Part shown: in pieces, positions 1 to 51,556 of the stretch
Position numbering within the stretch: the first letter of the stretch is position 1
Layout of the letters: every line of letters begins with the position of its first letter
Assembly: GCA_016222915.1 (NCBI GenBank)
Contig: JACRQA010000154.1
Location: 1 to 51,556 of the forward strand
DNA length: 51,556 nt
Source of the DNA: Nitrospirota bacterium
GTDB lineage: Bacteria > Nitrospirota > Thermodesulfovibrionia > UBA6902
Reading direction: 5' to 3'
Made by a program: the position numbers and the translations under genes
Notes under the pieces: generated by a model
Told to the model about the DNA's origin: nothing
Databases searched by the model: none
Seen by the model: only the letters and a program-made list of their open reading frames with translations

Positions 1-1
1 T

Positions 2-292
2 GCGACCAAGTTGAAAGCGCTGGGGACTGAAACAGTGATCATTACAGGTGGTCATCTGAAGAAAAAAGCAACGGATATGCTTTTTGACGGGGAGGAATTT
101 CTATTTATCGAGAATGAAAGGCTTGAAGGAAATTTTCACGGTACAGGGTGTGTGTTTTCAGCCTCCATGACCGCCGGCCTGGCCCTTGGGTATAATGTAA
201 AAGAAGCGTTCATCAAAGCAAAAGATATTACATTTAGCGCAATGAAGAATGCCATTTCAATCGGCAAGGGGATGAAGCTGCTACATTTTTAA
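2..292 (+). CDS. thiD: Phosphomethylpyrimidine kinase ThiD, C-terminal fragment (5' end outside window)
   Basis: Open from the window edge; 'LEGNFHGTGCVFSASMTAGLALGYNVKEAF' is a typical ThiD C-terminal motif. Confidence 0.85.
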   Translation, partial: ATKLKALGTETVIITGGHLKKKATDMLFDGEEFLFIENERLEGNFHGTGCVFSASMTAGLALGYNVKEAFIKAKDITFSAMKNAISIGKGMKLLHF

Positions 293-526
293 CAAAGTTG
301 AACCGCCCTGGTATCCTCCGGTTTGGCTGTCGGCAATACTTATAGCTATTAAGCAATCTGATTATTCTGTGCACCTCTGATATAATAACGCCACCATTCT
401 ACAGCAACTGGTAGTGTCGCTATAAATTACACACACGATATTTCAATCTTCAATATGTAATGTTAGTTTACAGCAAGTGTATTTTATTTTAATCAGTAAA
501 AGAAAATAAACAAGGAGTTATGGTTA

Positions 527-542
527 TGGCAAGCTAATTGCA
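527..542 (+). promoter_or_regulatory. Possible sigma-54 promoter (TGGCAA-N5-TTGCA)
   Basis: TGGCAAGCTAATTGCA matches TGGCAC-N5-TTGC at the right spacing; about 100 nt upstream of the 646 ORF. Overlaps an SD-like mini-ORF. Confidence 0.4.
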
Positions 543-645
543 ATCATTTGCAATTACTGGAGCGCATAGACAAGTATTAATGAAAAATATTATGCCGATT
601 AAGTGAATGCTTGAGTAAAATCTTAAACTTGACTAAAAGGGGAAA

Positions 646-903
646 ATGAGCACATCATCAGTCGTTATTGAATCAAACGAAATCTCGAAGCACAAACATA
701 TACAGGACCACAGCGTTGTCGTTCCCGCCAAGTTACCAATAAAAGGAAAAAAATTTGAAGCGATAAAGATCCGGCTTTATCGTCATTTTATTGAGACAAT
801 GAAATCAAGTGTCGCTGTATTTGCAGCGTTAGCGATTTATAAAATTTCTGGAATCCATGCCTGGTGGATCCAGGTTGTGCAAAATATGCTATCAAGGCCA
901 TAG
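646..903 (+). CDS. Small hypothetical protein with C-terminal hydrophobic segment
   Basis: 85 aa ORF, SD-like aagggg before ATG, hydrophobic AVFAALAIYKISGIHAWW segment. Confidence 0.5.
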   Translation: MSTSSVVIESNEISKHKHIQDHSVVVPAKLPIKGKKFEAIKIRLYRHFIETMKSSVAVFAALAIYKISGIHAWWIQVVQNMLSRP

Positions 904-1260
904 TATTAATCTACTTCAAAGACTTTCAGCCATGCTGTAACATATGCAGCATTTCCATCCGAAGTCATTATTAAGAGCACCCTTACATTAACTAAATTCT
1001 GACAAAGACAGCCATTAGTTTATTAGCACAGTCTCCATGCATCTAAATTATTCCTGCCTTATCCACGCAACAATCTTTCTCATTGCAGCGGTATGTGGCA
1101 TATGGTAGAATGAAGACTAATTCAATATCTAATCCTACGTAGGGATTAGCCCGGTAACCGTTGTAATTTAGAAAGGGCCCCATTATTATTCATCATTATT
1201 CATCAGAAAGAAGATAGCCCGCAACCCATTCAATATTAGGGGAACTTTAAAGGAGAAGAT

Positions 1261-1926
1261 ATGGCTGGTGATCTGTCTTTTACAAACTTTAAGAGAATGG
1301 AAGCCTATTCATATCATGATCGTCTGAAAGAAAGAGAATACAGAGGGAGACAAATCGGTTACAGAGCAATGAATATATTACTTGCTGTAATCATTACGAC
1401 AGTTCTGGTCCTGACGTGGATGAATACCGGGCAAGCTGCATCCACTGAATCGCAGGAATGGAGATATTTTAGTGAGTCCGGGGAGCCGCCTCAGAAATGG
1501 AACCATGAAGAATTTGACGACTCCCGATGGATAAAGAAACAAAACGGGACTGGTTACGGGACAAGACACTCTGTATTTAGTATCGGTGATATGAAAGGCA
1601 AATACATGCGAGTATACGCACGCCGTTTGTTTATCGTCACGAACCCGCGGCGAATAGTAAAGATGGGCCTGTCAGTAGTATGCGACGGTCCATTTGTTGC
1701 TTACTTGAACGGGATGCCTGCAATCCGGAATGTTATGGGACTGTCCAAAGCAAATCCTTCGGGCGGAAGTCCTATTGGGGAGGAGTTGGACCTCAGCGGC
1801 TGGGCGCATGAGTTAAACACCGGCCTGAACGTGCTCGCTATCCAGTGTGATAATGACGATATCAACAGCAATGATTTTCTCTTTATACCTTCTCTGAAGA
1901 TCATTGAAGGCAATGGCGTAAAATGA
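1261..1926 (+). CDS. Membrane-anchored/secreted protein, galactose-binding-like domain
   Basis: TM/signal segment AMNILLAVIITTVLVLTW; 'W.YF..SGEPPQKWNHEEFDDSRW' jelly-roll-like pattern; 12 nt upstream of the phosphatase ORF. Confidence 0.65.
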   Translation: MAGDLSFTNFKRMEAYSYHDRLKEREYRGRQIGYRAMNILLAVIITTVLVLTWMNTGQAASTESQEWRYFSESGEPPQKWNHEEFDDSRWIKKQNGTGYGTRHSVFSIGDMKGKYMRVYARRLFIVTNPRRIVKMGLSVVCDGPFVAYLNGMPAIRNVMGLSKANPSGGSPIGEELDLSGWAHELNTGLNVLAIQCDNDDINSNDFLFIPSLKIIEGNGVK

Positions 1927-1938
1927 ACGGTAAAATCA

Positions 1939-4900
1939 ATGCGTAAATATCCATTGAACAGGATAAACTGGGGAATACTGGCATTTGAGCCGTTATGTAT
2001 GCTGCTCGCAATTCTCGTTATGATGTTATTTTGGGAGAGTCCTGATGTGTACGGACAGGAGCCTGTCGCAAAATACATTATATTGATGATAGCTGACGGG
2101 TGGGGGGCAAAGCAGATAGAGGCAGCGAACCAGTACTGTACAAATGAAGGGACCTGCGATGCCACACCGACATACCAGGACCCTGACTGGAACCCGGGAG
2201 GCGCATTATGGAAGAAGGAATGGATATCGACATACTCTTATGGCGGAAGCTACAACACTAACTCCGCCTGGAGCACTTTCAATTATGTCTTGACAGGAGC
2301 GGTAACCGACAGCGCTGCCGCTGCCAGCGTGCTTTATTCTGGGACAAAAACTGACAACGACAATGTCAGTGTCAGCCACAATGACATCGGACGCCTATTT
2401 ACAATAGGGGAAAAAGCAAAAGACCTTGGCAAAGGTGTCGGAGCTGTCACTACTGTTCCTCTTTCCGATGCTACGCCGGGGGCCTGGGTGGCCCATAACA
2501 ATGACAGGAGTAATTCTTACGCTATAGCGGACGAAGGTTTTTTTGGGGACCCAAACACTACCGGTACGGGAGCCCCGGGGAACAAGTATGAAGGGTCACA
2601 TGGACCGACACTGCCGCCTGCCGACGTTCTGATTGGAGATGCCCGGTCCAACTATGTTAATTCAGCTATCCGGACAGAACTGCAAGCTCAGCATAATTTA
2701 GGGAATTTGTACTATGTTAACTGTCCAAGCACAGGGGGTGATCCCGCAGGCGCTGACGGTGACAGTGACGGCATCAATGATGATGGAGACAGCAGCGGCG
2801 TTGTAGGGGATAATCCCTGCATTGGTGGAAACACAGTCAACTGTGACGACAATTGTGTTAACACAAGCAATGCCGCTCAAGCCGACTCAGATTCTGACGG
2901 GTACGGAGATGTATGTGATTGTCAGCAATTACTCATGTCCGCGGCCAACAGCCCTGGAGACATGCGGATCGCCGGTCTATTTGAGCGTCCCTGTACAGCT
3001 CTTGCAGGGTGCTATACCAATAATCCCACACTATCGGAAAGCCTGACATCTGCGCTGACTCTTCTCGGTGACACAACTAAGTTCCCGAATGGCGCCATAT
3101 TCATGTTTGAGGGAGGCGCTGTTGACTGGGCCGGGCATAGTAACGACATGGAATCGCTTGTCAAGGAAATGAGAGACTTCAATAATGCTGTCGACACGGT
3201 CATAAACTGGGTGAATGACGGCACTAACGGCAGCGACTGGACCAATACAATGGTTATAGTGACGGGTGACCATGAGTGCGGCTATCTGACACCGAAATCC
3301 GGTATATTCCCCGATCAGCCTCTCGGTCTTGTCAATAACGATACTATTAAGGTTACCGGTAGTTGTTCTACTGACAAAAAAGGCGAAAAAATAGTCAGCG
3401 GATCAGGCGGAAGGCGTGCAAGCTGGAATGACCTTGATTGTGATAATTTAATCGATACAGGCGAGACCGTCTATTGGGCGTGGAATTCGGGCGGGCATAG
3501 TAACAGCCTCATACCTTTATATTGCCGGGGAGTGGGTTGTAATCTTTTTTCAAATTATTACGAGACCACGCAGGACCTGAAGAGGGGTTATTATCTGGAC
3601 AACCGGCATGTGTGGTCAGCGATGAACACTGTCCTCATTGACGTCCCACTACTTTCCGCCCCGACAGTCATGAATATAGACATGACCAGTGCAACGCTGG
3701 GTGCGACCATTGATTATGACAGCGAATCAACAATTACAGAAAGGGGCACAGTATGGGATATATCATCCTCGCCTGTTGCTAACCAGTTGGCTGAGGGAGG
3801 CACAGCTGTGGGTGTATTTTCCCACAGCCGTACGGGCTTGCCTGAGGGCAGCCTGATATATTACCGAGGCCATGCAGTCAATACTGCCGGCACGGGGTAT
3901 TCCCCTGAAGGGTCCTTTAATACTGAACCTATCCAGGTATCTAATGCAATCATGAGCACTGTATCTGACACCAGCATGCACATCGGCTGGACAGACAACT
4001 CGGCAAATAGCTCAGAAGCGATTATTTTAATGAAGGCAGGAGCGCCGGTTGATGCTGCTCCGGTTGATGGCAGTCCCTATATTGCAAATAGCATTTTGGG
4101 AAGTGGAGAGCAGTTGGGAACAGGCAATTACGTCATCTTCGCAGGGACAGGATCGCAAGCAGATGTGACAGGGCTCATTCCATGGACGACATACCATATA
4201 GCAGTTTATGCTTACGCTGGAGCAGCAACAATGATTAATTATCAGCAGAGCTCTCCAGTTACTTCAAGCAGGGGAAGTTGTACGGATGCTGACGGGGACA
4301 CCTATGCTATAGAAGGTGGTGGTTGTGGGCAGTTGGATTGTAATGATAATAATATTTTGATTAGCCCAGCGGCGAGCGAGACCTGTAACAACATCGATGA
4401 CAACTGTAACGGTACTGTGGATGAAGGCCTGACTCAACCAACCTCTTGCGGTATTGGGGCATGCGCAGCAACCGGAATTGAGACATGTACGGCAGGGGTA
4501 TGGGGAGGCGACACCTGTACGCCGGGGACACCGACTTCAGAGACCTGTAACAACATTGACGACAACTGTAACGGTACTGTGGATGAAGGACTGACCCAGC
4601 CGACCTCATGCGGGGTTGGAGCATGTGCATCAACCGGAATTGAGACAGGTACGGCAGGGGTATGGGGAAGCGACACCTGTACTCCGGGGACACCGACTTC
4701 TGAGACCTGCAACAACATCGATGACAACTGCAACGGCACTGTGGATGAAGACCTGACCCAACCAACCTCTTGCGGAGTTGGGGCATGCGCAGCAACCGGA
4801 ATTGAGACATGTACTGCAGGAGTATGGGGAGGAGACACCTGTACTCCGGGGACACCGACTTCAGAGACCTGCAATAACATTGACGACAACTGCAACGGTA

Positions 4901-6132
4901 CTGTGGATGAAAACCTGACCCAGCCAACCTCATGCGGGGTTGGAGCATGCGCATCAACCGGAATTGAGACATGTACGGCAGGGGTATGGGGAGGCGACAC
5001 CTGTACTCCGGGGACACCGACTTCAGAGACCTGTAACAACATTGACGACAACTGTAACGGTACTGTGGATGAAGACCTGACCCAGCCAACCTCTTGCGGC
5101 ATTGGGGCATGCGCAGCAACCGGAATCGAGACATGTACGGCAGGGGTATGGGGAGGAGACACCTGTACTCCGGGGACACCAACTTCAGAGACCTGCAACA
5201 ACATTGACGACAACTGTAACGGTACTGTGGATGAAGGCCTGACTCAACCGGCAGTAAGCACAACAGTACCAACTGTAAGTGCAACAGGGGTGCCTTTGAA
5301 TAGCAGTGCAACTATCAACTGGGATAAAAATGTAAACTGTGAAACGGTAAATACGACAAATATAATATCCGACAGCCCCGGGTGGGAGTTTAACAATTGC
5401 ATAGGCAACCAAGCTGTATTTACTTCGAGCGGCCAGTCCGGAGAAACGACATACACAGTAAGTGTAACGACAGCAGTGACGGATACATCAGGTTGCGCAA
5501 TGGCGACGACTTATCAGTTTTCGTTTAGGACCAATGTTTCTACAACCTTATTCATTTCAGAACCTGATGGCATAGGAGACACAATAACCGCAGGCGATCC
5601 TTATAACATTACTTATACATTGGACAATCCGGATAAGACTGTGAATACAGCGTTCTATTATGATACTGATAATGTCGACATGGATGGAACTGCCATTACC
5701 GGCGCATGTGCTGCCGCTCCTGAGGGTGCCGGAGTTACCTGTATGTGGGATACTACCGGTATGTCCCCTGGGGTATATTATATCTACGGCATTTCAAAGA
5801 TTAGCGGCAGCGGTTTGACCCATATATGGACCGGAGGTGGTGCTGATACCCTTGCATCAAATGCTGCAAACTGGTCAGACAATTCAGCGCCCCAAAATGG
5901 AGATGATGTAATTTTTAACGGTACATCTGTAAAAGATTGCAGTTGGGATATAACTGTGCCGATTCATTCCATAAGCCTTAATTCGGGATATGCAGGGACA
6001 GTCACGGTAAACACCATCCTATCAATGACCGGAGACTCAATTATTTCCGACGGCAGGTTAGTTGCCGGAGATACAGTTTTTTATGGCAACGGTCTTGAAG
6101 TCTATTCCATCGGGCCAATTACAATCAACTAA
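1939..6132 (+). CDS. Secreted multidomain alkaline phosphatase with thrombospondin-3-like insertion and MopE-type repeats
   Basis: Alkaline phosphatase motifs IADGWG, VTDSAAAASVLYSGTKT, FEGGAVDWAGHSND, VTGDHECGYLTP, SGGHSN; DxDxDG insertion; SETCNNIDDNCNGTVDE repeats; Ig-like C-terminal region. Confidence 0.9.
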   Translation: MRKYPLNRINWGILAFEPLCMLLAILVMMLFWESPDVYGQEPVAKYIILMIADGWGAKQIEAANQYCTNEGTCDATPTYQDPDWNPGGALWKKEWISTYSYGGSYNTNSAWSTFNYVLTGAVTDSAAAASVLYSGTKTDNDNVSVSHNDIGRLFTIGEKAKDLGKGVGAVTTVPLSDATPGAWVAHNNDRSNSYAIADEGFFGDPNTTGTGAPGNKYEGSHGPTLPPADVLIGDARSNYVNSAIRTELQAQHNLGNLYYVNCPSTGGDPAGADGDSDGINDDGDSSGVVGDNPCIGGNTVNCDDNCVNTSNAAQADSDSDGYGDVCDCQQLLMSAANSPGDMRIAGLFERPCTALAGCYTNNPTLSESLTSALTLLGDTTKFPNGAIFMFEGGAVDWAGHSNDMESLVKEMRDFNNAVDTVINWVNDGTNGSDWTNTMVIVTGDHECGYLTPKSGIFPDQPLGLVNNDTIKVTGSCSTDKKGEKIVSGSGGRRASWNDLDCDNLIDTGETVYWAWNSGGHSNSLIPLYCRGVGCNLFSNYYETTQDLKRGYYLDNRHVWSAMNTVLIDVPLLSAPTVMNIDMTSATLGATIDYDSESTITERGTVWDISSSPVANQLAEGGTAVGVFSHSRTGLPEGSLIYYRGHAVNTAGTGYSPEGSFNTEPIQVSNAIMSTVSDTSMHIGWTDNSANSSEAIILMKAGAPVDAAPVDGSPYIANSILGSGEQLGTGNYVIFAGTGSQADVTGLIPWTTYHIAVYAYAGAATMINYQQSSPVTSSRGSCTDADGDTYAIEGGGCGQLDCNDNNILISPAASETCNNIDDNCNGTVDEGLTQPTSCGIGACAATGIETCTAGVWGGDTCTPGTPTSETCNNIDDNCNGTVDEGLTQPTSCGVGACASTGIETGTAGVWGSDTCTPGTPTSETCNNIDDNCNGTVDEDLTQPTSCGVGACAATGIETCTAGVWGGDTCTPGTPTSETCNNIDDNCNGTVDENLTQPTSCGVGACASTGIETCTAGVWGGDTCTPGTPTSETCNNIDDNCNGTVDEDLTQPTSCGIGACAATGIETCTAGVWGGDTCTPGTPTSETCNNIDDNCNGTVDEGLTQPAVSTTVPTVSATGVPLNSSATINWDKNVNCETVNTTNIISDSPGWEFNNCIGNQAVFTSSGQSGETTYTVSVTTAVTDTSGCAMATTYQFSFRTNVSTTLFISEPDGIGDTITAGDPYNITYTLDNPDKTVNTAFYYDTDNVDMDGTAITGACAAAPEGAGVTCMWDTTGMSPGVYYIYGISKISGSGLTHIWTGGGADTLASNAANWSDNSAPQNGDDVIFNGTSVKDCSWDITVPIHSISLNSGYAGTVTVNTILSMTGDSIISDGRLVAGDTVFYGNGLEVYSIGPITIN
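4375..5250 (+). repeat. Tandem 162-bp (54-aa) MopE-type repeat, 5 full copies plus a partial copy
   Basis: Copies start at 4375, 4537, 4699, 4861, 5023 and 5185 (partial); unit SETCNNIDDNCNGTVDE.LTQPTSCG.GACA.TGIETCTAGVWGGDTCTPGTPT. Confidence 0.95.
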
Positions 6133-6187
6133 TGCAATTTCTCCTGTAATAATAAGCCGACACAGCGCGGTTTGATAAGCGAAGTTA

Positions 6188-6550
6188 TTATTCAGCAGAC
6201 ACCCTGATTACGGTCTTTACGTTCCCTCTCGGATTAAAATCCCCTGTAACTTCAAGACGCCTGGGTTTAAGAATATGTTTAAGGGCATCGAATATTTGAT
6301 TGGCTGCAGCTTCGTGAGATATGTGTTGTTCCCTGAAGTTATTCAGATAAAGTTTCAGAGATTTCAATTCAACAATATACTTGTCGGGAATATAACTGAT
6401 TTTGATAGTGGCAAAATCAGGATACCCTGAACGCGGGCATAAGCAGGTAAATTCAGAGAAGCTTATATCAATTGTATAATCCCTGTCAGGGTATGGATTG
6501 GGCCATTTTTCAAGTTTTTTCCCGGAAATTTTCTTTTCCCCGTATTTCAT
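6188..6550 (-). CDS. queF: PreQ1 synthase (NADPH-dependent 7-cyano-7-deazaguanine reductase)
   Basis: [24 protein letters not shown] and [18 protein letters not shown] motifs. Confidence 0.92.
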
Positions 6551-6756
6551 TGTTCTCCTATTCTCTGCAAACCAGGCTCATTGGACTCAAGATTTATTTT
6601 TATGAACATACTATCCAACACTCACAATACTTGTCAACTTCATTGAAGAAGAATTCCAGGATAAAATGGGCAATAACATGAATGATGAAAGCCGGTGCTC
6701 CGGGAAGTGCCGGGAATTTTCATAGCCGGCCTTTATCGTTCATTCCAGCCGTTCGC

Positions 6757-7458
6757 CTATTTGAACGGGATACTTATATCTTCCTGCACGAAAGCAGGAG
6801 TAAGGCAGATGGACTTGTTTTTAAGAATGATAATTTCTTTGTTCTTTTGTAATTTATCAATGACCCTTGTAACGCTTTCGCGGGTAAGCCCTGTCATATT
6901 GGATATGTCCTGGTGTGTAAGCTTAATATTTAATACTGTGCCTTCGGGTGTCTTCTCTCCGTAGTCTTCAATTAACATAAGAAGCATCATCTTCGTGCGG
7001 TTTGAGGCATTGTTGAAATTTAACAACTGGATAGTGTCCCAGCATCGCCTGAGTCTGGAACATAGAATTTTCAATAAATTACCTGTGACTTTATTGTGAA
7101 GGAATATAATTGAGAAGAAATCTTGCTTGCCTATAATGGCGATAAGCGAGTCTTCCGTAGCAATGACTGAAGCAGGGGCGGTCTTTCCGTCAATAAGGGA
7201 CATTTCGCCGAAGAAACTACCGGATTTATGCATTGCGAGAATAATTTCTTTTCCGTCTTCAGTTGTTCGGATGGCTTTGACCTTCCCCAATAAGATTATA
7301 TACATATATTCACTTGTGTCCTCTTCATAAAGGATGGTCTCATTCTTCTTAAATTGCTTGACTACCATCTTGTTGATGACCTGCTCCATTTCCTTGTCTG
7401 TTAATGTAGCGAATATCTCTGTCTTTTTAAGAAAATTATTTTTATGCTGGTCATTCAT
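6757..7458 (-). CDS. Crp/Fnr family transcriptional regulator
   Basis: Cyclic-nucleotide-binding-like domain (GSFFGEMSLIDG) and HTH (LTHQDISNMTGLTRESVTRVIDKLQ). Confidence 0.9.
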   Translation of the reverse strand: MNDQHKNNFLKKTEIFATLTDKEMEQVINKMVVKQFKKNETILYEEDTSEYMYIILLGKVKAIRTTEDGKEIILAMHKSGSFFGEMSLIDGKTAPASVIATEDSLIAIIGKQDFFSIIFLHNKVTGNLLKILCSRLRRCWDTIQLLNFNNASNRTKMMLLMLIEDYGEKTPEGTVLNIKLTHQDISNMTGLTRESVTRVIDKLQKNKEIIILKNKSICLTPAFVQEDISIPFK

Positions 7459-7826
7459 GGCGTTATTTCTAAACTATTAACTAATGAAATATTGAGCAGG
7501 GCATCGATGGATATCAAATAAATTGTTGCCCGGCGCCCTGCACTATTACCAATGCAATCATTGGATTAATTCCGGGTCCTCATAAAAACATCATAACACA
7601 ACTGTAGTAGAAATCACAGGTTACACGGCAAGGCAGTACGATTAGGCAATGGGCACAGAATCACTACTGCGGTTTTTCCTATATTCACATCGATTACATG
7701 ACGTATATAATTCAAGGTTATGTCACAAAAAGACGTTAAGTATATTGTAAATTTCAGTATTTTTCTCGTTGGATCAGTTTGGAAATGAATTTAAGATTAT
7801 GACATTTACTGAACGGTAACCACCCA

Positions 7827-9887
7827 ATGTTGATCATTTCACTAATCGCAGTAATATTGATGGCTTTGTTGGCCTTTTCAATTCTCTTTAAAAAACATAA
7901 GGGGCCGGCTAATATGGTTTTTTCTGTAAGCCTGCTTTCAACTGCCTCCGTTTTATTCTTTGACTCAATGAGCATGCTGAAACCTGAATTTCTGATAGAA
8001 TGGAAAAGGATCGTTTCTATCAGTGAAGCCGTCATGATCTTTTCATGGTTCTTGTTCAGTTTGAGTTTTGCAAGGACCGACTACTGGCAGGCTGCCAGCC
8101 GATATTCAAAGTGTCTAATATATCTATCGCCTTTCATTGGTATTTATTCTGCCTTGGCGCCGATGGAAGCTTTCTTCTATCCCGTTGAGTTTGATAGTGA
8201 AAAAGTGCTTTTCCTCCATAATGCCGGTTACATTTTCAATCTGATACTCCTGTTCTATTCCATCGTGTCCATTATAAACCTCGAAACAACTTTGAGAAGC
8301 TCGACAGGAGCGGACAGATGGAAGATAAAATATACGATATTCGGAGCGGGGACCATCGTCGCACTCAATATATTTTATTACAGCCATTCCCTGCTATACC
8401 GGTCGATAAACATGAATCTCCTGCCTGTAAGAACAGGGATACTGTTGATTGCAATTATACTTGTAGGCATTTCCCTGTATAGACATAAAGCCATGGATAT
8501 TGAACTTACAGTGTCCAGGAAAATTTTATATAGGTCTCTCAGCCTGATTATAGTGGGAATATATCTTCTGGGGCTTGGATTACTGGCTCAGGGCATGCAG
8601 TACTTAGGTCCGGAAGTTGGGAAAAACGTTACAACTTTTCTGGGATTTGCAGGGGCAATTATGGTCCTTATCGTTATTTTTTCCGAAAAGTTAAGAAGAA
8701 AGACCGTAGTTTTTCTGAACAAAAATTTTTTCAAACAGAAGTATGATTACAGGAAGCAATGGTTACAGTTTACCCAGCGGATTTCTTTAAAACATTCTTT
8801 TGATGAACTGTATGCTGCCATCGCAACGGGTTTTAAGGAGGCCATAGGCGCCAGGGGGGTCACTTTATGGTTAAAAGAAAAGGGCGATGAAGAATACCAT
8901 AGCGTCGGGGCATTAAAGCCAATCGGTCCGGAGATAAGGCCCGATAGGCGGCTGATAGAATTTCTTAAGGACACAAAGTGGATTCTTGATGTGCGCGATC
9001 CAAAATGTAAAGACATTGTTTCCATGACCGAAGAATTCATGCATAGTACCAAGGCGTCCCTTATAGTCCCTTTGCTTAATTTAGATGATCTTATCGGTTT
9101 TCTCGTGTTGGAAGAGGGACTCGCCGAAGCTGACTACAATTTTGAAGATTATGACCTGCTGAAAAATCTGTCAAAACAGGCCATGTTGGCTATTTTGAAT
9201 GCGAGACTTTCTGCTGAACTTATGGAAGCAAAGGAAATGGAGGCCATGGGGAAGTTGTCATCATTTATCCTGCATGATCTGAAAAATGCAACGTCCATGC
9301 TCTCACTTATCGTCCAGAACGCCAGGGAGCATATCGACAATCCTGAATTCCAGAGAGATGCGATAAGGGCCATTTCAAACACTGCAGAAAAAATGAATGC
9401 GATTATAGGCAAACTTAAGACGCTTCCCAAAAAGTCGACTCTTCATCTTGAATATTCCGATCTGGGATATTATGTCAAGCAGGTCATCAGCCAGTTAAAC
9501 CTGAACGGAAATTCAGGATTGTCTTTCAAAGAATTGGAACCTGTAAAAGCCAGGTTCGACAAGGAAGATATTACAAAGGTCATTATCAACCTTATCATAA
9601 ATGCCCTTGAAGCAACAGGCCATCAGGGCAAAGTTGAGGTTATCGTTGGTACGGAAAACGGCATGGGCTTTGTTAAGGTATCCGATAACGGCTGTGGAAT
9701 GTCCGATGAATTTATAGAGAAACATCTTTTCCTGCCATTTCAGACAACAAAGAAAAAAGGACTGGGAATCGGGCTGTATCAAAGCAAGGTGATTGTTGAA
9801 GCGCATTCAGGCAAATTAAAGGTCGTCAGCCGGAAAGGCAAAGGATCTGATTTCATATTTTATGTGCCGTTAAACGGGGTTAACTAG
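7827..9887 (+). CDS. prsK: PEP-CTERM system histidine kinase PrsK
   Basis: N-terminal multi-TM region, GAF-like region, HDLKNATSMLSLIVQNA H-box, HATPase VSDNGCGM/GIGLYQSK; paired with prsR downstream. Confidence 0.85.
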   Translation: MLIISLIAVILMALLAFSILFKKHKGPANMVFSVSLLSTASVLFFDSMSMLKPEFLIEWKRIVSISEAVMIFSWFLFSLSFARTDYWQAASRYSKCLIYLSPFIGIYSALAPMEAFFYPVEFDSEKVLFLHNAGYIFNLILLFYSIVSIINLETTLRSSTGADRWKIKYTIFGAGTIVALNIFYYSHSLLYRSINMNLLPVRTGILLIAIILVGISLYRHKAMDIELTVSRKILYRSLSLIIVGIYLLGLGLLAQGMQYLGPEVGKNVTTFLGFAGAIMVLIVIFSEKLRRKTVVFLNKNFFKQKYDYRKQWLQFTQRISLKHSFDELYAAIATGFKEAIGARGVTLWLKEKGDEEYHSVGALKPIGPEIRPDRRLIEFLKDTKWILDVRDPKCKDIVSMTEEFMHSTKASLIVPLLNLDDLIGFLVLEEGLAEADYNFEDYDLLKNLSKQAMLAILNARLSAELMEAKEMEAMGKLSSFILHDLKNATSMLSLIVQNAREHIDNPEFQRDAIRAISNTAEKMNAIIGKLKTLPKKSTLHLEYSDLGYYVKQVISQLNLNGNSGLSFKELEPVKARFDKEDITKVIINLIINALEATGHQGKVEVIVGTENGMGFVKVSDNGCGMSDEFIEKHLFLPFQTTKKKGLGIGLYQSKVIVEAHSGKLKVVSRKGKGSDFIFYVPLNGVN

Positions 9888-10095
9888 TTGTATGCGCTTT
9901 TCAGCCATATGTGCTGTTGATTACAGGCGGCGCTTTGAATTAAAGTAATCTAACATTGTTACCGAATATTAATTATCCGACAATAAGTTATACACTGTTG
10001 ATTTAAATTATCAATCACGAATGTACATGCGTAATTTGGTCTGCATAATTACCGTTACTCTGTATGTTTAATTAATTAAAAACCGGGAGGGAACT

Positions 10096-10920
10096 ATGAC
10101 TCACGATGAGATGGAAAAAGTAATGTCTATGGGCCTGGAGGAAAAGATCGATCATTCAAAAAAAATTATTAAAGAAGCTATCAAAAAATACGGTCCGGAA
10201 AATTTAGCCGTCGCCTGGACCGGAGGCAAGGACAGCACGACTATGGTATGGTTGTTCAAAGAGGCTTGCAAAGAGCTGGGAGTAAAGATGCCCAAGTGTA
10301 TGTTCATCGATGAAGGTTACGTGTTTGATGAAATATGGGACATCTTCAACCAGCTCAAAAAAGAATGGGGCCTTGACGTGCGGATTGCAAAAAATACGGA
10401 CGTGAGTGACAAAGCTGAAAAGGTCGGAGATATGGTCAGGGTGAGCAGCCTCAATGAACGCAACAGGAAGGAAATCGAAATTCTGCAATTTGAAGGAAAC
10501 GAGTTCCCCTTTGAACCTGAATCGTATGTCGGTAACCATTTAATGAAAACCGTGGCTATGAATGTATTCCTTGAAGACAACAAAGTTCAGGCGCTGGCAA
10601 CTGCTATAAGATGGGACGAGCAGGAGGCCAGGATAGAGGAAGATTACTTCAGCCCCAGGAAAGTTCCCCCTCATATGCGGGTCCAGCCGATTTTGCATTT
10701 TAAGGAGCGTGACATTTGGGACTTCATATTTAAATATAAAGTCCCATTCTGTGTCTTATACAAGGAAGGATACCGCTCTCTGGGTGCTAAAGGGTCTACG
10801 GTTAAAATGTCCGACATACCCGCGTGGGAGCAGGACCTGGAAAACACATATGAAAGGGCAGGTCGCGGACAGGGGAAGGAAGAAATTATGGGTAAGCTCA
10901 GAGACTTGGGATATATGTAA
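10096..10920 (+). CDS. Phosphoadenosine phosphosulfate reductase / CysD-like PP-loop family protein
   Basis: AVAWTGGKDSTTMVWLF PP-loop and YERAGRGQGKEEIMGKLRDLGYM CysD-like C-terminus; no ECGxH motif of CysH. Confidence 0.8.
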   Translation: MTHDEMEKVMSMGLEEKIDHSKKIIKEAIKKYGPENLAVAWTGGKDSTTMVWLFKEACKELGVKMPKCMFIDEGYVFDEIWDIFNQLKKEWGLDVRIAKNTDVSDKAEKVGDMVRVSSLNERNRKEIEILQFEGNEFPFEPESYVGNHLMKTVAMNVFLEDNKVQALATAIRWDEQEARIEEDYFSPRKVPPHMRVQPILHFKERDIWDFIFKYKVPFCVLYKEGYRSLGAKGSTVKMSDIPAWEQDLENTYERAGRGQGKEEIMGKLRDLGYM

Positions 10921-10953
10921 TGTTTGATAGCATTACACATTTATTAAGATAGG

Positions 10954-12348
10954 ATGAAACAAATACTTGTAGTTGAAAACGACCCTGATATCCAGAATCA
11001 GATAAAATGGGGGCTGTCGAAGGGGTACAACATGCTTCAGGCTTTTAACAAGGATGAAGCGCTGCAGATATTCAATAGTAAAAGGCCGGTTGTCGTTACC
11101 CTTGATCTCGGACTTCCACCTGATGAAAATGGTTCGAGCGAAGGTCTGGCATGTCTGAGTGAAATACTCAACAGCGCCCCTGAAACGAAAGTAATCATCA
11201 TTACCGGGAACAACGACAGAGGAAATGCCCTAAAGGCAATTCAGATGGGCGCATATGATTATTATCTCAAGCCCGTCGATATGGCCGAATTGAAGGTAAT
11301 ATTGCATAGGGCGTTTCACCTTGCAGAGATAGAATCCGAAAACGCCAAGTTACACAAACTACTGGACAGCGAGATAGGTTTTGCCGGAATGATAGGACAG
11401 AGCCCTCAGATGCAAAAGGTCTTTGAGACCATCAGGCAAGTTGCTTCTACCGATATTACGGTCCTGATTACAGGGGAAAGCGGCACAGGTAAAGAACTTG
11501 TGGCAAAGGCTATCCATGATAAAAGTCTGAGGAGTAACGGCCCGTTTATCCCGATCAACTGCGGCGCCATACCCGATACGCTTCTTGAATCAGAGCTGTT
11601 TGGATATGAAAAAGGAGCATTCACAAGCGCATATGGCTTACAAAAAGGGAAATTCGAATATGCCGACAAGGGCACTTTATTCCTTGATGAAATTGGAGAG
11701 ATGCCAACGAACTTACAGGCAAAACTTTTAAGATTCTTACAGGAGAAAAAAATCCAGCGTCTTGGCGGAAGAAAAGATATTGAAATAGATACCAGGGTAA
11801 TCGCCGCTACCAATATTGATTTGAGCGCAGCAATGCAGGAGCGCAAATTCAGAGAGGACCTTTTCTTCAGGATAAGTGTAATTACTATTAATGTCCCTCC
11901 GCTAAGGGATAGGGGACCAGACGCAAAGTTGCTGGCCAATGCCTTTCTTGACAGATATAAGGTCATGTTCAAGAAAAAAATAAACGGCTTCAGCCGTTCC
12001 GCCATTTATGAAATTGAGAAATATCCATGGCCTGGAAATGTCAGAGAGCTTGAAAATAAACTGCAGAAAGCAGTGATTACATCGGATACCGGCCTGATCG
12101 AGCCTCATGATCTCGGATTAGGTGAGCAATCAAGAGAAACAGGAAGTGGAATGCAACCTGAAAAACGGTATAAAGATATGACCCTTAAAGAGGCCCGCAA
12201 GCTACTTGAGATAGACCTGATCTCCAGTGTAATTGCAAGACACAACGGTAACATAAAAAAGGCTTCCGAGGAACTTGGAATAAGCAGGCCTACGCTATAT
12301 GATTTGATTGATAAGCATAAGCTTTTTGTTAAAGATGATATTACGTAA
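10954..12348 (+). CDS. prsR: PEP-CTERM-box response regulator PrsR (receiver, sigma-54 AAA+, Fis HTH)
   Basis: N-terminal receiver (VTLDLGLPP), GESGTGKELVAKAIH, ESELFGYEKGAFTSA (GAFTGA variant GAFTSA), C-terminal Fis HTH. Confidence 0.88.
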   Translation: MKQILVVENDPDIQNQIKWGLSKGYNMLQAFNKDEALQIFNSKRPVVVTLDLGLPPDENGSSEGLACLSEILNSAPETKVIIITGNNDRGNALKAIQMGAYDYYLKPVDMAELKVILHRAFHLAEIESENAKLHKLLDSEIGFAGMIGQSPQMQKVFETIRQVASTDITVLITGESGTGKELVAKAIHDKSLRSNGPFIPINCGAIPDTLLESELFGYEKGAFTSAYGLQKGKFEYADKGTLFLDEIGEMPTNLQAKLLRFLQEKKIQRLGGRKDIEIDTRVIAATNIDLSAAMQERKFREDLFFRISVITINVPPLRDRGPDAKLLANAFLDRYKVMFKKKINGFSRSAIYEIEKYPWPGNVRELENKLQKAVITSDTGLIEPHDLGLGEQSRETGSGMQPEKRYKDMTLKEARKLLEIDLISSVIARHNGNIKKASEELGISRPTLYDLIDKHKLFVKDDIT

Positions 12349-12429
12349 TTGAAATACTCAGATAACCAGATAGCAACATTATATAAACACATCACAAAGA
12401 ATATTGGCCTGCTTTATCTCATTTAACAT

Positions 12430-12852
12430 TTATTTCTTTTTCAGTCTTCTGTAAAGAGCGACCCCCATTAAACCTGATCCGAGGAGTAATAAAGTCACAG
12501 GCTCCGGGACCAAAGCAGCTTTATCTCTGGATCTATTGCTGCTTGTATTATTTACATTAACTGAAGTTGACAATATAACAGGGAATGAAACGGACCTTAA
12601 TTGGCGCAGCATGGATTTAATTGTCATAGCGATATCTGAAGACGTGATTGTGGTTAGGCACTGCGGAATAATATCTATCGAATCATTAATAGTGAAATGC
12701 CGATTGAAATTTCTTCCTGAATCTGTCCGGATTAATGATGATGCATGTGTAACAGCATATAAAGTTAACGTTGATAATAATATAACCACAATGCCATATA
12801 TCGTCTTTTTAATTTTTATTCCCGCTGACCCTCTGATAGTAGAGAAAGACAT
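12430..12852 (-). CDS. PEP-CTERM sorting domain protein
   Basis: C-terminus VPEPVTLLLLGSGLMGVALYRRLKKK (PEP motif, hydrophobic span, basic tail) and N-terminal signal-like segment. Confidence 0.9.
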   Translation of the reverse strand: MSFSTIRGSAGIKIKKTIYGIVVILLSTLTLYAVTHASSLIRTDSGRNFNRHFTINDSIDIIPQCLTTITSSDIAMTIKSMLRQLRSVSFPVILSTSVNVNNTSSNRSRDKAALVPEPVTLLLLGSGLMGVALYRRLKKK

Positions 12853-12864
12853 AGCTTCAATAGA

Positions 12865-12880
12865 GCAATATTTGTGCCAA
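12865..12880 (-). promoter_or_regulatory. Sigma-54 promoter of the PEP-CTERM gene
   Basis: Minus-strand TTGGCACAAATATTGC: TGGCAC-N5-TTGC, just upstream of the 12852 start. Confidence 0.8.
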
Positions 12881-13263
12881 AATCAGGTGTACATATAACG
12901 CATTGAATAATAGACTTTCATAAATAAATAGCTGTTAATTTATGGATAGGTTAAATAATATTCCATGTAAAGGATGCCGACAACAGATACCAGGAACTGC
13001 TTAGCATATGATCAACTGTAATTTCTCGTATTTATCAATGAAGCAATAAACCATAGATAATTTTTATCTCTAACTTGAAATATATTTTGCAAAGAATTAC
13101 TGCCTCCGTAAATAACATAATAAGACGCGTCGATGGATACTTGACGCATAAGTGTAGCAATGGAAATACCATCTGCCGTAGAATGGCCGTTGTCTAGTCG
13201 TGATGTTAATCACTGATCCTCTTAGCTATTTTCTTCTATCATAAATTCAAGATAGATAAATAA

Positions 13264-13361
13264 AGGTTTCCGATAAAGGTAAACCCTGGGTAACCAGGGG
13301 GCACAAAGCCAAGGGTCCTTTTTGAAGTAAGCAAATAAGGATAGCCGGTTGTCGAAGAAAC
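13264..13361 (+). ncRNA. GEMM / cyclic di-GMP-I-like riboswitch
   Basis: CGATAAaGGTAAACC, CCTGG-GTAA-CCAGG (GNRA-capped P2), GGCACAAAGCC, AAGGATAGCCGG, closing TTGTCG; followed by terminator and SD. Deviates from GACGCAAAGCC. Confidence 0.78.
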
Positions 13362-13387
13362 AGTGCTTGCCAAGCATTTATCTTTGG

Positions 13388-13424
13388 AAAAAGCCTGTTT
13401 CTCTTTTTAGGAAACAGGCTTTTT
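13388..13424 (+). terminator. Intrinsic terminator / expression platform downstream of riboswitch
   Basis: Perfect stem AAAAAGCCTGTTTC - tctttttag - GAAACAGGCTTTTT, 21 nt before the ATG at 13446. Confidence 0.85.
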
Positions 13425-13445
13425 GATGCAACAAGGAGGTACGCT

Positions 13446-15908
13446 ATGGTAAGCAAACAAAAGAAAATAGTTTCATTTTATGGATTAGCGCTCTGCTTGA
13501 TATTTTCCTTTCACAGTAACATTCTTTTTGCTGCCAGTGTCGTGCTTTCATGGGTACCCCCGTCTGCAAATAATGATCAGACGCCTTTAAATGATCTTGC
13601 GGGATACAACGTATATTTTGGTACGGCATCGGGCAATTACTCCGAGAAGGTTGATGTCGGAAATGTATTGACTTATCAAGTGAACAATCTGTCAACCGGG
13701 GTGACTTATTATTTCACGACTACTGCATATGACACGTCAGGCAATGAAAGCGGATACTCTAATGAGGTTATCAAGACATTTCCCGTCCCGGATACGACAG
13801 CTCCAGTGGTATCAGGGATACAGGCGACAAACATAACAAGCAGTTCTGTAACAATTGCATGGACAACTAATGAAGCTTCTGACACAAGGGTAGAGTACGG
13901 GACCAGCGTGTCATATGGAAGCACGACAACGGTCAATACAGCAATGGTGACCAGCCACAGCCAGAACATAAGCGGACTGGCGGCCTCAAAACTGTATCAT
14001 TACAGAGTGGTGAGCCGCGACTCGTCGGGCAATCAGGCTGTGTCCGGAGATTATACGTTCACAACACCGGCCCCGCCTGATACAACAGCTCCGGCAGTAT
14101 CGGGAGTACAGGCGACAAACATAACAAGCAGCTCTGTAACAATTGAATGGACAACTAATGAAGCTTCTGACACAAGGGTAGAGTACGGGACCAGCGTGTC
14201 ATATGGAAGCACGACAACGGTCAATACAGTAATGGTGACCAGCCACAGTCAGAACATAAGCGGATTGACGGCCTCAAAACTGTATCATTACAGAGTGGTG
14301 AGCCGCGACTCGTCGGGCAATCAGGCTGTGTCCGGAGATTATACGTTTACTACCCAGGCACTGCCTGTTCCAGTAGATTATTACTGTGATAGCGATAATG
14401 ACGGCTATATAAACATATCAAAAGCCGGGTCATGTACAGGATCGGGTTGCGCACCTGCCGGGTGTCAGTTAACACCGGGTAATGACTGCAATGACATTGT
14501 CCAGTCTATTAATCCAGGCATAAAAGATGATACATGCGACGGAATAGACAATAATTGTGACGGTACCCCTGACAACCACTTTGTTATTGCGGCCATTTCA
14601 TGCGGAACAGGTGTCTGCACATCAACAGGGCAAATCATATGCCAGTCCGGAACAGAAGTTAATACCTGCAGTCCGGGGATACGTTCAGAAAGCTCTGAAA
14701 CCACATGCGGTGATGGTCTTGACAATGATTGTGACGGTCTGGTTGATGAAGACTGTTTCCCGGACATCAAGGTCAGTAATGTGCTTTTAAGCGAAGATTT
14801 CTCTTCCGGGATACCGGCGACATGGTCGATACAAGGGGGATGGAGTGCAGACAATTCGTGCGGACAGACTATAACTTATCCATTCAGCGGGAAATACGCG
14901 ATAGTTGATTCTTCGTGTACAACTACTGATGTTGAAGAGCTGATTACAGAGCCGGTAGATACAGTTGCATGCAGCAGCGTAGCTCTTACCTATAGTAATC
15001 AGTATTATTCGTACTCCGGCAATATTGAAGTAGATGTAAGTAATGACGGGGGAACTACTTGGTCAAACAACATCAGCATCGGAGCCGACGACGGATATCC
15101 TGCTCCAAACTGGAAAGAGATCGACATTAGCTCCATTGCAGATGCAACTGATGCGCAGATAAAATTCAGATATGCAAACAGTACAGCAAACGGCTACTGG
15201 GCGCTTGATAATGTATGGGTTACATGTCAATCAAATCAGTTGGACTTCTCTTCAGAAATGCAGGCTGCGTCTTCAAGGACATTAATGATATCCAACCCGG
15301 GAACAGACATACTCACAATTAATGCAATTGATCTCGGAGGGCCCGATGCGTCAGAGTTCAGTATAGGTGCTAATGACAACTGTACAAACCAGGCATTGCA
15401 TTCCGATGAAACCTGCACTGTTGATGTAGTCTTTACACCAAAATCCGCAGGCCTGAAGAACGCAATCCTCGCCATTGCGTCGAATGACCCGGACACCTCG
15501 ATTGTGAATGTACCGCTGGCAGGTGTGGTAACTAACATAATTAACCCGGCTCCTGTAATTAAAGTCAATAATTCATCCGGGATTGTAAATATAGCCCGAG
15601 GTGGAAACATTGCAGTGAGTTTAGAGCTCGACCCCGGCAGCTTTATCGGCACAAATGCCGACTGGTGGGTATTGATGGAGTATCGTAACCGCTGGTACTA
15701 TTATGATTCATTGACAAACAAATGGAGGCGAGGATATTCATTCTACAAACAGGGGCAATTGGATAGTATGGGGCCGGTCAATCTTCTAAACAACACAAGA
15801 TGGTATTCAGGCCGGTACACCTTGTATTTTGGGGTCGATACAGCCATGAACGGCATTCAGGATTCCGGAAAATATTATTACGATACTGTCATCGTAGATG
15901 TTCAGTAA
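13446..15908 (+). CDS. Secreted fibronectin type III / MopE-motif / choice-of-anchor protein
   Basis: Signal peptide; FN3 domains; DNCDGTPD and DGLDNDCDGLVDEDC MopE motifs; ASPM/SPD-2/Hydin-like 'NPGTDILTINAIDLGGPDASEFSI'. Confidence 0.88.
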   Translation: MVSKQKKIVSFYGLALCLIFSFHSNILFAASVVLSWVPPSANNDQTPLNDLAGYNVYFGTASGNYSEKVDVGNVLTYQVNNLSTGVTYYFTTTAYDTSGNESGYSNEVIKTFPVPDTTAPVVSGIQATNITSSSVTIAWTTNEASDTRVEYGTSVSYGSTTTVNTAMVTSHSQNISGLAASKLYHYRVVSRDSSGNQAVSGDYTFTTPAPPDTTAPAVSGVQATNITSSSVTIEWTTNEASDTRVEYGTSVSYGSTTTVNTVMVTSHSQNISGLTASKLYHYRVVSRDSSGNQAVSGDYTFTTQALPVPVDYYCDSDNDGYINISKAGSCTGSGCAPAGCQLTPGNDCNDIVQSINPGIKDDTCDGIDNNCDGTPDNHFVIAAISCGTGVCTSTGQIICQSGTEVNTCSPGIRSESSETTCGDGLDNDCDGLVDEDCFPDIKVSNVLLSEDFSSGIPATWSIQGGWSADNSCGQTITYPFSGKYAIVDSSCTTTDVEELITEPVDTVACSSVALTYSNQYYSYSGNIEVDVSNDGGTTWSNNISIGADDGYPAPNWKEIDISSIADATDAQIKFRYANSTANGYWALDNVWVTCQSNQLDFSSEMQAASSRTLMISNPGTDILTINAIDLGGPDASEFSIGANDNCTNQALHSDETCTVDVVFTPKSAGLKNAILAIASNDPDTSIVNVPLAGVVTNIINPAPVIKVNNSSGIVNIARGGNIAVSLELDPGSFIGTNADWWVLMEYRNRWYYYDSLTNKWRRGYSFYKQGQLDSMGPVNLLNNTRWYSGRYTLYFGVDTAMNGIQDSGKYYYDTVIVDVQ
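13791..14355 (+). repeat. Tandem 288-bp FN3 domain duplication
   Basis: DTTAP(V/A)VSG(I/V)QATNITSSSVTI(A/E)WTTNEASDTRVEYG... at 13791 and 14079, nearly identical at DNA level. Confidence 0.95.
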
Positions 15909-15961
15909 GGTTTGGTGTAGAAGTACAGCGGTGACAAGACATACGGAAAGTACCCGCAAAT

Positions 15962-15998
15962 CCCCTCTCCCGGATAAGTACTAAATCAGAGAGAGGGG
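15962..15998 (+). terminator. Possible terminator hairpin after FN3 gene
   Basis: CCCCTCTC ... GAGAGGGG followed by a short T-rich run. Confidence 0.45.
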
Positions 15999-16293
15999 TT
16001 GTTGCATCTGCTCTTACATCATGTTTACAACCATCCACTGCATCCTTTCGTCCGGACCGGTCCTGCGGGCCGCGATGCTATCGACAAAGGACGATTTATT
16101 AATTACATTCTCCAGAAAACTTGTAGTGGTCTCCGCCTATCTCCGTATTGAAAATTACAATGGGAAATATTGTCTTATCGGACCAGCCTGCATCTATATA
16201 ATTGTACAGCGTGCCTTACGTCAGTCAATTGAAAAAAATTACATTGCCGGTATAGACTAGTCATGTGCCCCCAGTTATAAAAAGGAGACTTGA

Positions 16294-17754
16294 ATGGATA
16301 CAAAGAAATTATTAACATTGCTTCCCGATCATTCCGCCGACTCATCTCTTTTTGTCTCTACGCGGGATCGTGAAGGCAAGGTGCGATATAAATGGAATAC
16401 CGTGCTTGAAAGGGGGCTTTCTTCCGATTACGGGCTTTTCATGCCTGCCAAACTGCCTTACTTTACTGAAGCAGCGATAAACAGGTTATCAAATCTGACC
16501 TATCCTGAAATGGCATGGGTGATCATGAGGAGCTTTCTCCCTCAGGACGATATCCCTGATAAAGTCCTCGCAGACATTTGTGAAGGGGCATATAGTGAGA
16601 CGCATATACCCATTGAAAACGCCGTAGATGATAACAACCTTGTCATTGCGCGTCTCGACAGAGGCCCTTCATGCAGCTTTAAGGACTTTGCAGCCCGCTT
16701 CCTGGCGAGACTAATGAGCCACTATCTTTCAGTCAATAAAAGAGAGGCCACCATTATCGTCGCCACATCAGGAGATACGGGTACGGCAATCCAGACGGCC
16801 TTTTATGGTTTACCCAGTACAAGGGTCCTGGTCCTCTATCCTGCCGACGGGGTCTCCGAGGTCCAGGAAAAACAGATGCTTTCCGTAAAAGGAAATGTCA
16901 GCGCCATCCCGGTCAGCGGAAATTTCGACGCCTGCCAGCAATTGGCAAAGGACCTGCTTAATAATGATGAAGTGCGCAACCGCTTTCATCTTACGTCAGC
17001 CAATTCCATTTCCATGTGGAGACTTCTGCCACAGGCAGTTTATTATTTCTTTATATGGGCTGGCCTCAATAAGATGTTCCCGGGCCAGAATATCATATTT
17101 GCTGTGCCATCCGGGAATCTGGGCAATCTTACCGCCGGTCTGATTGCAAAGCGGATGGGTCTGCCTGTCAAGGTATTCATTGCCGGCACGAACGCCAACA
17201 ATATCTTCGCAAATATTGTCGGGAAAGGCACATCCTCCGGCAGCCTGAGCAACAAGCTTACACTTGCAAATTCCATGGACATTTCCGTGCCCTCCAACCT
17301 TGAGCGTATTCTATTTCTCTATGGTGAGACCCCGGTAAATATACCGGACATCCTTCTGGAAAAAAGAAGCATCAACCCGGCGGTTGTGGAGAACCTCCGC
17401 AGGGACGTTTTTGGAGAGGACATCATCACAAATGAGGACATCGAGGCCCATATCGTAAGGTTCTGGCGGCGAAACAATATTGTCCTTGAACCCCATGGGG
17501 TGATAGGAGTGGCCGCGTCCTTCAGATACAGGCAATATTTCAGTGAAGATAAGTCAATCATTGCAGTGCTTGAGACCGCGTCTCCGGCGAAATTTCCTGA
17601 CTTTCAGAAAAATTATCCCGATATTCCAATGCCACAATGCCCGTCAGTGAAAAAATTGGCTGGAATAGACCTTAAATCCATTCGTCCTGCAAAGGTCCCT
17701 GCTGAGCTAGGCTCCATTATTGAGCAACTGGAACGACTGATATCGCATAATTAA
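16294..17754 (+). CDS. thrC: Threonine synthase
   Basis: VRYKWNTVLERGLSSDYGLFMP, PSCSFKDFAARFL (PLP Lys), ATSGDTGTAIQTAF, FHLTSANSISMWRLLPQAVYYF. Confidence 0.93.
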   Translation: MDTKKLLTLLPDHSADSSLFVSTRDREGKVRYKWNTVLERGLSSDYGLFMPAKLPYFTEAAINRLSNLTYPEMAWVIMRSFLPQDDIPDKVLADICEGAYSETHIPIENAVDDNNLVIARLDRGPSCSFKDFAARFLARLMSHYLSVNKREATIIVATSGDTGTAIQTAFYGLPSTRVLVLYPADGVSEVQEKQMLSVKGNVSAIPVSGNFDACQQLAKDLLNNDEVRNRFHLTSANSISMWRLLPQAVYYFFIWAGLNKMFPGQNIIFAVPSGNLGNLTAGLIAKRMGLPVKVFIAGTNANNIFANIVGKGTSSGSLSNKLTLANSMDISVPSNLERILFLYGETPVNIPDILLEKRSINPAVVENLRRDVFGEDIITNEDIEAHIVRFWRRNNIVLEPHGVIGVAASFRYRQYFSEDKSIIAVLETASPAKFPDFQKNYPDIPMPQCPSVKKLAGIDLKSIRPAKVPAELGSIIEQLERLISHN

Positions 17755-17884
17755 TTCCATGCAACTGCTTAGCTGAATGTACCCTCAGGGACGGCTGATA
17801 CTCATTACGATTTGACTCTATCGGTCAATTGATAGACCTTACAGTTGCATTAAATTACCCATATAAGGCGAGCGGGCTTGACGG

Positions 17885-17916
17885 ATGTAGGGGCATGGCG
17901 CGCCATGCCCCTACAT
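17885..17916. repeat. 32-bp perfect palindrome (REP-like)
   Basis: ATGTAGGGGCATGGCGCGCCATGCCCCTACAT. Confidence 0.9.
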
Positions 17917-18012
17917 TGCGATCCCTCAGCGAGATTCATAAAAGCATAAGTAATATCTTTCTGAACTTCACTAAACGTTAAGTCCTGCTGCCAAAGTTAA
18001 TTCCAATATCCT

Positions 18013-18060
18013 ATCGCATTGTAAAGGTTTTACGGCAAGGCCGCTTGCCTTATATATGCA
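18013..18060 (+). repeat. Copy A of an ATCGCnTTGTAAAGGTTTTnCGGCA intergenic element
   Basis: Shares long blocks with 22848-22895 (copy B). Confidence 0.6.
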
Positions 18061-18151
18061 ATACTAGGGTAGATTCTTATCGTCAATAGAGTTGACTTTG
18101 GGAATATATGCTGTAGAATTTGATTAATCAGATATTGTTCAGGTGGTTATC

Positions 18152-18547
18152 ATGGAAAAGTATATTGTCGACATAAAGGGCAGGGCCGAGGAATATTTTC
18201 AGGGTGCTCAAGAGACGAAGAAAATTAATTTTCCACTGTGTCTGGCTCTAAAATACGGAGATGACGTCTCTGCTGAATGTCCGAATTTCCTGCTCAATAC
18301 CAGAAAAGGCAAGGTGTTTGTTGAGACCAAGTCGCCTTTGGCTGAAGGCTCGAAAGTACTCCTCCATTTTTATATCCCCGAAGCAAAGCTACTCTCGGAG
18401 TTTGAAGGTAAGGTGATCTCACAGCAAAACGAAGGGCGGCAACCAAAAGGGAACCTCATAAAAATCCGGGACGTTACGCGCCGTAGATTGCATCAGTTGG
18501 AGGAATACCTTGAAGAAAAAAGACATCTGATCGATGAAAAAGTCTAG
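18152..18547 (+). CDS. PilZ-like domain protein (divergent)
   Basis: 132 aa; pattern FVETKSPLAEGSKVLLHFYIPE...FEGKVI resembles PilZ; canonical RxxxR not evident. Confidence 0.55.
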   Translation: MEKYIVDIKGRAEEYFQGAQETKKINFPLCLALKYGDDVSAECPNFLLNTRKGKVFVETKSPLAEGSKVLLHFYIPEAKLLSEFEGKVISQQNEGRQPKGNLIKIRDVTRRRLHQLEEYLEEKRHLIDEKV

Positions 18548-18563
18548 GATTTGTAAGCCCGCA

Positions 18564-19910
18564 TCATTTAGGCAGGATAAAATAAAAATTGTTCCCGTAT
18601 TGCGTGGCCTCATAGCCCACAATTCCTCCGTGGATTTCAACCGCGTGCTTGATAAAAGACAGACCATGCCCCGTGCCGGGCTGGGTCAATACATTGGAAG
18701 CCCGGAACTCCTCATCAAATAACCTGCCCCTCTCCTCCGGAGCGATATGCGGCCCTGTGCTGAAGACATTAAACTTTACACCATCTTTCCCCGGGCCGAA
18801 GTAATCCCTGATCATCTCGTGCCCGTATGAAATATATTTCTTCTTCTCGCCTGTTTCAGCAATAATCTCCTGGGTGTACTTAACGGCGTTTGAAAAAAGA
18901 TTGGCATAGACCTGCGCTATCAGGCCGACATCCACCACAGTTATTATTTCAGAATCCGGGATGCCGCTGATACGGTCATCTATCGATATCCCCATCCTCT
19001 TTAATTGCTCGCTGTACCGTTCAAGCTGCGGCTGCAGGACGTCCTTTTTCATGTCGCATGGCTTAGTGCGGAGGGAAAGGCGTCCCTGGTCAAAATGGCT
19101 TTTCCTAAAGAGGGTCTCAATAAACAGGCTCATGTTCTTGTAATGTTTTTCGATATTTTCGAGCTCCGATGCCAACCCCTGGTTATTGTCATTTAATTCT
19201 TTCATAAAATTATTCATGCATGCCGTATCACACAACCCTGCGGTCGATTTATTGGCAAAGTCTTTTTCCAGCTCTATATTCTTCTCTATTTTTCTTCTCA
19301 GGCCCTTCAGGAAAAGCTTGTACACCATATTGGGGACAATAATATTATGTTCAATGTCGGCAACAAGGGAGCGGATAAACTTAAGATGCTCGATATTCTT
19401 CTTGACAAGGAACCTGTTATGTATGTTAAATCCGATACGGTTGGCGTATTTCTGGAAAAAGAGCTCACGGTGCTCTGAAAGGTCCCTGACCGGATAAATT
19501 GCAAGTATCCCGAGCACGTCGTCCTCAACTTTAAAAGGAAGCTCCTCAATCAGGGGTTCCTTGCCACGGATCGTCAGCACGAGACTGTTCTTCTTCGTAT
19601 AATAAGGTTTGTCCGCGGGTCTCACTTCCTCCGGAGGAGGCGTGTGCAGCTTATAATCCCCTGCTTCGGTCTTTGCAATAAGCAGAAGCGCATTCGTGGC
19701 CGGGTCTACAATGTAAAGACACGCCTGAAGATTAAAGAAGTATTCCGGTATCGCCACGCACAGTTTATAGAAGTCCTCAATATCGTCTATTTCCTGGGCC
19801 AGATCAAAAAAAGTCTTCAGCGCGTTATTTTCTTCTTCAGTGAAGTCATAATTCCTGTAATCGCTTTTTTTGTCTTCGACGCGTTTTATTATATAGTCAG
19901 TATCACCCAT
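18564..19910 (-). CDS. Sensor histidine kinase (GAF-like sensor, HATPase)
   Basis: QVYANLFSNAVKYTQEI (N box), GTGHGLSFIKHAVEIHGG (G box). Confidence 0.8.
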   Translation of the reverse strand: MGDTDYIIKRVEDKKSDYRNYDFTEEENNALKTFFDLAQEIDDIEDFYKLCVAIPEYFFNLQACLYIVDPATNALLLIAKTEAGDYKLHTPPPEEVRPADKPYYTKKNSLVLTIRGKEPLIEELPFKVEDDVLGILAIYPVRDLSEHRELFFQKYANRIGFNIHNRFLVKKNIEHLKFIRSLVADIEHNIIVPNMVYKLFLKGLRRKIEKNIELEKDFANKSTAGLCDTACMNNFMKELNDNNQGLASELENIEKHYKNMSLFIETLFRKSHFDQGRLSLRTKPCDMKKDVLQPQLERYSEQLKRMGISIDDRISGIPDSEIITVVDVGLIAQVYANLFSNAVKYTQEIIAETGEKKKYISYGHEMIRDYFGPGKDGVKFNVFSTGPHIAPEERGRLFDEEFRASNVLTQPGTGHGLSFIKHAVEIHGGIVGYEATQYGNNFYFILPK

Positions 19911-20072
19911 TATAAAAACCTGATATGTCTTTTTACGGCATTAATAATTATGGCAAGATAAATTTAATACTGTAATTTTATCACAATAACATCATTTAAA
20001 TTCAAATCATTTTACCATTATGCACGCTGAAAATATACAACCCTTTCAAGCTCCCCGCACGGGAGCGGTCAG

Positions 20073-20732
20073 TTATTTAAAGAGCACATATAAAGCGCCA
20101 AGCCCCCCGTCGCACTGTCTTGCGGTAACAAAGGCACTGATGTATTTCCTGTAACGCATTGAAAGCCATTTGACCACAATGTCCTTCAGGACCGGGCCAT
20201 TGGGAGAGCAAAGTCCCCTGCCGTGGATTATCTTAACACAACGGCGCCCCCTCTTGACGGAATCCCGGATAAAAGCATCGACCTCTTTTTCAGCCTCTTC
20301 AACAATGACCCCGTGCAGGTCCAGACAGTCCTGGACCGAGTACTTCCCTGCATGGAGGTTTTTCAGGATGTCCCCCCCATGCTCCTTATCGGTCCATTCC
20401 ACATATTCCTGCGTATCCGGGAGGTGTAACGGTTTTCGTCCACTGACAGTGTCTTTGAGGGCCTTCAATACTTCATTATCAGGCAGTTTCTTTTTTGAGG
20501 GCGGAACAACTTTTTTATGATAAAGAGGGATCTCTCTGAATTCCCTTATCTCCTGGACCTCCTTCATCGTGTTTAAAAAGAAATCCTCATCGTCGGGGGA
20601 CTTGGTTTTTTGAACAGACGCAGGTCGTTGGGGTATTTGTGCCTTCTTGCGCCTGTAAATTTTCTTCAGTTCTTTAAATGAATCGGTTACGAGTATCTCT
20701 GGCCCCTGCTTTTTGCCGTTCATGCTGCTCAC
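20073..20732 (-). CDS. Smr domain protein
   Basis: LDLHGVIVEEAEKEVDAFI and KIIHGRGLCSPNGPVLKDIV. Confidence 0.9.
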   Translation of the reverse strand: MSSMNGKKQGPEILVTDSFKELKKIYRRKKAQIPQRPASVQKTKSPDDEDFFLNTMKEVQEIREFREIPLYHKKVVPPSKKKLPDNEVLKALKDTVSGRKPLHLPDTQEYVEWTDKEHGGDILKNLHAGKYSVQDCLDLHGVIVEEAEKEVDAFIRDSVKRGRRCVKIIHGRGLCSPNGPVLKDIVVKWLSMRYRKYISAFVTARQCDGGLGALYVLFK

Positions 20733-20796
20733 TCCATGCCTATTATAACAAAAAGCCGGTTACAGTGGCGGGTATTCCCGCCCTATTGTGACAGCG

Positions 20797-21561
20797 TTAT
20801 TTTTTCCGTTCAAAGAGCCGGGCTGCAATGACTACAAACGCAAAGGATAGAAATAATATAACTGTCATATCGGTCGCAAGGCTGAAGTCAGCGCTCATCG
20901 GGCCTTCTTCAACAGGGAAGATAACATTCTTGAATGCGTCAACGCCGTATGTCAGCGGATTTAGTTTAGTTGCAACAGCCAGCGGTTTCGGCAGGAGCTT
21001 GACAGGATACATGGCTCCTGAGAGAAAGAACATAGGCATAACGATAAAATTCATGATTACACTGAAGCTTTCATAACTCTCATAAAATGTCGCGAGTAAA
21101 ATGCCGAATGTCGAAATGCAGAAAGACACGGCTATTGCGATAATCAGCACGGCAATTATCTGGAGCAGGCCGAGTTTAAGGCCGAGGACCGGAAACAACA
21201 GCAGCACAATTGCCGCCTGGATGGTGGAAACAACGGTGCCGCTCAGGCCCTTTCCGATCACTATAGACAACCTCGAAACCGGGGCGGCAAGTATCTCCTT
21301 GAAAAACCCGAATTCCTTGTCCCATATGATGGATATGGATGAGAATATGGAGCTGAAAAGTATGGTCATCCCCAATATGCCGGGGAATATAAACTGCGTA
21401 TAGGACATGCCGCCTGCCGGGCTGACCAGCCTGCTCATGCCCGCGCCGACAAGGAAAAGCCATATCAGCGGACGGGCAAGCGCTGACACAAGCCTGCTCC
21501 GCTCTCTGACGAACTTTTTAAACTCCCTTGCGACTAAGACATATATAGCGTTAAATTCCAT
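20797..21561 (-). CDS. ABC-2 type transporter permease
   Basis: Multi-TM; FPGILGMTILFSSIFSSISIIWDKEFGFFKEILAAPVSR. Confidence 0.9.
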   Translation of the reverse strand: MEFNAIYVLVAREFKKFVRERSRLVSALARPLIWLFLVGAGMSRLVSPAGGMSYTQFIFPGILGMTILFSSIFSSISIIWDKEFGFFKEILAAPVSRLSIVIGKGLSGTVVSTIQAAIVLLLFPVLGLKLGLLQIIAVLIIAIAVSFCISTFGILLATFYESYESFSVIMNFIVMPMFFLSGAMYPVKLLPKPLAVATKLNPLTYGVDAFKNVIFPVEEGPMSADFSLATDMTVILFLSFAFVVIAARLFERKK

Positions 21562-21598
21562 AGAAATAATTCGCCATAAATATAGACAGCTCGTTTGG

Positions 21599-21699
21599 CT
21601 GTCATGCCCGAGGTTCTTAATCGGGCATCCAGTTCATTAGCTGCCTGGATTCCCGCTTACTGCCTGCCAACAGTAGGTGCTTTAAGCACGGGAATGACA
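21599..21699. repeat. Dispersed-type palindromic repeat in ABC operon spacer
   Basis: ATGCCCGA...TCGGGCAT and ATTCCCG...CGGGAAT nested inverted repeats between the two ABC genes. Confidence 0.65.
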
Positions 21700-21727
21700 A
21701 TAAATGTATCTTGATGAACTATCTAAA

Positions 21728-22705
21728 TCAATGCCTCCTCCTATACGCCCTTACCTCTTCCTTGATGTTACTCATCCCCGAGGCATCCTCCTCCCTTATG
21801 GCCTTGCCGGTCAGTTTCAGAAAGACGTCGTTTATCGTAGGTCTTTGCAGTTTTACTGAGAGCACCTTGTCTCCGAGACCCCGGATGAGCTCCGGTATGC
21901 AGGCGTCTCCCCTGTTTGAAGTCAGGTAGAGCTCTCCTTCTTTGTTCTCGGCATCGATGTCGAAGAGTTTTTTGATCTCCTGTTGAGACCACTTGTTGTC
22001 CCTCGTTTTTAGAGAGATAACGTCTCCGCCTATTATCTTTTTTAATTCATCAGGACTGCCCTCCGCAATTATTTTCCCGTTATCTATAATGGCTATCTTA
22101 TCGCAGACCTCGGCCTCTTCCATATAATGAGTAGTCATGAAAATAGTCACATTGTGCTTCTTCGGCATTTCCGTAATGACCCCCCACAAATTCGCCCGTG
22201 ACTGGGGGTCCAGCCCGAGAGTGGGTTCATCAAGAAAAAGTACCCTCGGCCTGTGTATGAGCCCCCTTGCCACTTCAAGCCTGCGTTTCATGCCGCCCGA
22301 ATACTTTTTGACAAGGTCGTCTCTCCGATCATACAACTCGACAAAATTCAGGGCATCATGGACACGGCCCTTGATTTCTGACTTTTTGACCCCATAAAGA
22401 TAGGCATGAAACACCAGGTTTTCATAGGCCGTGAGGTCCTTGTCAAGAGTTGAGTCCTGGAACACGATGCCTATGGATTTTCTGACCGCTGAAGGTTCTT
22501 TCAAACAGTCATGATCATTGATGAAGGCCTTACCCGATGTTGCGGATATAAGTGTGCAGAGGACATTTATCGTAGTGGTCTTTCCCGCCCCGTTCGGGCC
22601 GAGAAAGCCGAAGATGGTCCCTTCCTTGACCTCAAAGGATATGCCGTCAACAGCGGCCAGATTGCCATAGCGTTTGACGAGATTTTCAACCTTGATTATC
22701 GGCAT
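21728..22705 (-). CDS. ABC transporter ATP-binding protein (daunorubicin-resistance-type)
   Basis: Walker A GPNGAGKTT, signature KYSGGMKRRLEVARGL, Walker B VLFLDEP. Confidence 0.92.
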   Translation of the reverse strand: MPIIKVENLVKRYGNLAAVDGISFEVKEGTIFGFLGPNGAGKTTTINVLCTLISATSGKAFINDHDCLKEPSAVRKSIGIVFQDSTLDKDLTAYENLVFHAYLYGVKKSEIKGRVHDALNFVELYDRRDDLVKKYSGGMKRRLEVARGLIHRPRVLFLDEPTLGLDPQSRANLWGVITEMPKKHNVTIFMTTHYMEEAEVCDKIAIIDNGKIIAEGSPDELKKIIGGDVISLKTRDNKWSQQEIKKLFDIDAENKEGELYLTSNRGDACIPELIRGLGDKVLSVKLQRPTINDVFLKLTGKAIREEDASGMSNIKEEVRAYRRRH

Positions 22706-22719
22706 AAAATTATCGATAG

Positions 22720-22887
22720 CAGGACAGGGAGTCTGCCGGAAAAGCTTTACCTGCGATACCTCAGTGAGATTTCAGAAAGCATAATTTACGTTTTTTAAAT
22801 TTCACTGGTCGCTGCTTCCTGCATCTAAGGCTTTATTCATATCATTACATCGCTTTGTAAAGGTTTTCCGGCAGACTCCCTGTCCTG
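22720..22887. repeat. 31-bp inverted repeat pair (1 mismatch) bounding a 168-bp segment
   Basis: CAGGACAGGGAGTCTGCCGGAAAAGCTTTAC (22720-22750) vs GTAAAGGTTTTCCGGCAGACTCCCTGTCCTG (22857-22887). Confidence 0.9.
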
Positions 22888-23015
22888 TTTATGCAACGTT
22901 AACGTTCAGTTAAGAATTTATATGAAAATAATATTAAATGCAACAATCCCGATTGAACTGCTGTTATTATGTGTGATAGAATTCAGCGCATGAATAAAGA
23001 ATCGAGGGCCATGTT

Positions 23016-24461
23016 ATGAAAGTATCGGTCAAGGACAGTAAAGAGACAGCTTTTTCGTGTGACGTATTAATTCTCCCCCTGCTGGAAAATCAGGGGATAC
23101 GTCCATATCGTGATATAGACAACGCGCTCGGCGGTCTCCCTGGAAAGACCATGTCCTCCAAAGAATTCAGCGGCAGGTACGGCGAGATGTCCCTTCTTCA
23201 CACACAGGGCAGGATCAAACCTGAAAGGGTCCTCCTCGTTGGATTGGGGAAAAAAGAAGATATCACGCCTGACAAGCTGAGACAGGCCGGAGGCAAGGCC
23301 GCTTCGTTTGTTCGCTCGCTCGGGGCCAGTCATGCGGGACTTTCCACCAGGACAATCGGACCATTGCATATTTCTCCTGCTGTGTTCCTTGAGGGCTGTC
23401 TGCTTTCCGATTACCGTTTTGAAAAATACAGAAAAGAAGAAAACAGGAAGGGCCTGAAGGGCATTACCGTACTTACAGGAAAAGATATCGGCAAACAGAT
23501 AAAGTGGATGATGGCCGTTGCAAAGGCAACATACCTGACGCGTGATCTCGTGAACACGCCGTCAAATGACATGACCCCCTCGGGTCTCGTCAGGGCTGCG
23601 CGCTCCCTTAAGAAGGTCTCCGTGAAGGTCATTGAGAGAAAACAGGCCGAAGCTCTCGGAATGGGCGCATATATCTCCGTTGCAAAGGGCTCGATGGAAC
23701 CACCCAAATTTATCGTTATCACCTATAAAGGGAAAAACTCCGCACCGATTGCTCTCGTCGGGAAGGCAATAACCTTTGACAGCGGGGGCATATCACTGAA
23801 GCCAAGCGAGGGCATGGAGAAGATGAAATACGACATGGCCGGCGGCGCAGCGGTGCTGGGTGTCCTGCATGCCGCAGCGGAAATGAATTTACCCGTTCAC
23901 ATAATAGCGGTCATTCCGGCCACTGAAAACCTTCCCGGAGGCAGTGCCTCAAAACCGGGTGATGTTGTGAGGTCACTGGATGGTAAAACCATCGAGATCA
24001 TCAGCACGGACGCTGAGGGGCGCCTGGTGCTCGCGGACGCTATCAGTTATGTGAAAAAATTCAGGCCCTCGGCGATCATAGATATCGCTACCCTCACCGG
24101 GGCATGCTCGATAGCTTTCGGGAATGAGGCAATTGCAATGATGGGCAATGACGATTCACTCATGGCAATAATGAAAAAGGCCTCGGAAGAAACCTCTGAA
24201 CACGCATGGCAGATGCCCCTCTTTGATGGATACAAAGACTATATCAAGAGCGATATCGCCGACCTGAAGAATTCAGGCGGCAGGACCGGCTCACTTATCA
24301 GCTCAGCATATTTTCTGAAGGAATTTGCAGGCGATGTCCCCTGGGTCCATCTCGACATCGCAGGGACCGCGTGGACTGACAAGGACAAGCCGTACATTCC
24401 AAAGGGGGCGACCGGGATCGGGGTCAGGCTGCTGCTGAAGTTTCTGGAAAACTATAAATAA
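23016..24461 (+). CDS. pepA: Leucyl aminopeptidase
   Basis: LVGKAITFDSGGISLKPS, STDAEGRLVLADA; M17 peptidase motifs. Confidence 0.93.
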   Translation: MKVSVKDSKETAFSCDVLILPLLENQGIRPYRDIDNALGGLPGKTMSSKEFSGRYGEMSLLHTQGRIKPERVLLVGLGKKEDITPDKLRQAGGKAASFVRSLGASHAGLSTRTIGPLHISPAVFLEGCLLSDYRFEKYRKEENRKGLKGITVLTGKDIGKQIKWMMAVAKATYLTRDLVNTPSNDMTPSGLVRAARSLKKVSVKVIERKQAEALGMGAYISVAKGSMEPPKFIVITYKGKNSAPIALVGKAITFDSGGISLKPSEGMEKMKYDMAGGAAVLGVLHAAAEMNLPVHIIAVIPATENLPGGSASKPGDVVRSLDGKTIEIISTDAEGRLVLADAISYVKKFRPSAIIDIATLTGACSIAFGNEAIAMMGNDDSLMAIMKKASEETSEHAWQMPLFDGYKDYIKSDIADLKNSGGRTGSLISSAYFLKEFAGDVPWVHLDIAGTAWTDKDKPYIPKGATGIGVRLLLKFLENYK

Positions 24462-24536
24462 GGGGGAAGTAACAGATAAAACGATTTTATACTTCTTCTC
24501 TGTGCCTCTGTGGTAAATAAATATCTCTGCATCTAT

Positions 24537-24956
24537 CTATTGCTTGTGCTGCCGTTTCATCTCTTCCTGTTTCTTGATCATGTCATCAATTTCCTTTAAC
24601 TGCCTGCTGTCGGCCCCGTATAACTTCTCTCTTATGTCCCTTGCCCTGTTATAAAGCGGCGATGCCTTTTCAAACCTGCCCGTCAGAGTATATGAGAACG
24701 CCAGGTTCATTATCGGATTGACCAGGACTTCTTTGCCGGCATGAGATTTCTCTAACTCATTGATTGCCTGTGTGCATACCTTTTCGACTAATGCCATATC
24801 ACCATGTACGAGGGCGTTTCTCGCTTCGAGGTTGCAATTATTTGAATATTCCTTCTCCTGCTGAGATAGGGACTCGCCTGATGCCGGGTCCGCTGCGAAA
24901 GTATTTGAGCAGTGAAGACCAACAAGCACAAACAATAAAACATAAATATATTTCAT
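24537..24956 (-). CDS. Secreted tetratricopeptide-repeat protein
   Basis: Start at MKYIYVLLFVL with SD ggaggagaat; TPR-like NLAFSYTLTGRFEKASPLYNRARDIREKLYG. Confidence 0.75.
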   Translation of the reverse strand: MKYIYVLLFVLVGLHCSNTFAADPASGESLSQQEKEYSNNCNLEARNALVHGDMALVEKVCTQAINELEKSHAGKEVLVNPIMNLAFSYTLTGRFEKASPLYNRARDIREKLYGADSRQLKEIDDMIKKQEEMKRQHKQ

Positions 24957-25083
24957 GATATTCTCCTCCGGATATAATGCGGAATTCAAAGCTGTGACGG
25001 ATGAAAAATAATAACAGTTCTTTTAAATAATTGACAATGGGACAAGTTCGCGTTGATACATAAGGCTAAGATGTTCTACCCTT

Positions 25084-25126
25084 GGCGGGACACGTGCACG
25101 CTGAAACACAGCGTACGTGTCCCGCC
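25084..25126. repeat. Large palindromic hairpin (REP-like)
   Basis: GGCGGGACACGTgcACGCTG ... CAGCGTACGTGTCCCGCC. Confidence 0.75.
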
Positions 25127-25191
25127 GCTCAGCTATAATGACCTGCTTTTCGTGTTGAGTCTGAACAACAGCGTTTCATCAATAGTTTTTC

Positions 25192-25275
25192 TTATTTTTT
25201 CTTCTTGGCGTCTTTTTTTACGTTTTTCTGTTTTGCGCTTTTCTCCTTGTCCTTCTTTCCGCCTTTATCTCCCAT
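25192..25275 (-). CDS. 27-aa Lys-rich small protein (absent from ORF track)
   Basis: ATG GGA GAT AAA ... TAA encodes MGDKGGKKDKEKSAKQKNVKKDAKKKK; strong SD GGAGGTG upstream on the minus strand. Confidence 0.65.
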   Translation of the reverse strand: MGDKGGKKDKEKSAKQKNVKKDAKKKK

Positions 25276-25437
25276 ATATTTTCACCTCCTTCCCGAAGAA
25301 TTAAATTCAGTCCAAGAATTATAACCATCTTTGAGACAAAGATAAAGGGGAAAATACGGGTGGGGACATCCCTTGCGTTCTGATGTATAAGGTCTCCCCT
25401 TTACAAGGGGAGATTTAGAGCGGTAAAGGAAGACAAT

Positions 25438-26295
25438 TCATCTGATCGCTTTAGTCACAGCTCTCAGCTCATGCAGTATGTCCTGAATCAAATCCGTACT
25501 GATCTTCTTTGAAATCCGGATGCTATCGATGAATCCGGGATCTTCCACTATATTTATTAAATCTGTCTTCTGAATAACATTATGGGGCGCCATGTTAAAT
25601 AGCTTTGCATACTTTTCCCTGATGTCAAACACCCTGCGGAAAACGGCCTTTCTGCCGTTTCGAAGTCTGCTGTAGCCGTTTATCTTCCGGTATTTGTCTT
25701 CCGGGTCCCTGGTGTAATTTTTGTTTTGGATTTGCAGATTCTTCAATAGAAAAGGCTCCAGTAATTTCTTCGCGTACAGTTTTGCCAGAATGACGTCTTT
25801 CAATGCAAGGAGGTATATTACGTCTTTGATGGCATAATCAAGTGCATCATCGGCAATAGGTCTTTTCCCCCAATTATGTTTCTGATATTTCTTTTTCTTT
25901 TCCAGGAAAATTCCAAGCTCATATGCAATTAATGAATGAAGGTCCTTCTTATCGTAATTAAGAAGCTCGGCAGCCGGTCTTAAATCGAGTATCGATTTTA
26001 TTTCTATACCGGTAGTGTTTTTCAGCAAAGACAAATCGCTCCCCGCATCATACATCACTTTCAGAACGTCTTTGTTCTCAAAGAGAAGTTTAAGGGTATC
26101 GATATCTATTTTGAACGGATCGATGATTATATTGTTAACGCCGTCGAAGACTTGTATCAGGCATAATTTTTCTCCGTAAGCATGTAAATTGGATTCCGCT
26201 TCTATATCCAGCGCGATAATATGAAGCCCTTTTTCTTCAAACTTCTTCAGGTAAGATCGAAGTTCTGCCTTGTTTTCAATTTTGATGAAATTCAC
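25438..26295 (-). CDS. Ribonuclease D-like 3'-5' exonuclease
   Basis: ALDIEAESNLHAYGEKLCLIQV (DEDD exonuclease I), KVMYDAGSDLSLL, DDALDYAIKDVIYLLAL. Confidence 0.85.
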   Translation of the reverse strand: MNFIKIENKAELRSYLKKFEEKGLHIIALDIEAESNLHAYGEKLCLIQVFDGVNNIIIDPFKIDIDTLKLLFENKDVLKVMYDAGSDLSLLKNTTGIEIKSILDLRPAAELLNYDKKDLHSLIAYELGIFLEKKKKYQKHNWGKRPIADDALDYAIKDVIYLLALKDVILAKLYAKKLLEPFLLKNLQIQNKNYTRDPEDKYRKINGYSRLRNGRKAVFRRVFDIREKYAKLFNMAPHNVIQKTDLINIVEDPGFIDSIRISKKISTDLIQDILHELRAVTKAIR

Positions 26296-26380
26296 AAATA
26301 TCTCCGGTCCGGCAATTAATCACCGATATAATAACAGACCATGCTAAGCAATTTAAGCCGGGTCCAAGGATGCAGTTTTA

Positions 26381-26941
26381 TTATTTACCGGCAGGATTAA
26401 ATGAGCGCTCCAACAGCTCATCAATCGCCTGCCTGCCTTCATCACTCAAATAACGCGTGCCGGTGACGGCTATTGTTTTATGATTTATGACTGGTTCTTC
26501 CGTTACCCATTCATTATGCACCCAGGATACCCATTCTTTCCTGTCCTGCTCAAATAAATATACGGGCCGGTTGAACAGCTTTGCCAGTTCCACGCCCCAG
26601 CCGGTGCCGCCCTTGACCGTCCCGTTCGACAACAGCCATCCCACGGCAAAGACCTGGTAACCGTTATTGACGATGTGGAACAATACCTGAAAAATTTTCT
26701 GCATCATGGGCGTTGTGGCAAATGAGCGTTCCATGCGCTTCCTTATGATGTCCGGCCCGACGACGCCACGGGACAGCTCCTCATCGGACAATATTTTCAG
26801 GCCCTTGTCACGGCTTATCTCATGCCCTTCAAAATTAAGTGTTACTTCCTGCATGCCCCACTTCTCCGCGGCCTTTCCGAAATATTCCTCAGTGCCTTTG
26901 TGGCCGCCTGTATACATTGTGACTTTTTTAGGATCTAACAT
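26381..26941 (-). CDS. SLOG/Rossmann-like hypothetical protein
   Basis: TGGHKGTEEYFGKAAEKWG, GGTGWGVELAKLFNRPVYLFEQ; Gly-rich Rossmann-like pattern. Confidence 0.55.
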   Translation of the reverse strand: MLDPKKVTMYTGGHKGTEEYFGKAAEKWGMQEVTLNFEGHEISRDKGLKILSDEELSRGVVGPDIIRKRMERSFATTPMMQKIFQVLFHIVNNGYQVFAVGWLLSNGTVKGGTGWGVELAKLFNRPVYLFEQDRKEWVSWVHNEWVTEEPVINHKTIAVTGTRYLSDEGRQAIDELLERSFNPAGK

Positions 26942-27134
26942 GATCTTCTCCTTTTATAAATGTATTCCTTGAATCAATGCCATTGTATAGGATACAGGAT
27001 AGAATTTTGATTTGTAAAATTAAGACGGCAGCAACAGTGTCACGCCGGGAGAGTAAGTCCTGAATAATTGAGCGTCAGTTCGGGAAATTACATTATTACA
27101 ATGCAAATTAACTGCAGCCGATGGCGGGAGACGG

Positions 27135-27617
27135 TCACTTCATTTGCTTGTTTAAGGCAGCATTAACATGTTCGATCAGTTTACTTTCAATGTACCCCTT
27201 TGACTGGCAAGCTACCCATCCTACAAACGTAGCATGCCACCACAATGAGGCCTTGAATGCTGCGCTTATATGCATCGTTGTTTTGCCGTCATCCGTTTCC
27301 TTGATGAACGTATTGAATTTACCTAACATTGCATGATAAACATAAAAACCGCCGGGGGCGCCGCAGTCACAATAATCCGACAAATACTGGAAGCCCTCGT
27401 ACGGGACCTTTATTTCTTCCGTTTCTATTAGCCCTGAATTATCAGTCCCTTCTTTAACCGGTATCTTCTCTTTTTTGAAAAACTCTTTCACCGATCCGGC
27501 TGTCCGGTCATACTTTGCATTAAAAGTCCCGGTGGACTGAACATCATGCAACAGAGGCGGCACGGTTGCGCAACCTGCAATAAAAAAGCTCATTGCAACA
27601 ATTAACAATCTCTTCAT
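27135..27617 (-). CDS. Hypothetical lipoprotein
   Basis: MKRLLIVAMSFFIAGCATVPP lipobox. Confidence 0.7.
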   Translation of the reverse strand: MKRLLIVAMSFFIAGCATVPPLLHDVQSTGTFNAKYDRTAGSVKEFFKKEKIPVKEGTDNSGLIETEEIKVPYEGFQYLSDYCDCGAPGGFYVYHAMLGKFNTFIKETDDGKTTMHISAAFKASLWWHATFVGWVACQSKGYIESKLIEHVNAALNKQMK

Positions 27618-27763
27618 GGCCGGGCCTTCTTCATATAAGGTTCATTCCGTCTCGATGCTGCAATTGCATCAAGTATCTGATTTATAACAAGGTATTAATA
27701 TTAACGGCGCATCCCGGATTATTCTTTACCGGATTGTATTCATGGCGGGGTCGCGTGTATCTG

Positions 27764-29398
27764 CTAACACAGTCCAAGGGCCTCCCTGGTCATTTTTTCA
27801 GCAGTCTCAAAAACAGCCCTTTTTCCTTCCTCTGTCCTGGCCTCAATATAAAACCTCACCTTCGGCTCTGTCCCGGACGGCCTGATCATCAACCATGACC
27901 CGTCATCAAATACGAGCTTGGTCCCGTCAACTGTGATTACATCCCTTACAGTCCTCCGGTCCCCGTTTACTTCGATAACGCTTCCCTCTTTATACTTCTC
28001 CCTTATTGAGGAAAGCTTATTGATCAATATCTCTCCGGCCAGGGCGCGTTCCACCTCGATGCCGGAGCGGTCGGGATAGTAGTGTCCGAATTCGGACATG
28101 ATGTCTTTCAGGTAGTCGCTCAGGTTCTTGCCTGTCACCGCCATCATTTCAATGGCAATCAGTATTCCGAACAGGGCGTCTTTCTCCAGTGTGTGGTTGA
28201 AGCCGGAAATGCCGTCTGATTCTTCAAAACATACTATGGCCCTTTCCTGAGAATTCCTTAACATATACGGTCTGAAGTTCTTGAACCCTACCCTGGTCTC
28301 CCTGATGGGGATGTCCAATTTCTTTGCTATGGCATTGACCAGATTGCTGGTCCCCACGGATTTCACAGCCATTCCCGATATGCCTTTATGAACATGAAGA
28401 AAGTGTAAGGCCATCGCGCCGAAATAGTTCATCGGAATTATCATGCTGTCATCGGCATGGCGTATACGGTCGCCGTCAGGATCGAGAATGACTCCGAGCT
28501 TAAATGCCGCTTTGCTTTCTTTTAAAATATTTCTCAGACCTTTCATGTTGCTGTCGGACGGCTCAGGAGCGACCCCTCCAAAAAGATAATCATCCTCTGT
28601 GCGCAGATATTTTATTTTATGGTTTTTACCTATGATCCTCTCGATGCGTCCCCTGGTTGCACCGTGAACGTTATCGATACATATAACACAATCTTCTCTC
28701 TCAATAAATCCCCTGATTTTTTGAATGTCCAGAGTCTTTCTCTCAGCAATGTATTTCACATACAGGTCCGTCAGGTCTATTTTTTCAACATTGTCCGGCT
28801 CTGCTGTACCGGGGACCAGGGATTCGCCCATCATTCTGTTGGCGATCTCTTCAATCTTGGTAGTAATTTCAGGCCCTGCAGGGCCGCCGTCAGATGGGTT
28901 GAATTTAAAACCTCCATAGTTTGCAGGATTGTGAGAAGGGGTAAGATTTATCGAGCATGCCGCGTTCAGCATTTCAATTCCCGCTGAAAATTCCGGGGTG
29001 GCAGCCTCTCCCGCATACCAGGTCTTTATCCCGTCCCGCTGTAGCAGCCTGATCACTTCCCCTGCAAAAGCAGGCCCGAGAAACCGGTTATCATGTCCGA
29101 CGATCACTCCCCTTTGCTTTATTTCTTCAAAACCGGACACCCCCATGGCCCCCATGACGGAAGGACTGTTTTCCCTGAACATGCTGATGATGGCTGACGT
29201 CACTACCCGCACATTGTTGAACGTATAATCCGTGCCGATCTCGCCCCTCCATCCCGAGGTGCCGAACACAACCCTGGTCGGAGCATTATTTTCCCTGGCA
29301 AATTTCTCTATTATTGACAGCAAGCCCCTGTTAGCCGAGACATCCGAAAGTATCGCTTTCCAGCAGGCAGCTGCATTTTCAAATCCGTGGATCATCAT
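27764..29398 (-). CDS. Phosphoglucomutase/phosphomannomutase family protein
   Basis: FGTSGWRGEIG, LTPSHNPANYGGFKFNPSDGGPA, LDPDGDRIRHAD, IRPSGTEPKVRFYIEA. Confidence 0.93.
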   Translation of the reverse strand: MMIHGFENAAACWKAILSDVSANRGLLSIIEKFARENNAPTRVVFGTSGWRGEIGTDYTFNNVRVVTSAIISMFRENSPSVMGAMGVSGFEEIKQRGVIVGHDNRFLGPAFAGEVIRLLQRDGIKTWYAGEAATPEFSAGIEMLNAACSINLTPSHNPANYGGFKFNPSDGGPAGPEITTKIEEIANRMMGESLVPGTAEPDNVEKIDLTDLYVKYIAERKTLDIQKIRGFIEREDCVICIDNVHGATRGRIERIIGKNHKIKYLRTEDDYLFGGVAPEPSDSNMKGLRNILKESKAAFKLGVILDPDGDRIRHADDSMIIPMNYFGAMALHFLHVHKGISGMAVKSVGTSNLVNAIAKKLDIPIRETRVGFKNFRPYMLRNSQERAIVCFEESDGISGFNHTLEKDALFGILIAIEMMAVTGKNLSDYLKDIMSEFGHYYPDRSGIEVERALAGEILINKLSSIREKYKEGSVIEVNGDRRTVRDVITVDGTKLVFDDGSWLMIRPSGTEPKVRFYIEARTEEGKRAVFETAEKMTREALGLC

Positions 29399-29557
29399 CC
29401 CTCCTGGCGTATAAATAATTAAATATCTTCATCCACTGCAGAGGCAACCTCTTTGTGGCCGACCATAGAAATAGTCTGGAAACGAATATTACGTACTATA
29501 TTATCATATGATATTTTCTATTTGTCTTCATCGAAATAATAAGTTAAAATTATTGCC

Positions 29558-30001
29558 ATGATCATAGCCGTCATAGGCGCAGGTTCCTGCAGTAAAGAAA
29601 TATATGGCATAGCCGAAGAAGCCGGCAAACTGATCGCCATGAACGGCGCCGTGCTCATGACCGGGGGCCTTGGGGGAGTAATGGAGGCCGCGTCAAAAGG
29701 GGCACAGGAGGAAGGCGGTATCACCATCGGGATACTTCCCGGTTTCAGTAAAGATGAAGCAAACACGTATGTAGACATCCCGATAGCAACGGGGCTCAGC
29801 CACGCGAGAAATGCCGTTATCGCACGTTCCGCAGATGCCTTGATCGCTATTGCCGGGGAATACGGCACGCTTTCCGAAATAGCCATAGCCTTAAAGCTCG
29901 GAAAACCGGTCATCGGCATTAAAACATGGGACACCATCGCAGGTGTCATTCATGTTAATACACCTGCGGAAGCGATAAACGAAATATCCAGGTTTATATA
30001 G
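29558..30001 (+). CDS. TIGR00725-type SLOG/LOG-like protein
   Basis: MTGGLGGVMEAASKGAQEEGGITIGILPG, AGEYGTLSEIAIALKLGKPVIGI. Confidence 0.85.
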   Translation: MIIAVIGAGSCSKEIYGIAEEAGKLIAMNGAVLMTGGLGGVMEAASKGAQEEGGITIGILPGFSKDEANTYVDIPIATGLSHARNAVIARSADALIAIAGEYGTLSEIAIALKLGKPVIGIKTWDTIAGVIHVNTPAEAINEISRFI

Positions 30002-30057
30002 TAACTGCATGGGAAGCCGGTGAAGTGCATTCATTGGGACATAACCTTCCATGCCCA

Positions 30058-31530
30058 TCATGCAAAAGCATAATCATTGTAAGCCATCAAAGTCAGGATA
30101 GTCGATATCCTCACGCGCCTTTGAAAAACCCTGGGCAGTATCTTAAGAATAAATATCGACCTTTTGAAGTTGAATGAAAAAAGCAGGGTACACAGCCTTA
30201 GAGCAAACAGCAGCCGGTACTTGAATCTAATGGGATCAACATCGTTTGAGTGCCTCCAGAAATCGGTGTCCCAGTAATACATGAGCTTTTTATAAATGGA
30301 ACTAAACGAATAAACTTCCCTGAGCACCCGCTTATGCCCTTCCAGCAGCTCCTCGGGGGTCAGGCGGGCCGGAGAAAATACAACACTTTTCGCGTCGTAC
30401 TTGTCCCAGTCCTTATGGAGTATCCGGCCCTCTTCTTCAAGACGCTTGAAAAGCCTTGTGCCCGGAAACGGGGTCATGATGTTGATCAGCGGCATCAGCA
30501 ACCCTGTATCATCAATAAACTTTATCAGCTCATCAAATGATGTCTGCGTGTCCGAGTCATATCCCAGGATAAAAGACCCGTGGACCAATATGCCGTATGA
30601 CTGGATTTTCCTGATGGCCTCGTAATAGTCGTGCCGGAGATTGATCCCCTTGTCCATGCTCGAAAGGTTTTCCCTGGATATGGATTCAAGCCCGATTAAA
30701 ATAGAGCCGCACCCGCTGTCCTTCATTAATCTAAGCAGCTCATCTTCTTTTGATATATTGATCGACGCCTGGCATGACCAGTTGATATTATGTTCCTTCA
30801 AAGCGATAAACAGCTCCCGCGCAAATTTCCTGTTTGAAATAATATTGTCATCGGCAAAGAAAATGGACCTCTTCTTGAACCCGGCATCAGTGCCCAGAAC
30901 ATCCTTTATCTCCTGCGATATCTGACCGATGGTCCTGTTCCTTATCTTCTGACCGTCATAGGCGTGGACCGAGCAGAATTCACAATGAAACGGGCACCCC
31001 TTTGTGGTCTGAACAATATCGGAAAAATACCTGTCCTTCGAGAGAGCCGTCCTCACCGCAACGGGAAAGGCGGTCAAGTCAGCCTTCTTCTCCGCTTTAT
31101 AAATCTTTTTAAGACCACCGTTCCGGGCATCCGCCAAGAGCGTTGGCCACACCTCTTCAGCTTCACCCACTACAATGGAATCACTATGCATGAGGGCCTC
31201 TTCACTGCACATCGAAGGATGTATCCCCCCAAGGACGGTCTTTACTCCTCTCTGACGGAAGGCCCCGGATATCTGATATGCCCTTTTTGCAAACATGGTC
31301 CTTACGCTGATCCCTGCAAGGTCCGCGCCCCAGCCGTAATCGATGTCCTCTATGTTTTCATCAAACACCCTGATTTCATGTTCCGGCGGGGTCAATGAAA
31401 CAAGAGTGGGAATGGCGAGCAGATAAGAAAAATATTTTCTTGTAAGCAGAAAACCGGAGAAAAATTTATAATCGTAAAAGCTCTTTCCCGTATCAGAACT
31501 GTTCCTTGGAATAACTAAAGCGATCTTCAT
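30058..31530 (-). CDS. B12-binding domain radical SAM protein
   Basis: TKGCPFHCEFCSVHAYDG (CxxxCxxC) and N-terminal cobalamin-binding-like fold. Confidence 0.9.
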   Translation of the reverse strand: MKIALVIPRNSSDTGKSFYDYKFFSGFLLTRKYFSYLLAIPTLVSLTPPEHEIRVFDENIEDIDYGWGADLAGISVRTMFAKRAYQISGAFRQRGVKTVLGGIHPSMCSEEALMHSDSIVVGEAEEVWPTLLADARNGGLKKIYKAEKKADLTAFPVAVRTALSKDRYFSDIVQTTKGCPFHCEFCSVHAYDGQKIRNRTIGQISQEIKDVLGTDAGFKKRSIFFADDNIISNRKFARELFIALKEHNINWSCQASINISKEDELLRLMKDSGCGSILIGLESISRENLSSMDKGINLRHDYYEAIRKIQSYGILVHGSFILGYDSDTQTSFDELIKFIDDTGLLMPLINIMTPFPGTRLFKRLEEEGRILHKDWDKYDAKSVVFSPARLTPEELLEGHKRVLREVYSFSSIYKKLMYYWDTDFWRHSNDVDPIRFKYRLLFALRLCTLLFSFNFKRSIFILKILPRVFQRRVRISTILTLMAYNDYAFA

Positions 31531-31655
31531 AAATTATAAAAAGTTTAACATACGTAAGCGGGACAAAACAGCAATGCCCCTGGACCAGGTTTTTTAAATT
31601 ATATCTTGCAGTAATTATGTCCGGGGGACACAAAACACTGTGTTAAGATATCACC

Positions 31656-32537
31656 ATGAAAATAATTGATATCCATACCCACGGTATCGGCGGCTTTGAT
31701 ACCAGGACAGCATCAGAAGAACACATACTTAAGATCGCCGAAATACAGGGAAGCCTCGGAGTTTCCGGAATCGTCCCTACTGTATACCCTTCCACAATCG
31801 ATGCCATGCGTGAAAACATGCATGCAATCAAAAAGGCATTAGCAAAGCAAACCTGCGCAGGAGTCACAAGCCAAATCCCGGAAGCAAAAATCATCGGCAT
31901 TCATCTTGAAGGGCCGTTTCTTAATCCGTCCAAATGCGGGGCCCTCGGTCCGGCTTCATTCATAAAAGCCACTGAGTATAATCTCAATAAATTGATTGAT
32001 GGGTTCGAAGATGTAATAAAGATAATAACTATCGCGCCTGAAATGGAAGGTGCGATTGACATCATCAAAGCAACTTCCCGCAAGGGCATCATTGCAAGCA
32101 TGGGACATTCGGACTCCTCTTATGCAGAAGCGGAAGCCGGTTTCCGCGCAGGAGCGCGCTGTGTCACGCACATCTTCAACGCGATGAGAGGGCTCCACCA
32201 CAGAGAGCCTGGACTTGCCGGTTTCGGACTGATGAATTCCGATATTTATATCGAAGTCATTGCAGACCCGTTCCATCTCGACAGAAGAATAATGGAATTT
32301 ATTTTTTCAGTCAAGAATACTGACAAGATTATCATTATCTCAGATTCGGTCCAAGCCACGAACACGGTCCGGCCGCCACATAGAATACGCAATGAAGACG
32401 ACATCCTCCTCGGAGGCTCCTTGACGATAAAAGAAGCGGCAGAACAATTGATTCGTGAAGGACTGGACCAGGCCATTGTCATTAAATCGCTATCCGAGAA
32501 TCCCCGGGAATATTTGCAACTTGGTTTTATTCAATAA
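31656..32537 (+). CDS. N-acetylglucosamine-6-phosphate deacetylase-like amidohydrolase (short)
   Basis: DIHTHGIGGFD, GIHLEGPFLNPSKCGAL, GARCVTHIFNAMRGLHHREPG. Confidence 0.8.
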   Translation: MKIIDIHTHGIGGFDTRTASEEHILKIAEIQGSLGVSGIVPTVYPSTIDAMRENMHAIKKALAKQTCAGVTSQIPEAKIIGIHLEGPFLNPSKCGALGPASFIKATEYNLNKLIDGFEDVIKIITIAPEMEGAIDIIKATSRKGIIASMGHSDSSYAEAEAGFRAGARCVTHIFNAMRGLHHREPGLAGFGLMNSDIYIEVIADPFHLDRRIMEFIFSVKNTDKIIIISDSVQATNTVRPPHRIRNEDDILLGGSLTIKEAAEQLIREGLDQAIVIKSLSENPREYLQLGFIQ

Positions 32538-32758
32538 GGCCGCTTCGGTTGATAGTACATTCACGATGGTGCAATCGGAAGTGGTCCCTGGACCAAACTG
32601 TTCTTTGCGGTCTTGCGCAGCCATGCTGATTTGTAAATTTTATATGTGTTAAATCTATCTTGACTTATTGTATTTTTTACTATATATAAATATCATGAAT
32701 TATTTTATTATAGAACGCTGACCGCTATAATTTATATCAGCAGTTGAATAATTGAATT

Positions 32759-33538
32759 ATGAAAAAAAGAGCTATCGATAGAATCCCTGCAAATCTCAAG
32801 GCAGAATTTTTCTGGAGTGACAGGGTCAACACCGGACATATACTCGACCTGTCGGAAAACGGCTTCCTTATAAAGACTGACTCATGCCCTCTCATAAAGG
32901 CGAAATTCGATCTTAACATTGTCCTTCAGGATGATGTCCTTAAGGTCCCCGTTAAAGTCCGAAGGATAGTAAAGAATGATAATAACTATGATGCCATAGG
33001 AGTGGAAATAGTTAACCCGCCAAAAGAGTATCTTGAATATGTAGATTCGCTAAGGTGGGAACGGATCAAGGGAGTTAAAACAAGCGGGCAAACAATAAAG
33101 CTCTATGTCTGCAAAATATGTCATCACATTGCATTTGATCGCGCACCGCTAAATTGCCCCATCTGCAGCTCGACAATTGAGAGTTTTGAGAAGGCCCCTG
33201 AAGCTATTAAAAAACCGGACGACTTTTCCGAGCTCTCTGAATTCGAGAAGAAACATATTCCCGTAATTAACATCTTGAAGGAAAATGGATATGTCAATGC
33301 TCACATAACTGTCGGAGAGATAAATCATGAGATGAATATTGATGACCATATTTCACATATTGATTTTTATTACAATGCCCCCTTTATTAATAAAAAGTGC
33401 ATATCGAGACTGAGTTTTAATTGCGAGAAAATGCATCCTTCAACAACCCTACGCTTCGATAATGCAACCCAGGGAGTACTGACAGTCATCAGCAACTGCA
33501 GCGCCCACGGAAACTGGCTGTCCAAAATCACAATCTAG
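32759..33538 (+). CDS. PilZ + rubredoxin-like + superoxide reductase-like fusion protein
   Basis: PilZ RAIDR and DLSENG; CKIC...CPIC rubredoxin-like knuckles; KHIPVI, VGEINHEM..DDH, NCSAHGNW SOR motifs. Confidence 0.75.
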   Translation: MKKRAIDRIPANLKAEFFWSDRVNTGHILDLSENGFLIKTDSCPLIKAKFDLNIVLQDDVLKVPVKVRRIVKNDNNYDAIGVEIVNPPKEYLEYVDSLRWERIKGVKTSGQTIKLYVCKICHHIAFDRAPLNCPICSSTIESFEKAPEAIKKPDDFSELSEFEKKHIPVINILKENGYVNAHITVGEINHEMNIDDHISHIDFYYNAPFINKKCISRLSFNCEKMHPSTTLRFDNATQGVLTVISNCSAHGNWLSKITI

Positions 33539-33672
33539 CATAATTCCATCATTGTTGTGTAAATTGAATTTGACTCTGAGAACAGTGTTTTTCTGCGCTT
33601 TCCCTTCCGGTCCGTTTTAATTATTTGCATCTGCAAATGAGGCATGATATCCTTTTTCAAAGGAGGTTTGTT

Positions 33673-34203
33673 ATGGAGATACCACTACAAATCAGAAGTC
33701 GAAACATTGAACTTAGTGATGCCATAGAATCTGAAATCCGGAAGCGGGCGGAAAAACTGGATAAATTATATAACCGAATAACAAGATGCAAAGTAATTGT
33801 GGAGTCGCCTCATCATCAAAGCCATCAGGGCAAAAGATATAATGTTCAGATTGTGATGACTGTGCCCGGAGCTGAACTGGTCGTAACGCGAAACCCTGAT
33901 GAAGACATATATGTAGCCATCAGGGACAGTTTCAATGCAGCCTTCAGACAACTTGAAGACTATTCAAGACGCCAGAGGGGTGATATAAAACAACATGGGG
34001 AAGCGCCTGTCGCGGTGATAAGCGCCATCTTCACCGATAAGGGCTACGGCTTTATAACTACATCTGACAACCAGGAGATTTATTTCCACAAAAACAGCGT
34101 CCTGAACAGCGACTTTAAGCATCTTGAGGTAGGGATGAAAGTGCGTTATTCAGAAGGGAAAGGCGACAAGGGACCTCAGGCCAGCACAGTCACCTTAATC
34201 TGA
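33673..34203 (+). CDS. Ribosome hibernation promoting factor with C-terminal cold-shock domain
   Basis: HPF/RaiA N-domain (ELSDAIESEIRKRAEKLDKLY...DEDIYVAIRDSFNAAFRQLEDY) and CSD (KGYGFITTSDNQEIYFHKNSV); SD aaaggagg before 33673. Confidence 0.88.
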   Translation: MEIPLQIRSRNIELSDAIESEIRKRAEKLDKLYNRITRCKVIVESPHHQSHQGKRYNVQIVMTVPGAELVVTRNPDEDIYVAIRDSFNAAFRQLEDYSRRQRGDIKQHGEAPVAVISAIFTDKGYGFITTSDNQEIYFHKNSVLNSDFKHLEVGMKVRYSEGKGDKGPQASTVTLI

Positions 34204-34351
34204 TGAATATTCAGTCTGATGCAGCCGGTCATTAAAATAGAGTCATCTTCCGGCCCGCTTCTTTGGACAACTCCGCCCTTGATACGTGAATCAATAAATA
34301 CACATCCTGGCAGTTTGACCAATTGCCGTCAGATGGCTCTATTAAAATGAT

Positions 34352-34510
34352 GCGACGCCCCGCCCAAGTTAAACCTTGAGCTTTTTCTAGTTCGGAGCTT
34401 CGGCAGATGTTTTAGGCTTCCCCATAACTTCCGGGGCCTGCACACCACATCCGACTCCTGCTCCCTTACCCATTTGCTTGGTCCTCAGGTTTAATCTCTT
34501 CCAGGGTATC
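34352..34510 (-). ncRNA. ssrS: 6S RNA candidate
   Basis: Minus strand carries GAAGCCTAAAAC hallmark; closing stem TTAAACCTGAG...CTCAAGGTTTAA; paired ggag-tcgg-atg / cat-ctgccg-aagctcc flanking central region. Confidence 0.7.
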
Positions 34511-34600
34511 GCAAACCAAGTTCTTGATTTCATTTTAACTCATTTAAATACATTGTCAACCCCCTGTCTGAAACCAATGATTTAGATCGGCTAGCCTCGT

Positions 34601-34644
34601 GCACTGGAGATCCAGGTCGATTTACTTTCGAATCGATGCAGTGC
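34601..34644 (+). other. Stable nested hairpin in intergenic region
   Basis: GCACTG(TCGATT...AATCGA)CAGTGC nested stems. Confidence 0.5.
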
Positions 34645-34978
34645 GACGCAGGCCGGGAACACCTGTATTGTCTGAGAGACGGGAAGTCGTATACGCAGAC
34701 ATGTAGCTACGAGATGATGTGGTCTTTCGTATGAACATATTTTAAAAAGTTCGCTAAATGCATGTGTTCAGCCCTCCGCCAATTGGTTGACAAAAATGGG
34801 TATTTTTACCTGATAGCCATCAACTTATATTTCATCAGTATCTTCACTTTCTACCCGATATAGGCAATGCCTTAAGTTCTTTCCTTGGCAATTTGGTTTA
34901 TTTTATCTGCAATTTAGCAATGCCCTTGATTCACCGATAACAGCACTTGCATCATAATATTCAGACATCGTTGCAAGC

Positions 34979-34994
34979 CGGCACGATAATTGCA
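34979..34994 (+). promoter_or_regulatory. Sigma-54 promoter candidate
   Basis: CGGCACGATAATTGCA: -24 GGCAC, N5, -12 TTGCA. Confidence 0.6.
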
Positions 34995-35078
34995 TTTTGT
35001 AAATTAAGTAGTTGAAATTTTGAAAGAAAGGAGATGTAAATATTCTCTGAAGTCAGAGCTCAATGAAAGGAGATTCAA

Positions 35079-35414
35079 ATGTTAGAACTTGAAACAAAAC
35101 ATGAACAATGCACTATTTGCAAGCATGAATACACGTCAATTAATACTGAAGTTATGCCGGGTATCAAAATTTATGTTTGTGATACCTGCCTGGAAGCCGC
35201 TAAATATAACTTCATCTGGGTTTGCATGAGTTGCGGTCAAGTATATCTCAGGCCCAAGAAACTTGTAATCGAAAGAGTGAAGGATGTAGAGCTAAAAAGA
35301 GCATATATGCTTTGCGAAGATATGCAGATAATCCAGGGAATTGATATGTGTATCGCTTGCGATCCTGAAGGAATCGTAAATTATATGGACGCACAGAAAA
35401 CAGCAACCTGCTGA
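35079..35414 (+). CDS. Cys-rich (zinc-ribbon-like) small protein
   Basis: CTIC, CDTC, CMSC, CIAC knuckles; SD aaaggaga. Confidence 0.7.
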   Translation: MLELETKHEQCTICKHEYTSINTEVMPGIKIYVCDTCLEAAKYNFIWVCMSCGQVYLRPKKLVIERVKDVELKRAYMLCEDMQIIQGIDMCIACDPEGIVNYMDAQKTATC

Positions 35415-35584
35415 GGGCAAGACAATTAATGTCTGCATTGACAATAATTGTCACATGCCGAAAATTGAAGTTTGAGGCTGCTTTTTTGACAGTATAAAGT
35501 GGTTGCAGAAGGTTACAACGGAATAATGTGTGATGCATAATGAATAAAATCTAATCTCATCACGCATCACACATCTCTGATCTC

Positions 35585-36118
35585 CTAGTCCCCCTCAAAC
35601 TCGGTCAAGCAATAGACACTATATCCTCTTTCCTTTAACTTCTTCTCCCCTCCGACATCCGGAAGATTAACGATAAAGGCCATTTCTGTGACCACTCCGC
35701 CGAGCTTTTCAATCAATGCTGCGGCTGCTGCTGCCGTACCACCTGTAGCGAGAAGGTCATCAACGACAAGCACCTTCGTGCCCTTTGCTATTGCGTCCTT
35801 ATGAATCTCAACTGTATCTGTGCCGTACTCGAGTTCATATTCGTGACGTTCAACGGCTGCGGGAAGTTTGCCAACTTTTCTAATCGGGACAAAACCTTTA
35901 CCAAGAGTATAGGAAAGCGCTCCTCCTATGATAAAGCCTCTTGCTTCGATTCCGACTATAACATCAAAATCAATCTTGTCAGAGAGATATCTTTGAGTCA
36001 AATTGTCAATGACCAGCCTGAACCCCACAGGGTCTTTGATGAGGGTGGTTATGTCTCTGAACATGATTCCTTTCTTGGGATGGTCGGGGATGGTCCTGAT
36101 TTTTGACTTGATCGGCAT
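35585..36118 (-). CDS. apt: Adenine phosphoribosyltransferase
   Basis: FRDITTLIKDP, GIEARGFIIGGALSY, VLVVDDLLATGGTAAAA. Confidence 0.95.
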   Translation of the reverse strand: MPIKSKIRTIPDHPKKGIMFRDITTLIKDPVGFRLVIDNLTQRYLSDKIDFDVIVGIEARGFIIGGALSYTLGKGFVPIRKVGKLPAAVERHEYELEYGTDTVEIHKDAIAKGTKVLVVDDLLATGGTAAAAAALIEKLGGVVTEMAFIVNLPDVGGEKKLKERGYSVYCLTEFEGD

Positions 36119-36149
36119 TTGATTCCTCCTTTGTATTACGGCAGATAAA

Positions 36150-36914
36150 TTATTTCACGCAGACATCGTCATATTTTCCAATCTCCGGAATAATGCTGCG
36201 GAACAAATTGATCACATTGTCCGCGTTTTTCTTCATGACTTTTACAATCATCTCCCAGGTGACTGGCTCCTCCTCCTCATGCCAGCAATCATAGTCCGTA
36301 GACATGGCTATTGCAGCATAGTGCATCTTTTTCTCTCTGGCCAGAACGACTTCAGGGACTGTGCTCATGTTGATAACATCGGCGTTCCAGCTTCTGAACA
36401 TGTGGCTTTCCGCTTTTGTGGAAAAGCGCGGACCCTCAATTGTAATGACCGTCTTGTTTTTATGAAATGGCAGCTTCATTTTTTCTGCTGACCGGGAAAG
36501 CATATCTATAAGGCTCTGACAAAAGGGCTCGGCCATTGCAGTATGGACTACTACATTCTCATCAAAGAAAGTCGTTTCCCTCTTCCTGGTATGGTCGATA
36601 AACTGGTTGGGGAACACAAGGTGTCCGGGGGCTATCTCCTGGCGCAAAGAACCCACTGCTGTGGACGCAATAACATGGGTGCAGCCCTGTTCTTTCAGTG
36701 CCCATATATTGGCCCTGAAGTTGACCTTTGAAGGATAGATGGAATGGTCTTTCCCATGCCTTGCAATTATGACCACGTCAACTCCTTCAATAGAGCCGCA
36801 TGTTAGTACAGAAGTCGGTGGCCCATATGGAGTTTTAACGGAAAGCTCTTTTGCCTCTTTTAAAATATCAGGATTATCAAGTCCGGAACCGCCGATAATA
36901 CCTACTTTAATCAT
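36150..36914 (-). CDS. mtnP: S-methyl-5'-thioadenosine phosphorylase
   Basis: GIIGGSGLDNPDIL, ARHGKDHSIYPSKVNFRAN, MSTVPEVVLAREKKMHYAAIAMSTDYDCW. Confidence 0.93.
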   Translation of the reverse strand: MIKVGIIGGSGLDNPDILKEAKELSVKTPYGPPTSVLTCGSIEGVDVVIIARHGKDHSIYPSKVNFRANIWALKEQGCTHVIASTAVGSLRQEIAPGHLVFPNQFIDHTRKRETTFFDENVVVHTAMAEPFCQSLIDMLSRSAEKMKLPFHKNKTVITIEGPRFSTKAESHMFRSWNADVINMSTVPEVVLAREKKMHYAAIAMSTDYDCWHEEEEPVTWEMIVKVMKKNADNVINLFRSIIPEIGKYDDVCVK

Positions 36915-37018
36915 GAATATCTCCTCGCGTTATTAAAATTGGTAAGAAAGTTTTCAAGGAAGACTAAAAATAATACGGCCGTATAATTATAGATATTTCC
37001 CCGCCCATTATTCAATAA

Positions 37019-39973
37019 TCAGAGTTCGGTGTATATTGTTAAATATACCTGGGTTTCACCGTCTTCAGTAACTCCGCGAGCGATACCCAGGGCTGGAGTT
37101 ATCCTTAATTTATAACCCAGCACCATGTCCATTCGTGTCTCTGCACCGATACCCGCTGAAAAATCCTTCGTGCGAAATACTTTATTGTGACCCCACACAT
37201 TCCCGGCGTCTGCAAAAACAGCCATATGCACCCTGTCCCAGAAAAAGGGTTTGGTGCTCCAGCCCCTGAAAATGTACGTTATCGGGAACCGGTATTCCAA
37301 TGTGCCTTTTAATACATGCCTGCCCGTCTCAAAACCTGCAGCAAAACCCCGGATGGAATATACATTGAAGTCATAAGGAGGCCCGCCTATCTGATATGCC
37401 TGCTGTGCAATAAGTTCGCCGTCGGACCATGCCCCTTTCAGATTGAGATAAAGCACATGATGGCGCTTAAGACCAATGTACTCATCATAGTCAATTGCAC
37501 ATTCATTCTGTTCTAGGCCATTGCCCGATTCTTTAAGATATTTCCTGTAAATTACTGATATGTTTCTGCCCTCTTCTCTGCTTATCGAGTATGGATATTT
37601 CAGTGCATCGCCGTAGCCAAGGCCTACAAATACATTGTCTCTCCTGCCTTCATATACCTGGAGACCGTCGACCGTCCTGTTCTTGATGCGCGTAAGATGG
37701 TCCAACTTTACATAGCTATATCCTGCTGAGAGGTTCAATCTCGATTCAATCGTACTGTAAAGGGGAACATTGAGCCCCGCTGTAACACCCCTCCGCCTCT
37801 CATAGTAATTATCTTCGTCGGGATCATCATTGTCGGAAAAAAATTCCGAATAGCCGACCGGAACAGAATACGATCTCAAAAACAATGTGGGGTACCACCT
37901 GTCATATACATATTCGATATCATAATATCCCCGCCCGCCGGACCCGACTCCGCCCTGCATGACATAAGTATGATATCCAAGCACGTCCTGCCCTGCTGTG
38001 AAGGCGCCGAATACCGCTCCGTTATTATCAAACGTAAGGGTGGGCAGCCAGAATTTGGGAGCTAAGGTCTTCATAGGACAATACGTTTTCTCAGCAGGTA
38101 AAGCTTCGGAAAGCGCCTCTTCTTTCTCATCAAGGGTATTTCCCGCCTTTTGTTGAATGACCGGACGCTGCCAAGACGGCGTTATCCTCGGGCTTAACAA
38201 CGTGGAGGACCACTGCAAAGGATCATATGGAATTTCCGCTATATAAAACCCTTTTGAACTATAACCTGAGAAGTACAATTTTTTGTTCCCGGCGGATACT
38301 TCAGGCTGGAATGCGCCCCCCAGAACATGAGTGACCTGATAAATCTCCTTATCGGCAATGGAATATGCAAAGAGGTTATAGACACCTGTCCTATCGGAAG
38401 AATAAATGATGAATTTGCCGTCAGGAGACCATGCAGGATAGATATTGTCATAGTCCGTAACCAGTAACGTATCTATGGTCCTTGAATCAGGATCAAGCAA
38501 TTCAATAGAGGTCTGTCCTGAATTATCATGCCTTGAAAATACGATAAGCCGTCCATCGGGTGACCATCGGGGAGCTGACAGGGCAGCGTCCTGAAACGCG
38601 GTAATGACCTCTGTCTTTGCAGATTCAATTTCCATAATAGCGATATTCTGCTGCCCCGGCACGGTCTTCGCGAATACCAGCTTTTTCCCGTCAGGTGACG
38701 CATCAACATCCTTGGCCCTTATATTTTTTGTAATCCTTTCCACCGAACGGCCATCAAGATCATATGAATAAATGTCCTGGTATAAGTTATAGCTGTTTTT
38801 CATCTCAGCCTGTGTGAAATAGAGTCTCCTGCTGTCAGGGGACCAGGAAAGGCTGTGGTCCGAAGGGAATCTTCTTATCGTAAACTGTTCATCAAAAGTC
38901 ACGGAATCAAGGATTACAATTTCCTCATGAGCGTGGGGCCCGCGCCTGTTGACGGCAAGATGCCTCCCATCGGGAGAGATACGAGGATTGGTTATCTTTT
39001 CACCCGTGACAGGAAGTTTTTGATAGGTAGTTACAGGCTGGGTATTAAGCAGTTTGATCTTTTCATATTGTTCTGTCTTGAGCTTACCGACCATGTCCTC
39101 GTACAACTCCGCATAATTCAGTCCCGTCATTCTTTCAGGAGGCGCGCTTATAAAGAAAGGGAACCGTCCTGAATGTGATAGATTGAGCTCGCCGAGAGCT
39201 TCATTGGTTTTAATCCCGCTGATATACTTTTCAAGCAGCATGCCGTAAATATACGGCACGTTTCCGGCCGGCCAGTCAGGGACGTCACCGTTAAGCTGGT
39301 CGACACTCGGTAACCCGTCTTCGAGAACCGCCATTCTGAAAATCATTTCAACATAGGAGCTCCGTCCCCTTCCCGAAGAAGTCAGGTCCGTCTCCGCCCA
39401 CGTAGCGATCCCCTCGAGCCACCAGTCCGGCATAAAGACATTCGGCGGAGCGGTCGCCAGAAACAACATCAATGAAAGCGGGTCGTAGCCCGGCAGGGTC
39501 TTACCAAAAATACTTCTCATGACATCCGAGTATCCTCTCACAGGGTCCATGGTAAGAATATGGGTATATTCGTGTAACAAGACAAGTTCAAGCCAATTGT
39601 CATATTCTCCAAGGACCATATCAGGAAGCGGGGGGACCACAAATATGTATATTGCATTATACGGCAGGACCGTAGCCATGCCGTTGGCAAAGTCCATGTT
39701 ATCAATCAGGACAATCTGGGTCCTTTCCCTTGGGGCCCACTGGAAAACTGGAGATAATTTACCATGCATTTTTTCGGAAAACAAGGCTGCTTTGCCGGCA
39801 ATCTCATCAAGTCCCTGGTGAAAGTGAATCACGAAATGCTCAGTCTCTATAGTTGAAAACCTGAAGGACGGGTCTATCGTTGCGGAATAAGACGGCAATG
39901 GCTTGAGTATAAACGGACCGGCAATCAATACGGACATAACCAGGGTGCAAAACAGGCGCGATATTTTTTTCAT
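37019..39973 (-). CDS. Outer membrane fusion: HExxH peptidase-like, TolB-type propeller, BamA-like barrel
   Basis: LLHEYTHI...WWLEGIATW; repeated SPDGR/SPDGK WD40-like; C-terminal barrel 'GIGAETRMDMVLGYKLRITPALGIARG'; start reset to MKKISRLFCTLVMSVLIAG signal. Confidence 0.82.
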   Translation of the reverse strand: MKKISRLFCTLVMSVLIAGPFILKPLPSYSATIDPSFRFSTIETEHFVIHFHQGLDEIAGKAALFSEKMHGKLSPVFQWAPRERTQIVLIDNMDFANGMATVLPYNAIYIFVVPPLPDMVLGEYDNWLELVLLHEYTHILTMDPVRGYSDVMRSIFGKTLPGYDPLSLMLFLATAPPNVFMPDWWLEGIATWAETDLTSSGRGRSSYVEMIFRMAVLEDGLPSVDQLNGDVPDWPAGNVPYIYGMLLEKYISGIKTNEALGELNLSHSGRFPFFISAPPERMTGLNYAELYEDMVGKLKTEQYEKIKLLNTQPVTTYQKLPVTGEKITNPRISPDGRHLAVNRRGPHAHEEIVILDSVTFDEQFTIRRFPSDHSLSWSPDSRRLYFTQAEMKNSYNLYQDIYSYDLDGRSVERITKNIRAKDVDASPDGKKLVFAKTVPGQQNIAIMEIESAKTEVITAFQDAALSAPRWSPDGRLIVFSRHDNSGQTSIELLDPDSRTIDTLLVTDYDNIYPAWSPDGKFIIYSSDRTGVYNLFAYSIADKEIYQVTHVLGGAFQPEVSAGNKKLYFSGYSSKGFYIAEIPYDPLQWSSTLLSPRITPSWQRPVIQQKAGNTLDEKEEALSEALPAEKTYCPMKTLAPKFWLPTLTFDNNGAVFGAFTAGQDVLGYHTYVMQGGVGSGGRGYYDIEYVYDRWYPTLFLRSYSVPVGYSEFFSDNDDPDEDNYYERRRGVTAGLNVPLYSTIESRLNLSAGYSYVKLDHLTRIKNRTVDGLQVYEGRRDNVFVGLGYGDALKYPYSISREEGRNISVIYRKYLKESGNGLEQNECAIDYDEYIGLKRHHVLYLNLKGAWSDGELIAQQAYQIGGPPYDFNVYSIRGFAAGFETGRHVLKGTLEYRFPITYIFRGWSTKPFFWDRVHMAVFADAGNVWGHNKVFRTKDFSAGIGAETRMDMVLGYKLRITPALGIARGVTEDGETQVYLTIYTEL

Positions 39974-40198
39974 GGCAACCTCATCGAGTAACACGGCAAT
40001 ATTGTTCCAGAATAATGACCCGGTTGGATAATCGGGTGCACTACTATAAAATATTTGACCGAAAATGTTAAGAATAAAACAGTTGACTGCATAATATACT
40101 GTCTTAAGGCTATATTTTTTTCTGTCAAATAACATGAATTTATTGTTATAATCATGGAAAGGTAATCCCGGAAATAATCAAAAATGTTGAGTCACGGC

Positions 40199-40540
40199 AT
40201 GGAAAAAAGACATTCCAGAAGAATCCCTGTACGTTTAGAGGCATTTATATTAACAGGTGATAAGACCTATATGGGTTCTATAGAAAATGTATCAGAAGAT
40301 GGTTTCGAATATCAGGTCCAATCTTCTATTAAAGCCCCCGAAGATTTCCACTTTGATAAATCAGTGGAAATCTACTTTCAGATCCCTTCGGGTGAAGCGG
40401 TCAATATGTCTTGTACAGTCAAATGGCTTTCAAAAAGACCGTCTGTCGACAGGCCCTTGACGATAGGCATAAAAATATCAGAACCCTCTCCAAAATTCAA
40501 AAGTCTGATCCAAGCCCTTGATATTGTAAGTGTCAACTGA
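40199..40540 (+). CDS. PilZ domain protein
   Basis: MEKRHSRRIPVRLEAFI (RxxxR-like) and ENVSEDGFEYQV. Confidence 0.75.
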   Translation: MEKRHSRRIPVRLEAFILTGDKTYMGSIENVSEDGFEYQVQSSIKAPEDFHFDKSVEIYFQIPSGEAVNMSCTVKWLSKRPSVDRPLTIGIKISEPSPKFKSLIQALDIVSVN

Positions 40541-41897
40541 CCCGCAATTCTTTCCACCGCCCGTACTTGAACCGGGCGGTCATCGCAATGCCCTGAACGA
40601 ACATCGAGATGACCATTGCAGACCAGACGCCATATGCCTCGTATCCTGCGACGAGGGCCAGGAAATAAGCGAGGGGCAGACGGATTATCCACAGAGTGCT
40701 CACAATGACGAGCATGACCCCTTTTGTGTCGCCCGCGCCCATGAGGCACCCGCCCAGGATAACGCTGATCGCCATAAACGGCTCAGACACCATCGTGATC
40801 CTGATGTACCGGACCGTCTCGGCAAGGACCAGCGGGTCCTTTGCCACCGGCGATGAAATCGCCCCGGCCCACATGAAGACAGGCAGGGCCACAAGACTTA
40901 CGAATGCTACACCTGAAAGAGATATCCTCCAGCCGATCTTTTCCGCCCTCTCAGGCGCTCCTGCCCCCAGGTTCTGCCCTGTCAGCACCGACGCAGACAT
41001 ATTTAGGGCGAATACCGGGAGATAAATAAATGCTTCAATCCTCAGCCCGCTGGTAAGCGCCGCCATAGCGGTAATCCCCCCTTTATCGAGATGACCGAGG
41101 ATATTGTAGAGAACGATGTTGCCCGCGTTCCATGATATTTGCATAAGGGCGGCAGGCCAGCTAAGCCTGACAATGCGCCTTACCAGATCAGCCGACACTC
41201 TCCGCATGCCGGAAAAGATCCCCTTCCAGATACTTCGTCTGAAGAGGACAAAGCATATGAACGTGCCCGCCGACATCGCCAGTGCAGTTGAAAGGGCGAT
41301 GCCCCTGTATCCCAGGCCGGTGAATGAGAATATGCCGAAGACCAGGATGAAATTCAACACGATATTTATCAGACTGATAACAGACATGGCCAGCAGGCTG
41401 AGCTTCACCTCTCCGCCGGCGCGGAAGATGGCATTGGAGAGAATCACGATATAATTCGGCGCAAGGGCGAAGACGAAGATTGTAAAAAAGTCTTCGGCGA
41501 TCTGCCGTACGTCATCTGAAAAACCGGCGATGGATATGATCAGCTCCTGAAAGATAAGACCGGCAGCAGTAAGCGCCAGCGCGCAGCCAACCGCAAATAG
41601 CAGGGACTGCCTTGCGGTAGAAAGGGCATCATCCATTCTGCCGGCCCCGACCGCCCTTGAAAGCATCGCCACTGTACCAATGCTAATGGCGTTTGCCACG
41701 ATTATGATAAAAAAATAAAGCTGACCGACATAGCCCACAACAGCCTGTATCTCGGGCCCCAGGAACCCCGCGACATATATGTCGGTAAGGCCTACGAGGA
41801 AATTAAAGAACATGACAAGCATCATGGGCCATGCCATGCGCCAAATATTGTCCCATGTGCTTCCGGTCGTAAGATCGACCGCGCTGCTCTCAGTCAT
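40533..41897 (-). CDS. MATE family efflux transporter
   Basis: 12-TM pattern; WDNIWRMAWPMMLVMFFNFLVGLTDIYVAGFLGPE. Confidence 0.92.
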   Translation of the reverse strand: MTESSAVDLTTGSTWDNIWRMAWPMMLVMFFNFLVGLTDIYVAGFLGPEIQAVVGYVGQLYFFIIIVANAISIGTVAMLSRAVGAGRMDDALSTARQSLLFAVGCALALTAAGLIFQELIISIAGFSDDVRQIAEDFFTIFVFALAPNYIVILSNAIFRAGGEVKLSLLAMSVISLINIVLNFILVFGIFSFTGLGYRGIALSTALAMSAGTFICFVLFRRSIWKGIFSGMRRVSADLVRRIVRLSWPAALMQISWNAGNIVLYNILGHLDKGGITAMAALTSGLRIEAFIYLPVFALNMSASVLTGQNLGAGAPERAEKIGWRISLSGVAFVSLVALPVFMWAGAISSPVAKDPLVLAETVRYIRITMVSEPFMAISVILGGCLMGAGDTKGVMLVIVSTLWIIRLPLAYFLALVAGYEAYGVWSAMVISMFVQGIAMTARFKYGRWKELRVS

Positions 41898-41960
41898 CGG
41901 GGCCTCCGGCTTATAATAGCTTCAATCATTATATCCGATGTCTTTGCCTTAATGATGCAT

Positions 41961-41989
41961 TGTAGGGGCATGGCGCGCCATGCCCTATA
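41961..41989. repeat. REP-like palindrome, second copy
   Basis: TGTAGGGGCATGGCGCGCCATGCCCTATA. Confidence 0.85.
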
Positions 41990-42050
41990 ACTGTCAGCAT
42001 CCCCTTACCGATATTTTCATGAAACTACGTTCACTCCGTGGCCGGAGAGC

Positions 42051-42080
42051 AAAAAAAAACCCCGGCATGACGCCGGGGCC
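42051..42080 (-). terminator. Intrinsic terminator of hsp20 gene
   Basis: Minus strand GGCCCCGGCGTCATGCCGGGG + T-run. Confidence 0.85.
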
Positions 42081-42094
42081 TTTTCTTGCGAGGG

Positions 42095-42580
42095 TCAGTC
42101 AATCGAGATTTTTTTGTGCTTTCTCTCGTATTCTTTCTTCATCGGGATCCTCAGTTCAAGTGTGCCGTCTTCGTAGTGGGCCTTGACCTTCTCCGTGTCA
42201 AGATCACTTGGAAGTTCGAACCTGCGATAGAATGAGCCGAACACGCGCTCACTTCTGCAGTAGTTCTCCCTTTCGATCTTCTCAGTTTTCTTCTTCTCGC
42301 CGGAGATTGTCAGTACATTCTCACTAAGATCAACCTTGATGTCGTCTTTCTTGATCCCGGGCAGGTCTGCCTTCATGATCCATTCGTTGCCTTCCTCATA
42401 GATGTCTACAGTCGGTGAGATATCATACATTTCAGTGCGCAGATCTGACCACATATACGGGCTCAGTAACGAGAACGGTCTCTTCCAGGTCTCTTCAAAC
42501 CACTGCTCGATATCATATAGCGGCGCCAGTGCTCTCGGTCTTTCCCTCTTAACCAGTTCTTTTAATCCTTTTACCGCCAT
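42095..42580 (-). CDS. Hsp20/alpha-crystallin family small heat shock protein
   Basis: NEWIMKADLPGIKKDDIKVDLSENVLTISGEKK, RRFELPSDLD; SD ggaggtggaatt. Confidence 0.93.
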   Translation of the reverse strand: MAVKGLKELVKRERPRALAPLYDIEQWFEETWKRPFSLLSPYMWSDLRTEMYDISPTVDIYEEGNEWIMKADLPGIKKDDIKVDLSENVLTISGEKKKTEKIERENYCRSERVFGSFYRRFELPSDLDTEKVKAHYEDGTLELRIPMKKEYERKHKKISID

Positions 42581-42850
42581 AATTCCACCTCCTTTCATCG
42601 GAGGAACTCTCCTGTCCTCCTAACTAAATTTTAACTCTGTTGTTACAGTATTTCAAGAGGTATTTTCCTTTAATTTATCGTTAGTTATGCAATATATATC
42701 CGCATGATGTATTCGGCCTGTGCATTGGTTTGAATTATCGATATTATTATTGAATAGTAACCTGCCTGACTGTTAATTGATCACTGATTTAGGATATTAT
42801 GATTCCATCAGTATGAGAAATATTTAATTGGTTTTATAAGAGAGATCCAC

Positions 42851-44344
42851 ATGAAAGACAAATCTTCCCTGCAGGAGCTGCATCACGATATTTTCGGCTC
42901 TGTGCTCGACAAAAGCGAAATGACCCCTTACCTGTTATTAAAGACTGACAATTATGATAAAGCCCTCAGACAAGCGGCCAAAATGATGGGCAACAGGGGG
43001 TTTGATATGTTAGGCAGCAATGAGCTGCCTGAAAGTGAAAAAAGCAGGGCACAATATTATGTCGAGCAAGTGTATAAGTATTGTCTGAATTCCATGCTCC
43101 CTTTTTTAAAGGGCCAGCTTCGCAGGCTCTCGGACCTGAATACTGGGAACTACGCGCGTTACCGGAGCTGCCTGCAAGCTGTCGAAGACATTGAATCGGT
43201 ATTACACAATAATGAATTCCGGGGAATTATCAGCGAAGACCCGCGCAACCTCTTCCTCCTGGCCTCATCAAGAAAGTACACTCAGGTCTTTCACGGTTAT
43301 AAAGGGAAAGACCTTCAGGTCCCTGCCCAATGGCAGCAGGCCGCCTGTTCTATTCTCAAAATGGCCCATCTGATTAAATCGATTGAAGAGGACAGCCAGG
43401 ATGTCAACGATTATGCCCAACTCGGGTTTTTCCTCGATATGCAGGGACAAGACCTGAATGATTTATATCATTACAACTGGCAGGACCCGAAGGACCTGCC
43501 GGAAAGCGAAGCTGCGAAAAGGGCCTTTGTGAAGATATCCACTTTCTTTCATAAACTGCAGGAGTCCGTCAGATATGATGAGGGTAAAAAATGTATGGTA
43601 TTCAACAGCGGTGACGGAGTTGAGGTCGATATCAAGGAAATAAAGTCCAGGTTGAAAAGCCCGGAAAGCATGTTCACCAAGCTTGGAAAGGACGTGGAAG
43701 GAGAGGCCCAGGACATCAGAGACATCCTTGCCATCACTTTTATACTTACGAGTAAGGACGATACGCTAAAACTCTTCCACGCCTTGCAGAAGCGGGGCGT
43801 AATCCTGCAGGAAAACACCCTCTCCTCCTCCATTACTCAAACGCTTTTTGATAGTCCGGAAAGTATGAGAGAAGCAGTGCGTATCCTGATGATCAGTCTC
43901 TCCAGAAGCGAGGGCGCCCATGTAATGCCGGAAGAAAAGGACCTGATCGAGCACGCGCAGAATTTTTACAGGGCGCTGAGTGTCAATACGGCAAAAAACC
44001 CGCACTCATCGCAGGGGCATAAAAAGTTCCAGTGCAAAATCAACTTTTGCGTACCCATTCACCGCAAAGCCGAAACAAACGAGATACTCGTCCCGGGGAC
44101 AGATGCATATGCAAGGAGACATAAGACCGCCAAGAAGACCGAGCAGCATACCCTCGCATTAGAGCTGCGCATATCCGATCAGGAAAGCTGGAACGTCTCG
44201 GAGCATCATGGTGACTCACATCATCACGCTTACAAGTTCCGCCAGTTGGTCGCTGTGATGAACAGGGTATTTAAAGGCACTTTCAACTTGCCGGAAGACA
44301 GTTTTGGTCAATTAAGGGAAGACCAGAAAAAACTGTTTCCTTAA
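42851..44344 (+). CDS. Divergent RelA/SpoT-like nucleotidyltransferase family protein
   Basis: SRLKSPESMFTKL (RxKxxxSxxxK), DIRDILAITFIL, LALELRISDQESWNVSEHHGDSHHHAYKFRQL. Confidence 0.65.
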   Translation: MKDKSSLQELHHDIFGSVLDKSEMTPYLLLKTDNYDKALRQAAKMMGNRGFDMLGSNELPESEKSRAQYYVEQVYKYCLNSMLPFLKGQLRRLSDLNTGNYARYRSCLQAVEDIESVLHNNEFRGIISEDPRNLFLLASSRKYTQVFHGYKGKDLQVPAQWQQAACSILKMAHLIKSIEEDSQDVNDYAQLGFFLDMQGQDLNDLYHYNWQDPKDLPESEAAKRAFVKISTFFHKLQESVRYDEGKKCMVFNSGDGVEVDIKEIKSRLKSPESMFTKLGKDVEGEAQDIRDILAITFILTSKDDTLKLFHALQKRGVILQENTLSSSITQTLFDSPESMREAVRILMISLSRSEGAHVMPEEKDLIEHAQNFYRALSVNTAKNPHSSQGHKKFQCKINFCVPIHRKAETNEILVPGTDAYARRHKTAKKTEQHTLALELRISDQESWNVSEHHGDSHHHAYKFRQLVAVMNRVFKGTFNLPEDSFGQLREDQKKLFP

Positions 44345-44377
44345 CACATTTCCTATAACTAGCCGGACATAACGGGT

Positions 44378-44575
44378 TTAACTTTGCACTGCTGTTCCGG
44401 CGTCTTCCTTATAGTCACGCAAAAACCGTTCTTCCGTTTCATCCCAGAAAAGGTTCATCCCGGTCTCCTCTTTCAACCTGATCAATTCCTGCGCCAGAAT
44501 CAGCAGAAGGTCCTCTGCCGATGCCCATTCGATCTGGGCGTCCTTGTAACCTGCACTCGGTGTCTTCCATATCAT
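44378..44575 (-). CDS. Small hypothetical protein
   Basis: SD gaaaggagact before ATG 44575; 65 aa. Confidence 0.5.
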   Translation of the reverse strand: MIWKTPSAGYKDAQIEWASAEDLLLILAQELIRLKEETGMNLFWDETEERFLRDYKEDAGTAVQS

Positions 44576-44741
44576 AGTCTCCTTTCCATGCCTAAAATAT
44601 AGCCTCCACATGTGAAGAAAATATGAAGCGCCTATAGAAGCGCTCAGCGGGATAGGATTAAAGGTTTTGTTGAAATGCAATTTGAGGGGACATCAAACGT
44701 ACGTCATTTTCCGTCAGTGGAAATGGCCCTCCAGCTAACAG

Positions 44742-45710
44742 TTATAAACCGACACCGAGCCCCAGAAGAACACGTAAGTCGGTTTCATTTTGTTCGCCGT
44801 TTAAGTCCTGTGCTACCGGAAAACCGGCAGAGACATAAGCTGTCCAATTGTTAAAAAACGAAAGCCTCATGCCGGGAGAAATAAAAATGACCGTCCCTCC
44901 GCTGTTATCATCTCTAACGCCGTCGATCTCCTGCTTCTGTTTCCATTCTCCGTTGGCTTCGACAATCAAATCCAGGACAACAGGCTTGTATAACGCCGTA
45001 TAAGAGACGGCAAGGTCATAATTAAATAAATCTCCCAAATCCGTCTCTTGAGTGCCTTCGGTCGCAAAGGTATAAAGCAGGTCTGCATCAAGTGACAGCG
45101 CTTTGAAACGTTTAGTCGCCGCTATGCCCGCAATCGGTCCCCAGGCCCCGCTGCCGGGCTGAAATTCCGCCTCAAACCGTTCGCCGTCTTTATCTTTCGC
45201 ATTTGTCCTGCCGGTAGGCATCCTCAATCCGAGGACAAGGGATGATTCAATGTCCAGGTCAATCAATTTTACAAACCGGTACTGGCCAAACACTGTAAGG
45301 TCGCCTATGCCTTTTGAATCGCCGTGGTCATGGACCTCGTCCGGCTCATCACTGTGCGCCTCTCTTATATTACTAAGGACATCATATGGGATTTTCAAAC
45401 TCACGCTCAAATCATCGGTCAAGCCGTGACCCATGCTGAAAATACTATGATGGATGGAATCAACACTGTGGACGTCTGATCCGTCTTCGGCAATTTCCAT
45501 AAGCTCATCGTCTGAGAAAGCGTCAAGATCAATAAACTCCGTCTGCAATGCCAGCGCCAGGACGCCGCGCTGCAGCGGTGAAGCGGAAATAGTTCGTACG
45601 GGCCCTGTTTTCCCCAGCCCGGCCCCTCCTGTCGGATGGTGCGCCGCTGCGTTTGAGCTCAAAATAAAAATTGAAAATATGGCAATGACTAAACCTGATT
45701 TTTTCAGCAT
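44742..45710 (-). CDS. Outer-membrane beta-barrel transporter-like protein (MetA-pathway/phenol-type)
   Basis: Signal peptide; His/Asp-rich segment; DIESSLVLGLRMPTGRTN, GIGDLTVFGQYRF. Confidence 0.7.
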   Translation of the reverse strand: MLKKSGLVIAIFSIFILSSNAAAHHPTGGAGLGKTGPVRTISASPLQRGVLALALQTEFIDLDAFSDDELMEIAEDGSDVHSVDSIHHSIFSMGHGLTDDLSVSLKIPYDVLSNIREAHSDEPDEVHDHGDSKGIGDLTVFGQYRFVKLIDLDIESSLVLGLRMPTGRTNAKDKDGERFEAEFQPGSGAWGPIAGIAATKRFKALSLDADLLYTFATEGTQETDLGDLFNYDLAVSYTALYKPVVLDLIVEANGEWKQKQEIDGVRDDNSGGTVIFISPGMRLSFFNNWTAYVSAGFPVAQDLNGEQNETDLRVLLGLGVGL

Positions 45711-45742
45711 ACCGCCTCCTTTGGCACGTCAGATTGTTTCCA

Positions 45743-45770
45743 ATAATATCACAATGAAGATTTATGTCAA
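45743..45770 (-). promoter_or_regulatory. Sigma-70 promoter for 45710 gene
   Basis: Minus strand TTGACA-N16-TATTAT. Confidence 0.65.
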
Positions 45771-45799
45771 CCGTATTATTTTTGAGGGCTTATAGTTAT

Positions 45800-45827
45800 T
45801 TGACAAGCAATTTTATCGTGGTATTAT
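45800..45827 (+). promoter_or_regulatory. Sigma-70 promoter for cupredoxin gene
   Basis: TTGACA-N16-TATTAT. Confidence 0.7.
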
Positions 45828-45856
45828 TTCTTCTATGAAATCAAAGGGAGGTCGAG

Positions 45857-46315
45857 ATGAAGAAATTATATATTGTTTTAATGTTCGCGGTGATGGTTGG
45901 TCTTGCAGGGACCCGTATCGCAATTGCCGCCGGCGATATGACAGCGCAGACGCCTGCGGAAGTAAAGGTGCAGCTTGGGGACAAAGACGATACGGTACGC
46001 TTCTTCCCGGATAAGCTCGAATTTGAAACAGGGAAGCTTTATAAGCTCGTCCTGCACAATCCAAGTCCGTCAGCCCACTACTTCAGCTCAGAAGCATTTG
46101 CTCGTGCGGTATTTACGAGAAAAGCACAGGTCCTCGGCCCGGACGGGAAAACTATCGCAGAGATGAAGGGCAATATTTTAGAAATCGAGGTCTACCCCGG
46201 CGGGACGGCGGAATGGTGGTTCGTACCGGTAAAGGCGATCACTGTCAATGATTTGAAATGCACAGTGAAAGGGCATACGGAAAAAGGCATGGTCGGCAGC
46301 ATTATTATTAAGTAA
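45857..46315 (+). CDS. Cupredoxin-like secreted copper protein
   Basis: Signal peptide; NPSPSAHYF and LKCTVKGHTEKGM (C-x4-H-x4-M type-1 Cu ligand pattern). Confidence 0.75.
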   Translation: MKKLYIVLMFAVMVGLAGTRIAIAAGDMTAQTPAEVKVQLGDKDDTVRFFPDKLEFETGKLYKLVLHNPSPSAHYFSSEAFARAVFTRKAQVLGPDGKTIAEMKGNILEIEVYPGGTAEWWFVPVKAITVNDLKCTVKGHTEKGMVGSIIIK

Positions 46316-46572
46316 CCATAAGATGCCTTCGACTTTGCCGTTGCGCTTGTCGCAAGCCAGACGCGCAAGCGATAAGCAATATCCTGAAAGACTTTCAGCC
46401 TGGAATCTTCCGACATACACCTGCGTAATTAGACCAGAGGGCCTCTCAAGTGTGTTCCACCTCATCAACTCCAATCATGACGAACAATTTTGTCTGACAC
46501 AATTGTAGCGTCAACTACATCATTGAAGTTATTGCTTAAATGCTTTTCATTTAATTTCGGCAAGTTCCATAT

Positions 46573-46588
46573 TGGCATATAATCTGCA
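46573..46588 (+). promoter_or_regulatory. Sigma-54 promoter candidate
   Basis: TGGCAT-ATAAT-CTGCA. Confidence 0.55.
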
Positions 46589-46603
46589 TTTATACAAATC
46601 AAT

Positions 46604-46795
46604 ATGCCGGACACTTTAAAAGACAAAGTAAAAGAAATGGAAAGAAAAGCAATTCTGAGCACCCTTGAGGAATGCGACTGGGTCCAGGCAAAGGCGGCGA
46701 GGAAGCTTGGAATTACCGAACGCATGATTGGGTACAAGATAAAGAAATACGGAATAAGGAAGGAGGCTGTAGAAGAGTTAAGAGTCAAATGTTGA
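46604..46795 (+). CDS. Solitary NifA/NtrC-type Fis-family HTH protein
   Basis: ERKAILSTLEECDWVQAKAARKLGITERMIGYKIKKYGIRKE resembles the NifA C-terminal HTH; no AAA+ domain. Confidence 0.8.
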   Translation: MPDTLKDKVKEMERKAILSTLEECDWVQAKAARKLGITERMIGYKIKKYGIRKEAVEELRVKC

Positions 46796-46797
46796 GA

Positions 46798-46822
46798 GTA
46801 GGGGCGGGGTTGTCCCGCCCGG
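46798..46822. repeat. REP-like inverted repeat variant
   Basis: GTAGGGGCGGGGTTGTCCCGCCCGG. Confidence 0.55.
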
Positions 46823-46869
46823 TATGAATAATCGCCGGCATCAGCCTGCGAAGAAATATTTGGAGGTCT

Positions 46870-47748
46870 ATGATGAAGGGTTTATGGGCAGTAATTTTAA
46901 TGGTTCTTTGTACGTTAGGTTTCTCGTCCGGCGCATTTGCCGAACAGGCGGAGGAAAAAGAGACACACAAGGTTGAAGCGGCAAAGGAGGTTGAATTAGT
47001 GCATTCTGAAAAACCGCCAGTATCAGGAAGTGTTGGTCTCGGCGTGTTCAATAAGTATGTATTCAGGGGATATGAATTAAGCGACGACAGCGTTGTGGTC
47101 CAGCCGTCCGTGAGCGTGTCGTACAAATATTTTTCAGTCTCTTTCTGGGGCAACATCGATAGTGAAGAACATCCGACACAAAGCTTTGTCCCTGACAGGG
47201 AGGATGAAAAGAGCTTCAACGAAACCGATCTGACGCTGAGCTATACGTTTGTAATCGATAAGCTCAGCATGACGGCTGGTTATATCTATTACGGTACAAA
47301 ATACGTCACTGAAACAGAGGAGCTGTTTCTTACCCTGGGCTACGACACACTGCTGAAACCGACATTGTCGGTTTATCGCGACATCACCACATACCCGGGC
47401 ACGTATGTGAATCTTTCAGTGGCCCATTCACTGCCACTGGTCAAAGACATCACTCTTGACCTCGGGGCATCAGCAGGGTATTTCGCAGGAGACAACGATT
47501 ACTGGAATACATATGAAAGATCAACAGGCGCTTATACAGGAGATGAATACAAGGCCTTTCATGACGGCATGGTCAAGGCGGGTCTGACGGTCCCGGTTGC
47601 GGAACATGTCAGTGTCCAGCCCGTTATGCAATACTGGTTCCCGCTTTCAGATAAGGCAAAGAAGACCATTGACGGCTCTTCTTATAACTTCAACGGAAAA
47701 CTTGATGATACGCTTGTTGCAGGCGTCAATATGACACTTAGTTTTTAA
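46870..47748 (+). CDS. TorF-family-like putative porin
   Basis: Signal peptide; VGLGVFNKYVFRGYELSDDSVVVQPSVSVSYK; C-terminal aromatic SF. Confidence 0.75.
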   Translation: MMKGLWAVILMVLCTLGFSSGAFAEQAEEKETHKVEAAKEVELVHSEKPPVSGSVGLGVFNKYVFRGYELSDDSVVVQPSVSVSYKYFSVSFWGNIDSEEHPTQSFVPDREDEKSFNETDLTLSYTFVIDKLSMTAGYIYYGTKYVTETEELFLTLGYDTLLKPTLSVYRDITTYPGTYVNLSVAHSLPLVKDITLDLGASAGYFAGDNDYWNTYERSTGAYTGDEYKAFHDGMVKAGLTVPVAEHVSVQPVMQYWFPLSDKAKKTIDGSSYNFNGKLDDTLVAGVNMTLSF

Positions 47749-47757
47749 GGAGGACAT

Positions 47758-49104
47758 ATGAAAAGATTTTTAAGCATATTAATACTGATTGGATTATTCA
47801 GCTTGGCAAGCCTTGGCTTTGCAGAAGAAGCTCCGGTCTCCCCTTCCGAGGTTGAACAGGCGGCGGCAGCCCCGGCCCCAACGGTTGATACGGGCGATAC
47901 CTCGTGGATATTGATCTCCAGTGCCCTTGTAATGCTGATGACCCCGGGACTCGCCCTGTTTTACGGCGGCATGGTCAGAAGAAAGAATGTACTTGGAACA
48001 ATAATGCAGAGCTTTATAGCCCTCGGGGTAATGACTATACTCTGGGTATTTTACGGCTATAGTCTGTCGTTTGGCCCTGATATTGGACATGTTATAGGAA
48101 ACCTTGACTGGGTGGGATTGAAAGGCGTAGGACTTGAGCCGAATCCGGATTACGCGGCAACTATTCCGCACCAGGCGTTTATGATATTCCAGATGATGTT
48201 TGCGGTCATAACCCCGGCGCTGATAACAGGCGCTTTTGCGGAGCGGTTTAAATTCAGCACGTATCTCGTGTTCCTGGTCCTCTGGGCGACCTTCATATAT
48301 TTCCCTCTCGCTCACTGGGTATGGGGAGTCGGCGGCTGGATAAGGAACCTGGGCGCCCTTGATTTCGCAGGCGGACTTGTTGTTCATATCAGCTCTGGTG
48401 TGTCGGCCCTTGCCGCTGCAATTTTTGTAGGGAAGAGAAAGGGATACGGCAAAGAGCCGATGATGCCGCACAACATTACAATGACTCTTATTGGCGCGTC
48501 ATTATTGTGGTTCGGATGGTTCGGGTTTAACGGCGGCAGCGCGGTTGCGTCGGGCTCTCTTGCAACGTCCGCGTTTGTAGTTACACATATTGCAACGGCT
48601 GCGGCGGCTCTGTCCTGGATGTTTGCTGAGTGGAAGCACAGGGGCAAACCTACAGCGCTCGGAGCAGCGTCAGGCGCGGTCGCGGGGCTAGTAGCGATTA
48701 CTCCTGCGTCAGGTTTTGTAGGACCAATGTCATCAGTCATTATCGGGCTTGTAGGAGGTGTTATCTGCTACTCGGCTATAAACCTCAAGTCGAAATTCGG
48801 CTACGATGACTCTCTCGATGTAGTGGGTGTCCACGGCGTAGGTGGCACGTGGGGCGCAATTGCTACGGGCCTGTTTGCATCAAAGGCGATCAATGCGGCA
48901 GGCAATGACGGTTTGTTTTTCGGCAACCCGTCATTATTGGTCAACCAATTGATCAGCGTAGGCGCAGCATGGGTCTATTCGTTTATCGTCACCCTGATTA
49001 TTTTAAAACTGCTGGATGCGACTATGGGACTGCGCGTTGATCACGAAAGCGAGCTTGCAGGATTAGACCATGCACAGCACGGAGAAAGCGGATATGTACT
49101 GTAA
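47758..49104 (+). CDS. amtB: Ammonium transporter
   Basis: TSWILISSALVMLMTPGLALFYGGMVRRKNVL, VHISSGVSALAAA, GVHGVGGTWGA. Confidence 0.95.
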   Translation: MKRFLSILILIGLFSLASLGFAEEAPVSPSEVEQAAAAPAPTVDTGDTSWILISSALVMLMTPGLALFYGGMVRRKNVLGTIMQSFIALGVMTILWVFYGYSLSFGPDIGHVIGNLDWVGLKGVGLEPNPDYAATIPHQAFMIFQMMFAVITPALITGAFAERFKFSTYLVFLVLWATFIYFPLAHWVWGVGGWIRNLGALDFAGGLVVHISSGVSALAAAIFVGKRKGYGKEPMMPHNITMTLIGASLLWFGWFGFNGGSAVASGSLATSAFVVTHIATAAAALSWMFAEWKHRGKPTALGAASGAVAGLVAITPASGFVGPMSSVIIGLVGGVICYSAINLKSKFGYDDSLDVVGVHGVGGTWGAIATGLFASKAINAAGNDGLFFGNPSLLVNQLISVGAAWVYSFIVTLIILKLLDATMGLRVDHESELAGLDHAQHGESGYVL

Positions 49105-49108
49105 ATAA

Positions 49109-49531
<423 letters not shown>

Positions 49532-49543
49532 TACATCATCCCT

Positions 49544-49592
49544 AAATATGTCCTACATATTTGTAGCCCCTACAATTTTGTAGGACATATTT
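49544..49592. repeat. Double inverted repeat
   Basis: AAATATGTCCTACA ... TGTAGGACATATTT (14-bp perfect) enclosing TTGTAG-ccc-CTACAA. Confidence 0.9.
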
Positions 49593-49626
49593 AGAAGTAA
49601 CCTATTGAAATTAAATCGCTTTATCC

Positions 49627-49642
49627 TGGCACACATCTTGAT
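49627..49642 (+). promoter_or_regulatory. Sigma-54 promoter of second glnK-amtB pair
   Basis: TGGCAC-ACATC-TTGAT, 50 nt before the glnK start. Confidence 0.65.
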
Positions 49643-49649
49643 CTATTAA

Positions 49650-51421
<1,772 letters not shown>

Positions 51422-51445
51422 CATCTCAGATAACAATTACGATAG

Positions 51446-51556
51446 ATGAATGTACTGATTGTTAAAAACATATCACATGAGGGGCCGGGCACAATAGAGG
51501 ATTACCTGGTAGAACAGGGAATCAAATACGTTGTGCTGGAATTCTCCGGCTGCGGG
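51446..51556 (+). CDS. Type 1 glutamine amidotransferase-like protein, N-terminal fragment (runs off window)
   Basis: Open frame MNVLIVKNISHEGPGTIEDYLVEQGIKYVVLEFSGCG to the window end. Confidence 0.6.
   Translation, partial: MNVLIVKNISHEGPGTIEDYLVEQGIKYVVLEFSGCG

Follow-up and report, generated by a model that had tools for sequence, protein, structure and literature searches.

Canonical superoxide reductases (SORs) work at rates near 1e9 per M per s, and their oxidised His4Cys site shows an S-to-Fe absorption band near 650 nm. PilZ domains that carry the RxxxR and [D/N]xSxxG motifs are usually binders of c-di-GMP, and rubredoxin knuckles, each with one iron, carry out single-electron transfer. 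The SOR active site is an iron held by four histidines and one cysteine, Fe(His)4(Cys), and the accessible part of the SORGOdb description (PMC3116461) divides the enzymes into seven classes, among them Tat-SOR, HTH-Dx-SOR and one termed 'atypical' that collects rare fusions, and describes no PilZ class.

The stretch of DNA analysed here (the window, 51,556 nucleotides of a Nitrospirota genome, contig JACRQA010000154.1) contains a gene in which a PilZ domain and a rubredoxin-SOR module meet in one reading frame. An earlier note had read the product in this way and had proposed a second-messenger-gated superoxide reductase or a redox sensor, with a His4Cys iron site.

Architecture of the fusion protein

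The three domains of that reading, PilZ, then a rubrerythrin-type rubredoxin knuckle, then SOR, are recovered in the 259-residue protein by Pfam, by profile searches of the PDB and, from its AlphaFold model, by Foldseek (Table 1). PF07238, PF21349 and PF01880 are all matched by each of 17 aligned fusion homologues, although PF21349 reaches 23.3 bits in the window's protein, slightly below its curated cut-off of 26.5. The knuckle matches the rubrerythrin structures 1nnq and 3mps in the PDB search; its four cysteines (C118, C121, C133, C136) are invariant in the fusions and are spaced CxxC-x11-CxxC, the desulforedoxin pattern CxxCx15CC being absent. As a single sequence searched against solved structures, the fusion finds superoxide reductases and rubrerythrins. 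The SOR fold expected in residues 155-259 was recovered by PF01880 (E 1e-12), by hmmsearch of the PDB (E 3e-11; the HMMER profile of the 17 fusions matches the Nanoarchaeum SOR at E 2.7e-11) and by Foldseek (TM 0.77-0.79; for the SOR domain, TMt 0.77 to 6gq8 and 0.79 to 2hvb).

The AlphaFold2 model, built from nine sequences, has a mean pLDDT of 67.5 over the whole fusion, and 76.7 with a pTM of 0.76 when residues 108-259 are modelled; SORs are the top Foldseek PDB matches of both models. The whole-protein model also matches the PilZ structures 5xly (MapZ with c-di-GMP), 4xrn (PA PilZ) and 4rt1 (Alg44). The c-di-GMP signature proposed at R4/R8 and D30-G35 is present in all 17 fusions, with Asp or Asn at residue 30, and from these motifs the N-terminal domain is predicted to bind c-di-GMP. 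Of the residues singled out earlier, R4, R8, S32, G35, the four knuckle cysteines, H166, H190, C247 and H250 were correctly positioned and are invariant in the 17 fusions. The protein is probably cytoplasmic.

Table 1. Features of the fusion gene and of the surrounding window, in order of position.
Feature	Position	Strand	Basis
c-di-GMP-I riboswitch	13268-13356	+	RF01051, 60.6 bits vs gathering 35
820-aa protein with repeated ATNITSSSVTI units	13446-15908		directly 3' of the riboswitch
21-base element, TTGCGCAnnnATRCnGATWTR	32613-32633	+	aligned upstream regions of 6 genomes
Promoter-like pair, TTGACT-17-TATATA	32660-32688	+	aligned upstream regions of 6 genomes
PilZ-rubredoxin-SOR fusion gene	32759..33538	+	single open frame, 259 aa
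PilZ domain, residues 3-91	32765..33031	+	PF07238 E 4.2e-9; Foldseek PilZ structures
RxxxR motif, R4-R8, predicted c-di-GMP site	32768..32782	+	R4, R8 invariant in 17/17 fusions
[D/N]xSxxG motif, D30-G35, predicted c-di-GMP site	32846..32863	+	S32, G35 invariant in 17/17 fusions
Rubrerythrin-type rubredoxin knuckle, residues 116-144, C118xxC121...C133PxC136	33104..33190	+	PF21349 E 4.3e-5
SOR (desulfoferrodoxin ferrous-iron) domain, residues 160-254	33236..33520	+	PF01880 E 1.3e-12
H166, conserved iron-ligand His (Dvu H49)	33254..33256	+	66/66 SOR domains
H190, conserved iron-ligand His (Dvu H69)	33326..33328	+	66/66 SOR domains
D196, where canonical SORs have a ligand His (Dvu H75 / Pfu H47)	33344..33346	+	alignment of 66 SOR domains
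H197, on non-ligand column (Pfu H48 / Dvu Y76)	33347..33349	+	alignment
C214, fusion-specific Cys	33398..33400	+	19/19 fusions, 0/47 others
C222, fusion-specific Cys	33422..33424	+	19/19 fusions, 0/47 others
C247 (axial Cys) and H250 (fourth conserved His of the site)	33497..33508	+	C247 66/66; H250 19/19 fusions
Ribosome hibernation factor fused to a cold-shock domain	33673-34203	+	PF02482, PF00313; downstream of fusion gene
Conserved cysteine-rich 111-aa protein (several CxxC)	35079-35414	+	no Pfam match; kept in L003, L005
Second PilZ protein, about 120 aa	40202-40516	+

Distribution and origin

The same architecture, which the earlier note had suggested seeking in other genomes, turned up in a survey of 60 relatives of the window's genome, 37 of them from its own Thermodesulfovibrionia (Nitrospirota) family: 18 of these 37, belonging to seven genera, carry the fusion, at 41-85% identity. 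The carriers are uncultured, apparently anaerobic bacteria; one (G017) has two copies, in the second of which the PilZ frame is disrupted, and in another (G003) the copy is cut by the contig end. No full-length fusion was found outside the family in a 395-genome sample of the Nitrospirota phylum. The sole search beyond Nitrospirota, a tblastn-confirmed scan of 85,462 species with one genome per species that captures close relatives only, found these solely in Nitrospirota or in drafts of similar origin that lack a classification, with Nitrospiraceae SURF_66 and Thermodesulfovibrionia bacterium DeMMO3_26 as examples.

In a maximum-likelihood tree, many of whose inner forks are poorly settled because the sequences are short, all 19 fusions group together (100/95) within a clade shared with unfused rubredoxin-SORs (100/100). 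The simplest reading of this tree would be a single fusion event, with the change of iron ligand and the extra cysteines described below falling on the same branch; being one evolutionary event, it ties ligand loss to fusion through a single coincidence that was then conserved, not through a repeated correlation. Fused and unfused forms occur together in five genomes (G011, G014, G015, G029, G036).

Pairwise dN/dS is about 0.09-0.12 between the window's gene and three relatives, 0.10 between two sequences of another genus and 0.31 for the close pair L007/L006; in four comparisons with the window, that of the SOR domain is 0.06-0.09. With most values near 0.1, the gene is maintained by purifying selection and is therefore functional.

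An altered iron site

Sixty-six SOR domains from fusion-carrying and related genomes were aligned, comprising the 19 fusions and 47 unfused proteins (14 rubredoxin-SORs, 17 of an 'EKKHMPVI' type, 8 neelaredoxin-like, 4 with a Tat-like signal and 4 desulfoferrodoxins). Several of the 'EKKHMPVI'-type genes adjoin a rubrerythrin gene. At the third equatorial ligand position, which from the numbering of established SOR structures we take to be that of Pyrococcus H47 and D. vulgaris H75, 46 of the 47 unfused proteins have His and the fusions have Asp (17) or Asn (2). H197 had been put forward as the fourth equatorial histidine, a role it loses in the profile alignment, where D196 stands on the ligand column and H197 on the next, a column that in other SORs holds His, Tyr, Phe, Leu or Trp. 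This register is identical in the HMMER alignment to solved 1Fe-SORs and among the 47 unfused SORs, and is fixed by the downstream strand I-x-x-I-D-x-Y. Residue 197 is His in 17 fusions, and Arg and Tyr in one each of two others that are otherwise intact. Because it is D196, not H197, that lies on the ligand column, the seven-residue separation of the central histidines remarked on earlier reflects loss of a ligand His; a one-residue spacing variant of the pair is excluded by the register against solved SORs and by the Arg and Tyr at 197.

The expectation of a His4Cys site therefore fails: set against the four-histidine-plus-cysteine definition of an SOR, the fusions keep three His and the Cys, and have Asp or Asn at the fourth position in 19 of 19. 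The last His, H250, is matched by His in all but one unfused protein. Two unfused rubredoxin-SORs also vary at ligand positions, L125 712-1164 (G011) with Asn at the same ligand-His position, apparently an independent change, and L115 (G041) with Asn in place of the last His.

The second deviation noticed earlier, K164 where Glu47 provides the sixth ligand of oxidised SOR, is real but does not mark a special site: Lys is also found there in 16 of the 17 'EKKHMPVI'-type SORs of the same genomes, whose His ligands are all intact, and so the change carries little weight. According to the title of a study cited in PMC3116461, the Nanoarchaeum SOR reduces superoxide without the Glu ligand. Lys165, which corresponds to the catalytic Lys48 of SOR beside the first ligand His, is retained in 18 of the 19 fusions.

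Ahead of C214, one of the two cysteines found in fusions only, every fusion has a loop of about five extra residues, and the AlphaFold2 model has C214 at one end of a predicted strand region and C222 at the other. Taken together, these observations make the SOR half look as if it had been retained for the sake of its metal ligands while ceasing to be canonical.

Genomic context

The 3-Mb genome of the window encodes the c-di-GMP system, with 21 GGDEF and 34 PilZ matches. It has two other SORs, of which the one on contig C155 is neelaredoxin-like and the one on C223 carries a Tat-like signal. The gene ahead of the fusion, on the same strand, appears by eye to be sugar-phosphate deacetylase-like and has no Pfam match. 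The hibernation factor/cold-shock gene follows the fusion on the same strand in the window and at L001, L005 and L007; other genomes differ, and in three of them a BioD-like gene adjoins the fusion. No constant gene neighbour that might hint at a partner emerged across the genomes compared, so that the neighbourhood clue is weak. A plasmid search gave no match. The riboswitch listed in Table 1 gives the window another type of c-di-GMP device, and the repeat protein directly 3' of it is probably secreted or at the surface.

Of the two elements seen on aligning upstream regions from six genomes, the 21-base one is absent from one genome; its exact matches lie only at the fusion gene, in four genomes. 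A regulon search yielded no convincing second target for it, the hits checked at two loci overlapping the start of an MlaD-like CDS; it is possibly an activator site. An automatic promoter scan made no call at the TTGACT-17-TATATA pair; a promoter-like stretch with TTGA(C/T)TTAT is present upstream of the fusion in several relatives.

What the altered site may do

The reading that we favour, and to which we give an even chance, is that the fusion is an effector of c-di-GMP in which a repurposed Fe(His3-Asp/Asn-Cys) site acts as a redox or small-ligand switch, in preference to a gated detoxifying enzyme. A single recruitment of a rubredoxin-SOR electron-transfer module, in one bacterial family, would have been followed by remodelling, in which Asp or Asn replaced one of the module's four equatorial histidines and two cysteines were added. 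In the mechanism that we infer, and this extends to the iron content of the protein, its c-di-GMP binding, the electron transfer, the partner and the direction of control, the iron of the Cys4 knuckle would pass electrons to the derived site, and the redox or ligand state of that site would be read jointly with c-di-GMP occupancy to control docking of the partner. Replacement of the histidine should alter the potential of the iron and may open a coordination position; such a site would be better suited to sensing or switching than to detoxification, and the cell's canonical SORs would see to the removal of superoxide in bulk. That the fusion founds a new class among c-di-GMP effectors, its SOR iron site, repurposed and with the His-to-Asp/Asn change, serving as a direct sensor of redox state, oxygen or NO that is integrated with the messenger on a single chain, is a more tentative proposal, somewhat short of an even bet. 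Of the two halves of the earlier inference, a redox sensor coupled to c-di-GMP is the better.

Several observations run against a switch. Near-universal Lys165 and the invariance of three His and the Cys are compatible with superoxide reduction, ligand change and fusion coincide in one evolutionary event only, the mean pLDDT of the whole-protein model is 67.5, and no constant neighbour offers a clue to the partner.

The first of these leads to the best-placed rival, a functional superoxide reductase that c-di-GMP, acting through PilZ, would control in activity or location, with the Asp or Asn tolerated or H197 swinging in as the fourth His. It draws on the conserved SOR fold as well as on the residues just named; the knuckle could supply electrons, as centre I may in 2Fe-SOR, and residue 197 is usually His. 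This reading is weakened, however, by a ligand position that is Asp or Asn, never His, in every fusion, while residue 197 sits on a non-ligand column and can be Arg or Tyr in otherwise intact proteins, and the same genome has other, canonical SORs; we judge it unlikely.

A scaffold dead to metal, in which the SOR half lacks iron and is only a protein-docking module for PilZ, would account for the clade-wide loss of a ligand His and for the added loop and cysteines. Yet H166, H190, C247, H250 and the four knuckle cysteines are invariant among proteins that differ as widely as these, and a dead site would not need them, which makes the scaffold quite improbable. Invariant ligands could instead hold zinc or another structural metal in a redox-inert site made of H166, H190, H250, C247, D196 and the new cysteines; His/Asp/Cys sets suit Zn, and C214 and C222 are themselves invariant. 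The nearest relatives are nevertheless redox iron proteins, and C214 and C222, if the modelled strand region is right, could not easily both reach the site, so that we rate this less probable again. An artefact of assembly or gene prediction that merged two genes, conceivable where the sources are mostly draft assemblies, is ruled out by the recurrence of the same one-frame fusion in 18 genomes of seven genera, in a single clade.

If the favoured interpretation, a c-di-GMP effector with a repurposed iron site, is true, no earlier case in the literature searched physically couples c-di-GMP signalling to a non-haem iron redox module from the SOR family. The fusion suggests an undescribed link between biofilm or motility signalling and redox state, and would show how bacteria with a large c-di-GMP network could make attachment or motility depend on exposure to oxidants. 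The fusion also offers a natural experiment on the role of one equatorial SOR histidine, in a clade that lost that residue and kept every other ligand.

Comparison with known systems

A full-text literature search, in which most subscription papers were beyond reach, found no PilZ domain or c-di-GMP joined to SOR, the papers examined that contain both terms being unrelated; within the literature searched, the earlier claim that no such fusion has been described holds.

With 1Fe-SORs, or neelaredoxins (PF01880, TIGR00332; 1do6 and 2hvb of Pyrococcus, 6gq8 of Nanoarchaeum), the fusion shares the fold (TMt 0.72-0.79), H166, H190, C247, H250, Lys165 and the HGxW motif. It differs from them in having Asp or Asn for the fourth ligand His and in its PilZ and rubredoxin domains, and its TIGR00332 score of 38.2 bits is below the cut-off of 61.9. 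Like the 2Fe-SORs, or desulfoferrodoxins (Dx-SOR), as presented in the accessible text of SORGOdb (PMC3116461), it has a Cys4 iron domain followed by an SOR domain; unlike them, its Cys4 domain is of the rubrerythrin CxxC...CxxC type and not the desulforedoxin CxxCx15CC type, PilZ stands in front and the ligand is changed. HTH-Dx-SOR, as outlined in the same source (PMC3116461), is a precedent for a regulatory domain ahead of a Cys4-SOR, although there the domain is a DNA-binding HTH and here it is PilZ.

The sister group is formed by unfused rubredoxin-SORs from the same taxonomic order, likewise a knuckle and an SOR domain (for example L009 and L028; about 150 aa), which are about 45% identical to the fusion, lack PilZ and C214/C222, and have the ligand His intact in 13 of 14. 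Their genes adjoin TrkA-like, TrkH-like or SpeD-like genes in many genomes (L118, L119, L120, L122, L124, L125 and L126 have a TrkA-like neighbour, mostly with TrkH-like and SpeD-like genes as well, all named by sequence reading), a conserved setting for a domain of oxidative stress, and at 12 loci no PilZ gene lies next to them.

PilZ joined to another functional domain, with the c-di-GMP motif, is known from PilZ-DnaK of Myxococcus (in the portion of PMC10313047 available), Alg44 and BcsA. What sets the fusion apart from described PilZ effectors is its partner, a rubredoxin-SOR module, for which the literature searched has no counterpart. The fusion is best classed as a putative PilZ effector whose partner domain is undescribed in that role and has an active site that is itself altered.
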